Source: Polytrichum commune (lineage: Eukaryota; Streptophyta; Polytrichopsida; Polytrichales; Polytrichaceae). Taken from it: a DNA stretch of 64,000 nt. Positions 1 to 64,000 of this stretch are shown here, piece after piece (position 1 is the first letter of the stretch; each line of letters begins with the position of its first letter). The notes under the pieces were generated by a model. It saw only the letters and a list, made by a program, of their open reading frames with translations. It did no database searches and was not told the origin of the DNA. The position numbers were made by a program, and so were the translations under genes. The stretch lies in the NCBI GenBank assembly GCA_950295325.1, contig OX485806.1, positions 11,654,001-11,718,000 of the forward strand, written 5' to 3'.

Positions 1-1187
1 AGCTTCGGATCGGTATCTCGATGAGCAATTATTTCCGTAGATGCGGCTACAGTATGTTGCCCATTGATTATGGCGAATTGCATGTTCTTGATGTCATCCC
101 ATGTCATGCCTTCTCGCCATGTCTCACCTTTCTTGAACTTCGGCATCAAACACAGATTGTGCTGAGGCCAAGCAGGCGGGGTTTGGATAAGGTAGTTCTT
201 CATGAGGTTCACCCCACTTGGATCCAAAGGCCGCGTAACTTGATAAGCTTTTGCGCCCTTCATTTGTTTGATGGGTACACGGAATATCGATTCTGCGCCG
301 AATGGATAAATGTGCCCAAAAAGTTGCAAAAACTTCTTCCTATCCAGAGCAGCTTCCTCAAGGCTGGGTTGTTGACCTTGCGATATAACTCGACCCTTCT
401 CCGCTTGAGTCAAGACCAGTGGGGTTTCCTCATGCATAACAACGTCGGGCTTCATTTTCTTTTGCTTTGATTTCTTCTCGGGTGACAAAGCCCTCTTTGC
501 TTTCTTTTTCCTTCCACTCCCGGCATCCCCAGCATCCCTCTCCGTGTTCTGAGAATCTGTAGAAACGTGGGGCACCACCTCGTGAGGCTTCCTTCTCTCC
601 GTCTCCAGTGATGCGGTTAGCTCTTCAGGTTTTTTCCCCTTCTTTGCCTTCGGCTGTTGTCCAATAGAGCTGCCACCTTCATCGGCCTTGGATTTCAGTA
701 TAACCTCGGCTTGCTTCTTCTTTTGCTGCCTTGATTCTTCCCGTGTAGCTGCCTCTCTACTGTTGATGTCTTCCAGTGTCTCCAACACAAAGTTTATGGC
801 TCTTTTGGATATTCCAGATGACATCACCTTCTCTATCTCTTCCTTCTCCTTCGAAGGGAATGAGGCCATGGACTCATAAAATGGCACCAAGAGAAATGTA
901 TGCTTCTTGCAATCAATTGATAAAATTCTCTCTTCCACCCCCTCCATAACCGAAACCTCTAGCCTGTCCCTCGCTCCCACATGAGCGATGGTAATTGGAT
1001 TTCCAGGGTTCGGAATCCAACTATTGTTTACCTTGTACGTAAATATAAGCTCGTACCCTGAAGATTTGTTTCTCTTGTTAATGGCCAGCGACCACGTCTG
1101 CAAATGAGAGTCTCTAATTACCCATTGAGCAGTTGGTCCTGTTTGTTTGACTCCAACTATATCTGTCCAGAAAACAACTTTGTCCAT
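1..1187 (-). CDS. Unknown plant gene with ParB/DGQHR-like motif, partial at window edge
   Basis: The minus strand is open for about 395 codons from an ATG at 1187-1185 to the left edge, so the 3' end is missing. An in-frame TAA lies 33 bases upstream of the ATG. A good 3' splice acceptor (pyrimidine tract then TTGCAG) ends at 1193, so this could be a first coding exon or follow a 5' UTR intron. The N-terminal half holds mixed strand/helix sequence (WVIRDSHLQTWSLAI, YELIFTYKVN, RDRLEVSVMEGVEERILSID). A low-complexity lysine-rich linker follows (KKKQAEV, PKAKKGKKPEE, GRKKKAKRA), a likely nuclear signal. The last visible part reads WDDIKNMQFAIINGQHTVAA, which resembles the 'DGQHR' substrate-pocket motif of ParB/sulfiredoxin-like domains. 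The family is not recognised; a nucleic-acid or nucleotide role is inference only. The next base block upstream is the palindrome array. Confidence 0.6.
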   Translation of the reverse strand, partial: MDKVVFWTDIVGVKQTGPTAQWVIRDSHLQTWSLAINKRNKSSGYELIFTYKVNNSWIPNPGNPITIAHVGARDRLEVSVMEGVEERILSIDCKKHTFLLVPFYESMASFPSKEKEEIEKVMSSGISKRAINFVLETLEDINSREAATREESRQQKKKQAEVILKSKADEGGSSIGQQPKAKKGKKPEELTASLETERRKPHEVVPHVSTDSQNTERDAGDAGSGRKKKAKRALSPEKKSKQKKMKPDVVMHEETPLVLTQAEKGRVISQGQQPSLEEAALDRKKFLQLFGHIYPFGAESIFRVPIKQMKGAKAYQVTRPLDPSGVNLMKNYLIQTPPAWPQHNLCLMPKFKKGETWREGMTWDDIKNMQFAIINGQHTVAASTEIIAHRDTDPK

Positions 1188-1260
1188 GCCTCCTGCAATG
1201 GTATGTGAAATAAGTTAATCTTCAAGCCACATTAATGCATCACTCAACTCAACATTAATG

Positions 1261-1282
1261 CTTTCACTCGATCGAGTGAAAG
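1261..1282. repeat. Core palindrome, copy 1 (22 bp)
   Basis: Perfect 22-bp palindrome with half-site CTTTCACTCGA followed by its exact reverse complement. It lies 74 bases upstream of the start codon of the minus-strand gene at 1-1187 and founds the array that follows. Confidence 0.9.
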
Positions 1283-1331
1283 TGAGCCATGGTTGTCCAT
1301 GGCACAAGCAGGCAGTCAGCACGCGAGCGCT

Positions 1332-1665
1332 GGTCCACTTTCACTCGATCGAGTGAAAGTGGACCGTGGCCAGCCATGGCTCTCAGGCAGCCAGCACGCC
1401 AGCGCTGGGCCACTTTCACTCGATCGAGTGAAAGTGGCCAGTGGCCAGCCATGGCTCTCAGGCAGCCAGCACGCCAGCGCTGGGCCACTTTCACTCGATC
1501 GAGTGAAAGTGGCCAGTGGCCAGCCATGGCTCAGGCAGCCAGCACGCCAGCGCTGGGCCACTTTCACTCGATCGAGTGAAAGTGGCCAGTGGCCAGCCAT
1601 GGCTCAGGCAGCCAGCACGCCAACGCTGGGCCACTTTCACTCGATCGAGTGAAAGTGGCCCAGCG
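1332..1665. repeat. Array of five long palindromes, 73-75 bp period
   Basis: Five perfect palindromes share the half-site CTTTCACTCGA at their centre. They span 1332-1365 (34 bp), 1408-1439 (32), 1483-1514 (32), 1556-1587 (32) and 1624-1665 (42). Centre-to-centre spacing is 75, 75, 73 and 73. The arms outside the core differ in length and sequence between copies but match within each copy. The spacer is GC-rich and repeats the motif CAGCCATGGCT. The array sits in the 5' region of the gene at 1-1187. Overlapping ORFs on both strands are a by-product of the symmetry and are not proteins. Confidence 0.9.
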
Positions 1666-2524
1666 CCTCCAACCCTGAAGAGTGTCCGTACAGTCAGGTG
1701 TGAACGGGGATATTTCCCACCACTATATCTTGAAATATACTTCTTATTTCTATGTCTTTGACATTCAATGCAAGCCGGGAAGTGTACCTGATGTGTGAAG
1801 AGTATGGATGTATATTTGCTACTCAGTCTCTGCTTGCACGACCTTCACTTGGAATCAACAATAAGAGCAGGAGTGGGGATTTTACATAAGTTCTGATTAC
1901 TGTAGAAACCAATACCATGTCTTGCTACATGGATCAAGATGGAGGTTATTTAATATTGTGTACAGGAATATGGCTAATCTGAATGCTTATGCTGCAAGGA
2001 TTCAGGGGCCTGGATTGAAAAAGAAAAACCAGAATGTGATTAGGTTCCAGTTGTAAATACCTCAAAAAGTGAGCATATCGAAGGAAAATTCAAGATGCCG
2101 ATTGCACTGAACAAATTTAGGATGCTGGGGGTGAAGATTTCAATGAAGCATAGCAAACAAACAATGTGGAACACGAAAATTGACTTAATACACTTGGAGG
2201 CTCCAGGTGCATACTCTTTAGAAATCAAGAGTATCAGGGTGAACATCCCGAATCCATGGAGATGGAACAAACAAAAGAAGATTTCTTAATAAGAATTCAG
2301 GGTGCCTAATGTATAGAAAAACGTCAAGCAAAATGCATTCAATGAAATAAACATAACCAGGATGCTCTTTGTGATATACTGAGTGGATCCCAGGTGTGGA
2401 TGGCACTTCAGGAGGGTGGAGGAATGTGCGAAAAGGGAGATATGATGCAGATTGTGAATTGAAAAAAGGAAGATGCAGATTGTTGAGCAATGTGCATACT
2501 AGAGGCAGAGCTCAACCACATTGG
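1666..2524. other. No gene seen
   Basis: AT-rich sequence of ordinary composition. Short open frames occur on both strands, none with splice sites or recognisable domains. Confidence 0.5.
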
Positions 2525-2690
2525 AGTGAACCAGGTGCATACTACAAGATATCAACCAGATTTCAATGAAACAAGGTGCATACTAGAAGAGATCAACCGG
2601 ATGGCAGTGAAGCAAGGTGCAAGGTGCATACTAGATCAGCAATTTCAATGAAGCAAGGAGCATAGACGAAGGCAAATGCATAATACACTT
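2525..2690 (+). repeat. Degenerate 40-45 bp tandem repeat
   Basis: About four diverged units run head to tail, each containing the phrase GAAGCAAGGTGCATACTAGA or a close variant, followed by ATCAACCAGATTTCAAT-like sequence. No coding function is seen. Confidence 0.55.
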
Positions 2691-4860
2691 GGAGCCGGGT
2701 GCGGAGAGGGAGAGGGTGCACAATATTGCAACGGAAGAACCAAGAGGAGAAAACACTAGGATCGAAGAGGAGAAAACACAATGAAAGTGTTGAGCGGGGG
2801 AGGTCATTCTGGACCCAAGATTGGGAACGGCCACGTCCCTTCGCCCAAGTGCCGATGGTCAGGATTGTGCCGTCAATAATGGACGGCCCAGATCCTAGAC
2901 GCCGGACCATGATGGGCGGACGAGTAGGCTAGGGTGTAGTTTCACCCGTTCTCATTAAGGAGGGTGTGGGTTAGTAGGAAGGGTACTTCCTACTAACTGT
3001 AGAGGGTATTGATTGCAAACTGTATGATGTTAGTTGGTGCTTTCACTTATGATTCACTTAACTTACCAAATGAGCTTTCGTCCAAATGGCTTGATTCCAT
3101 CACAATGGTTCAATTTAGATATGATACGGCCACCGCCACCGCTTGGCTGGTACATAAACCGAAACCCCTATATTTGAATGGTATGGGGTTCAGTGAGGAT
3201 CAAAGAGCAAACATCAAGAAGACACGTTTAAAAGAGTGTACTATGTATTGAAACGTTGATAATCTCTACTCTCAAAAACGATTCAGTTGAATGGACCTAT
3301 ATATATGCAGCTCAAAAATTATACATATACACATACATATTCATATACATATATATTTCACCACATGTAAGAAGGTACTACACCGTTTATGATGTTTAGT
3401 GTCAAGTGCACAATTTGCGAAGGGCCTAAACTAGATGCCGGCGGGGTCTCAAAGTGTCAAGGCTAGCCTACTAATTGCCCATATGATACAATTCATCAAC
3501 ATAAGTAACATGTTTAAGCAAAAATATTAATTGAAAAATCTACATTATGACAGTGAGAGTAGCACATTGGAATACTTTGGACGACAATTTAGCGCTCCCT
3601 TGTAGTCCAAATATTTCTTTTCTGAGCAATTTTGTCTTGAAATCATCATCAAAACCTTGAGTTTAATTTCCGAGTGAAAAATAAGGTGGGGTGATCAAAC
3701 CTAAAAAGTTTAATTTGTTTACTAGGCCCTGCATTCAATAAGTATTGTTACATTGTTTATGGTGTTTAGTGTCAGGGAATAAATTTGAAGGGTTGCTTGT
3801 ATTTCATAAGGAAGGGTAACTTAAAATTTTCCCTTTCAAAATGAAGGGTTAGCTCAAAAATTGCCCTTCATGTATGTATTGAAATTTTTGTTCAAAGTGC
3901 ACATTATCATGTTTATCATTTAAGCGATGTTCAATACTATTATAATATAAGTGAGACCAAACTTAAAGAACACACATGGTGAAAAGATAGAATAATAATT
4001 TCAATAATGAAACATTGATGTTTGAGTATATTGAAACGGTACTGACATTTCAACATATTGGTACAGTCTAACCTTGATAATATCACAGCATCCGTTTCAC
4101 CATAAAGTGTGATATAAGCATTGAAGGTGTCATATTTGATAATGTCACATTCTGAAGATTTGTGCATAATGTGATATTATCAAAAAAAATAGGTAGACAA
4201 TCAAAATAAAATTTCAATGTAAAAAAAGAAAATAACAAATACAAGACTTCAATGTTTTTACATGTAAACTCTAATTCAAAATTGTGAATAACAGCAAGAG
4301 CACATCATAATCTGTCATTGAGACCAGGTAAAGACCTCTCACTAGAGACAAAGGAGCTTCTAATGTCACATTGTTTTAGTGATGTTTATTGTCCAACACC
4401 AATTCTAATGAGTTTGTTATGGATTTTTTCCATTCCTAACAACTCCTGGGTGTTGAAAATCTGAAAACCTTGGCTAACCATAAAATTCAAAACATCTTTA
4501 GCATATTTTTGTGCATGATCGCTTAGCTATACTACTTTAGACTCGTCATCACAGTGACTGCTATCAACAATCAATGGGTCTTCTTCCATGGAATCACTAG
4601 CTTCCAATGTAGCAACAACAACAAAAACAACAACACAACGAATAACACCTGCACTGCAAACCAATTGAACTAATTTAGCTTAAGTCGACACTTACTCTGT
4701 ACCTAGACCAGCTCACCTAACCGTAGAACTTAACTAACATCCCAAATTACTTCACACAAGCCGAAACCCTCATAGACACATATTAGGTGAACACATGTGA
4801 CGGAAGGTGGGATGCATATTAGAGGCCGAGAAGTCTTGCAGACCTTGGACAACTAACCAA
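2691..4860. other. No gene seen; AT-rich spacer
   Basis: Contains a short TA/CA-rich microsatellite near 3300-3360 (repeats of ATACATATACAC-type sequence). No supported gene. Confidence 0.5.
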
Positions 4861-5490
4861 CTAATTCAACTATCAGTTAACTAGTTGCCTTTCGTAACTA
4901 TAGTTGTTTGTGATTTGACCTGCCAAAAAATGTAGTTAACTATAGTTGTTTTGATTTTGGTATGCCAAAAAATCTAGTTAACTATAGTTATATCTAGTTA
5001 ACTAAAGTTGGGCACAACCTGTAGTGTAGTACCATGACAGATCATAGCATCTATATATTTTCCTTCTCTTTTATTCAAAATTTAAATTTGGGACTTGATT
5101 CCAGTTGTGATCCGCACTCAATCAACACCCAATGAGCATCATGATGATGACTTCATTATGTCTAAGTTACTTAGAGTATAATGGGTTCTAGTCCTTCTTG
5201 GGATGGGCCTTCATGGGTGACAAACATAAGGTCTATTATAGAAGTTATGTAATATACGTTAATTCAAAAATGAAATAACTTGTTGGTTGACTCCTTACAT
5301 TTTTTGGAACTCTCAAGTTGTAGTTGGTTGAATTTTTTTCTAGTTAACTATAGTTGTTTTTTAATATGGTCTTAAATATTTCTAGTTAACTATAGTTGTT
5401 CTTCAAATTGGTTTGAAAATTTCCTAGTTAACTATAGTTGTTTTCTAATGTCTTGAAAAAACTCTAGTTAACTCTAGTTATTTTGGCAGT
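4861..5490 (+). repeat. Interspersed TAGTTAACTATAGTTGTT motif cluster
   Basis: The phrase TAGTTAACTATAGTTGTT or one-base variants recurs at least eight times, near 4896, 4933, 4975, 4995, 5341, 5382, 5425 and 5466, separated by unrelated sequence of 35-50 bases. TAGTTAACTA is itself a palindrome. Further copies occur at 6778-6920 and 31797-31855. Confidence 0.7.
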
Positions 5491-6770
5491 TGTTTAAGGT
5501 CTGAAGTCTTGACAGTGCCGTCCCATACAACACCTTTGAGTGCCGTGTATAGACAACACCGTTCAAAGTTGGTGCACATGGGCGGCTCATGACCATGTGA
5601 ATAGCATTGCATTATCACAGGGGGCGGCTCATGACCCTTTTGGCTATTACAATCTGTCCATCCAACCATCACATACAATCCATCCATAATTGATATTATA
5701 ACGTTCACACTACGGATTTTGGAGTATTTTGGAGTATTTTGGATGTATTTTGGATTTTGGATAGTGGCATTGTCTAGGATGATAGGGATAATAACAAGGG
5801 AGTTTTACACTAAGAAAATCGGTTTCAAACTTTAAGGTGTTCTATTACCAAGGGTGACATTATCAAGGTTAATAGAATGTATCAATGATAATCTCGAGGA
5901 CAACAAGAAAGCAGTAGTAGAAAGATGTAAGAAATTCACAATCTAAATCACTCTTGAAATCTTCTATCCTTCACGGACATTTATAGAGGGACCGGTGGCC
6001 TGTAGTAGGATCTTTAAATATATCTAGATTTCCCCTAAATTTAAGTTAAGGTACATATTATACCTATAACCGATAACTTAAGAATTTCAGCATAGCATAT
6101 CTTCGGTTATCAAGAAGGAGTTAATTTTTCTGCGTAGGAAAATAATGTCCATGATGAATGTCGAGCTTTTTTTCAAAATTGATTAAGTAAAGTTAGAATT
6201 ACTACAAATTTTGCAAACATGAAAGTTGGTTAGAGTCCATAACCAACATATAGCTTCACCCATGACCGACAACAACTATTTCGACAACTTCCCCTCCACG
6301 AAGTCATATGGTCCTCACGTTTATAATATAAAAACATCGACTTCTGCTAATTTAAGCCATGCGCGTTCATGCATAGGTCTACTTGTCGGTGATGGGTGCG
6401 TTATCGGTTATGGGTGTCTATACCTTAGGCCTGCGCGACGGTGTAAGGATGTCGTGTGTTCATTGTACTACGCATAAGTTAACTTGGGTTGAACTTCTTT
6501 ATTGCAAGGTGGTAAACTTTAAGGTTGTCTGTTGGTTATAATAACATAACAGATGTTATGTTATTGTTGTGTTGATTATAACATATGGTGAAAGTGGGTG
6601 TCGCAAGGGTTAGCCCTCCATCCGATATTAATATTGTGCACTTTCATAAGCCTACTAGTAGGCAATCTGCTGGCAAGTATTCGAGACCTTCTACCACTAA
6701 ATAATAGTGGCAACTACAACGCCACTAACTACACTAAGTGGTGAATAGTGGTGCGCAATAAACAATCCTC
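5491..6770. other. No gene seen
   Basis: AT-rich. A short imperfect repeat of GGAGTATTTT lies at 5720-5760. No supported gene or RNA. Confidence 0.5.
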
Positions 6771-6777
6771 TCAGAAC

Positions 6778-6925
6778 CTAGTTAACTATAGTGGTGCTTG
6801 ATCACTAACCTATTAATGATTAGTTAACTATAGTGGTGCATGATTGCTGACCTTTAAGGTTTAGTTCACGATGATATTATTTGTGCATGATCATTGACCT
6901 ATTAATGATTAGTTAACTATAGTGG
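6778..6925 (+). repeat. Tandem copies of TAGTTAACTATAGTGGTGC
   Basis: Three units of 60-70 bases each carry TAGTTAACTATAGTGGTGC followed by TTGATCACTAACCTATTAATGA-like sequence. This is a variant of the motif at 4.9-5.5 kb with GTGGTGC in place of GTTGTT. Confidence 0.65.
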
Positions 6926-6949
6926 TGCATATATGTCCCAACCCACTCT

Positions 6950-7172
6950 AGTGATATTTAGTGTTAGATACACAAAATACGAACGCATACACTAAATATT
7001 AGTAACCCTAGATGAAAGTAAGTAACATTCATTGTGAACTCAAACACTAAACTTGGACTATGGTAAGTCACATGCCCAAATTTAGTGTTAGTAAGGATGT
7101 GAAAATTTCTTAACAAAGATAAGAGAAGGTGCATGGTCGTAGGGAGGGTGGTGGCGCATTTATGTCTAACAC
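6950..7172 (+). mobile_element. MITE-like repeat, TTTAGTGT family, uninterrupted copy
   Basis: Begins GTGATATTTAGTGTTAGATA and shares long stretches with 53739-54477: GAACGCATACACTAAATAT, ATTTAGTGTTAGTAAGGATR and GGCGCATTTATGTCTAACAC against GACGCATTTATGTCTAACAC. It lacks the insertion present in the other copy and so records the empty site. Confidence 0.65.
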
Positions 7173-9252
7173 TAGTTATACGACTAGTGTCATACCAAAT
7201 GTGTAAACTTCTTATGGGTATAATAATTATGCTTTGACAAGTTTACTCTCATCCATCAACATGTGGAACACTTGACTCCCCAATGCATAGGTTTGTGGCC
7301 TTCGTCACGATGATATGATTCATTCAACGTCGGCTAGATATTAAACTCATTGTCTAGGGGTAACGTTTAGAACTTGGGGTTCAGGCATAGAGTTTTAGTT
7401 TTTAGAGTGCATGTTTAGGATGGAGGGTTGAGGCTTGTAGGTTGAATTGTAAGCATATTTATGCCAATATGTTTGAAATGTCACTATGTTACTTGACCCA
7501 AGATTGATCACTAGTTTAAATGGTGAAAGGTTAGTGACCATAACGTTACCCCATTTTTCAAAACACCACATTGGAGCTTCAAATGACCGTTCCATTCGTA
7601 ATGGCCACCCTTGCATTTTGCACATAACTGAGCTCATTGGATTTCAAAGGCAGATTGGAGCCCACTAAATAACTTAACCCATAAACCCCAAACCCTAAAC
7701 CCTAAACCCTAAAAAGTTCACAATTATTGCGCACTGGAGTGGGAGTGACAACACAACAATCAGTGACAACTTCAAATGTTTGACAATGTATGCCATATTT
7801 GCCAACCACCATTATATTAATTTCATGTAGTTTTCCAATCTAGTGCACGCCATATACTACTAGGCAGTTGTGTTGTCCAAAATTAATGCATAATCCAAAT
7901 ATACTCAAATCCCTGTTTCCATCAATTGAGGTAGCTCTTGGTTTGCTCTAACTCTAACTTAAGTTTGGATTCAATTTGTCTCTTAGACTAGTAGCTCAAA
8001 TAAATGCCAATGAATCTACCTACACCAATATTGGCAATTAGGTAGTCTTGCACTAATCTATTGGCATGTCACATTACTTGATTATTTATTACCAGTACAA
8101 CAAAATACACAAATTTTGTATGGACTTTAATTGTGATAGGAATGAACCAAAAAACTTAATATAAGGTTTTTGATCCGAGTTTGACCTATGGAAAGTTGCT
8201 TGCGTAAAGAGGCGATGTAAGAGGCAACACAACTTTACCCATTTGCGAAGGCAACCTAATTACACGTACTAAGGTTATGAGTGTGGATGGAAGGAAAGTG
8301 GAGAGGTCATAAAGGGGAGATCCAATGGGTGAACTCCCAATTACGAACAATATAGGCACTTTCAACAATTGACTCCGACCATTGCAAGAGCAACTGCTTG
8401 GGCGTGAACTTTTGAAGACATGATGTGAAGATATGTGACACGTGGCATGCTCACAGGAATTTGCGGGAATGGCCAGTGTTGTAACTGCTTCCTACAGGGT
8501 CCAAGCCATGCATTTATTTGGATGCATTATTGCCACGAAGACACTTGGACACATGGTGATTAAGGTTTGAGGGCCTTATGTTCGCGCTTCTTAATTAAAC
8601 ACCTATATTTGTCACTAACGCAGATCAATTGTCCAAGAGTTGTATGCTTGTAATACGTGCAGTTATGAGGGAACACTAAATGAACACGTGTTAGGATGAG
8701 ATTAACTTACGACGTGCTCAAATGTAGACAACGCTTTAAATTGACTAGTTTGATCAGCTGATTCAAATCATTTTAGAGTTCTTAGACTATGACTTAGCTA
8801 TTGGACCTAACAAAATAATGTAAAAAGTGTGACCAATGGTGGAAGCAACCGATTCAGACATAGCACTTAATATGAATATCAAATATATTTGGGATTGGTT
8901 TTGTATCATGGTAGCCCATTCATTATTTGCTTCAAATGCAAACCAAAGTGGTACTTCGAGTATAGGGTTTAGGGTTTAGGGTTTAGGGTTTAAGTAGGCT
9001 GATGGGCCTCCAGAGGCTACTCAATCTTCACTAATATTAACCCACACATGCACTTTTCACCTTTCATTTAGGGTATTGGACTAATTGTTAAATAGGGTAG
9101 AAGGGTCTAGGGTCAATTCGAGACGGCATCCTCAGATGAAGTTGGAGGCGCAAATTTCAAATTCTTCCAATTTAATTTATGAATTGTTGAACCCCATAAG
9201 CCCAATGGGGTTACTATAATGGGGTTAATAAGCCCCTTCCTAATTTGCTTCT
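7173..9252. other. Intergenic DNA with interstitial telomere-like runs
   Basis: CCCTAAA is repeated about three to four times at 7684-7713, and TTTAGGG about four times at 8963-8993 in the opposite orientation. A G-box-like ACACGTGGC lies near 8437-8446. No supported gene. Confidence 0.6.
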
Positions 9253-9465
9253 ATTGGGAAGTTACTAACCTCTGTTGGGAAGTTACTAATCTCTATTGGG
9301 AAGTTACTAACCTCTATTGGGAAGTTACTAATCTCTATTGAGAAGTTACTAGTAACCTCTATTGGGAAGTTGGGAAGTTACTAATCTCTATTGGGAAGTT
9401 ACTAACCTCTATTGGGAAGTTACTAATCTCTATTGGGAAGTTACTAACCTCTTGGGAAGTTATTA
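9253..9465 (+). repeat. 21-bp minisatellite with alternating 42-bp register
   Basis: About ten units of ATTGGGAAGTTACTAAYCTCT. Most units alternate C and T at the Y position, giving a 42-bp higher-order dimer. One unit has an internal duplication (GGGAAGTTGGGAAGTTAC) and one an inserted AGTA. The array ends in a truncated unit. Confidence 0.85.
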
Positions 9466-10235
9466 AGACATTATGTCAATGTTGAGAGATGTGCAAAGCA
9501 CATTGTAATTGGAAATTGGACCCACCCACATAATAATTAATTTTGGATTAATATTGAAATAGTTAATATGAATTTCGGAAGGAGAACTCATCGGGGTGCC
9601 ATAAACCACTCCGATAGCATTGGGAGCATGGCAATTTATCTGCAATACTACAAGCATACATAGATACGTTGGGATGAGGGCCGATGATTTAATTGTAATT
9701 GTTATGACATGTTGGGGACATCCATTTCTTTTCAAGAGATTCAAGGTCTAGGGGTGCAAATATCTTCAACCTTGAAGCCGGTGCACAAATGTAGGTTGCA
9801 ACGACAATGAGCGCTTGTGAGTACCTCAACGTTGTACGCGCCTCAATAGCAGGGTGTGATGCCACAAGTGCGATGGAAGTGGTGGGCTGAGGGTACCTGT
9901 TGATAGGACCACATTCTGGCGTGTTTTCATCTCATCAATCAAACTTGGATCCAAAGGCGTACCAGCGGGTAGTACGCGCTCATAGTAGTGATGCCCAAGA
10001 GTGGGCGATGTGCTAACTATCATTACAGGATTGGGGGTGGACCGGATTGGCTTAAACACATCATGCCGAAAATAATGCAAAACAATCCCACTAACACAAT
10101 TGTATCAAGGTGCATGTAAAAACCCACCCAAAGGCATCAAAAGCCGTCCGCATACGGATCTGTGACGGCCTAAAACGAAAGGGAGGGAACCTTCAAAATT
10201 GGATTAGGGCACTATTCTCCCACCAATTCTGCTAC

Positions 10236-10255
10236 ACCCGACTATATAAGCCTGG
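10236..10255 (+). promoter_or_regulatory. Candidate TATA box for the downstream transposase-like gene
   Basis: GACTATATAAGCCTGG is a good plant TATA match about 930 bases upstream of the ATG at 11180 on the same strand. It would give a 5' leader containing the palindromes at 10.5-10.96 kb. The assignment is inference; no transcript start can be seen. Confidence 0.3.
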
Positions 10256-10515
10256 AAGGAGCACACTCGAACCCTCTTTTGTCGCCCTTTGTGCCAGGGA
10301 GCACAACACCACAACATTCTTCTTTCTATCCCTTCCAGGGATCAATTTCACAAGGTTCGGTCCTACACAACAAGAAACACCTGATCGAAGAGGCGCTGTT
10401 CAATGTGCCGTTCCATATGCATGGAGCATTGCAGCGGCACCATATTTGCGGGGCCCTGTACCCATCCCTGCAGTCCGTACAGTACGGCCCGAACAACCGG
10501 CGCTGGGAGGCCCAA

Positions 10516-10663
10516 CACTTTCACTCGATCGAGTGAAAGTGGTGGGCCTGCAATCGACTCGCCAGCCCACTTTCACTCGATCGAGTGAAAGTTTTGTGGC
10601 GCGGCGCTGGCAGGCCCACCACTTTCACTCGATCGAGTGAAAGTGGGCTGGCGAGTCGATTGC
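10516..10663. repeat. Three core palindromes inside a 42-bp hairpin
   Basis: Perfect palindromes with the same half-site CTTTCACTCGA are at 10516-10541 (26 bp), 10569-10592 (24) and 10619-10646 (28). In addition 10550-10591 is the exact reverse complement of 10622-10663 (42 of 42), separated by a 30-base loop, so the second and third copies form a larger stem. Confidence 0.9.
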
Positions 10664-10863
10664 ATGGGGATGAACATGTGATTGTTTGGGGATGAGGATG
10701 TGATTAGTTTCTGGGGAGAGGATGTGATTGTTTGGTGATCGACGTTTTTATTATCGACACAAATAATATGTATAGAGGGAGGTAGGTGTTAATCGGGTGG
10801 GATAGATTGGGTAACATCTATTTATGACCGGATTTTCTGAGAAAAGAAAAGGCATGAAGGGCC

Positions 10864-10957
10864 CAATATGTCGTGTATGTGGCGCGGGCATGCATCCCAC
10901 TTTCACTCGATCGAGTGAAAGTGGGATGCATGCCCGCGCCACATACACGACATATTG
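10864..10957. repeat. Perfect 94-bp palindrome without spacer
   Basis: The 47 bases 10864-10910 are followed at once by their exact reverse complement 10911-10957. The centre is the shared half-site CTTTCACTCGA. The outer arms (CAATATGTCGTGTATGTGGC and its complement) are unique to this copy. Confidence 0.95.
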
Positions 10958-11179
10958 TAACAGGTGATATAGGTGATATCTAGTGAGGTCACAAGGCAGA
11001 TAATACAGGATGAAGTTTTCGTTCTTTAGGATATCTACAGTTGTGTTTTTAGTTTAAACGTTTGGTGATTGCGAGTACAAGCACTAATATGATTCAATAG
11101 CGAATGGTACGTGAAGCTATATCAGGCCTAAGTTGTAACACTGACCGCGCAAGTGTTCTTGTGCAGATTGGCCGAGCAC

Positions 11180-14100
11180 ATGGATGCGGAATCTACCACA
11201 GAGGTGGTTTTCTAAACTAAGATGTTTCACATTGTTTGTTGGAATATGTTTTACTAATGAAGTGTTTGTGCAGGGGTCATCCCTTTCCGACGCAATATTC
11301 TCGGAAGATGAAACTGTTCCGGTTGAAGATATTGACCCGAATTGCAGTGGACTTCGTAGGGATGATTGGGTGAACAAGCATGTTATGCTTGTGAATGAAC
11401 ATGGACACAATATGGCAAAAGGAATTTGCCGTAATGTAAACCCAATTGACTGCGTGGAAGACAAATGTTTGGGACCTGATCACGTTGGTGTACTAATAAT
11501 GGAGCCTATTCATGGCATGATGGACATGGGGGCCATGTTTGCTTTGAGGGCGTGGCCAATCTCTCGTGTTTTCCACGGTGGTTGCACTCTGGCACATCAT
11601 CTCCTTGTTAGTGGCCACAGATTACGGGCACAAACCAAGTCGCTGGAGAAGCGAAGGAAGGACGGGAAGAGAGCGTATGAAACATCCAGGATACCAGAGC
11701 GTCGTAAGCCAACGAAAAAATCCCAAATACTAACCAATGCAAGCATACAACAACTATCTGCAGTTTTGTGTTGTGATCGCGAGTGCCTTAGATTCTTTCC
11801 TAGAGATGAGGCTCTCGCTCTTCGAACTGAATTTTATGATTGCTCCACAAGGATGAGGCATGCAAAACGTCTTGAGGTCCACGGACAAGTACATCCACTT
11901 CCGGGGGGGCATACGAATGTGGTAACACTTAGTGGACGTGATATTTGCCTAATCGCATGGAGGCACATATTTGTGATTTCAAAAACCGCGTTCTACAGAA
12001 ATCGACAAGAGTTCAATTGTGGGGTGCGACCACGAGACCATGGGAACTTGAACACCAAACGGTATCGTGTGTCCACTCAGCAAGCCACTGCCACTCTTTC
12101 CAACCTCTTAGAGGACAAAGCGGACATGATGCCTCATAAATCCCGCACTTTGCCTAATGGTACTCGAGTAGTGGAGATGGTCTTGCCTCGCGGCACAAAA
12201 TGGAAGAAATTTTTAGTTACAATCAACCAGGTTAGTAGGCTCCCGATGTTCCACTTAGTCCATTTTCAATGTGTTGTTAGTGATTGCCTCAATCCAGGTG
12301 TTCTCATTTCTGTGGCTGTCTAAATGTTGTATGTGGTATGATATTTAGGTGAATGACAAATGTGGGTTGCAACCAATCTCTCTTTCGACTCTGAGCCAAA
12401 TAAGACAGAATTATTTTAAGCACTACGTGACAAAAAGAGCAGGGGACAATTTTGCTCGCTGTGGGAAATGCGATTCACTTATGGCTATTATTCTTCAACA
12501 TGTTAAAGGTTCTGCCGCACACACCGGGTTTTCCAAGCAGTTGGAGAAGCACCAGGCACAGCAAGAATCCGCTCGTAATGCTTACCGTTGTATGAGAGCG
12601 TTGTCCATTGAGCATCCGCGCAAGGTTTTGACCATCATTCACGACAAAATGGACCATGGCAAAACTGCATCTCCATGCTTTGCTAACAAGAACAAAGACA
12701 CTGATATGTTCACGAAACTACCACTTTCCGTGACAGGCATGATGGCTCATGGCCATGGAGATGAGAGATATGCTCATTATGCATTGGATTTGTATCCTGG
12801 TGATTGCAACCATACTGTGGGCTCATTTGCGAGGCTTCTTCGCGATTTGGAACAGCCCCCGGCTTCATCATCTCGCATGTTATTCCATGGTGCGGGTCGG
12901 TCACCGCTTTATCGTGCTGTTCTTCAGGGGAGTGATGTATGTTTGTCAGGATTACGACCTCCACCTAGTGAGCCTATTCCAGCTGTCTCGCTTCCACCCG
13001 TTTTGCATGTTCAACTCGATAATTGTTGGAAGGACAACAAGTGTAGATATGTGAAGGCATTTTGGTCCATGCTCACGGCCAAAGGTATATTCACAGAGGT
13101 CCACGTGTCTTACCTTTTAGTTGGTCATACACATGACGACATTGACGCTTCATTTGGTAGATGGAGTATGGACTTGCGTGAACATGATTACCCCACTATC
13201 CCCTTGCTCATGAAATCATACATGGACATGGAGAAGGTCCCTATCATCCCACATATGATAGAGGAGCTTCCAGATTGGAGGGCTTTTGTTAGTGAGTACA
13301 TTCCTGATGGCCAAGACAAACTCATTGGCCATACGAAAGCCCAACAATTCAAATTTGTTGTACGGGATGATGGTTGGCCTGTCATGCATTACAAGGTGCT
13401 TAGTACACATGATGAATGGTTGCCCAAGGATGGCATATTGATGTGGAAATCCAACATAAAGGGGGAGCCAATTTTCCCACCTGGGGAACCTTACCCTGCT
13501 AAACCTCGAGAAATGGCAAAACTGGACGATGTTCTTGTTGGGTTGCAAGGGTTTGTTGACTACTGGCAATCTATATGTGACCATGACATGACCGGAGCAT
13601 ATAGGGGCTCACAAACACATCTTTTACAATACTGGACTGGGGTACTGGAGGCATTACGGGCACCCCTCACAAATGTGTACACTGCGGGATTGGCACTCCA
13701 GGAGGGATTCTGGCCATCCTCCCGAATCGAAAGGGACGCACATCCTTTCATGAGTACTGGTGAACTTCGTGAGGAACACCAACCAGATGACCATTATGTG
13801 GGCCCCTCTAACCTTCGACCTGCACCGGCTTTCCGCATTGCCGACAACGTGCATGAGGGGCATTTCCTCATTCTTCGACCCCAAGATCAAGATATTGATA
13901 GACCCATTTGGGTGTGCCGAGCTTTGTGTCCACCAAACTTGAACGTCACTGGGGACCATCCCCGTCAGATTCTGGTACAATGGTTCACTCCCACTTCAAC
14001 TGCTAGAGACATAACAAAGAAATACCATGGTTGGGACTCCAACACGAACTTCAAGTGGAAAGCCGATTCGAAATATTCCATCCCCGACTGGCAACCAATT

Positions 14101-14373
14101 GACTGCATCTTGGCAGCATGGCCTCTACCTGCACATGAAGATGTTGAGCCCCTTAAGATTACTATTCCACCAGAGCAGATTGAATTTGCCAAAGACAACC
14201 TTCGCCGTTGTTCTGCGCAAGAGCGCGGAGGGATGGCGGTTGAGGAGGACGTTGATGTGCCGAGTGCGCGACGAGTAGGTCGTGGACGTGGAAATGTAGG
14301 GGGTGGACATGGAACTCGAGGTCGTGGCCGTGCAACTGGTAGACGGGGAGCTCGGGGCAACCCTTCCTCGTAA
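11180..14373 (+). CDS. DUF7869-like protein, candidate DDE transposase (three exons)
   Basis: Exons are inferred at 11180-11203, 11274-12230 and 12349-14373. Introns 11204-11273 (GTGGTT...TGCAG) and 12231-12348 (GTTAGT...TTTAG) both fall in phase 0, giving about 1001 residues without a stop. An N-terminal region with CCDRECLRFF and a helical part CLIAWRHIFV precede the core. The core has VLTIIHDKMDHGKT, MMAHGHGDERYAHY, VLHVQLDNCWKDNK and LLVGHTHDDIDASFGRW. The last two are the hallmark blocks of the DUF7869 proteins common in plants and invertebrates. Spaced aspartates (HDKMDH, QLDN, THDDID) fit a DDE/RNase H-like fold, which is inference. The C-terminal tail is GR-rich (GRGRGNVGGG, TRGRGRATGRRGARG) and may bind nucleic acid. 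The frame is intact, so the gene may be active. No terminal inverted repeats were found around it; the palindromes at 10.5-10.96 kb lie upstream. Confidence 0.75.
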
Positions 14374-14869
14374 TGCGAGACTGGAAAACCCACATCGTAG
14401 TCGTCACACAATGATTCATGATTAGATGTGATTTCCTTGACAATGTGAGACACCACATCAAATACTCCAATGATTGGTACTAATTTTTTTGGGGTGGTTC
14501 CTCGATGGGAGACCATCATGGCTCCTCTCGGACATGTGGGTGCAAATTTTGTTGATTTCAACACTATGCAGCTAAATGGAACCCCATTGTGGGCACGGTG
14601 TACCCGTGCAACTCTTAATGGAAACCACCAGCATTATAGAGGGTGGGTTCATTTATCTAATGTGAAGTGTTGTAATTTGAACTTTGAAGTATGTAATGCA
14701 AGGTCTATCCTTTGTATTTGGATGTGGGTTTGGGTTTACTTGTATTAATGAGCCCTCGGTCTGTCACTGTGCACACCACAAACACCCCTTCTATCACGTT
14801 TGCAAACCACACTACCCTGCCGCGACCACACACCGTTCCCATGTAGCCACAAAATGTCTTCTTGTTCCC
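14374..14869. other. 3' flank of the DUF7869-like gene, no gene seen
   Basis: Ordinary sequence. A 92-codon open frame at 14470-14748 has no recognisable domain and may be 3' UTR. Not called as a gene. Confidence 0.4.
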
Positions 14870-15075
14870 CCGTTCCACAGTGCGCACATACGTTCCCATA
14901 GAGCGTTCCCGCGTTCCCATAGAACGTTCCCAACGTTCCCATATATCGTTCCCATGTTCCCATAGAGCGTTTATGCGTTCGCTTTAACGTTCCCATACAT
15001 AGGTTCCCACGTGCGCATCTGGCATTCACATGGTCTAAATTCATTGTTCCCACGTTCCCACAAGCTAGTTGCATG
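14870..15075 (+). repeat. Degenerate CGTTCCCAT microsatellite
   Basis: About twelve copies of (A/G)CGTTCCCATA-like units with spacers of a few bases, for example CGTTCCCATAGAGCGTTCCC. No coding function. Confidence 0.7.
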
Positions 15076-15169
15076 TTCCTGGGAGCAATAAATATGTTCC
15101 CATGTCCCCAAAATGTAAAAAAATCTTCACTTTGGGACTCCCGAAAGTCCCGAAATGTTTAATATAGTG

Positions 15170-15275
15170 TTATAGGATATTTAGTGATTGATTATATCTA
15201 ATGTTGTTACCACCCAACCTTGCTCAACACTAAATCTCAATTCTTTGATAATTAATGTTAGAAGATTTCCCGTTG
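15170..15275 (-). mobile_element. Fragment of TTTAGTGT-family repeat, inverted
   Basis: The reverse complement matches 54385-54477, including AATTATCAAAGAATTGA, TTAGTGTTGAGCA and GGGTGGTAACAACA. It is a truncated copy in the opposite orientation. Confidence 0.55.
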
Positions 15276-15363
15276 CGCTTCTTTTGACCACCCTGATCTA
15301 CAGTCACTAAACGACTACGTATTTTTCTTTTTTGTTTTGCCACTGTAATTTTTTAAACATTTT

Positions 15364-15428
15364 GGGGCGTGTAATATACCGTTGGAAAGGTATTTTCAAG
15401 ACCTTTCCAACGGTATATTACACGCCCC
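15364..15428. repeat. 28-bp perfect stem with 9-base loop
   Basis: 15364-15391 is the exact reverse complement of 15401-15428 (arm starts GGGGCGTGTAATATACC), with loop ATTTTCAAG. It sits at the end of the repeat copy at 15429-15720. Confidence 0.9.
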
Positions 15429-15720
15429 CAAATTCCAAACATTGCAGCTGGTAGACCAAAACAACAAATCTGCACTTGAATTCTTGAGTTCTAATGTCCC
15501 GCGTTGTTTGATGAAACACGTGTAAGCCGGTTTTAAGGGGTAGGGCAAGGTATTGCTGGTATGTCTCATGGGCTATAATATAATTAAGGCACATAAAAGG
15601 TAGATTCATTAAAACATTCTTGAAATGACATTTCTCTTACATGGGCCCTTGCCTTTCCCTACCAGACCACCTCTCTTGCCTCTCTCACCGCAAAACCCGT
15701 TGGACCAACGTCTGAAAAGT
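15429..15720 (-). mobile_element. Inverted copy of the repeat at 50430-50785
   Basis: The reverse complement aligns with 50430-50785. Shared phrases include CCAACGGGTTTTGCGGTGAG, GCCCTACCCCTTAAA, TTTCATCAAACAA and TGGAATTTGGGGGC. At 50.26 kb the same repeat continues into a PIF/Harbinger-type end, so this is a truncated MITE copy. Confidence 0.65.
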
Positions 15721-15940
15721 TTTTGAAGTTATTAAGGTTAAATGCCTACCTCTTTAAAAGGGCATAGGCTATTTCCCTCATGGCATAGGTTGCATCCTAC
15801 AATATCAAATTTTTGTAAGTTGAAAACCTTTTGAGTTTTTAAGTTACCCGCCAATTGCCTTCAAAACTAATTTTTAGTAGGTTAAAATCCTTCATATCTT
15901 TTAATCTTGTAGGCTTTAAATTCAAAATTTGAGTACTAAG

Positions 15941-16001
15941 TGGTATCCTTGGCAGGAATTGAACCTGGCTAAGCCCTTCACCACGTTTGAAGGCCAAGGA
16001 T
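15941..16001 (-). pseudogene. tRNA-like relic lacking the anticodon arm
   Basis: Read on the minus strand from 16001, the sequence folds as a reduced tRNA. The 7-bp acceptor stem ATCCTTG/CAAGGAT is perfect. Two linker bases GC follow, then a 4-bp D stem CTTC/GAAG with a 9-base loop. A 7-base linker GGCTTAG stands where the anticodon arm should be. The T arm is CCAGG-TTCAATT-CCTGC (4 of 5 pairs), then acceptor, discriminator A and an encoded CCA. Total is 61 bases. A cytosolic tRNA cannot decode without an anticodon arm, so this is a relic or a tRNA-derived repeat head, possibly from a reverse-transcribed mature tRNA given the CCA. Confidence 0.4.
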
Positions 16002-16810
16002 TAACCAACTCTTTTTTAAAGAGTTGATTATAAGTTATGAAAGGTTGCTAAAATTCAAATGAGTTTAAGGGGTAAAGTCCTCACCATCTTCTGATTCAAC
16101 CTCTACTCTTCCTGCAAGATATAGCCTAAAGATATGTACTTAGGCCAATTAATTTCCCAATTTGAAGAAGGATGAATGGCTAAAATCCTCTCTTTAAAAA
16201 AATTTGTAGGCAAAATTTCCTACATATTTTTTATCACATAGGTTGATATCCTATGTTTTTAAATTGTCCATAGGCTCTTTGTCCTACACTTTCAAAATTT
16301 TATAGGCTAAGTCACAAATTTTGTAGGCTGCATTTGTATTAGCCTTAGGGGCGGTTTACACTATGGACCATGAAGTCGTCCCATGGCCGTCTAAGCGATG
16401 TGATTGGACGTTGAAGTTGTCCCGGGACGACTTGGGTTTACACCAAGGGAAAAATGGCCGAGTGACCACGGAGGTTGAGGTCCACAAATTTTTTATTTTA
16501 AGCCTACTCTATCCACTACCATGGTCCAACGGGTTTTCCGTTGGGACAAGCAAAAGAGGTGGTCTGGGAAAAATAGCAAGGGCCCATGTCAGAAAAATGC
16601 CGTTTTAATGATTTTTTTTTCCGACTTAGTTAATGATTTTCTTCGGCTGCAGTTAGAAGGCTGTAACACTGTAAATACATATTTCCGTTATGGTTGAAAG
16701 CACAGTAGAAAAGGCCCATTTTTGCAAGAAATTGATCGTTTGTATTTGTTCGTTTCATCACTGTTTTGGTCTACTTCAACTAGTAGTGTGTGATATTTTT
16801 GAGGTAGAAA

Positions 16811-17937
16811 ATGGAGGGTTATGGCGGTGATGGGGGATCACAAAGAGAGTCACAAGGAGAGTGGTCACAAAATTCTGAGTGGATGCAAGAAATGGCAGCT
16901 CCAATTTCAGACCTCATTATTCAATTTCAGAAATGCTACAGAGACCTAGTTTGCTTCCATCTTCTTTTAGTGCATTTCCTCTTCCTAGAATTCATCCTCC
17001 TCTTTCCACTATTGAAGTTGGAATTTTTGAAGGCAAGGAAGAAGTAGAAAAAAAAAGAATGGTTGCAAAGAAGAAGGGGCGCACAACAAAAGAATGATCA
17101 AAGAAGGTGAGAAAAGATGATGTTATAGAAGTTGGAGAATCAGATGAAGAGGACAATTTTTTTGAACAAAAACTAAAACCTTGAAAATCTTTAATGTTTT
17201 GAATGTTTTGAATGTCTTGTATAATGCCATATGATGGGCCGTAGAAGGCCTTGGCCTTAGCCGCGCGGGAGGAATCGAACCCGACTCACTTTCGAGCAAA
17301 GTCTTCCGTCCCTCACTCCCCTATCATTACTCCAATCCAATTTATTCGACATTACTTTCAATTACTTCGTTCATATACATCACTTACTTACCTAGTTTAT
17401 GATGTTTTGACATTTCAGTTTGACATTCTTCTTTGATATTTCTGATTGGATTTTTACAGGTGTTAACGCATGGCTCAAACTGCAAATTGGGCTGGTAGCT
17501 GCAATCAAAGGGTTCAACAGGTCTTGGTTGTTTTGTAAGAAAAAATACAAATTCATTCGAAGTGATTACAGAAATGATAAAATGGCTAATGAAATTTCAG
17601 GTGCAGACAGACATCAAGAATGCAGGTGGTTCACTAAAATTGATGAGTGACATGACAACACTGCAAGTGTACGAAACCAGATTCCAGCAAGTGCTACAAA
17701 TCGGCTCTTGAAGATGTCATTCCATCTACTCTTCCATCTCAGACAACAACTGCTACAATACCAAACTCAACAATAACTTCCACACAAGACAAGAAGAAGA
17801 AAACTCAAGAGAAGATAAAACTTTTGCTAGAACAAGTTATTCGTAATTTAGGGACTTTTCTTTCCTCATTCTAGGAATCCACAAATATTCTGAAGAATAT
17901 GGACAAAAATTTTGCTGCATTTCTAGAAAAATTCTAG
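16811..17937 (+). pseudogene. Harbinger accessory SANT/Myb-like protein, broken
   Basis: Coding blocks run along the plus strand in shifting frames. They are MEGYGGDGGSQRESQGEWSQ at the start, a basic/acidic linker (VAKKKGRTTKE, stop TGA, then SKKVRKDDVIEVGESDEEDN), and the block FNRSWLFCKKKYKFIRSDYR followed by NEISGADRHQECRWFTKIDEW, typical of plant SANT/Myb-like transposon proteins. A C-terminal helical tail (TQEKIKLLLEQVIRNLGTFL) ends at TAG 17935-17937. About 270 bases between 17185 and 17455 are non-coding, an intron or insertion. In this superfamily the accessory protein carries the transposase to the nucleus and binds the ends. Frameshifts and two internal stops make this copy a pseudogene. 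Confidence 0.65.
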
Positions 17938-18198
17938 CTACTCAATTTTACTATCACTATCACTATCTACTATAGTTGATTTCTGCCTTAGTTTGTATTG
18001 CCACAAATTTTTTGCCATTAATTCGAGCATTACTGTGACTTCCCGTAGAAGGTCATTTGACTTCTCGTTGTCTTTTAATAAAAAAAATTATTTTTCTTCA
18101 TCATTTATTTTATTTGCAATTGGAGCATCTTCGGTGGCTAACATCCTCCTCTTCACTTCAACAATTCCAGCCCTTTCACCCCGTAATTCACTACCTTT

Positions 18199-19328
18199 TC
18201 ATATTTTTCCCCCACAAATCTTTCTATTCAATTTATTTTCTGCATCTACTATCCAATCTTCTTCTATGTTTTTCTTGTTCACAATGCACAAATTGTGCAA
18301 CACTACACAAGTGGCTACAATATCCGGCATATTCCGCAAAGGCACTTCGCATCGCTTTATTATCAGTCTCCACCTACCCTTCAATATCCCAAATGCCCTC
18401 TCTACATACATCCTAGTTGAAGATTAAATGAAATTCCAATTAGCCTTATTTTACGGATAGTGTTGTCTTCCTGCCTATAAACGGACAATACATCCATGGC
18501 CGAACTGGATATGCCGCATCTCCTATAAGTTTGTACGGCTGAAATTTACCTTCTATACATCCACGTCCGATTCTTGTAATTTGAAAAACGCTCCAGTCGT
18601 GAAGACTTCCAATCCACCCGAACTCATAATTCCAAAACATACAATCTGGTCCGACAATTCTTTGCAGAATTGTTGAATGAAATGACTTTCTGCAGTAATA
18701 ATCTTGTCCGCCAATTGGAGGGGCTAAAACAATAATATGTGATCCATCTATTGCACCTATGATATAAGGAATACCGTGTAGTTTTTCAAACCTCGAAGCT
18801 AAAATTCTAAACTGTGTTTCGCTCGGAGTTTGTACAAAAACCAATTGTAAATGTTTTCTAACCGCTTTACAAAACTCCCTCACTACTATTGATAATGTAT
18901 TTTTGTGCATTCCATAGAAGTCGCCTATGATTTGCAATCCATCACCATTTCCCAACCGATGCAATGACATTACTATCTTATCTTGCACCGGTACCGTAAC
19001 CCTAAATTGAGTAATTTTTTTTCAAATACGGACCTAACCTCTCACACAAAAATCTGAATGTATTGTGTGTCACTCAAGTTCGCTTTCTAAATTCATTCTC
19101 CGTCCACGAGCCCAACAATAAGCGGTCTATAAATCCAATCAGCCGTTCTTGACTCCATATACTCCTCTCTTTATACCCCATATTCTCATAAACCAAGCTC
19201 AAAATTGCTAACTTCTCCCATTCTCCTTGCAAAATTAGCGCTTGAATGTCTACCACATGCTTTACGAGCATGTACAAAAATATGTACAATCCTAAAAACA
19301 AAACAAATGTCCTCCTCCTCTCCTCCAT
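18199..19328 (-). pseudogene. PIF/Harbinger DDE transposase, broken
   Basis: Starts near the ATG at 19328 (MEERRRTFV), with helix-turn-helix-like FRFLCERLGPYLKK near 19060-19015 and DGLQIIGDFYGMHKNTLSIV. The catalytic core is YIIGAIDGSHIIV (first D at 18748-18746), GWIGSLHDWSVF (second D at 18598-18596), then LIGDAAYPVRPWM and YVERAFGILKGRWRL (E at 18402-18400). This is the DDE order of the DDE_Tnp_4 family. Breaks: a frame change near 19075-19000 and, between 18450 and 18415, a frameshift plus a TAA just before the E motif. It is encoded opposite to the SANT-like gene, tail to tail. Confidence 0.8.
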
Positions 19329-19631
19329 TGCTTGCTGAAATTTTAGGTTCAAGCAAACGAAGACTAGAAGACAAATGAAGAGAAAAGAAGTGAAGAGAAG
19401 AGAAGTCAATAGAAGTGAAGAGAATGGTCAAACTTGATTTTTTCCAAAAACAACCTTTTTTTTTTAATATTAAAAAAATCAACACGTCCACTTTTTGGTG
19501 CATGGTCATTCTTCATGTTCCACATTCGGTTTACACCTAGTGAAGGGCCCATGAACCATGGAAGTCGTCCCACACAAAATAGGCCTCTTACGTGGGACGA
19601 CTTCATGGTCCATAGTGTTAACCGCCCCTTA

Positions 19632-19834
19632 TGCTCTTGCCGGACGCTGCGTTGGACCATGTCAGTGCATTTATTAGGCCTTAAAAATTATATTTTGGGG
19701 ACCTCAACCTCCATGGTCCCTCTGCCATTTTTTCCTAAGTGTAAACCAAAGTTGTCCCCGGACAACTTCAAGAGCCAATTAGCTGCCTTGCAGAGCCCTG
19801 CTCCAACTTCATGGTCCATAGTGTAAACCGCCCC
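19632..19834 (-). mobile_element. MITE end related to the Harbinger element
   Basis: The inverted sequence matches the left 200 bp of the Harbinger element and the repeat at 50260, including GGGGCGGTTTACACTATGGA, GACCATGGAGGTTGAGGTCC and ACATGGTCCAACG. It ends exactly at 19834 followed by TTA (19835-19837). Its other end abuts the Harbinger TTA, so the larger element probably inserted into, or next to, this MITE. Confidence 0.65.
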
Positions 19835-19882
19835 TTAGTTACTTCCTGGACAAATCACTGACAGTGTCTGAGGGCAAGCCAA

Positions 19883-20092
19883 TGAATGAGGAGAAACGAC
19901 TGCTAGTTACAGATGAACCAGTTAAGTTTTAGAAAGAACTGGTTGAAGGTGAAATTACCCAACATTTGAGAGGAATCTATGGAATATGCCTAAAATTAAT
20001 AGAGGAAAATTCAAAAGATCACAACATGTAGCCAGCTTGACTCGTCAACACTAGGATTTTGACCGGTTATGCCCAGATATCTCCCCAGACAC
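19883..20092 (+). mobile_element. MITE, CGGGGAGA-end family, copy 1
   Basis: Homologous along its length to 30504-30741 (AGTTACAGATGAACC, TAGAGGAATCT, GATTTTGACCG) and to the inverse of 53137-53357. The ends resemble CAATGATCGGGGAGA. No coding capacity. Confidence 0.6.
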
Positions 20093-21784
20093 TGGGCAAA
20101 TTTCCTACATGAAGAGTGTGAATGCTGCCCATCTTCAAATTTACCAGGAGTTAGGTTTCTTGGTGACTAAGTTATATATTGAATCTGGCAGATTTTTCAG
20201 CTGCCAATAGTTATAGCCAGCATGGTGCCGCCTTGGTTCTGGAACAACATCGTCATTGAGGCTTTTTTCACAGTAATATAGAGTGGAGGCACCCATAATC
20301 GATCACTTAAGAGATTTTGCGCCAGATTTGGAGAAGTATAAGGTGGTGCAAATTTTTCACGTGTAGGAAGATAGAAATCAGGAGGACCGTAATTTTTTGG
20401 TAATTGTATCTCTTTGATTGGAATTATTGTGAATTTTTGAAGCCAAAAGTTGGGCTGAATGTATTACCAATGTCTAGAGTTTGTCATAATTGCTCATTTT
20501 TAATTGCTCATTCCTCCTCACTTTAGGACTCAAACCTAGGACAAGTCTCATGACGTTGATTCCGGCCTAATCAAAATTCAATCCCAACCCGATTGAAATT
20601 TCAATACCTGATAGATTGCCGATGGGGTCTTGATTGGGAATATCACAACTATGGGTGTCCTAATAAGAAAATTTATCAAAAAGGGTTGTCTACCTTACGT
20701 GAACGCCTCTATCATAATAAATAAATAAATAAAAGGTCATTAAATTATGGCATGTGGGTGCAAGCATGATAAAGTGGATCAAAACAGTGCTCCGGTATAT
20801 TAAAACTTTGTTTTTTCTAGTCAAAGGCCTAAAAGTAGTAGCAAAGTGTTGTTTAAAATGATTTATTTTTTATTTTATTTTCATGACGACCTCTATTTTG
20901 TATTAAATACTCAATGTAGAATATCAAGTTGAAATCTTCAAAACATATCATTAAAGAGATGCTCAAAAGCACACGACTGAATATGGGTTTGAACGTAAAT
21001 TTGATGACCTTAAATATTTTGATGTTGGAGTTTTGTTTCATATTCCTTGAATTCATTATCTCCCTGAGGGCATCATCACAATAATTTGTAGAAACCATCA
21101 ATTTAAAGGTATTTTCATCATATTTTAAACACATTTTAAACAATTGCTTGTTCAATATCACCTGCTTGCACACTGCTTGCACTGTCCTCTAAAATATGTA
21201 GACTTTCCTTGGAATTGTTTTTGTCATCGTAAATTGCATGGCTTTGCATATCAATATGTTGTTTTAATGTCTATGAATTTATTTCTTCACAAAATCCCAA
21301 GTTAGTGTACCGGTTTGAATCACTTTCCCTTGAACCTAGGCAAGGATCAAAAGTTGTTCACTTTACCGTGCTTGCACCCATATATCAAGAAGAGCATCAA
21401 ATTTGACCAAGCACAATGGCTAATCTAGTATTTGTCTACTCAACGAGGCGGCGTAAGAAGCCCGGGGAGGGTAATCATTGGTTGGAGTAGCAATATACGT
21501 GCGAACAAATGATAGGGTATTTTAGAAACATGGGGGCAAAAAATTATAAATGGACTTAAGAGTAATATAGGGTATCAAAAATGGCACTGGACATTTTTAA
21601 AGTACTATAGGGTATGTAATAATAGGTAATTTGGAATTATAAGTAATGCAAGCCATTTTTCTATTAACCCAAAGTAGAAAATTTTATAATGATAGCATGT
21701 GAAAAAAAGAAGAGAATTGAAAGTAATACCCCCCTATAAAATAGTGGTTGTTCGCACCTATATCCTTAACTTTTTAACACACTG
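20093..21784. other. No gene seen
   Basis: AT-rich. Open frames such as 20853-21182 (minus) have poor composition and no domain. Confidence 0.45.
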
Positions 21785-21802
21785 CCCCCCCCCCCCCCCC
21801 GA
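21785..21802 (+). repeat. Run of 18 C
   Basis: Uninterrupted homopolymer; its length is uncertain in any assembly. Confidence 0.8.
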
Positions 21803-21904
21803 GGTAAGAAGTGTTTCACAGAAAGGGACCAATATCTTCATTTAATAGAAGACTCTCAAGCAATAAGATTGATTATGTGATAATTCTCACCTAACAATCC
21901 CACA

Positions 21905-22145
21905 TTAATAAGCCCCCTCATCCATAGTAAAAAGCTCATTTCTTACAACAACTTTGTGAATTCCATAAATCGCATATGAATTTAATAGACATTTTTTGAA
22001 AATTTTCCTAGTAGGTCTCCATAGTTTTGCAGATCTATTTAAAAAATAGAATTCCAAGGTAATAAACCTCCCTGAAATAGCAAAAGTTACTGAAGGTGTT
22101 GTTTTTAGGCTCATCTACCTCACCTGATACCATGTTTATTTTCTG
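21905..22145 (-). other. Possible LTR-retrotransposon PBS and leader relic
   Basis: On the minus strand CA is followed by TGGTATCAGGTGAGG near 22131-22117. The first ten bases match the plant initiator-Met tRNA primer site used by Copia elements. A 69-codon open frame follows. No integrase or RT was found, and LTR borders were not resolved. Confidence 0.2.
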
Positions 22146-23690
22146 ATCAAGCGCCACAATCATGTTTGGTACAAGCCTGTTCAAGGACCAAGATGAATCC
22201 ATGAATCGCTCAATAATTCATACCTAGATGTGACTAGCCTGGGGTGGCAACTAGTGCAAAATAATTTAACAGATAAACCATCCATATTATCCTTGTACAT
22301 TCATACCAAAGAACATTTTTACAGAATTTAGAATGGAGTAATGCACATTAAGACTGTCCATAATACGTAATAATTTGTTGATTTGAACATGTCTATGTAT
22401 TAATACATGAATAATTTGAAAACAATGTGGACTTTCTCTTGGAAAGGGGGGCTCGTCCATAATGTGGTCTCCATCATACCTAATTATGATCTATATAATC
22501 TACAAACATTTGGAGATAATATAAGTTATTTGGGCTTGTAAGTCCTAACCCTAACTCTCTTCCGAACTTCTCTCGGTGGCTTCTCTCCTGCTTCTCTTCT
22601 GAAACTCTTCAAACCCCCTTCAATCTCTCTTTAGTCATGGTCTTCGAGTTGATTATTTCTTTGATTTTAATTGCATTTTCATCTTCTTCCATTGTCGTTC
22701 CACTAAATTGATATTACACTCTCTCCGTGCCATGTGCGTGCGTGAGGATAGAATTCATAAGGCCACTTTGTGTCGGTTTCAATAAGCTCAAACCGTTGCA
22801 CACCGTTCGTTCAAATTAAGAAGAGCAGATTAAGCATGCTTCAAGAGTCATTCCATTTGCATGCATTGGTTTCTTCCAATGGATGAGACTGTGATGAAGA
22901 ACTACTGTAGCGGCACTGAACTCGATTGAGCTTTTTAGTCTTTGAGTGTACTCAGATTTCCAAAAAAAATATAGAAATTTTATAAATTATTGAAACAATG
23001 AATCCATATCATTTAAAACATAATCTTGATTATATGTACGATTATGTATACATAATCTATGCCATTGTGAATTTTTGGATGACCCCCCTGTAATTAATTG
23101 TTTGAGTTGCCACCCTGGGGTGACTGGCTCCCAATACTTACGTGGTCACCATCCTTCAACTAATTCCTCGCATGTCTCTCTTCTGATCTGGTTGATGAAA
23201 AGCTTTCCAGAACTCCAAATCAGAAGACACATCCTAATTCAAGTCCATATATATATATATATGCATGCATGACCTCTCAATTGCAGTTGAGTTGATGTAT
23301 GTGCCTTGAATGTTAAACTATGCTCATAAAGAAAGCTAGGGTCTCATTTGTTAGATCTTTATCATTGCACTTGGTGGTCACGAGCTTTGCCAATCTTTGA
23401 TACGTCCATAGGTTTTCAGACAAGAACAGGAGCAAAGACATCAACAAGTGACAACACGGACACGGATCGCACAGGAGCATATTTTACAATTCGATTATTG
23501 ACTTTTAAAAATACATGATTGTACAAAATGGACTGCCAATCAGAGGAATGGGAGCTGCAACCTGAGTCCATATGAAATCTGTACTCCACTACTTGCGGTC
23601 GCAGACTTATGAATGTTTATGAATCACGAATCTTCAATTATTTGACTAAGAAAAAACTGAACTGGGGTTTGGCTTCGCTGGATCACCAGG
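22146..23690. other. No gene seen
   Basis: Contains a weak inverted match between 22228-22250 and 23100-23125 (CTGGGGTGGCAACT) and a short TATA/TGCA microsatellite at 23248-23272. No supported gene. Confidence 0.45.
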
Positions 23691-25339
23691 TCATTGCACT
23701 TGTCTACAGCTATGGTGGTGATGGCACTGGTTGGTGGACGCCCGACAACACATTATCGAAGCTGTGGTAGGCTGCCAGTCTTCGATGTGTCCACTAGTTT
23801 TCTTGCAGAATTTCCACTCCTCAGATTGGCTGAAGCTTTTCTTCACCCACTCCTTTTTGGTGGAGAATAGAACACCCTTTCGGGAGCTCAACATGGAGAG
23901 CGTGGCATTCACGGTCACCTTCCACGCGACGCGGCCGGCCCGCACCACTGACGCGGGCACCACCCACTCCACCTTGGGTTTGATGTCGAGCCCATTGAAA
24001 TTGCCCTTCTCGTAATCCCGCGGCAACATGGGCACTTTGGAGCCCGTCCAATTGCTTCCGTAGAGCTTCGGGTACTCGATGTTGGAAGGGCACCACAAGT
24101 TGAGCTTCCAAGTGAAGCTCACGACCCCGTTCTGGCCTCGCTCCCACCGGCACACGTACATTGGTTGCGCCGTCTGTTGCGAATGTGTTTTGCTTAGGGT
24201 CCCTCCTATCATGGGGTTGCGCGAAATGAATCCAGAAATGCTTGCCTACAACACATAGACGACATCAATCATCAGCTAACTAGTATTTAAGCATATATGG
24301 ACAAAAACATTGTATCGCAAAATAATAATGACATGTGTGAGGGTGTTGTTTGCATAGTTGATACATGCACAACAGAAAATATGCTTACAACAAGAAGTTC
24401 AATCCACATCTAGCCCTAGTTTCTATCGTTTCTATCCTAGGAGCGAACGCTCGACCTGCATGTCCACAATTCATGTCTAAGTCTACATCTACTTAATACC
24501 TAGTTCAAGAATATTTTGTCTTCAGATATTTATGGATGCATACATATGACAATGGAATTGGGTGCCTAGTGCAACCGATGACGAAGCTGGACATGTTCAT
24601 TACTAGACGTAGTAGTCGAACCACGGTACGTCTAGAATCGTAGTTACATATGACAAAATGCCTCCACTAGAAGAACACGTGTTTATTACAACCATCCATT
24701 ACAACTTGTTCAGTGCAATTCATGACAAGAATATGCTCCTGTTATCCAACAAAAGAAATAGACACGTCGATCGATCGGCCCAAAAACTGCTCGGTCGACG
24801 CTCACCTGTGTGGCACTCCCGAAGTAGGCGGAGGTGTTGGAAGCGGCCGGGAACAGGTTTCCCGCGACGATTTCGCCTCCGGATCCTTTGCTACTCCACA
24901 GGGGCTGGAACTTGATCTCAAGGCAATCGATGAAGCCGCCGCGGCAGGATCCATCGTTCGCCCACATGTCACTGTCCCATAGAATGTCGAAAAGCTCCGC
25001 CCGGATCAAGTAGTTGCCACCGCCCTCCCGCTTGTACGACGGCGTCAGGCCCAAGTCTATGGTCACCTTCTGTGCTGGTTGTGGCTCCCCTTCCTCCTCT
25101 GAGGAGGAAAAAGAAGAAGAAGAATAATCCCACTCCACGTATTCCACTATACGTCGCCTCTCCGGGACACTCCTCACCGTCCAGTCACCGGCCTCACCTG
25201 ATAACACCTCATCCTGCTGCTCGTTAATACTGTCGTAGTTCCGGTAGCCGAGATATCCGTCCTTCGCGGGCTTACGAAAGGAGCCGGGCAGAGGCGCCGC
25301 TTTCACCTTCGCCGAGAGGCTCCGGCTCATCAACTCCAT
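23691..25339 (-). CDS. Unknown plant protein, two exons, GC-rich coding
   Basis: Exon 1 is 25339-24806, ending ...GSATQ at CAG|GTGAGC. Exon 2 is 24245-23691, beginning after TTGTAG with GCAAGC (ASISGFISRNP). The 560-base intron is phase 0 and the joined frame gives about 362 residues. The coding GC is clearly above the flanks, which supports a real gene. Visible features: an acidic serine stretch (SSSSFSSSEEEGE) near residue 75, tryptophan-rich blocks (LFDILWDSDMWANDGSC, FIDCLEIKFQPLWSS, VCRWERGQNGVVSFTWKLN), an alternating pattern suggesting beta strands, and a C-terminal His cluster (CHHHHSC). No signal peptide or transmembrane segment is seen. I do not recognise the family. Confidence 0.65.
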
Positions 25340-26171
25340 TCCACAAGTGCACTAAACTCAGTCGACCACTCCTTGCAGGTTGTTGTAGAAATACAAAATG
25401 ACAGAAAACTATTGATATATCTTTTCGCTTGTCAAATGATGATTCACAACTGTGTTGGGTCTTTGCTCTATTCTCTTCAAAAGTTGTCAGTTGTAAGTGT
25501 CGAGTTGCTGCTGCTGCTATAGAATCGTGAGCGGACTGACATGAGCACGGTAGAAATGAATACAACACTGTACAGCCGTGACGGATCGGAGCGATGATTG
25601 TTTCACGAAAGCCTCAGCGTCTTCCAGATTGACAACCACACCCGGAACAACATGGAACTCAGAAACACAGCTACTCTGCACACGGTCGTCATCGTGCACA
25701 AAACCCCACAATGTTTATATTTTAAACCCCCAACTTCTGCCAGCCTTACCCCAAATTAAAGGCTGGCAGCAGATAATTTATGCACAACCCACACTTAATG
25801 CTACAATATATGTTACAATCTTAACCCTCTCTCACATTCAGACGCTGCCAGGTATCTGATTTACAGCTGCGGCCAGCACATGCAGGTAGAGAGGAAGGAG
25901 ACGAGACTGAAGTTCGAGGAGATGGAGAAGTTGATGGCCTGCGTGATAGATAACACGAGCAGAGACGAGAAGAGAAGAGGATTTAGAGAATTACAGAGTT
26001 CGAGGATGGGAGTAGGTGTATGTATGTAGGGGGCTGGGGGAGCCGACTGACCCACTGTTGGGCTGATGAAGAGTTTATTGTTATTGTTAATATTATTATG
26101 ATGCTGGCGGCTGGCTGGGGGAGGGGCAACAGGGGCGGTGGCCGAATGACTTATGTTTGGAGGTAAGTTAC
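25340..26171. other. 5' flank of the 23.7-25.3 kb gene
   Basis: GC-moderate region upstream of the minus-strand gene, likely promoter and 5' UTR. TTTATATTTTAAACC near 25710 could serve as a TATA-type element. No gene seen. Confidence 0.35.
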
Positions 26172-26174
26172 TTA

Positions 26175-26654
26175 TGCCCCCTTCCCACCTGACTTTAGCT
26201 AAGACTACAAGTTGGTTCTAACAACCCGGCCTTCACACTATCGACATGGCCTTCACACCATTGACATTATGTAGTGTCGAGCCTAGTTGGCAACTGATGT
26301 GGCATGGTTTAAAAGTGGAGGTTTTAAGCTTCAAGCACCAATCCTCCCATCGGTACCTAAACATGAGGCAAAAATATAGGACCTTTAAAAGTGTCGCCTC
26401 CGGCCCTTGTAATTGGTTTCTTTTTAGTCTTAGCTGTGAGGGCACGAGGAGCTTTATTAACAAAAACCGATGGTAAGATACTTAACAATAAACATGTGTG
26501 AAAGCTACTTAACTAAAACCTACTTTAAAATCTCCGGAGCAAGTTCTTGTAGGTGCATTGGGATAGCCGGATGCCTCCACTATAACTGAGGGAGCTTTAC
26601 CTGGTTTTTAGGAAATGCTTTGGTTATTAGCTAAAGTCAGGTGGGAAGGGGGCA
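26175..26654 (+). mobile_element. PIF/Harbinger-type MITE, 480 bp
   Basis: A perfect 28-bp terminal inverted repeat begins TGCCCCCTTCCCACCTGACT. TTA is duplicated at 26172-26174 and 26655-26657. The interior is shared, inverted, with 31497-32424 (GCCTAGTTGGCAA, TTTTAAGCTTCAAGCACC, TGCACCTACAAGAACTTG). No transposase. Confidence 0.85.
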
Positions 26655-26657
26655 TTA

Positions 26658-27401
26658 GTGTGAGTTTCTGTGTAGGCCGCTTGCCCACTAGATTCTAGAT
26701 AATAGTGGGTAGGAGGTATTCGCATGTAGATAAGCACAAGCTACTGACCGATCACATTCTGGTGGTCAACTTGTGGCCTAAACCCTAAATCAAGGGAGGT
26801 CCAATTTTCATTCCGATTTTGCCAGATGGTTCTTTGTAGATTCGCTAATGCAACACAAGTTTTGTTGTGTTAATCGAATCGATAGAAGTTGGAGAACATG
26901 CAAAAACAAACCAAATGGCACCCATGTACCTTATGTAATATACCACAAACCAAGTACTTGTGTAATGAGTTTGGTGGGTGGGAGGGAGAGAGGGAGCGAG
27001 GGAATTATTGCATATGAGTGTACCTCTCATTCATCCCACGTAAAAGCCCTGAAATAGTATGTACCTAGGATGTTGTTATTTTGAGTTGATTTGACATCAG
27101 AATTAGGTTTAAAGACCCCGAATTAAGTGTAGTCTGAGTTATTTGAGATGAACATGCCACTACTTTATAGGGGGTCAAGTTTTTAGGTTGAATGGATGAG
27201 AAGTACGCTAGTACGCACTAACTTCCTCTCTCATGGTGGGAGTGAACTGATCACAACACAATATTCATTCAAATGAGAGTTTTCCAGTGAATTAATGGTA
27301 CATAAAGCAAACTATTAATCCAAGAATGAAATGAAAACCACTGGAAAGTTGTAGAGTACAAGTAAAAAAATAACATTTGATTTTCCGCCGTAAATTCCGC
27401 C
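26658..27401. other. No gene seen
   Basis: AT-rich sequence without a supported gene. Confidence 0.45.
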
Positions 27402-27683
27402 GTAGTTTCCATTAAAATGAGAGTATGTTAAGCTGGGAAATCGACTCATTTAGGTCGACTCAACCTAAATTGACAACATATTGTCCTCATTTAGGTCGAC
27501 TCAACCTAAATTGACTAACATAATTGTCCTCATTTAGGTCGACTCAACCTAAATTGACTAACATAATGTCCTCATTTAGGTCGACTCAACCTAAATTGAC
27601 AAAATATTGTCCTCATTTAGGTCGACTCAACCTAAATGAGTCGATTTCCCAGCTTAACATACTCTCATTTTAATGGAAACTAC
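27402..27683. mobile_element. Foldback/MITE-like unit: 54-bp inverted ends around a 42-bp tandem array
   Basis: 27402-27455 is the exact reverse complement of 27630-27683 (54 of 54). Between and overlapping them are five tandem units of 41-43 bp starting at 27446, 27487, 27530, 27572 and 27613, each TCATTTAGGTCGACTCAACC plus AAATTGAC. Every unit contains a TTTAGGT...ACCTAAA near-palindrome. No clear target duplication. Confidence 0.85.
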
Positions 27684-30503
27684 ACGTCTAAAGCATAATC
27701 TAGTATTTATCAACCTAACATGATTTTTAGGTGTCCAAATGGCCAACATTATTTTGAGAGGATCCCACTCTCTCAAAATATTGAATATCGTGTTCCACCA
27801 CCTAAGGGCACGTTTACATGAAAATCTTTAGGCCATGGCTCTAGAGAATCCTTGACTTCTCATTGGTTGAGAGTGTCAATGGGCCCCTGCTTTAGGTTTA
27901 CATGAGGGCAATTTTGGGCTACATCCCATAACATTTTTGAGTAGATGAAATATCTACATGGAATCCCATATGGCAAGAATGGATATTATTGGCCAATATT
28001 GTAGGGGATATTTTCAGGACAACTCTTGAAGGTAGCAGGGCGGAATGTGCAACGGGAATTTGAGTTTACAATAAGGCCTTGTGACCTCCAAAAAAAAGTT
28101 TGGACTATAGTCCATTAACTTCTCTATGCTCTCGTCCAAAAATTGAGGTTCATAGTTATTTACAAGCCATGGCCTGATCCAATTAGTGTAAATGTACCCT
28201 AAGTTGATCCACTAACTTTGGAGGGGAGGTGAGTGCACCTAAAGGTAGATGGTGCTAGAACCCACATCCTCAAATTTTGCACAACACATTGATGTTGAGA
28301 ATATCCACCACCTTAACATCATGTTTTCAATATTGGTTGTGGGTTATCTAAGGTAGAAGGGTCCTATATGGTTACCTTTTTTTTATTAGTTCATGCACTT
28401 TGATTCCTAAACTCTAAGTTTGAATGATCCGCAAATGTGCTTGTTAGAGCGGTGTTCAATTGGAAAGAAATTTGGAGCCCACCCTGAATTGATATGAATC
28501 TCCAAAGGTGATGGTCAAGGAACCATAACTCGTCACATAGCCCCTCCCCCCTAATTGACTTCTAAATATAGGGTGGTTAACAAATTTAGGCACATTGTCT
28601 GATATCTTTAAACATGTGTCTTTTGCATGTTTGATTTCTTATGCACACCTAACCACATGCCACTAAATTATAGGTGTCCACATAATTGCAATAATCAAAT
28701 GAGGCCTATCTATCTCACCAGTCAAACTTTGAACCCTTATAGCTTTTGCATACAAAATTCAAATTAGACATGTTTTGGTATGTTAGAATCCCCTATGGAT
28801 TGCTAAAGTGGGTCATTTATGACTTTTTGAGCCCAAAAACAACATCTACACTTAGCACTTAAAATGACAGTTTGAGCACCATCTAGTTTATTATATACTG
28901 TCACTTATAATGGATTTTAACATACATAAGTACATATTCAAATCTCAAATGTGCATATCTGAAAGAAGAATGTGATAGGTCATCTATGACTTTCTTTTCA
29001 GGATTTTAGAATGATTTATTTATAATCTTAAAATAGTAAGCTCAGGTCTCATGTACCTCATTCACATTTGCTTATGTGCTTTATGTAGATTTATTTTATT
29101 TTCAAATATTTGCATGTACTAAATTTTGAAAATTTAACAAAATCGTCACATTTACCTTATAGTGTGGCCACTCCCAAGTTCCAAATCTATAGTGATGATT
29201 ATGGTCGTCGCCAATGGATCGGGAATTGTCTCATCCAATTTGAACTTATTAAGGATTTTCATTTTTAAGTTTCAGTAGTGGAGTCAAGATACAATTGTTA
29301 TAAAATGCCAAATCAAATACTTCTCTTTATTTTAAACAATCATATAGGTTTTCCCAATGCCAATTATTATAAAACCTAGAACAATGAGTATACCTTTGAG
29401 AACATAGTCCAATTCATCATCACACGTTTCGCTTTGGTGTTTGTTCCTAACTACAAGCCTTGCATAGGGAACATGAGTCTTAAGTGGTCAATGCTTCTTG
29501 ATGAAACACCAGGTCTCCATACTCAAAATTATATACACCAATCTACGCTCCATACTTACCACGATCGAGAGAACCAATGTGTTCAATTCAAAGGGAAAGA
29601 GAATCTTCGATTTGACCCTCTAAACCTCGTGCAATCCTCGGGGGGTTCACTGGCGAAAAATCGTAGAACAACGTGCGATAAAAAATAGGGTCTAATACAT
29701 TCATTGTAGATAAATTTTGTAAAAAAGCTTACATATAATATAGGGGGTTTTTAAATAATGAAAAAGGATTACATGTAAAATACCATCACACCTTTATTTT
29801 GAAAAATACCATACCTTATAATCTTTTCTGCAAGGTAAATAGCCCCCCAATAAATAGGTCCCGAACGCACGTGTATGCAAAATATAAGAGGGAGTGAACC
29901 CCCTAAGGTGCAATCGTAACTCCCGATCCCAAAACATACGAAACAACAATCTTCGTGATGTGCAGTTCCTACTAATGGAAAGTCCACCCAACCAATGCAT
30001 GTGTTGAGTTAAACAACACACACCTTTGTGCCTCCCAAATTAACCAATGTATAAGTTATCTTATGTTGATCATTTAGGTTAGAAAGAAGCCTACATTTTC
30101 GTGACACCCAGACCATGCAGAAGAACGAAAATGTAGAGGAACACTGCATACCCGCACCGTTCCTAGATTATGCCAAAATGACCCCTAATTCTGGTCAAAA
30201 GATCCCGATTGAGTCTAGTGAAACCCAACTAAAATGAATCGACAACAAACCTGGGAGGAGCTAGTTTTTTACCGCACTCTTCATGGTAGGTGTTGTGAAT
30301 CCACATATATACAGATTACAGGCGGTAGCCCTTGATCCTCCTACAAACCCCCCAAGAAGCTTGGGAATGAGAGGCCTGAATGAAATTGTGGGCCTATCCT
30401 CCTCCCGGGAACATGGTAACAGTGTACAATCTGTCGGAATGTCTTTTACAGTTTCCAAAACATCTCAAAAACAGTAGGTGAATTATATATATGGATCACA
30501 TGC
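27684..30503. other. No gene seen; repeat relic inside
   Basis: AT-rich. 28590-28690 is an inverted fragment of the 300-bp repeat family found at 55-63 kb (CACACCTAACCACATGCCAC against its complement). No supported gene. Confidence 0.45.
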
Positions 30504-30741
30504 AATGAACGGGGAGAACCAGGCGCTAGTTACAGATGAACCGGTTGAGTTTGAGAAAGAACTGACCGGTTGAATTTCATCAAGACTGCAGGGAAATTAC
30601 GCATCATTTTAGAGGAATCTGTGGAATATGCCTTGAATTGTTAAAGAGAATAACCGGAAGATCACACCATGTAACTGGTTGGACTTGGAAACACGAGGAT
30701 TTTGACCGATTTTGCTCCAAAATCTCGCTGGACACTGATCA
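30504..30741 (+). mobile_element. MITE, CGGGGAGA-end family, copy 2
   Basis: Starts CAATGAACGGGGAGAACC and ends near AAATCTCGCTGGACACTGAT, matching the inverse of 53137-53357 and, in the same orientation, 19883-20092. Confidence 0.65.
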
Positions 30742-31147
30742 CATGGCCACATGTCGAACCTTCGAGTCATGGCAATGTCCATATCCCAAGAATTTTATGA
30801 AGCCCTGCACTGAACAGATCCTGATGTGTCCGTGGACTTCTCTGATTTGGGGACTCTTTGGAATTTTTGCCAATAGTGATCAGGAACTCCAACGAATTAC
30901 GGTTTCATAAGCACAGGATTCACCTCTCAGTAATTCAATTGTAAAGGCACCCGACAGCATGATTGGAAAAGTTACCTTCTATTGAACCACATCTTCATCA
31001 CTTTCCCTTCCTTATTTAAAAAAGCTTGTGATCTTGAGTGGCTGGGCTTGCAAAGTGGGACTTGACAAACTATTGGTGCATTGAATTCAGACTTAGCAAC
31101 CAGTAAGTCACGATTCTCCTGAAAACAACCGTTTCATTTTATGGAAA

Positions 31148-31493
31148 ATTTCACTACACCAAATATTGTATTTAGTGTCACCAACTCTATTTGTCTTGTT
31201 CAAGTACTAAGTGCAAACCAACAACCAAATGTGAAACCTAACATTATTTGTCATTCCTTGCAAAAGAAAATTGGGCATTATAGATTTTGCAATGTCGTAA
31301 TTACAGTCACTTACTAAGAGATTTTTCATTCAAAATTTCAACCATACATGACAATGTTTCATTAAAAGAATGTTAGGATGCAAAATATACCAAGTTGGGA
31401 TGATAGTGCTTGTATTAAACTCATTCATAAGAACTGTCAATAGAAAAGTTACCACAATGATATAAAATTACCATGTGCCACTAAATGCCGTAC
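31148..31493 (+). mobile_element. MITE, TTTAGTGT family, truncated on the right
   Basis: Begins CTACACCAAATATTGTATTT and follows the inverse of 59837-60221 (TTTAGTGTCACCAA, ACATTATTTGTCATTCCTTG, AAAAGTTACCA). The right end is lost where the next MITE starts. Confidence 0.6.
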
Positions 31494-31496
31494 GTA

Positions 31497-32424
31497 TGCC
31501 CCCTTCCCTCCTAACTTTAGCAAATAACAAAAGTCCTTGAAAACCGGGTAAACCTCTCTCGGTTATGGCGGAGGCACCCGGCTATCCCAGTGCACCTACA
31601 AGAACTTGTTCCGGAGATTTTCAAGTAGGTTCTACTTAAAGTAGCTTTCACACATGTCCATTGTTTTATTGGCTCTGTCTATGGGACAAAGACTATGCAT
31701 CGACTTCTCTGTTTCAAGACCACTTGGACGTTGCTTGTTCTTGCTATTTTTGGTCTAGTTTATTTAATGTGGATGTTAATTATAGTTATATGTGTATGTA
31801 GTTAACTATAGTTGCTCCCTAAAATGTATTGAAAAATTCTAGTTAACTATAGTTATTTTGGCAATTGTTTAGGATTAAACTTTTGGGTGATAAATGAGTA
31901 GCTTCAGTCTTCCCCCCATTTGAAAAGAAGGTGCACAAAATCCAAGAAAGGTTTGGTTATAGGTATAGTAAATAGCCATGGACTGGCATGAGCAAAGTGG
32001 ACAGCTATTGTTGTAGTCTTTCATAATAAAGGACAGAGCCTCACAGTTCTACGTACCGTTTTCTTGTTTACCAAGCATTGACATGTTGGTTTTTTTTTGG
32101 AAGCAAGGCCAAATGCCTTACCACTCATCCACCTTACCATCGGTATTTGTTAATGAAGTTCTTTACGCCCTCATAACTATATATAAAAGCAACCAATCAC
32201 AAGGATTGGAGCCAACGATTCTGAAGGTCCTACATTCTTGGCTCATCTCTAGGTATTGATTGGAAGATCGGTGCTTGAAGCTTAAAATCTCTGTTAATAA
32301 ACCATGCCACATCAATTGCCAACTAGGCTCAAGACTAGATAGCAACGATAGTGTGGAAACCATGTTTTTCAAACGAACTTTTAGGCTAAGTGAGGTTCAG
32401 CTAAAGTCAGGTGGGAAGGGGGCA
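31497..32424 (-). mobile_element. Longer member of the TGCCCCC MITE family, 928 bp
   Basis: The ends match TGCCCCCTTCCCNCCT; the right end is followed by TTA, the left is preceded by GTA, so the duplication is imperfect. The interior is homologous to the inverse of 26175-26654, split by about 450 bp of extra sequence that includes TAGTTAACTATAGTT motifs near 31797 and 31841. Confidence 0.7.
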
Positions 32425-32445
32425 TTAGTATAGATTCTAAGTTTA

Positions 32446-32721
32446 TCATATATTAAGCCAGAATTTGAAGATGGACTTATCACTACTGTTCCGTATAATT
32501 GCATTGGGCAAAAAGTGCACTGTATAATATCGTATAATAAAATTTTGTATTATACACAGCACACAATCACACGCCACCTTCGATTCATGACATGCCAAAC
32601 ACTTACAATACGAAAATTTGTTGCCCTCCTGCTTGAATACGACCCCAAAGTGATTCCATGATTCACATTTGTTCTTTCCCATCGTTGATACACTCAAGGC
32701 AACCTCACCACTCACTGCCAA
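32446..32721 (-). pseudogene. Possible BED-type zinc-finger fragment
   Basis: A 91-codon minus-strand frame contains KCESWNHFGVVFKQEGNKF followed by YCKCLACHES. This resembles the start of BED fingers of hAT transposons (aromatic residue, hydrophobic F, C-x2-C), but the paired histidines are missing and the rest is unlike a transposase. A decayed fragment at best. Confidence 0.2.
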
Positions 32722-32729
32722 TAGTATGA

Positions 32730-34950
32730 CGAAGAAACTGCGGAGTCCATATTACAAATAAACCAATTATACAAATATAGATGGATTTGAGGGTGGTATG
32801 ATACCACGCGCGGGTATTATAACGCATTAAAATCATGCACACCAATACTTACCACAGCCAGGTGGTTGTAAAAATGAGTAAAGTTTTTTACAAAAAAGCC
32901 AACTACTGCAACTGTCAACAACAACAACAACAGGTGCACACATTTGTAGGTACTAACTTATCGAGTTTTGAGCCTTTGTAGTTGATGTGGGGGACAACGG
33001 TAGCATCTTCTTGTGCATATTATGATGTGCTAGATGTTGGTAATTGACCCCACCATGGCCTCCAAAGGCATCCGACTCTTGACCCGAATTTGACACTGGA
33101 GGAGTGGAGTAGTAGTCAAATTGATGTTGAGCTCAAATCCGAATCCTCAAAGTCACCAAATTATGTCCCTGCGTTTCCACCATAGGCATGGTAGTCTATG
33201 TTAGTATAGGCACATGTTAGATTGATTGAGCAAGAAAGACAAGAAAAATAACCATCGGTGTTATCATCGATCATAGCGTGAATGTGAGCCTGTTAGCCCT
33301 ATTTTTGTTCACGGTTTGATTAAACATGTTACACAAAGGCATCGAAGCATTTTACACTCTCGGGTCGAGAAACTCAAGATGCCATACACTGTTATGGTAG
33401 TGAAGAGATCCTCTCTGAGTGCGTGCTTTGATGCATCGCGGAGGACCAACAACTTCTTTGAAGGTAAGCGGACGTGTTTCAATTACCTATGTTAATCGTT
33501 CACTTGTATTTGAATGGTGTGTGGTCGGGTGTGGATTATCGAATGGACACCAAGAAAGACATGTATTCCAAAGTTCCAAAATTTGAACTAAAGGAATGGA
33601 GTGAAGGTGCCAACTCCGAACAAGTGGTTTGAAATAGGGTTGTCATACTGGAAAGGACGGGACTTGAATGGCAAAATCTATGTGAGAAATTCTAACCAAC
33701 TAGTCGGTTTTATGTTAAGTTTTTTCTTTTCTTTTTCTTTTCTTTTTCTTTTTCTTTCTTTTTTGGGCATGTCAACTAGTTGAGCTAGCGTGGAGTAATC
33801 TTATTTGCAAATCTGAGTGGTTGACTTGAGAGTCAACCAGAGTAATTAAGCCCACTACCCATGTTGACTAGTTCGTCAACCAAATATTTTAAATGGGGGC
33901 GGGGGGTTGACCGATCGGACCAGTCAACTACTATATTGACTAGCCTGTTAAAGTGCAACATTTTGGTTGGTCAATTTTAACTTATAGAGGAAAAATTTAC
34001 CAAAGTTGAATTTGACATGACAGTGATGAAGGTGGACATGACAAGGATAACCCTAACCTTTGACATGATTGTAATATCTACCTCAATGTAAGACAATTCC
34101 CCAAGTAATTCATTTTACATACATTTCAAGTGCCAGGAATAATTTACCTTTCAATGCTTCTAATGTGAGTAATTAAAACCACTCTTGATAATTATATACT
34201 TTCAATTGGTACCAGATTTCCCTCGCAATCAAAATATATTTCAAAATGGATTTTATGGATTAGGCATTATCAACCTTGTTTTTATCTTAATCCTTAGAAG
34301 CATACAAGAGGCCTTATTTGGAACTCTCAATGCACAAAAATGTGTATGTGAGCTACAAACTTATTTTTAAAGTAATTGTGTCACAAGTGATCCTACCTTC
34401 TTAAGTAACGAATCCATCGAATACACTTTTCAACCGGGCTAATACATGATAATCGGAAATAAAGATGCAAGTTTCAATACACGACTTTGGTGCTCTTTGG
34501 AGTATACAAATTGAGAGTATTTGATCATCAGTGTCAATTATGATTATGTATTCATTTGCTCTTTGTAATATAATATACTAGATATGGTTTGAGCATTGCA
34601 AGCCATTAAAATATCATTTGAAGACTTGGTGAAGACTCGTACAAATGGTGTAGATAGGTTTACAATGAAGACTTTTGACCTTGAAGGTTTAATGTACGTT
34701 CAAACAGGAAGATGATTCATGTAAGATGGACTCAACATTGGTATGCATGCTCACAAACAACCCACAACCATATCTACATCCCATCTGCTAAAATAGTGCA
34801 GGCTTACATATAAAAATTTCTACCTCAATGTTTTCAAGTAAAAATCAACTAAGCAATCAAGCATATGTTGTGACCTCTAAGACTACCTTTCTCTTAGTGT
34901 GGTTATTTGTAGGAACGTGTTTAAATATTTCTCTAAAGAATATACCTTAT
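32730..34950. other. No gene seen; CT-rich tract and repeat relics
   Basis: A pure pyrimidine (T/C) tract lies at about 33719-33763. 33505-33570 is a short plus-strand relic of the 300-bp repeat (TTTGAATGGTGTGTGGTCGG). No supported gene. Confidence 0.45.
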
Positions 34951-34954
34951 TTGC

Positions 34955-35256
34955 ACTGGCTTTCACAGTAAGTTAGGGCTATAGGTCTATAGTTAGTGAG
35001 TAGTCGTGGGTCGTTTTTTTAATGGAGGAATATTATTTTTTTGTGTTTCCAATAGCGAGATATGTTTTTCTAGTGGTAACATTGTCGGAAGAAGAGGAAT
35101 AACATATCGTGGAAGGTTGGGTGAAGGGCTTTAAGGATTTCATTCGGGATGTTGCCGGGTCCCAGGGTTTTTCCTCTGGCTATTTTCTTGAGACTATTGT
35201 CAAACACTTCCGTGGAGAAGTTCTCAGATATTGTGGAGTTGTTAGGGCTTGTTTTT
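34955..35256 (-). pseudogene. LINE reverse-transcriptase fragment related to the 42-49 kb element
   Basis: The minus strand encodes ENFSTEVFDNSLKKIARGK, then TLGPGNIPNEILKALHPTF, HDMLFLFFRQCYH, stop, KNISRYWKHKKIIFLH, stop, and LLTNYRPIALTYC. This aligns with the 44.7-44.9 kb RT (NKAPGPDKIPNSILKN..., LLFLFFKHCYK, stop, KQIPASWK..., LTNHRPIALAN). It covers the N-terminal RT motifs only, and homology stops after RPIAL. Note the stop at the same aligned column in both copies. Confidence 0.7.
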
Positions 35257-35320
35257 CAATGATGCAATGTTTTGAGATTTGTTGGGGGTTTTAGGGTTCA
35301 ATAACATAGGTAATTCTTGA

Positions 35321-35488
35321 TGGCAACTTAGTGGGTAGATTGTGGGAGTTGGCATTGGAGAGTGGCAACTTATTTGGTAGATTATGGGAGTTGGCGTTGG
35401 AGTGTGGCAACTTAGTGGATAGATTGTGGGAGTTGGTACTGGAGAGTGGTAACTGGGTGGGTAGATTGTGGGAGTTGGCATTGATGGG
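35321..35488 (+). repeat. Four tandem 42-bp units
   Basis: Units start at 35321, 35363, 35405 and 35447, each TGGCAACTTAGTGGGTAGAT plus TGTGGGAGTTGGCATTGGAG with few changes. The period is a multiple of three, so the minus strand reads as a repeating PTPTIYPLSCHS peptide; I do not take this as a gene. Confidence 0.85.
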
Positions 35489-36743
35489 TGAGCATTGTAA
35501 TGTGTAAAAGCACACAAGGAGATGATGCTTATGAGCACCCATGATATGAATAAAGGCAATGCCTTAGTGTTAAAGATGTAAGTTGGTGTTGGTGTTCCTC
35601 CTCTTCTTATTTTTCCCCGATTTGGATATGTTTTCTCATATCTTCTTGTGCATTTGTGCTTGCTTGGCGTCTTGTTGAGATCTGTAGATCGAATTCTAGG
35701 TCGTGTCTTCTTCCTCACTCTTCAGCATTTTGGGTCTTGTCAATGCATTGTTGTTGTTGTTGTTGATGCTTCCATTCTTGCATCTAGTTTGCTTTTGTTC
35801 TCATGTTTCTTCTCGCTACTCCCATCTTCTCTTGATCGGATCCCGTTCTTGGCACTCATCTTGGCCTCCGGCAGTGCCAAATAATTATCGTTGGCCCACT
35901 CAATGTGGCCGATGGAGGAAGTCAAAAAGAATATGTTCATGTGAGGCGGTCTTCTTGTAGAAGAGGTTATTAACATGACTACAAGTAGACATGCTTAAGG
36001 CAAATGAGGTCAAGAAGAGATTTTGAACAAGTGTTACCGTGTTGGTTGGGACAATTATTGTTGAGGTAGAGAAGCTTGCATCTTCTTTCTAATTGCGAGC
36101 CTTGGGCTTCTTCCTAGCAAATCGATCCAAAAAAAGAACCAAGAACAAGATCACGCCACGGGTCATCTGAGTGAACCACATTAGCACCTGACAGTAAAGT
36201 TCTTGGCATGCTAGCCACTGATGGATGCATATGCCTTGCAACTTCTAAAAGGTCCCACCAACAGGCCTTGCCACCATTGTTGTGCACCAAAAATCCAAAA
36301 GTATGTGAGAAAAAGAAGAAATGACTCCAATGTTGCCACATACATGAACTTTTATGTTGCATCACCTTGAAGTTAACCTAATTTAATATGTATTTTCAAA
36401 ACAAACATAATGAAAATTAGAGGCACATTGAATAATCCAACCTCTTTTCTAAGATGAGCACCTTCAATGAGCATGGACATATTAGCCCGCACCTAATCTC
36501 CCCTAAGGGCAAGCCCTAGGTTCCACATGGTTACTTGAAATATTTGGGCTAGCTATGGTTGGATGTTCGTGTTTGCAAAACTAGAGTAAGAGTAGTCACT
36601 TTCTAGTAGCCATGAGCATGACTAAGCATGTCTTCCTACTTCTTATTCTGAAGATTATAGTAGTGATCAAAACAGGATACCCTACAAAAGAAAAATCTCT
36701 ATGAATATTTGGAGCTAGATAGAGGTTAATTTAAGTGCAAAAA
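35489..36743. other. No gene seen
   Basis: Several short open frames on both strands around 35640-35980 lack domains. No supported gene. Confidence 0.4.
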
Positions 36744-36949
36744 CTACACTAAATATGATATTTAGTGTCATTTACTATTTCCATTTACACATATTGATGT
36801 AAATTTTTATCAAAAACAATTGTTAATGTTCTATAATGTCCAAACTATCAATTTCACCTTTGTTGGTAAAATATGAGATGTACAGTAAATAGATATAGCA
36901 TTGCATAATTTCAAATAATAAGTGACATTAAACATCATATTTAGTGTAC
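36744..36949. mobile_element. Short MITE, TTTAGTGT family
   Basis: Ends ACTACACTAAATATGATATT and its near inverse (ATCATATTTAGTGTA) about 205 bases apart, AT-rich interior, no coding. Confidence 0.7.
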
Positions 36950-37559
36950 CGCTTTGGTAATCTAGGCTAGGGTAGGAGGAATAGCTAAGATTATTACTTG
37001 TGCCCAAGTTGGAGCTACTAGGACCTCTAGCTCAAAGAAGGTTATTGTTAGAAATATTTGGGTGAGTCGTTTTGCAAACACAGCCATGCCCTTTACATCG
37101 AACTGAAATGATCTTGGGTGAAGAGTGATTGTAGAAGCTGATTGGAGCTTGAAACATTGGATGCATTGATGCCAGTGTCATAATGTGGTCTTCGGATGGA
37201 AAATATGGATTGGGCTAGAATTCTTGACACTTGGAAACCAACCAAAAACTAAAGGGCATTGCCTTTGGAGTTGGATGATGATTAAGTGCATTATGTAGGG
37301 AATCTAAAAGTGAGTGAGAGGGGCGAAGCCCTGTCGATTTCGAAAGGCCGCTGGAGGTAAGGGGGGAAAACCAAGGGTTGAAGCAGTAGCTCTGTTGCTC
37401 CTCTAGATTCTTCCCCCCTAGCCACCCACCTCTTAGAAATTTGAAAGGGCATCCCCCCCATGCACGATCCACCACCTCAACATAAAACCACCCTTGAGCC
37501 ACACTAAGCGCATCTCACTTCCCCCCAGAGTACCCCGAAACCAGGTATAGAAGAGAGCC
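36950..37559. other. No gene seen
   Basis: A 95-codon minus-strand frame (37215-37502) has no domain and is not called. Confidence 0.4.
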
Positions 37560-38735
37560 CAGGAGTAGCTTGTGTTGCCGAAGAAGCTGCCACTATCGAA
37601 GAAGCTGCTACTGTCAAAGGAGCTGCCATCTGCAGAAGAACTTGGTGCCGTTGAAGAAGTTGGTGTTGCCCAACAAATCGTTACTGAAGAGGTTGCTGTG
37701 TGCCGAAGTTGTTGCCTCCGAAGCTATCAGGGAGATTCTTGGGCATAATCGGTTGAGATCCTCGTCGAAGAAGCTGCTACTGTCAAAGGAGTTGCCACAT
37801 ACATAAGAAGTTGGTACCGTTGAAGAAGCTGGCGTTGCCCAACAAATCGTTGTTACAGAAGAGGTGTTGTTGTGTGCCGAAGTTGCTACTGTCGGAAGCT
37901 GCGACTGCAATTCTCAACCTTGATCTATGTAGATTGCACAAAAGTTAAGGTGTCCAACTTAAAATGCTTATGTTGTTCACCATGAGCTCAACACAACGTT
38001 TTTGAAGACCTGAGTGCAAGTAGATCTGTTACCAGGGAGATTCTTGAGCATAATCGGTTGAGATCCTCGTGTTTGCAAGTACAACCGGTTCTGTATTGAC
38101 ATCCTCTTGTTTTCCTTTGATAAACTGAGATTATTAGAGTTTAGGACAACCTGAGTGAGAGAACTAGAGACACATCTGAGTGGGAGCGGAGATCTAAGTG
38201 AGAACTGCGAAAGCAGTTATCTAAGAACAAGAGAGGTATCTTGATTCTAGAACAGATAACTAGTAGATCTAGAGGCAGCAACCTCCACCGAAACCGACGA
38301 TACTAACCGAGGATAGGCTTCTAGATAGAAAAGTGACAGCTTGAGTGAAGTAGACATCTGGAGTTGAACAAAAGCTGAGATTTTAAGCGAAAGCAGAAGT
38401 GTTCACCGTTAGCTCAACAGTGAAGTGTTCACTGTGAGCTCAATACTGAGATTTTGAGACCTGAGTGGGAGCAAATAAGTGATCAGGGAGATTTTTGCCA
38501 TAATCGGTTAAGATCCCCGTGTCTGCAAAGTACAACCTGTTACACATTGACATCCTCTTGTTTTCCTTTAAGCGAGAGCAGAAGTGTTTAAACCGTTAGC
38601 TCAACTGTGAAGTGTTCATTGTGAGCTCAATACAGAGATTTTGAGACCTGAGTGGGAGCAGATCAGTGATCAGGGAGGTTTTTGGCCATAATCGGATAAG
38701 ATCCCCGTGTCTGCAAAGTACAACAGAAGAGGCTC
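37560..38735 (+). repeat. Tandem modules upstream of the LINE ORF1
   Basis: A duplicated block of about 167 bp (GAAGAAGCTGCTACTGTCAA near 37599 and 37766) is followed by a module of about 185 bp. That module occurs at about 37960-38125 (diverged), 38386-38570 and 38571-38733. It contains GTTAGCTCAAC, GAGATTTTGAGACCTGAGTG, and AGGGAGATTYTTG...CATAATCGGTTGAGATCC. The last phrase also recurs at 37735 and is one end of the MITE family at 53137. Repeated 5' modules are common promoters in LINEs; that role here is inference. Confidence 0.65.
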
Positions 38736-39337
38736 GGCTAGGCTTGGCTGGCTCGGAGACAGCGGCCACCGAGAGAAGGAGCCACTATTCAAAAATACCA
38801 TCGCAAGACTGAAGTTGAGGAGAGTTGTTAGTTGTTGCCGAAGAGTTGTTGATTTGCTGCCGGAGAGTTGGTGTTTTCTGTCAGAGAGCTGCTGGTTGTT
38901 GTTACACTCACCGAAGTCAAGATACACCGAAGATCAGGAGCTTGTAACAAAGAGATATTGCCTTTTTCAAGGTAGGAGGGAGTTCGAGGTGCTGAGAAGG
39001 AGAGGAGCAACTCCAACAAAATACTGCCCGAGCTAAACCAGGTATCACTCAAAACCCACACTTAGATAGGCACTTAGACACATAGAGAACACACACACAA
39101 ACGAAACAAACTAAAATCACAGTAGATACACACTTAATCAATTAGAAACACACACACACATTAGTTAACTAGGCACTTAGCTTCTTTTTTGCTCCCTAAA
39201 AGTAAAAGTAGTTTTGCTGCCCCTCATCCGCTTGGTAAGTTTACACGTTAATTTGTTTTCTCATTATTTGCACATAGGCACACACATAGTCTTAGACACA
39301 TCATAGCATTGATAGGTTTGTTAGGATAGTAAGCAAA
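38736..39337 (+). other. Presumed 5' leader of the LINE
   Basis: Transitional sequence rich in CACACA runs between the tandem modules and ORF1. No other gene seen. The true 5' end of the element is not resolved. Confidence 0.35.
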
Positions 39338-41539
39338 ATGAAGGTTGCATATGCAACCTACCTTATTATCATTATGTGGCTAGTACTATCCACACCATAC
39401 TGGATATACTCTCATAGTGTCAACTCTCACACCACATGGGAATGCCTTACAAACTCTTGCTTTAAAAACACATATAAGAACATCATAAATCCAAAGGTAT
39501 GGTATAACAACCTTAATGTTCATAACATAAATGAATGTTCCATTAGAAATAATGGATCCGTGGTAGTAACGGTAGATGCTTGTGCTTTTAGTTATACTTG
39601 CCTCAAATGCTTAGGAGATGAATGGAATGTTAGAGTTGTGACAAATCATAATCTACATAAGAGCACTTACAACCAATTTGTAAATACTAATATGAAGATT
39701 CATATGAATAGGAAAAGGTGTTATCATAGGATGAATGCAAGTTGTACTCATACTAGTACTCATATGATGTTAGAACGTGCAAATCACTTCTTCTTTCACT
39801 CTCAATTCCTAGGAGGCCCACAACTTAATTTGTGGAAAGGAATTAGAGGAAAGAAAATAAGAAGTATACCTCATTCAAAACTAAAGTACAAAACGTTTGT
39901 TTGCTTTGCTTATATCAGAATGGCAACCATCACTCCAACCTCATCATCCCGTAAGTTGTTTGAAAATGAAAATATAGATTCTACAAGTGGAAAACGTCCA
40001 GTGCTTGCTGTGGTATTGTCAAGTCAAAAGAAGGTTAAAGGAATAGCACCCACTGAGAGAACACGCCCCCCCTATTGGCTAGGTTTTCAAGCTATGAACA
40101 CAATTGCAAAATTTGCTAACATGCCTCTCATTCAAACACCTTCTTTCACTGAGTTAGTCAAAAAAGGTATGTGTGAGTCTGAAGCACATGAAATGGTGGA
40201 GTCATCTCCCTCCTTTCCGTTCGTTGCCCAAGAAGAGTGGCCTTCTATACGAACGGATGGTAAGGAGGGAATGCACTACAATCTCACCCAGATTCCTTCG
40301 GATGTGGAAGTGGGTGACCATGGATTTGCTTTGGACTATCACATATCTATCCATTTTGAAATTGAAAGAATAGAATTGGATAGAGATGTGATACTCAACT
40401 TAACAAAGGATAGACTAAAAACAATGAGGATAGAGGTCGGGGAAGTTCTAGGAGAGCCCATAGCTGTCCTTTGTTTTCATGGGACCAAAAGATGGAGTGG
40501 AATTATTAAACTCTACCTTAAAAACCCTGAAATGGATGGATATGGCCTTCTCTGTGGATTGAGACCTTTCATCCTCAAGCTTGGCCAATTTACACATGCT
40601 ATAGGCAAAGTGTGTAAATCCTTCGATACCATTGCAATTGCATCCATGCTCTCCGTCAAAATCACAACCCCGTCAATCAAGGGTAAAGAATGGTATGATT
40701 TGTTTGTAGAAATAGTTGGGGATGGATTTCGACGGGGCCTTGACTTTGAAATAACGAATGTGCAAAAATCGGTAGATGCAGAGTTTGCTTGGATTAAAGC
40801 ACCCTCTCCAGAGGAAGCCAAAAGAATTAAAGCACTCAAACTTTCATTTTTTAATGAAATAGTAGATGTAAACTTTGCAAGTAATGAAAAACTCTCAGAA
40901 GATGATAAAGCCCGAAAGAATGCACTCATTCTAATCGCCCGTAACCTCAATAAGGTAAAAACAACCATGCAAATCGAAGAAGGAATCCGAAAATGCATGG
41001 GAGAACTAAATGTTCTCGGTTTTTACTTTAGACTTGAGAACGGGAAGCATACGGGCTCATGCAATGTCCAATGCCTCAACTCGTTTGTCTACAAGAAATT
41101 TGTTAAGAAAAATGAAAAAATATTTGGTAAATATGTTGAATTTACCCCCCATCCAAAAAGTCTAGACGGGATAAATGCACCTAGTAAAGAAGAGCTAGTT
41201 AGACTTGGATTTTCAGACGTGAACACCGCACTTGCAAACACCATCCAAGCTCTGGAGAATGGACCGCACCAAAACATCACCAACAAAGATCTCAACAAAA
41301 TGGTAGAAGCAGCGGTAAAAAAGGGGACGGATGAAATACGAAAGGAAATGGTGAACCTTAAAGATGAGATTGTGCAAGAGGCTAAGGTTTATGCCGACCA
41401 TGTGCAAGCGGAGTCAAACAAGAATTCCAAGCTCCAAATACAACTCCTTCAAAGGCAAATGAAGATTACCTTGGATGCTATAGAAGCGGCTCATCCGGAC
41501 ATATCGGAAATTGAAAACAATATGGACTTGACAAACTAA
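39338..41539 (+). CDS. LINE ORF1 protein, 733 residues, with hydrophobic N-terminus
   Basis: An intact frame from ATG 39338 to TAA 41537-41539. Residues about 5-25 (AYATYLIIIMWLVLSTPYWI) look like a signal peptide or membrane anchor, followed by a Cys-containing stretch. A second possible start (MATITPTSSSRKLFENEN) is at residue 195, where a more usual ORF1 sequence begins. Residues about 529-600 (ALILIARNLNKVKT, then GKHTGSCNVQC, then FGKYVEF) fit an RRM-like fold, as in many plant LINE ORF1 proteins. Residues about 649-720 are charged and helical (NKDLNKMVEAAVKKG, EIRKEMVNLKDEIVQEAK), a likely coiled coil for trimerisation. Expected role: RNA binding in the retrotransposition particle. Base composition is normal in G, unlike the ORF2 that follows. 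Confidence 0.65.
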   Translation: MKVAYATYLIIIMWLVLSTPYWIYSHSVNSHTTWECLTNSCFKNTYKNIINPKVWYNNLNVHNINECSIRNNGSVVVTVDACAFSYTCLKCLGDEWNVRVVTNHNLHKSTYNQFVNTNMKIHMNRKRCYHRMNASCTHTSTHMMLERANHFFFHSQFLGGPQLNLWKGIRGKKIRSIPHSKLKYKTFVCFAYIRMATITPTSSSRKLFENENIDSTSGKRPVLAVVLSSQKKVKGIAPTERTRPPYWLGFQAMNTIAKFANMPLIQTPSFTELVKKGMCESEAHEMVESSPSFPFVAQEEWPSIRTDGKEGMHYNLTQIPSDVEVGDHGFALDYHISIHFEIERIELDRDVILNLTKDRLKTMRIEVGEVLGEPIAVLCFHGTKRWSGIIKLYLKNPEMDGYGLLCGLRPFILKLGQFTHAIGKVCKSFDTIAIASMLSVKITTPSIKGKEWYDLFVEIVGDGFRRGLDFEITNVQKSVDAEFAWIKAPSPEEAKRIKALKLSFFNEIVDVNFASNEKLSEDDKARKNALILIARNLNKVKTTMQIEEGIRKCMGELNVLGFYFRLENGKHTGSCNVQCLNSFVYKKFVKKNEKIFGKYVEFTPHPKSLDGINAPSKEELVRLGFSDVNTALANTIQALENGPHQNITNKDLNKMVEAAVKKGTDEIRKEMVNLKDEIVQEAKVYADHVQAESNKNSKLQIQLLQRQMKITLDAIEAAHPDISEIENNMDLTN

Positions 41540-42276
41540 TTTCGACAAACATCCCGGCGGCGTACAATTATAAATTACTTAGAGTATATTTATATACTAA
41601 AAACAAAAACATAATTAAATTGTTAATATATACTAAAAATAAAACCCTACCTATAGTATTCATGAATACTAAAATTTACAAAGAAAACCCCCCCAACACC
41701 TCACAAAAACAAATCTATTTACTCACAATACAACAATATCCTAACCAATACAACAAAGTACACAATACGGCATCGGCCTACCGGCCTCGCCACAAAATAA
41801 AACTAACAAGATATATACACTACAACTTCCTCAACCCCATCATTAACACAATCACAAAGCCTACCCACCAACATACTAAACCTATACACTACCTCCCAAA
41901 AACTACACAAAAAACAATAATTGCCTTACCTAATCTATTTACAAGAAGTAAATATAAACTACTCGCCCTAAATAAACCTCACCTCAACATCAAACACCAT
42001 CACAAACCCTATTTCAAACACCTATTAAACCCTCATTCAAAATACCAACCTCACCCAAAAGATACAATGGCCTCGGCCTACCGGCCTCGCCACACAAATA
42101 ATAACATATACCACTTCATAAATAACTGGAGACTATAAAACTCAATAACAAGCCAAAAATCTATAAAAAATACAAACTCACACTTCTCACCCAAACAAAT
42201 AGAAAACATCATACACGCTATACCTAACCTCTTTACTACAACCAAGTTCACAATCATAATATATCTAAAAACACAC
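41540..42276 (+). other. ORF1-ORF2 spacer, largely open in the ORF2 frame
   Basis: The ORF2 frame is open upstream from 41515, overlapping the ORF1 tail, to a single TAA at 42136-42138, then open again into ORF2. The first ATG in this frame is 41662. Two identical 20-base stretches (CGGCCTACCGGCCTCGCCAC) near 41774 and 42074 lie exactly 300 bases apart and both read SAYRPRH. The spacer could be the decayed N-terminus of ORF2 or an unusually long linker. Confidence 0.5.
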
Positions 42277-42342
42277 ATGAAAAATCCAAAAACACTCCAT
42301 TCCCACGGATACTACTTTATTAACAAACTAGAATTGCTAAAA

Positions 42343-42372
42343 TGCGGGGACATAGAACCCAACCCCGGACCA
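42343..42372 (+). other. 2A-like ribosome-skipping motif at the ORF2 N-terminus
   Basis: CGDIEPNPGP at codons 23-32 matches the D-(V/I)-E-x-N-P-G-P consensus at every fixed residue. It is preceded by a hydrophobic/charged stretch (YYFINKLELLK), as usual for functional 2A. Skipping would occur between G (42367-42369) and P (42370-42372), releasing a 31-residue leader from the rest of ORF2. 2A motifs at LINE N-termini are known in trypanosome and several animal elements. Confidence 0.75.
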
Positions 42373-43020
42373 ATGCCTAACATCCTACATACACACCCTG
42401 CTACACACAAAAAAAGAGCCAACATCTACTTCATTCCAAACACTATAAAACTACAACCTGAATACCAACACATAGCAAACACATTTACCCCCATACTAAA
42501 AAACACACACCCACTACACCCTCAAGCAATAACCACCTACCCGCATCTACATCAATATATCCAAACACAAAGGCAATCACCACTAACCCATATGCTATAC
42601 GCTCTAATCATCACCATCCACCCCTCAATAGACACATGCAATAACATACTAGCCCAACCCCAAAACTACCACTTTAATAACATATGGACGAACACACTGA
42701 TTATCAGACTGGCCAACCTCACCAACCCCCCCGAAAGGCATATATCAACACCTCACCCCTACACAACTTTTGTAGAAAACAATCAAGATATAATATACCC
42801 AAAAAATTCAATACACACAGAGATATATGAATTTATCCACAACCAAGATACTACACCAACACCAATCACCCTTCAAAATAAATTTCCCTTCCTCCCAAAT
42901 CAATTGATCACCGAAGCACTCCGATGCCTAGAAAGCATCAACGAATATTCACACCCACCCCCACCCCCAGCTACTCCCACACCAACCCCAAGAATTAACA
43001 CCGACACCGAGCACGAAACA

Positions 43021-43777
43021 AACATAATAACATGGAATGCGTCATCACTCAACACATCATTACCAAATCTACAAAGCCTAATAAACAACTCGCTAAACAA
43101 CACAGCAATCATACATATCCAAGAAACCAAACTAACCGCAAATAAATCTACAAAATACATACAAAACCTATTTCCGGAATTTAAACTCATTTTCAACAAC
43201 ACACATGCACTCAGAAGATGCATACAACAAAGAATGCCCTATACCCCTGGAAAAGGAGGCTTACTCACACTTATCCACAAGAAATATGCATTCCCTGGGA
43301 ATATCACCAAAATTCCCACGCCAGTAAATATATCTCCATACCTACAAATAATTAAAATAAACAACCATCCACTAATACCTTGGCTAATCATACACATGTA
43401 CATGCCTACACACTTAGAAGACACATGCCTCATTCCACAACTTAAGAACGAAATCACTAACGAAATCACTATACACCCCAATCACATGTATTCATTATGT
43501 GGGGACTTTAACCGAGATATCGCACTTAGAGGCAGACAAAATAACAACATTAACACCCCTCCACAAGAAGAAGATTACCAATGGAAAATTTTCACCGCAT
43601 CACTCAACCTAGAATATATCCCAACTAACACTAGCATCTCCAGACAAAGAGGCTATAATTACACATCAACAAGTCTAATAGATGGATTCTACATTCACTC
43701 ACCAGACAACAACAAATTTATTTCTACCACAATCACAAACATGAATCTAAACTCAGACCATTATCCAGTTGTACTAC
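43021..43777 (+). other. APE-type endonuclease domain of ORF2
   Basis: Motifs in order: NIITWNASSL, IIHIQETKL (catalytic E), GGLLTLIHKK, IIHMYMPTH, SLCGDFNRDI (D410 and N412), TSLIDGFYI and NLNSDHYPVVL (catalytic D494-H495). This is the apurinic endonuclease fold of APE-class LINEs. Confidence 0.9.
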
Positions 43778-44694
43778 ATATCCCCCACAACACCCTTATA
43801 GCCAGATCCCCACCCCCCACAAACACGTCACCAACTAGAATACTAAATCCAATACCACCAGAAAACATCGAAAAATTCAACATAACATTCTTCGAAGAAA
43901 ACTCTGCACAAATAAAAGCCCTTACCACCCTACTCGAAAACCACCAACACTTAAGCCCGGATCAATGGGCGGAAGCCTGTACAACATTCGACCACATTGT
44001 ATACAAAATTTCAGAAACGATTGAAGAAACATGTAAAGCAGACCCACTACCCAACCTTACGAACAAAACATCACAACAAGGTGGGTTTTTGCCACGCAAA
44101 CTTGCGAGAAAATGGAAAAGACACCTCAACACATATCACCTCATCAGGAAAACCATATACATTGCACAACACGATCCACTCTGGCAAGCACACCCCATCC
44201 TAAACGATATACGAAACCACCAACACACAAACATCCCACATCCACCTGTTACAACGGCACCTCCTACTGAATGGATTGATGCCATAGCAACCATCGTAAA
44301 AAATGCAAATAAAGAAGCCAGGAAAATCACCACAAAATACACCAAAGACTGCATTCTAAAGGCCGTATCAAAATACCGTCAAATGTATGAAAAAAACCCC
44401 AAAAAGATAAATCAAAAAGTCTTCAAGAACACTGAAACCTCACCCCTAGACTCCATCATTGATAGACAAAATAATATATTAACTAACCCAGAAGACATCG
44501 CAGCAGAAATATACACGCAACAATCCATCAGTAACCGTCCTACAGTTCCCACATGCCAATATCAAAATACACACCCATTACACTGCACATGTGGAGTCCG
44601 GCAATATCCATGGCATGACTTAGACGGATATATCATTGACAAACGAGGAGAACCCCAAACTCCTCTACACACGTATTTTGACCAAGAAATATAC

Positions 44695-45720
44695 GACTTT
44701 TGTCTTAAAAACCTAAGTAATAACAAAGCCCCAGGCCCAGACAAAATACCCAATTCAATTCTAAAAAACATGCCTCCACGCTTCCATAAATTACTCTTCT
44801 TATTTTTTAAACATTGTTATAAATAAAAACAAATCCCTGCATCATGGAAAACCAGTCTAATAGTTTTACTATACAAAAAAGGTAACCCATCACAACTAAC
44901 AAACCATAGACCTATTGCACTAGCTAACACCATATATAAATTCTACACAAGTACATTAACTTCTATCCTATCAGCGTATGGAGAAAAATACCAAATATTA
45001 CACGATAGTCAAGAAGGATTTAGAGCAGAGAGAAGCACTTCTAGGCAAATCCAATTATTAATCGCAGCGCTTGAAGACGCAAGACTCACGAACCAAGATA
45101 TATATATTCTTTACATTGACTTCAAAAACGCCTTCGGCTCCATTGATCACGCCAGACTTTTAGCCATAATGAAAGATCTAGGATATCCCACTGACTCCAT
45201 AAATCTCATAGGAAACATATATTCACAATCCTCAACAATATTCACTGGTGAACACTTCGGTAAAACCTTACCAATCCCCATTCAAAGAGGTACAATACAA
45301 GGTGATACCCTTAGCCCATATCTATTTATCATATTCCTAGAACCCCTCCTCAGATGGCTACAACAAGGGAATAATGGATACACTTTTGGTACATCTAAAA
45401 TTACAATCTCATCAGCAGCATATGCAGATGACCTAGCAGCAATCGCCAATAAACTAGAGACACTACAAACACAACTCAACAAACTAGACAAATTCTGCGA
45501 ATGGGCAGGAATGGATCTTGGAATACCCAAATGCGCAATAACTGGATGCCCAAACAAATCCAAACTTCACCCCACAACCTTTAAAGCCCTAATCCAATCT
45601 ACCAATATCAACTACAGAAACCAACCTATACCAGTCTTAAACCAACATGAACCATACACATATCTAGGAATAAATCTTGCACCATCATTCAAATGGAAAA
45701 CACAAATAAATACCACTACA
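44695..45720 (+). other. Reverse transcriptase domain of ORF2, interrupted by TAA
   Basis: Motifs: NKAPGPDKIPNSILK, then LLFLFFKHCYK, stop TAA (44824), KQIPASWKTSLIVLLYKKGN, LTNHRPIALANTIYKFY, EGFRAERST, ILYIDFKNAFGSIDH (first catalytic D948), TIQGDTLSPYLFIIF, SSAAYADDLAAIAN (D1051-D1052), KFCEWAGMDLGIPKCAITG and YTYLGINL. All catalytic aspartates are present. Confidence 0.95.
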
Positions 45721-47934
45721 GCTAAAGTAATAAAACAGTGTCAAGCCCTTGTAACATGCCCAGCTACTATGAAACAAAAAATAAACATGGCAGATACAGT
45801 CATACGTGCTGGAATAGCATACAGCTTCTACGCAGTGCCATACTCCATACCAGCTATCAAAAAACTCGATAAAAAAATCATAGCACTTCACAAAACCATA
45901 TGCGAAATACCCAAATGCACATCTAACATCGCTACACAACTCCCACACAATCTATTCGGAATCGAAGCATTCTCACTACAAAATGCCTATTTAAGATGCA
46001 TTGGAGAACAACTACAAAATGCACTCAATGATAAAGGTAGAATTGGGAAAATATATGTTAGTCTACTTCAATTCATACTCGCCAAATATGGGGGCTCTAA
46101 GGAAATCACCCGCATTAAATACCACCACTGTGTTAGATCACCCATCACTAGAACATTATTCTTGCTCAAACATAAAGCCGGAGTCCACCTAAAAAGTACA
46201 ATAAACAATTTCCTACTAACCCCATCCCCACTTGAAACTGCATGGATGCAGGAAGCACAAATGTTTCATGGCCTAAATCCCAACACCTCACTTAAATTAC
46301 TACACAAACTACTTGTACATAATATAATCACACTAGACCAAATTACCATGCCTAATGGTACCACTCTAATGAACCCGGACGAATTCAAAATCTACCACTC
46401 CACTCCTTCTAAACTTATCAAAAGCGCACTTAACATAGCTAATCAATTATTTTGCCACCCTCCTGGAAATCAATGCCCCCTACCATGCCAACAACACCAT
46501 CCACTAAGATCCCTAAAAAATAAATATATAATAAGACACCACAATATCCTACCACACCCACCAACTGCCCCCGTACACCCCCCTAACCTCCCCATCCCCC
46601 CTCTACCCCCTCCTCCCAACAACATGCTTAAAGACCCCCGACAATTCCCCATACACAAAATAATCGATCATAAACAAAAACAATCCAATGACCATAACGG
46701 AATAAAAAGAACAGTCACGTCGTACTTATGTCAATGGACTACAACAAATAACAACACATATAACAAATGGCGAACTCAAAGGGACCTATACCCCTACTGT
46801 GAAGCCAACACATGTAATCACAACACAGACCTACTTATTCATTACTACAAAGAAAGACAACACAAACTTTTTTCAAACATAATTAATGCCTACTTCTCCA
46901 CAGAACAACATAGAGACACAAGATACGTCACACCAACCACAATAATTCCACTAGCACATATCTCTATTAATGAATGCAACCCAGAAAACGACATCGAAAC
47001 AAACTCTGATACCATCCAAACACAATTCGATGTCGCTCACATATACGAAGACAATGGCCGACACCTCATTACCATCCCGAAAGCTAGACTAACATGGCTA
47101 TGGAAACAATTCCAATTGGCAAAAAACAACACACACGGTCTAGAACCATCTACCCAATCGTTCGAAACTGAAATTGTTTGGTTATACCAAAGGTACAAAT
47201 ACCGTATCCCAAAAAATGACCCACTCAAACGAGCCCAATATACAATACCAACCCAAATATTAGATCTCCTGATTACAACATTCAATATTAACCACTCATA
47301 TTTTTCATCCCCAGTTACATGCCCCACACAATTCACCCAATTCTACTCACCATTCTCGCGAGACATAATATTTGGATCCCTAGGTAAAGCGTTTGACCAT
47401 AAATGGCAAGGAATCGGTTACGCACACCCTCATAATACAACAGACCTACAACAAGCTATTCACTGGGCGCGCATAGCGGCCCAAAATGATCCATATACAA
47501 TCACTATACTTATATCTCCGGATACTAATTGGTACCAAAACTCCAACCCACACACAGGCCCATTCCCAGACACACACGTCATTGCCCATTTCGCCGCTGA
47601 TACGATCACGTATGAGGAACCCACAATACCCTCCGAGCTCAATACCACAAGAAAAGAACCATCTACCATACAAATATTTTGTATCCATCACCAAAACAAT
47701 AACATAGGCACCTACGAACAAATGAAATTAATAAGCGACACAGCAAATAACCTCCAAATACTACAAAGTCACACACAAACTGCACCACCCACCCCTCTAA
47801 ACACCACCGTTAACCCTAGTAAAAAATGGGCTAAATAAAACTACCCAAACACACCCCTACACAATAATATCCCCACCCCACAACTTCCAAACTACCAAAC
47901 TAACTTACCGCTAAAATTCCACCCCCAATTTAGC

Positions 47935-48345
47935 TACTACACGGACGGATCCTTTATAAAACCCAAAGAAATTGCCCCTGGGGTATAGAGAAGAGAAAGA
48001 GCTGGATACGGTATCTATAGCCCCAAAGGCTTAAATATCGCCAAAAGACTCCATGGGCATCAAAACATACTACGTGGAGAAATGATGGCTATACACAAAA
48101 CACTAAGAATCATCAATACAAAATTCCCTAATGAACCCGCATACATATTCACAGACAGTCTAAACGTATTATACCTACTCAATACACAAATTAAACACCC
48201 CACTCTCCACAATAGTCACCCCGACCAAACCACACTCAAGTCCATGGTAAAAATCCTCCAAGACCGTACACAGCCAATCACACTATACAAAGTCAGAGCA
48301 CACGTCAACATTGACGGTAATGAAAAAGCGGATAAACTAGTAAAA
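47935..48345 (+). other. RNase H domain of ORF2, with TAG inside
   Basis: YYTDGSFI (D1890), then TAG at 47986, RGEMMAIHKTL (E1935), YIFTDSLNVLYLLN (D1960) and YKVRAHVNIDGNEKADKLVK (H2009, D2019). All DEDD plus His positions are kept. Confidence 0.85.
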
Positions 48346-48720
48346 GCCGGGTTAGAATTAGAACACAGAATTGCCATCCACCCATACGAACATGCCCACG
48401 CCATCCCGTACTATTACCAAAAGGACGTCTGGGCCTCGATGGCAGACGTCCCAGACAAAGGCCCAGTAAGATTCTTAGAAAAACAAATTAAAAAATATGA
48501 TAGGGAAACCAATATAGCAATCATGGCCACACAAACCCCCAACACGTGTAAATGGACAGAAAATAGAGACATTGACAAAGAACTGTCCAACGAATTCTGG
48601 ACAAATCCCTTAATCACAGACAAACAAAAATCATGCCTTATTAAATTCCGTACAGGAACATACATGGGTAATGCTAGAAAACAAATGTTCTTCGGTCACC
48701 AGAGGTACCCCTCTATCACA

Positions 48721-49230
48721 TGCCCTATATGCAATTCAAACGATCCAGACACTTGGCTACATGTTCTACTGAAATGCAACCAACAACATATACACTCACT
48801 ACGAATTAAAAGACATAACAAAGCAGTCGGAGAAATTAGGAAGCTTCTAATCTCGTCCGAAAAATCCCGATGTTTTACTCTCATGAATGCCAGTACCTTC
48901 AATAATAACCCCCAAGAAAATACAGTCCCCAATTGGCTACTCCCCTGTACATGTAACACACAAAGATGTCATTGCAACGCAAGATTTCGACCTGATATAC
49001 TCTGCGTTAAAGGATTACCATATCAAAATGACCCTCCCATTGACATTGACCCTAACCTCACCATACAATTTATTGAATTCACATATTGTAACGACAGATT
49101 TTCCCCAGAAACAATAGAAGCAAAAAACAACAAATACAAACCTTTGATTGATAGTATTGCTTCCAGAGGATGGAAAATCGAACCACTTATTGTCATCACA
49201 GCTGGGGCCCGAGCTACGGCCCACATCCCA
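48721..49230 (+). other. CCHC finger and putative restriction-like endonuclease
   Basis: CPICNSNDPDTWLHVLLKC is a C-x2-C-x9-H-x4-C finger. Then comes CTCNTQRCHC, followed by FRPDILCV (D2240), 26 residues later FIEFTYCND (E2267), and EAKNNKYKPLIDSIASRGW. The RPD ... (D/E)-x-T ... K..KY..L pattern is that of the C-terminal restriction-like endonuclease of R2/NeSL-type LINEs. Assignment is by motif only. Confidence 0.6.
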
Positions 49231-49404
49231 TCTATGAAAATACTAGAAGAAAATCTCAAAATACCCCTGGTTACCATCAAAAATACCTTTAAAAACATTA
49301 ATACCATTGCAATACAATATGCCATGTCCATCCTCCTCCATAAGAGGAGAATTGAAAACCACCAACCGCTCCCCCAAAACTTAGACCCTCCATAAAACCC
49401 ACCC

Positions 49405-49415
49405 AAAAAAAAAAA
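49405..49415 (+). other. A-tract after ORF2, probable LINE 3' end
   Basis: Eleven A follow ten bases after the ORF2 stop. It may be the poly(A) end of the element; a target duplication was not found. Confidence 0.4.
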
Positions 49416-50259
49416 CTTATATAATATTTAGTATCTATTTACAGCTCAGAATGAGGGATTGGTGCCGGTTGGTTGGTACAAATTCCTGCTTTTTACTCAC
49501 TTGCAGCACCAAGTCACGCGTTACATTTTAGACGATCATACGGACTCGACTGAAATCGAACCCGGAACGTCTTAACTCAAACATCCTCCCACAACCAACC
49601 GAGGAATCATGACTTGGCGTTCACTCTCATAACAAAAACACTAATTATACCTAAAAGGCATGCACCGCCGTGGGCCATGATCGGCCCACGTTATTTGTTT
49701 CTCGGTTACTATAGTGTCCATCCTCGAAAGAGGAGAGTAGTTTTGTCCCAGCTTCCCCATGTCCTGTGGGCATCGGGTTGTTGGCATTACGAACGGACAC
49801 TCCATTCACGCCGGCCCCTAAAAGGGACCGGAGTTTCTATCTATCTAGGGAATCTAAATAATTATATTACATCATTTTATTGCATGTACTTCTTCAATAT
49901 ATCATATTATTTTCATATGCAATGGGAGACATCATATTATTTTCATATTCAATACAAAACGGCCAATATCAAGTTTTTTCTTGTGAAGTGTTGCAAAAAA
50001 AGTTTGAAAGTTTGAGTGAAGTGTGATAATTTGGAAGCCCTTCACATTGAAATGCATGAGCACACTTCAAACTTGAACACTGCTCAGAAACATCTATGCC
50101 TGCACATAGAATTCCAAACCCCAAGAGACTTTATATGTATAAATTCCTAACTCATTTGATGACTGGCAAGCTAAACTAATGACTGCTGCGGAAACTGTTG
50201 AACGAGACATTGTGACTATATTCTTTACGTGCATGCTTTCGAACAAGCATAGAGACTTA
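49416..50259. other. No gene seen; possible Pol III promoter relic
   Basis: On the minus strand GGGTTCGATTTC near 49562-49551 resembles a B box and CCTCGGTTGGTTGTGGG near 49603-49587 an A box, suggesting a tRNA-derived SINE relic that would end at the T-tract opposite 49405-49415. No T stem forms. Low certainty. Confidence 0.25.
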
Positions 50260-50790
50260 AGGGCGGTTTACACTATGGACCACGAAGTCGGACCAGGGCG
50301 TTGTAAGAGCGTTGATTGGCTGTTGAACTCATCCCGAGATCACTTCAGTTTACACTAAGGAAAAAATGGCAAAGGGACCATGAAGGTCGAGGTCCCCAAA
50401 ATACAATTTTCAAGGCCTGATAAATTTACTGACATGGTCCAACGGGTTTTGCGGTGAGAGAGGCAAAAGAGGTGGTCTAGCAGGGGCCCATGGCAAAAAA
50501 AATTCCATCATAATACATTTTCAAGAGCTTCATATACAACTCTCCGCACTAGGCAAGGCTCACTTTTCAATATCTATATGGTATAACAAATCTTGAGAAG
50601 CAAGTCCATCCTCTTTGTGCACATATTAGAGCCCATGAGAGATGTCATTTATTTCATGCCCTACCCCTTAAACTTGCTCCCACATGTTTCATCAAACAAT
50701 GTGGGACATCTAAAACTCAAGAATTTGAGTGTATATTTGTTTTTTTGGTTTACCAACTGAAATATGTGGAATTTGGGGGCATATGGAGCT
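50260..50790 (+). mobile_element. PIF/Harbinger-type MITE, left end and body
   Basis: Begins AGGGCGGTTTACACTATGGA after TTA, as at the left end of the 16348 element, and continues with TTTACACTAAGGAAAAAATG and GACATGGTCCAACGGGTTTT. The body from 50430 is shared, inverted, with 15429-15720. A right end was not found. Confidence 0.65.
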
Positions 50791-51063
50791 GGACTTCTTT
50801 GAGGGTTTGGCCTTTATTATGTGTGATGCAAGTACATCCTTCTAGAAAGTTATCATGTGTGACTGACTTGAACATTTCAGATATGAATGGAATAGTTCAT
50901 CTTCTTTCATCACCACAAACACAAAAAAGACATAAATACTGCCAGAAGCAGTTCCACTAACTTCAGATCCTCAATATTGCAGATAGTATTGTGTTGAAAT
51001 CTTTGTATTTTTATGTATTTCTATGTGCATTGTTCAGAGAACTTTGTTAGCAGGGCAGCCTTA

Positions 51064-51603
51064 GGGCCGCTTTACACCTAGAGGCTAGGCCAATTCCCCT
51101 TGAGGCCGATTGCATGAAATTTCAGCCCTTTTTGGGTTGGAGGCCGGCCTCAACTACAAATTATGATAAGATTATAATGGGGGCCAATTTTTCCATATGT
51201 AAAGGCCTTAGGGCCAAGAAGCTAGGCCGATTCAATAAATCTAGCATAATCCAACGGATCTAGCATAATATAGCATAGAGCCGTTAATATTTCCACATAA
51301 TCCAATGGAGATGGTTCGCTTAAAAATCATATTTTATTAAAAGAAGTTTTTTTTTTTTAAAAAGAAATTTGACATTGGCCCCGAGGCCAAGAATTGATTT
51401 TCCATTTTGGGTGCACCCAATTCAATGACCTCGAGCCGTGTCATACCATACATTTTTTGATTAAAAAATTCATACCACCAAATTGGCTTGGCCTCTAGGT
51501 GTAAAGGGGTTGGGGCCGATTTCAACCTTTTGGCCAATCACAAGTGAGGATTTCAAGCCTCTTACACAACGAATTGGCCCGGCCTCTAGGTGTACAATGG
51601 CCC
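51064..51603. mobile_element. PIF/Harbinger-type MITE, 540 bp
   Basis: Ends GGGCCGCTTTACACCTAGAG at 51064 and the inverted GGGCCATTGTACACCTAGAG at 51603. TTA is duplicated at 51061-51063 and 51604-51606. The interior repeats AGGCCGGCC-like and GCCAATTC phrases. No transposase. Confidence 0.8.
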
Positions 51604-51693
51604 TTAGTCTTGTACTGAACCGAAGTAGGGCTCGCTCGATTTTGCAAACCTTGATGAAAAACCAAACACAACAACGAAACAAGATTCCGATGA

Positions 51694-51939
51694 GTCCTGC
51701 GGGGCAAAGGAAAGAAACGATTCCGAAGAGCGAGCCGTAGGCGAAGCAACAAACGGGGAAGACAAAAAAATGACGGCAATGCGAAGATACTAGGATTGGT
51801 AGATTTACGACGTTTTCAAGGTTTCGAATTGGCGACGTGGCCTCACCATAGGCCAGAACCCTGGTTCGCCTCCCATAGACTTCTTCTCGACAACTCTATC
51901 CATGGAGGGGTTGTCTTGAGATGTCTAGCCTACTTCTAG
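51694..51939 (+). other. Unassigned 82-codon open stretch
   Basis: GC-richer than its surroundings and open without ATG: a basic start (GKGKKRFRRASRRRSNKRG), then ILGLVDLRRFQGFELATWPH and a tail RLLLDNSIHGGVVLRCLAYF. Possibly an old exon; a donor-like AG|GTAAGC lies at 52069. No family recognised. Confidence 0.2.
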
Positions 51940-52207
51940 TTAAGAGTATACTGCACCTAGATCTTGCGCTTTCTGTTAGGTACTATTAGGAGTCACAGCT
52001 GTGGAAGATAAGCTACAAGGAGTCGCAGAAACCATCACCCTGCTCGCACTGGTGGGCGTAAGAATCTAGGTAAGCTAAACTCTTAAGTGCTGAACATTGA
52101 ACTTCAATGGCTACGGTGATAATTTGACTAATTTTGTCTTGTTGTAGTACTGTACTTCTTGATTAAGAGAAATTAGATTCTTGATTTACATTTTGTGGGT
52201 GCAGTCA

Positions 52208-52759
52208 TTAGTTTAGCTTGCCGGTCCTCAAATGAGTGTAGGAATGAAATGAGTATCCTGTGTATTTTGAAATGAGGATGTCCACAACTGTAACCGTGGT
52301 ATTAGATTCAATCCAATGGAGTTCTTGAAGATACCGGATTAGGGCGTGTGGTTGATAGGATGAAATTGTTATTGCAAGCGGGCGGACTCTGCGATTCTCA
52401 AGAGGTTGAAGCAACCATTCAGCACATCGAAGATTTTTCTCGAAGTGGCTACCGGACCCTTTGTATTGTTGAACGTGAGATATACGAGAAAAATGTTGTG
52501 AAGTCATTGCTGAAGTCATTATCGTAGAGACATCGTGGAATGTAAACTCACTATGATTTCTTAATAAATCACTTCCAGCTGAGTCGAAAAGAGTACACAT
52601 CATGGGCGGGACAATCCCACAGTGTAATAACAAGAACACCAGAAAACACACATAGGAACACATCTATCGCACCACCAACTCACCACTCTGCCAGAAGGCC
52701 ATGGCCTTGGTCATCTTCTTCGTCACTGGCGCATCGCTCAACCGTTTCCTTGGACCCAT
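52208..52759 (-). CDS. Small unknown gene, two exons, about 148 residues
   Basis: The minus-strand ATG at 52759 opens exon 1 (52759-52684; MGPRKRLSDAPVTKKMTKAM), ending at AGTG|GTGAGT. The intron 52683-52579 (105 bp) ends CGACTCAG. Exon 2 (52578-52208) continues in phase 1 with AGSDLLRNHSEFTFHDVSTI and ends HLRTGKLN with TAA. Middle motif: LRCAEWLLQPLENRRVRPLA. The good splice sites and matching phase are the support. The N-terminus is basic, there is no signal peptide, and the family is unknown. An upstream out-of-frame ATG lies near 52817. Confidence 0.35.
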
Positions 52760-53136
52760 TTTGCGTTATTCACACTCTTGGTCAGGATTCGGAGAGCCTT
52801 AGCCACGGTCTGCATTTTTTTTATCTCAAATTTTGCGCCCCTTACCTAAAACTCGGTTGACAAGTAGATCCACAAACAGCATACACAAATACATTAAACA
52901 AATACACAAAATCAAAAACTCACTGCGAAAACTGAATTGAACTCAAACAAAATATCCAAAGAGTTCCACACACCGGAAGGCTAGTATTGAACAGTAGGGG
53001 GCACACAATTTGGTTGCATGCGTGATGTTTGGAAGGAGGAAAAGACAGTGGTGAGACGGCAACATGTGATTGTTGTGATGGAGGCCTGATTTGGAGCATG
53101 CAACAGTTGAGGTCCAAGGAACCGGTCATCGGGTCC

Positions 53137-53357
53137 AGTGATCGGGGAGATTTTAGGGCATAATCGGTTGAGATCCTAGTGTTTGCAAGTCCCACCGGTT
53201 ACATGTTACTGACATCCTTCGGTGTTTCTGTATTAAATTGAGGTCTATTCCATAAATTCCTCTAAAGTGATCAGTAATTCTCCTGAAGTCTTGAACTTCC
53301 ACCGGTTATTTCTCAAACTCAACCGGTTCATCTGTAACTGACTGCCGGTTCTCCCCG
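53137..53357 (-). mobile_element. MITE, CGGGGAGA-end family, copy 3
   Basis: Inverted ends TGATCGGGGAGA at both sides. The internal order is the inverse of 30504-30741: ATAATCGGTTGAGATCC near the left, TTCCTCTAAAGTGATCAGTA in the middle and GTTATTTCTCAAACTCAACC near the right. Confidence 0.7.
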
Positions 53358-53358
53358 A

Positions 53359-53715
53359 TCATTGATCGGGTCCCCATGAGGTGGGCCCGAAATAAGTGAG
53401 ACCAAGCGGACAAAGTGTGGGTGGGGCTTGAGTCAGAAGAAGATGACGGTTGAGGTTGAGATTGAGGCCGTTTAACACGAACGACTTTGTCTTGTCAGTA
53501 ACCACAACATCATGGGCTCCACCCCACAAAGGGGACAGAGCCAACAAACCTCCTGCAAGTTGATGGAAGTCCGTCCTCGGCAAAACAGCAGCTGGTGCAA
53601 GGAATGCCTGAAAATCCATACCCATTAGATCAATCCCAGTCGTTCCTGGATCTGCATCCGGAATGAAACGTGACTCTTGTGTGCAGATGCAGATCCAGGC
53701 AAAACTGCCACTCAT
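53359..53715 (-). other. Unassigned GC-rich open frame
   Basis: 118 codons on the minus strand (MSGSFAWICICTQES..., FHQLAGGLLALSPLWGGAHD) with GC above the neighbours. No domain recognised and no splice sites checked convincingly. It could be an old gene fragment. Confidence 0.2.
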
Positions 53716-53738
53716 CCTGCTGCATTGCCTTCAGTACT

Positions 53739-54477
53739 GCACTAAATATGATATTGAGTGTTTGATACACTCAGGGCCGGTTTACACTACGGTGGAGAAG
53801 TCCACCGGTCATGAAAAAAAGGGCGTTTCTCAATTGTGATTGGTCGAAAATGCAACTCTTGACCGGTGGGTGTTTACACTAGGTGAAGAAAACAATGGTG
53901 GTGAACTTTTCTCATGGATGATAAAATGACATGGCCGCCTACATGGCGGCACTTTTTGGGGTTGGGCTTCTCCGGAGGAGGAGTTTCTTGTCCGGCCTCA
54001 AGAGGCCGGACAAGAAACTCCTCCGGAGAAGCCCAACTCAATAAAAATATTTTATTGCCTTTAATTCTTCTCCGGCACATCCACCATTTGCCTTATATAA
54101 CCATGTCTTGGCCAAGCATTCTTGACCGACCGGAGGCCTTCTCCACCGTAGTGTAAACCGGCCCTCAATACGAACGCATACACTAAATATCACTAACACT
54201 ATGAAAGTAAGTAACATCAAATGTAAACTCAAAGACTAAACATCAACTATGGTGATATGTGAAAGTTACATGCACGAATTTAGTGTTAGTAAGGATATGA
54301 AAAAATAAAAGATAAAAAATTGACAATGATACAAGGAGAAAGTAGGTGGCGATAGGGAAAGTGGCGACGCATTTATGTCTAACACTAATTATCAAAGAAT
54401 TGAAAATTAGTGTTGAGCATGATAGGGTGGTAACAACACTAAATATAATCAAACACGAAATATCATATTTAGTGTAG
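53739..54477 (+). mobile_element. TTTAGTGT-family MITE carrying a nested MITE
   Basis: Starts CACTAAATATGATATTGAGT and ends TATCATATTTAGTGTAG. The interior matches 6950-7172 apart from the block 53774-54164, which is a separate element. Confidence 0.75.
53774..54164. mobile_element. Nested MITE, 391 bp, TCA duplication
   Basis: Inverted ends GGGCCGGTTTACACTACGGT (about 27 bp shared), with TCA at 53771-53773 and 54165-54167. The homologous site at 7 kb (GATACACAAAATACGAACG) is uninterrupted, which proves insertion. The middle holds a near-perfect palindrome at 53961-54037 (arms GTTGGGCTTCTCCGGAGGAG...). Confidence 0.9.
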
Positions 54478-54485
54478 CTCTTGAA

Positions 54486-54850
54486 TTTCCTCTAACATGA
54501 TCGGTAATTTGTTTGAAGTCGTGAAATCCAACCAGATATTTCTCAAACTCGTCCGGTTCGCATGTGATAAGTGATTTTCCTGAAGTCTGGAGCCTTGACC
54601 AGTTATTTTTCTGAAACCCATCAGGTTCTTTGATTTTAACTACAGTAGTAATCTTCCTGAAGTCTAGAACCTCAACCATTTCTTTCTCAAACTCGTCCGC
54701 TGCATATGTGATGGGTAATTTTCCTAAAGTCTGGAACCTCAATGAGTTATTTTTGAAACTCATCCGGTTCTTTGATATTAACTAGTAATCTTCCTGAAGT
54801 CTGGAACCTTAACTGGTTATTTCTCAAACTCTTCCGGTTCATTTGCCTCT
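54486..54850 (-). repeat. Five tandem units of about 75 bp from the CGGGGAGA family
   Basis: Each unit reads like CTTCCTGAAGTCTGGAACCT, then GGTTATTTCTCAAACTCRTC and CGGTTC. These phrases match the middle of the MITE at 53137-53357, so an internal part of that MITE has been amplified in tandem. Confidence 0.65.
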
Positions 54851-54905
54851 AGCTCATACTAGAGTGCAGTAGGTTAGAGGAATTCTTTGTCTTATTACAT
54901 ATAAC

Positions 54906-55260
54906 CCTCCCTGCATATTTCTCACATATGCAGCAAGGCTAGCACCACGCGGTTTTTAACAATTGGGTCTTTCATAGTTTTTTTTAAAAAACCCAATCAT
55001 ATGAAGTCTAGCAAAATCCGGTTTTATTCGGTTTTATTCGGGGTTTTTTTTCATTAAACCCATAAACCCAATGCATCGGCCGGAAAAAATTATAATTTTT
55101 CCACCCTTGATGATAACTACCGGCTGGAATACACAAGACGACAAACTGGAATAAAACCATAATTTTATTCGCAAAATTCAAGTTTTTTGCATTAAAACCA
55201 AAAACCCAATGCATTGGCCAAAAAAAGTTGGGTTTTTTCCACCCTTGATATGCAGGGAGG
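54906..55260. mobile_element. Small MITE, 355 bp, with internal duplication
   Basis: 13-bp perfect inverted ends CCTCCCTGCATAT. Inside, a block of about 75 bp (CAATGCATYGGCC..., TTTTTCCACCCTTGAT) occurs twice, near 55040-55115 and 55185-55255. Confidence 0.65.
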
Positions 55261-55446
55261 TTTAGTAGGTTGTCCTTACATATGAAAGAGTGCAAATGCA
55301 GACGCAGGTGCAGGATGAATGGGTTGCTCTTATCTCAACTTCTTCAACCCTTGCCTATTGAGCAATTTCAACAAAGCCTCTTATATATAGAAATAGAGCA
55401 AACATCTAAAGCCTACACCTAGAGCAATTACTTCCTCTATTGACAT

Positions 55447-55790
55447 AAGGTAGACGAGCCCAATTTGATTACTTATCTTTATCGGACACACGTGTTTGAG
55501 TGGTATGTGGTTAGGTGTGGCTCCAAGAACATATACCAAAAAGACATGTGTTTAAAAGAGATTGGACTGCATGCTCAAAATATGATAACCATTGTAGGTT
55601 CAATATTCAAAATAATTTTTTTTTTGGGGGGGGGGGGCACTATATGACCAGTTAATGAGCACAAGAAACTCCAATTTGATAGTGAATAAGAAACTCATAT
55701 GAGCTCCGAAAGTTATAAGGATAGTGTTTGTGGCCTTGATTTGGATTTTTTCTAACCACCTAGTACTAATCACATGTCATTCATAGGAGA
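55447..55790 (+). repeat. 300-bp dispersed repeat R, copy
   Basis: Phrases TGAGTGGTATGTGGTTAGGT, GTGGCTCCAAGAAC, TTTAAAAGAGATTGGACTGC and ATGCTCAAAATATGATAACC define the family. Contains a T/G homopolymer near 55618-55637. Confidence 0.75.
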
Positions 55791-58624
55791 ACCAAGCTTG
55801 TCAGAATAATAACCATTTAAGACCCATCTACCTTAGATTGTATTCGCCACAAGATGTGAAGTGCACATTGATTCTAGAGTTGTCAACAACTTGCATAAGG
55901 TACATGGGTTTTTTTGGTTCATCTTTCAAGTTCTCCAATCTCTATCAATTAGACTACCACAACAAAACTCGTGTTGCATTAGAAAATCTACGATGAAACA
56001 TATGCAACAACCAGATTGAAAATTGGAGCCCCCCTGATTTAATTATGGTTATTGGAAGTGAATGATTTTTAATTTCTTAATTAGAGACATAAGGTCCTCC
56101 CGATTGTGTTGATTATTGCGTGTAGAGCACAGGTGGGGCACTCTATAGGATTTTTGTGCACCACATGCAGTGGAGGGGTATTTGTTTATGGACTCTTCAC
56201 TTCCAAGGCATTAATTAAAGGTTCCCTATAATTACTTAATTCTCTAAAACGACCTATTTGTTTGCACCCTATCATTACTTATATTTTCCATGCCAATGAA
56301 ATTTTATTGTAGTCTATATTCCTTTTTAAAGTAATCTATATCCATACATACTATTGCAAACACAATTCTATACAAGGCTTTGCAAAAAATGCTTGCTTGA
56401 GGATCGTATTACAAAGCACAACAACACTATTTGACCACATATTACAATCATAGAATAAAAACAATGACTTCCAAGTTAATAGAAGAAAATATGTCCATTA
56501 CGACCATCCGTTGCAATTTGGCCATTGCAAATCATGGCAAGAAAATGCATAAATACATTATTTTGGTTGTCAACCAAATGGCCCAAAACACAAAATAGAT
56601 GATTGTAATGGACAAGTTTTCTTCTATTGTTTGTTTACACATCAAACCTAATAAATTCTTTTAACCATGAAGACTACAAATTCAATACGTGCAACTGGCT
56701 AAAATTGAAGCAGACAACCACTTGCAAATATATCATTCTAATGCATAAAGAAGACAACCACTTGCAAATATATCATTCTAATACACCAAACAAAACACAA
56801 TCATGTCACACTCATGTATCATACACAACCATATCAACAACCGAAATATCATACATCATATGCATTACAAAAGTGCAAGTGTATTTACAACAATAACAAA
56901 CAAAATTCAAAAATATGATTATATGTTAAAAATCCCTAGGATCCTAAAATTCAACCCCTATATTTTTTTCTACTAGGCCTCATAATTTATACCTATGCAC
57001 TTTACTTGTAATAGGATTGTCTACTTTTAATGGGCCCTTCATTATTTGAAATTCCTTAATAACTTTGATTTCAAATGAATTCAATTATCCCTATATTATC
57101 CCTCACGCCATTTGTTAAATGCATTGATTGCCCCCACCTGAGGTGTAGAATAGTTATCAATATTTGAAGACATAATCCAATTTCTTTTAAACACGTGTCT
57201 TTATGATATTTGCTCTTTGAACCTCACCGAACCACACACCAATCAAATCTAAAACTCTGATTAAGAAAAACCGACCACTTAAGACCCATCTTCCTTACTT
57301 ACCAAAAGATGAATACTTTGTATAGGTGTCGAATCCACAAATGAAGCTCTACATGGAAATAGAACGGAACCAAACCAACCAATATTGAATCATCAACGAA
57401 AGTGAGGAATCGGTCAAAGAATTTAACCGAGTGTGGAACAATTTGAATGCCATGAAACCGATCCAATTGGGCGATGAAATGGGGAGCGAAAGCAACATGA
57501 TGTTGGTTTTAGCTTCGGGAGGAGATCTAAAGCCATTTGGAAATTGGGTCATTTTGATATAATTAGCTTAAAATGGAGGTTGTAATTCCAATACACATTT
57601 TTGTACATGGAGAGAGGTTTGTGCCTCTCTAGATGCTTAGGAGTGAAGTCACTACACTAAATATCCAATTTAGTGTGGGCCACACTATTCATCGTGGACC
57701 TGCATTAATTGTCTAGCAATCACATGGTGGCAATTAGGTGAGGTGTCACATGACATTGGTGCTACATGACAAGTCATGAAGACCACTCTAAGTAATTAGC
57801 AGGGCATATCAAATTGATTTTCTAGTGTGCTTACCAAAAAATACATGGTTGTCAATCATTCATTCAAAAGTTATTCAATCAGTACAAAAAATCTTGCGTA
57901 ATAAGTACACATTGATTATGAGTATGTCCAACACTTTAACATCATTGGGCTCATGTGTTGGATTTTGGGTCATTTACCAATAAATGTTTGAACTTTTATA
58001 CCTTTTGCCTACGAAATTCAAATAAGACGTACCTTGGTACATTAAAATCCCTTGTCAATTGCTAACGAAAATCATTCAACAATATAGAAATACTATCTAT
58101 ACTCAACAATTAAAGTGATAGTTTTAGCAACATCTACTTTAGTTGTCACCCAATGATTGCAAGACAATTAATATGGTCGAGGATGAATAGTGTAGCCACA
58201 CTAAATCATATGTTTGATGTACTTACCAAAAATCACGGTCACACAATCATCCATTCAAAATTGGTTCAAAACAATGTGGGATTGATATCGTCTTTTTAAA
58301 CAATACCATTCGGGTATCTATAATGAGGATTTCACATATAAGGGTACTAGCAGGATGTGACTATTTGAGGATATATTTTGTTCTCAATACCATTACGGTC
58401 TATATACAATGCAAGAACCTTTATACATGAGTAAAAATTCAAATCGCCCTAGTATTAATTAAGTTTAGAATGGTATTGACCCAAATGATAACTTGTATAT
58501 ACATACATTCTCCCACATTGACATACCCACCAATATCAACATTTGATTGGTGTCAATTTTGATACTCACATGTAGGTCCTCTAATACCATTATTGATGTT
58601 GAATTATTGATGCCATGCATTCAC
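55791..58624. other. No gene seen; repeat relics
   Basis: Holds an inverted relic of repeat R near 57180-57245, TTTAGTGT-type sequence at 57652-57685, and a direct 36-base duplication at 56715-56780 (CAACCACTTGCAAATATATC). No supported gene. Confidence 0.45.
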
Positions 58625-58965
58625 CTATGAGTTAGACAACTCGTACTTGGTTACTTTTCTTATTAGGCCTCCTAATATATTGAGTGGCTTGCCCGTGGTA
58701 CGTGGTTTGGTATGGCTCCAAGAACGGATACCAAATAGACGTGTGTTAAAAGAGATTGGATTACATGCTCAAAATATGATGACCGCCCTAAACTCAACAG
58801 TCATTGTGACAGGGGAGAGACCTATAAGAGCATTTAATGCACACAATAACCTTCTCTTGGATAATGAATAATATGAACCATCAGAAATAATGAGGAAAGT
58901 GAGTATGCCCTCGATTTGGATTTGCTAACCCTCTTGTACTAATCATGTGATTCATATTCTAGGAG
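58625..58965 (+). repeat. 300-bp dispersed repeat R, copy
   Basis: Shares ATGGCTCCAAGAACGGATAC, TTAAAAGAGATTGGATTACA and GGATTTGCTAACC with the other copies. Confidence 0.7.
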
Positions 58966-59087
58966 AAGTGGGCTACTCAGAATAATTAATCATTCAAGAC
59001 CCATATATCTACCTTATATATTGGTCCAACATTGGTTCAAAACCCTTCAATCAATGTAATTTGTTCAATCATGGTACCCATGCCTAA

Positions 59088-59735
59088 TTCGGTGACTCAT
59101 CTTAATCATACACCTTTATTTGAGTGGTACGTGTTTGGTGGAACTCCAAGAATGGACACCAAATGACATTCGTTTGAAAGAGGTTAGACTACATGCTATG
59201 AATGTGATAACCATTCTTGACTCAGTAGTCAACATACTTGGGGGACCTATACGACCAGTTCATGAGCACAAGAATCTTCACTTTGATAGTGAATAAGATA
59301 TTCATACAAGCTCCCAAAATATGAGGAAAGTGACTACAACCTTGATTTGGATTTGCTAACTATCTTGTACTAATAGCATGTTTCATATCGTGTGTCTATG
59401 AGGGGGGGGGGGTTTGAGGTAGACATGCCTAATTTGGTTACTTCTCTTAATTGGACACATATATTTGAGTGCGACGTGGTTAAGTGTGGCTCCAAGAACG
59501 GAATCCAAAAAGACAAGTGTTTAAAAGAGATTGGACCGCGTGCTCAAAATATGATAATCATTCTAGGTTCAATTGTCAACATAGTTGGGAGACCTCTATG
59601 ACCATTTAATGAGCATGAGAATCTTCACATTGATAATGAACAAGACATTCAAATGAGCTCCGAAAATTACAAGGAAAGTGACTACAACCTCAACTTGGAT
59701 TTGCCAACCGTCTCATATTAATCGCGTGTTTGAGA
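59088..59735 (+). repeat. Two tandem copies of repeat R
   Basis: Copies at about 59088-59385 and 59411-59735 lie head to tail, separated by a G-tract (59402-59411). Both have CAAGAAYGGAMWCCAAA, GACCTATACGACCAG-like and GATTTGGATTTGC phrases. Confidence 0.7.
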
Positions 59736-59836
59736 ACTCTAATCACAACTACACTGTTATGTCTAACTAGTGTGGGTTGCCAATTGGAGTTATAACTTTT
59801 TACTCAGAGTATCATTTTGTACCCAAAAAACATAAG

Positions 59837-60221
59837 TACATTAAATGTGATATTTAGTGTCATATGGTACTTAATGTAACTATGGTAACTTTTCAAATGA
59901 CACTTCTTATGAATAAGTGAACAAATACTGCCATGGATGATAGATGAGTTCATCCATTGGCCAAAACCCTATCTTCTCTTGTCAACAACTTGTGATGAAA
60001 TATTGTCATGGATGATTGAAAAATTGGATGAAAATTCTCTTGGTAGGTGACAGTAATTGCAACACTGTAAATCTATAACCCCCCCAAAAAAATTGTTTTA
60101 CAAGGAATGACAAATAATGTTGGGTTAACATTTAGTATTGGTGACACTATACCGCGGTTTACAATTAGTATTGAGCAAGACAATTAGAATTGGTGACACT
60201 AAATATCATATTTAGTGTAGT
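59837..60221. mobile_element. MITE, TTTAGTGT family, full length
   Basis: Ends TACATTAAATGTGATATTTA and the inverse near GACACTAAATATCATATTTA at 60195-60221. The interior matches the inverse of 31148-31493. Confidence 0.75.
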
Positions 60222-60680
60222 TAGTATGCACACCGAAGAATACTATGTAACTTAGTTGTTGAAAAAAAATAATGTCGATAGAAATTTATAGCAATACGTA
60301 ATTCTGAATGGTAACCCACACTTATTAGACAAAAAAAATAGTGTAGTGGGGGGGTTAGCCATTCAAGACTCATCTACCATTCAAGAGGCTTACTAAGAAG
60401 CTCTTTTGACTTGAAAGAAATTCATCAACTTCATCCTTAGAATTATCCTGACTGAATTGATTCTGTTTCCCTGAAACAAGGGTTTCTTCCCATTTGTTGT
60501 TTTACGCTACTCAACTTGAAGAATAGTCTTCTACGGTAGTACAAAGGCTTGAATTCGTAGCAACAACAGTCCCCCGATTCGAAGATCGATCGACCGATCT
60601 CTTGGCTTCATATCTCCGTTACATTCATTCAAAGTGTGAAATTAGAGCTGCGAATTCAGCCTGGGAATCCTGGGAATGAG

Positions 60681-63600
60681 ATGAGTTGGATCTGCCATGG
60701 CCACACCTACGACGAACTGGTGTCCAATTTGCAACGTAAGTTATGTCTCTCTTTGTTTTTCAATGCCATCCATAATGACTCATGTTCTTTTCTTTGTAAT
60801 GTGATGATGATGATGATGATTTGCACAGGAGGCACACAAAGAGATGGGAAGGAGTAGTGGCCAATGTAATGTAGCACATGAATTGGTACATGACTAAATA
60901 AATACATACCTCAATTTGATGGTGATGATGTATGTATGTATGTCCTGAACGGATTCGGACAGACGTGAGAGAGAGCTTTGTCAATTGATGGAATCCAAAA
61001 AATAGGGTTATCACACGCTCTACTGAAACTTTTTTCCTGTTTTTTTATCGACTTGGTTACCCTTTAGGACATCATATTTGAAATTTCTCGAAGTTAAATT
61101 ACAGAACCACGAAATCAGGCGTGCAACGTGTTGAAATTTTTCAGAGAAGCGAATGGTAGGGTTCCCACAAATGTCTTCTGGAATCTGAATCTGAAGTATG
61201 CCCCCCTTCATGTCGGTAGAAATTTCTGAGAGTAAGTATCGACAAGATGTGGACGTGAAAGCTTGCCTGCTGTTTGGAGTGGAAGTTTGTCTTGAATCTC
61301 GCTATGGACAGACGTGAGAGCACAATTGATGGAACACAAATTAGGGTTACATACTCTACTTAAAACTTTCCCAATCCTCATCCACGTGATTATTACCCTG
61401 GAGACATCAAATATCTCGAGGGAATTCCACGGAGCCATGAAATAAGGCGTGCGGCGTCTTAAAAGAATGTCAGAGAAGTGAATGGTAGGGTAACCCACAA
61501 ATGTTTTCTGGAATCTGAAGCATGCTCCCTTTCACTTTCTGTAGAAATTTGTGAGAGTACAGACATGAAGCAGTGAATGTGAAAATCTTTCTGCCTGCTG
61601 TTTGAAGCGGAATTTTGTATTGAATTTTCACATTGAGGTTTTTGCCTTGTTGACTGACATTATGGTGATTCGGTTCCGGAGGTTACCTCCACTTTCAGGC
61701 CATTCAGATAAAAACTGTGCTCTAAACTCATGTCCTTTCTTGTCAATTCTAAGAGGAAACTTTCCTTGCATGCTTTGTCTTTATCTTAACGTGTAAGGTA
61801 GATGGGCCTTATTTGGTTTCTTTTTGTTGTTTGCTACCTTATATTACTCGGATTCACGGATTCATTTGTGCTTCCACAAATGTATCTGAAGAAGCCAGGA
61901 TCAGTCCCAGAAAGTTTTGGAGCTAATTTCCAATTGTTATGAATTATCAAAGTCCACTCACAGCGAGCCATAAGAAGGCCACATAGGTCTCCCCCAAGTA
62001 TGTTGACTATTTTTTGAGCACATGGTCCATTCTCTTTTATTGAAAAGACACATGATGTCTTTTTGGTGTCTGTTCTTGAATTTGCACCTAACCCACCCAC
62101 CACCCAAATATAGGTCATTGATGAAGAAAAGTAACCGATCTCTTAAGTTCACAATTTTGAGTTGCAGATCATGGGATACTCACGTCACCAGAAGCAGCCG
62201 CGGCAATGTCCAAAATTGATCGCAAGCTCTTTGTCCCTGCAGGTGGCCAACCATACGATGACTCGCCTCAGGTTATAGGTGTGTTGATCCCCATTCTCAC
62301 TGAATTATCTCTTTTCTTCCATATCCACTAATGTTCATCATGTTGTCTTTGTAAGACATGCAATGAATTGCTAATTTGATGTCCAAGTTTAGGGTTCCCT
62401 TTCATATTCTGAGCAGAGTAAATATATGTATATGTATATATTCTTGTTTTCATGTGTGGCTTGGTGGCTCGATTTGGGAGTGATGTAATTATTATGCAGG
62501 ACATGGAGCGACGATTTCTGCGCCCCACATGGTTAGTCATTAAGATTACTCGATGCGTCATTTTTGTATTGATTAGGTAATCATCACACTTTCAAAGGAT
62601 GTAGAACAGTCTTAAATGGACACCTATATTTGAGTGGTGTGTGGTGAGGTGTGGAACTAAGAGCAAACACCAAAAATATGTGTGTTTAAAAGAAATTGGA
62701 CTAAATGCTCAAAATCTGTTAACCATTATAAATTGGCTCAATAGTCAACATAATTGGCGGGGACCTATATGACCATTGAATAAGAAAGAGGACCTTCACT
62801 TTGACAACGAATAAGATATTCATACAAGCTTCAAAAATTACGAGGAAAATGGTTACAAACACATTTTGGATTTGCTAATCATCTTGCGCTAAAAATTTGT
62901 AGCTCTTGTCGTACAAGAAGTGGGTGCAGAGGAAAAAGTGTACATTTAAGAGCCAGTTACCTTAGTAGAAGTTGGACTGGTTAGGGGAAGCATCTGTCAA
63001 AGTCTGATCGGAGTACTGATGCGGAGTACTGATGCGGAGTATTAATGAGAACTCTTGTTACTTCTGTTTCAGCATGGATACTGCTTATCGTTGTTGGCAG
63101 ATCATTTGAAGCCTGGGATGAGTGTGCTTGATGTTGGCTCTGGCTCTGGCTATCTGACTGCTGTCTTTGCGCTCATGGTTGGAAGCTGATCCTGCTTACA
63201 TTCCTCAACTATGTATCTCTTTAACTTGCCAGTTTCATTCATTTTGTCCATTGCCAATTTTTTACAGCTGCTCCCACAATAATATCGTATAATAATATTA
63301 ATATTAAAAAAATTGTTCTTTTATTTTCCTGTGGGTCATGTTCAAATGTCATGGGATTTGAGCACTGTGCTGCAAGGTCTTCAATTAATCAATTAATCAA
63401 TTACTGAATGCTGACAAGGATGAGGCGGTCCTTCCCAGGTGGGTGAAACAGGCCAGACAGTGGGAGTAGAACGTATTCCAGAGCTTGTGGAAAGGTCTAT
63501 TGAGGCAATTAAACAGACCCCTGCACAATTCCTACTGGAGAAAGGCTCCCTGTCACTTCATGGTAAATAAAGAACTTCTGGTGACTATACTGATTATTTA

Positions 63601-64000
63601 ATTAGTGAGTGTTACTATTTGGAGTTAAGCGGTGCTATAACGTCTTACTCGGTTCTATTTTTATGAATGAAAGTTCAATAGGTAGGTTTTTAGGACATTA
63701 CAGAACATAAATGACTTTGCTTGGTAAAATATTACATTCTCATTAGATACTTACAGCACTGCATAACTCCGAATATTAACATGCACTAATTGGGATACTC
63801 TTGAGCTGCAAATTATCTTTAGAATTGAAACACCTATATGGTATTCATACAACATGGAAGTGCCCTATTACTTGTAAAGGTGGATTGATCAGTTACACTC
63901 TTGATTTAAGCTTTAACCCAATCACAAGAACAGTAATAAATAGTGTTGTCTACTAGCATGGACACTGCAATGTTCTTGACACATTGTTGATGAAGAAATT
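60681..64000 (+). CDS. PIMT: Protein-L-isoaspartate O-methyltransferase, exons 1-5, partial
   Basis: PIMT methylates isoaspartyl residues with S-adenosylmethionine and so repairs aged proteins (EC 2.1.1.77). Exons by GT-AG sites: 60681-60735 ([18 protein letters not shown]), 62168-62278 ([37 protein letters not shown]), 62500-62531 ([10 protein letters not shown]), 63073-63177 and 63439-63562. All junctions keep phase. Exon 4 carries SAM motif [18 protein letters not shown]. Exon 5 has [27 protein letters not shown] is the family signature. The remaining 3' exons lie beyond the window. ATG 60681 is chosen because family members start with M-(A/S)-W; upstream in-frame codons have only a GTG start. 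Introns 1 and 3 hold repeat R copies; intron 1 also holds a 349-bp direct duplication. Confidence 0.95.
60957..61635 (+). repeat. Diverged 349-bp direct duplication in PIMT intron 1
   Basis: GGACAGACGTGAGAG starts at 60957 and 61306. Both copies contain GAATGGTAGGGT, CCCACAAATGT, TTCTGGAATCTGAA and CCTGCTGTTTG in the same order, with many substitutions and small gaps. Confidence 0.8.
61833..62125 (-). repeat. Repeat R in PIMT intron 1, inverted
   Basis: The reverse complement carries AGAACAGACACCAAAAAGAC, TTGAGCACA-like and GGGGGAGACCTATGTGG phrases of the family. Confidence 0.6.
62610..62910 (+). repeat. Repeat R in PIMT intron 3
   Basis: CCTATATTTGAGTGGTGTGT, GTTTAAAAGAAATTGGACT, ATGCTCAAAATCTG and GGATTTGCTAATC follow the family consensus. 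Confidence 0.7.

Follow-up and report, generated by a model that had tools for sequence, protein, structure and literature searches.

The window analysed in this work, a stretch of 64,000 nucleotides from the moss Polytrichum commune, contains at 37309-49847 a 12.5-kb LINE with two ORFs, which is bounded by 13-nt target-site duplications and lies, as all the features given below, on the + strand. The duplication TAGGGAATCTAAA occupies positions 37296-37308 and is repeated with the same letters at 49846-49858, where its first bases possibly belong to the tail as well. The element comprises a 5' UTR (37309-39919), ORF1 (39920-41539), ORF2 (42277-49395; 2,372 codons) and a 3' UTR (49396-49847). 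The 5' UTR differs between copies and is only partly common to the DNA upstream of the copies L001 and L002, its 5' limit being fixed by the target-site duplication. The initial annotation had taken 42277-49395 for the LINE itself; this interval is its ORF2, within a longer element. It had also placed the APE, RT, RNase H, finger and RPD...EFT...K..KY motifs in one frame, and all of them do lie in frame 1 of that interval, but the frame is not open in the window copy, which has three premature stops (44824, 47836 and 47986). Open homologues occur elsewhere in the same genome: three copies, near-identical to that of the window, keep the ORF2 frame open over 2,625 codons, and L008, a colinear homologue with 63.8% identity, has an open frame of 2,919 aa. 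At least 150 paralogues were scored in the genome. The window copy is a decayed, dead copy of a young, recently active non-LTR retrotransposon. With so many near-identical copies, the family lends itself to experiments.

The 5' end was settled from longer upstream pieces of the window copy, L001, L002 and L003, and a later check added L008. These are the five copies, out of six LINE copies with upstream DNA examined, that showed target duplications of 12-14 nt; for L004, a duplication was looked for in 4 kb of upstream DNA and none was found. A 33-mer present at 15 places (up to three mismatches) had at first been taken as the 5' end, and no duplication was found in the flanks there, because the element extends further upstream. 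Likewise, an internal poly(A) near 49402, first read as the 3' end, was dropped, as homology continues to 49847.

ORF1 encodes 539 aa from a presumed start Met, in a frame that is open from 39338. Using tblastn, it was recovered at 99% in L001-L003, 51% in L010, 48% in L011, 38% in L008 and 30% in L004, and no match was obtained in L006, L009 and L012, where the sequence examined may stop short of ORF1. No Pfam or NCBIfam family was found for this protein, and its best PDB match (E 0.071) was unconvincing. In the region preceding the ORF2 Met, the comparison of subfamilies A and B gave a dN/dS of 0.60, that is, weak constraint; across the named ORF2 domains the same comparison gave 0.05-0.16. 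Near its N-terminus ORF2 has the 2A (StopGo) motif GDIEPNPGP (42346-42372), an exact instance of the core (D/G/C/N)(V/I)ExNPGP (PMC12846837). The use of an N-terminal 2A as a marker of the lineage holds in part: the canonical core is present in the window copy, L001-L003, L008, L009, L010 and L012, but subfamily B (L004, L005) has GDIKPNPGP, outside the canonical core, L011 has two modules, GDIEPHLGP and GDIHPNPGP, which depart from it as well, and none was found in L006 and L007. The motif is followed by an N-terminal domain of unassigned kind (42373-43017), which is kept in six aligned members and gave a single weak Pfam match (E 0.15).

The reverse transcriptase (44704-45717, with YADD) matches RVT_1 at 44881-45678, with E 6.8e-30 for the window sequence and 2.6e-29 for an open copy. 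Its best profile matches were R2 proteins of a turtle and a bird (E 5.2e-32 to 1.6e-29), followed by LINE-1 ORF2 (1.1e-19) and Bombyx R2 (7.6e-19); as sequence scores, they would fit an intermediate position and prove none. RNase H (PF00075) lies at 47926-48357, with E 1.1e-5 in the window sequence and 4.6e-13, above the cut-off, in an open copy. A tentative chromodomain-like segment at 46627-46875 aligned by VIA-align with chromodomains over 51-70 residues (Z 4.8-5.9, rmsd mostly 2-4 Å), Z values that can also reflect a common arrangement. The Pfam Chromo family (PF00385) stayed under its cut-off (E 0.024-0.22), appearing in 2 of 22 members in one scan (best 0.024) and in 3 of 32 in another, and the PDB profile search gave no chromodomain match for the segment, so that a chromodomain in ORF2 is only suggestive.

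ORF2 has endonuclease domains of two kinds. The first is of APE type (43024-43788), with the motifs WNASS, QETKL, CGDFNRD, LIDG and SDH. When this domain was excised and scanned at E ≤10, Exo_endo_phos_2 (PF14529) matched 7/7 family members (best 7e-10) and Exo_endo_phos 6/7 (best 2.6e-7), with L001 at 1.3e-4 against PF14529, under the Pfam cut-off; a scan of the whole open ORF as a single sequence at E 10 had missed the domain. The second is a restriction-like endonuclease (RLE) at 48772-49374, with the pattern R/KPD...E-F-T-Y...K-x2-K-Y and an R2 fold, preceded by a CCHC zinc finger, C-x2-C-x9-H-x4-C (48721-48777). As judged from sequence comparisons, purifying selection acts on both endonucleases: dN/dS was 0.08 for APE and 0.11 for zinc finger plus RLE between subfamilies A and B, and 0.15 and 0.11, respectively, between A and L008. 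It is conceivable, though rather doubtful, that both folds are present and only one of them cuts, the other being a DNA- or RNA-binding relic that is being lost. To our knowledge, LINEs other than Dualen need one nuclease only, and cutting is predicted here from sequence and fold, which leaves room for such a relic; the similar constraint on the two domains in both comparisons speaks against it, as does the retention of the motif residues of both nucleases across the families read, except for the RLE P in L013.

Between RT and RNase H, ORF2 carries a PCIF1/CAPAM-like domain of methyltransferase fold (47098-47727; Pfam match 47128-47415). PF12237 was above the cut-off in the window copy and L001 and in 150/150 genome places among the matches listed, and it matched 32/32 aligned members at E ≤1 (best 1.9e-13), while a reversed and a shuffled control returned no families. 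PCIF1 also provided the three top Foldseek matches, with TM-scores of about 0.2 and rmsd of 14-16 Å for a predicted model of low confidence (mean pLDDT 50.9, pTM 0.31); lower PCIF1 matches have the same Z as the methyltransferase RlmJ, and the PDB profile match to PCIF1 was weak (E 0.018). NPPF is the catalytic motif of PCIF1, a cap-specific adenosine N6-methyltransferase, and human PCIF1 mutants in NPPF are inactive. The ORF2 domain, embedded in a retrotransposon protein, differs in this motif: HPHN takes its place at 47425-47436, HPH[N/T/S] stands there in 33/37 ORFs, and NPP[FYW] in none of the 37. Since HPH[N/T/S] replaces NPPF, the sequence makes a cap or RNA binder more likely than an active m6Am methyltransferase, and the domain probably contacts the capped 5' end of the element RNA. 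That it is instead an active N6-adenine methyltransferase, working on the element's own cap with an altered catalytic motif, seems unlikely to us, in view of the missing NPP[FYW] and of the inactive human mutants, even if its strong constraint (dN/dS 0.12) and its best fold matches, PCIF1 and then the N6-adenine rRNA methyltransferase RlmJ, would suit such an activity.

In Foldseek, the best six matches of the C-terminus were all R2 proteins (probability 1.00, best E 4.9e-5, rmsd 9.4-12.3 Å, for a predicted model of mean pLDDT 64), the following match being at 0.07, and in VIA the seven top matches were R2 (Z 8.8-10.3), other nucleases reaching Z 8.0 at most. Both lists also include many unrelated low-scoring entries (e.g., Ulp1, phytochromes), which were set aside. 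With nothing at E ≤1 in the PDB sequence-profile search, the RLE is identified here by its fold and its motifs, of which D, E and K-x2-K-Y do not vary among 13 aligned sequences and P hardly does. A LINE of the usual APE-only kind, whose unrelated tail contains a finger and RPD/EFT/KY strings by chance, would agree with the empty profile search and with the lack of a Pfam family for the tail, but it is very improbable given the R2 fold matches and the conserved residues. Least probable of all is an APE LINE interrupted by an RLE element and read as one, a pairing of unrelated elements that the three stops of the window copy might evoke and that the uninterrupted colinear frames in three copies (2,625 aa) and in the 64% identical family (2,919 aa), together with a single common set of ends and duplications, have already refuted in practice. 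The initial annotation is thereby borne out on several points: Pfam supports its RVT_1, RNase_H and APE domains, its test of the C-terminus did not refute a restriction-like endonuclease, since the region is R2-like by predicted fold, and Pfam, fold and motifs together place APE, RLE, RT and RNase H in one protein, in a plant host as it had proposed. Its domain set was correct as far as it went, but ORF1, the PCIF1-like domain, the true ends, the SINE partner and the dead state had been overlooked.

The last part of the element, at 49705-49847, is a folded 3' end RNA with a terminal CCGG hairpin (49811-49833) and an (ATCT)n tail. Changes on both sides were observed in 11 of its 39 pairs. The hairpin was located by script in 13 of 20 copies, and in these it is followed by (ATCT)n or (TTC)n. 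These last ~143 nt are shared with an abundant tRNA-like SINE family, whose target duplications (8-17 nt in 15 of 16 complete copies) are similar to those of the LINE. The label tRNA-like rests on A/B-box-like strings recognised by eye, because ARAGORN found no tRNA in seven SINE-bearing or SINE-like loci.

Taken together, the 12.5-kb element of the window is very probably the decayed copy of a young non-LTR retrotransposon of Dualen/RandI type in a moss, a class assigned from domain architecture. In keeping with a moss host, the plastid PsaB is closest to PDB entries for photosystem I of Physcomitrium patens. Its ORF2 has, in one colinear frame, 2A, APE, RT, the PCIF1-like domain, RNase H, the CCHC finger and the R2-type RLE, an order kept by divergent families under purifying selection, and its insertions show target duplications of 12-14 nt and terminate in short repeats that follow a conserved, folded RNA. 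We hypothesize that ribosome skipping, predicted at the 2A, frees an ORF2 protein of ~2,340 aa from a 32-aa leader, and that this protein would bind the RNA that encodes it, at the folded 3' end. First-strand nicking, approximately at R|T, would then fall to the RLE, which is coupled to the RT in the manner of R2; reverse transcription may be primed from the AUCU tail, RNase H would remove the template, and APE would nick the second strand or serve as an alternative nickase; SINEs with the same 3' end may be moved by this machinery. Considerably more speculative is the proposal that the PCIF1-like fold acts in cis on the element's RNA, either recognising or modifying its capped 5' end, and marks full-length RNA for reverse transcription, that the chromodomain-like segment picks the chromatin, and that the two endonucleases split the strand cuts between them. 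A single element lets three questions be tested, namely the retention of two endonucleases, the transition from RLE to APE LINEs and the role of a cap-methyltransferase fold, and its pairing of two kinds of DNA cutter with a cap-methyltransferase-like domain could help to show how such elements acquired new parts. A 2022 review, in its accessible part, mentions L1 and RTE as the sole plant LINEs (PMC9033089); a plant lineage of Dualen type that is young, comprises many families and has a SINE partner would be an addition to these.

Among known systems, R2 resembles the element in its RT, C-terminal CCHC finger and RLE fold. However, we know of no APE, RNase H or 2A in R2, and R2 targets rDNA, whereas the first 100 listed 3' ends of the present element are scattered across 0.5-41 Mb of one chromosome-sized contig. 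APE-type LINEs with an N-terminal 2A share the location of this motif, close to the start of a retrotransposon protein, but they are titled APE-type and the accessible text makes no mention of an RLE (PMC4981915, citing Odon 2013), which is present in ORF2 here. No earlier description was found in the open-licence literature searched. Scans of viral, bacterial and archaeal contigs with two short peptide patterns per scan, and tblastn on phages, found no relatives; because of the composition of these collections, they say nothing on other mosses or algae. The closest likeness is to Dualen/RandI, defined, in the portions of the sources available, by APE plus RLE (PMC4640811, PMC3636483), also with RT and RNase H (PMC4640811), and found in green algae, the label being used in cryptophytes as well (PMC12747079, accessible part). 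As in these elements, APE lies upstream of the RT, a PD-(D/E)XK endonuclease downstream, and RNase H in the same protein. The present element differs in its moss host, and it has a 2A, a PCIF1-like domain and an ORF1, which may also set it apart from the algal elements. Kojima and Fujiwara are said to have described in 2005 a cysteine protease domain in Dualen; no such family appeared in Pfam scans of ORF2, its N-terminal domain and ORF1, large parts of which match nothing. The likeness extends to an associated, non-defining trait, the short tandem repeats found here at the 3' end instead of poly(A), and to the SINE partner: according to the available part of the source, the SINEX of Chlamydomonas has the 3' end of RandI with short terminal repeats, and RandI-paired SINEs terminate in (ATT)n or (CTTT)n (PMC3747384), just as the moss SINEs carry the 3' end of their LINE.

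A PCIF1-like domain, lying in ORF2 between the RT and the RNase H, was overlooked by the initial annotation. The Pfam family PF12237 (PCIF1_WW), which we take to cover part of the PCIF1 methyltransferase domain, exceeded its cut-off there in the window copy (E 1.1e-10) and in L001, a near-identical copy elsewhere in the genome, and at E up to 1 it matched 32 of 32 aligned members (best 1.9e-13); as controls, the reversed and shuffled stretch matched no family, against 4.7e-12 for the real one. Clustered at 80% identity, the 32 sequences form 13 groups, and the first members of these groups share 48-78% identity with one another. A profile search of the PDB with this region returned two matches in all, both PCIF1 chains and both weak (E 0.018 and 0.039). 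The structural model of the region was poor (mean pLDDT 50.9); with it, Foldseek placed PCIF1 of human and zebrafish in its top three rows (E 2.7e-4 to 5.9e-4, TM about 0.2), followed by a row at 0.048. VIA-align also had PCIF1 in its six best rows (Z from 6.7 to 8.2, rmsd about 14); behind these came RlmJ rows at Z 6.7 or less, the highest of them level with the last PCIF1 row. At the position of the NPPF motif of PCIF1, 33 of 37 ORFs read HPH[N/T/S]; these 33 include at least five near-identical copies from the family of the window element. The other four read HPPN, HPYN (two) and HLHN. Neither PCIF1 inside a retrotransposon nor a plant Dualen element was described among the matches listed in the open-licence literature; Repbase may have such entries. 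The same model gave chromodomain matches over residues ~1704-1786 (VIA-align, Z 4.8-5.9); on this segment Pfam Chromo stayed below cut-off and a PDB profile search found no chromodomain. Constraint on it is uneven, since dN/dS was 0.67 between subfamily A (the window's family) and the more distant family L008 against 0.05 between subfamilies A and B, and the possible resemblance to a chromodomain is a lead only.

All motifs listed in the initial annotation do lie in frame 1 of 42277-49395, which has three premature stops in the window copy. Because other copies stay open, these were taken as the working sequences on which the analysis is based, the window copy supplying coordinates only; residues are numbered on the L001 open frame, where the ORF2 Met is residue 254. 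The genome (408 Mb in 64 contigs) has many relatives, with at least 150 scored matches to the C-terminal 224 residues, 85-100% identical, among 5,396 first-look candidates; in three fetched copies the open frame is 2,625 codons. Subfamily B is represented by two copies with open frames of 2,924 and 2,663 codons, 88.7% identical to the first subfamily. A PF12237 search of the genome gave at least 150 places among 698 candidates, with 150 of the 150 listed exceeding the family cut-off, and from them twelve longer and twenty short loci were picked by rank and open frame. The open frame of L008 spans 2,919 codons and aligns colinearly with L001 over residues 267-2619 (63.8% identity), and the remaining longer loci are interrupted by stops or frameshifts.

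Comparison of subfamilies A and B gave a low dN/dS in the APE (0.08), RT (0.05), PCIF1-like domain (0.12), RNase H (0.05), finger plus RLE (0.11), 2A peptide (0.12, 32 codons) and N-terminal domain (0.16). The linker that precedes RNase H has a higher value, 0.52. Since the ratio is low in the domains downstream of Met 42277 but 0.60 upstream of it (99 codons compared), translation of ORF2 probably begins at 42277, 23 residues ahead of the 2A core. The closest upstream Met is more than 300 codons off in L008 and in another locus, L009, and none was seen in L012. A further locus, L011, has two tandem 2A-like modules at 1928 and 2198, separated by a stop; the first of the two is degenerate. The sense strand of 42001-50000 is strikingly G-poor (GC skew to -0.56, AT skew to +0.35), a composition that in itself keeps stop codons rare and may yield long open stretches outside constrained coding.

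In a profile scan of an open copy, RT and RNase H both exceeded their Pfam cut-offs. For the APE endonuclease, the excised domain matched PF14529 in seven of seven members (best 7e-10) and PF03372 in six of seven (best 2.6e-7), both at E up to 10, the PF14529 match of L001 being below cut-off (E 1.3e-4); its profile also matched ExoIII in the PDB (E 0.0016, about 40 residues). The C-terminus, proposed to be a restriction-like endonuclease, had no sequence match in a PDB profile search, and structure prediction supports that assignment. For the model (mean pLDDT 64, most of its residues 161-270 at 70-90), R2 proteins filled the first six Foldseek rows, with E 4.9e-5 to 2.7e-3 and rmsd 9.4-12.3 Å against E 0.07 for the next row. 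They also filled the first seven VIA-align rows (Z 8.8-10.3), ahead of bunyavirus endonucleases, which reach Z 8.0, and Prp8 (6.1), both of them PD-(D/E)XK folds. Of the RLE sequences read, all 16 keep the finger C-x2-C-x9-H-x4-C as well as E-F-T-Y and K-x2-K-Y. R/K-P-D is kept in 15, the exception being L013, which lost the P.

Elsewhere in the window, the separate tandem arrays at 1261-1660 and 10510-10653 have the palindrome CTTTCACTCGATCGAGTGAAAG in common, short interstitial plant-type telomere repeats (AACCCTA) at 7676-7713 and 8963-8992 are inverted relative to each other, with about 1.3 kb between them, and the ORF at 12349-14373 matches DUF7869 (E 4.4e-40). In the genome, contig C8 has two PsaA/PsaB-family genes, one of them matching best the PDB entries 8htu, 6l35 and 7ksq (1,701-1,705 bits; next 1,667), which we take to be from Physcomitrium patens. 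Together with the AACCCTA arrays of the window, this match points to a moss as the host. PsaA/PsaB-matching fragments at C4:47707642 and C5:337267 of the same assembly (G000), on nuclear-sized contigs, are probably plastid DNA insertions.

The span 42277-49395 given initially for the LINE belongs to the element but is not its full extent, copies being homologous beyond both ends. Exact target-site duplications of 12-14 nt were found in five of six copies with fetched upstream DNA (window, 13; L001, L002 and L003, 12 each; L008, 14), all five preceded by a purine; for L004, of subfamily B, none was found in the fetched DNA, and its 5' end may sit further out. ORF1 is a 733-codon ORF directly upstream of ORF2 (39920-41539 in the window, counted from a putative start Met), 30-51% identical in other families. 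Between L004 and the window's family, ORF1 is 30% but ORF2 88.7% identical, which suggests that subfamilies A and B swapped 5' halves. The last ~140 nt of the element can be folded into a branched RNA (nine aligned sequences), with 11 of 39 pairs changed on both sides. The RNAalifold covariation term is nearly zero, so that support is moderate for a branched fold being kept at the 3' end of the LINE RNA.

This folded 3' end, together with the same kind of target duplication, is found in an abundant tRNA-like SINE family (49705-49847 in the window; L069, L070 and L075-L096 elsewhere). An exact 23-mer of the LINE 3' end occurs 833 times in the genome (406 on one strand, 427 on the other). Ten such ends were fetched: one belongs to a longer stretch of the LINE (~540 nt), two have ~270 nt in common with the element at 77.5%, two have 83 and 96 nt, and five match it only from 49705 on, four with the same tRNA-like head and the fifth without it. 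A 34-nt pattern of the SINE head has 420 exact occurrences. By script, 16 of 24 SINE copies examined were complete, 15 of these having exact duplications of 8-17 nt, with a purine ahead of the first T in 13 of the 15. A parallel to this sharing of 3' tails is known from Chlamydomonas, where RandI and SINEX have a common tail (PMC3747384).
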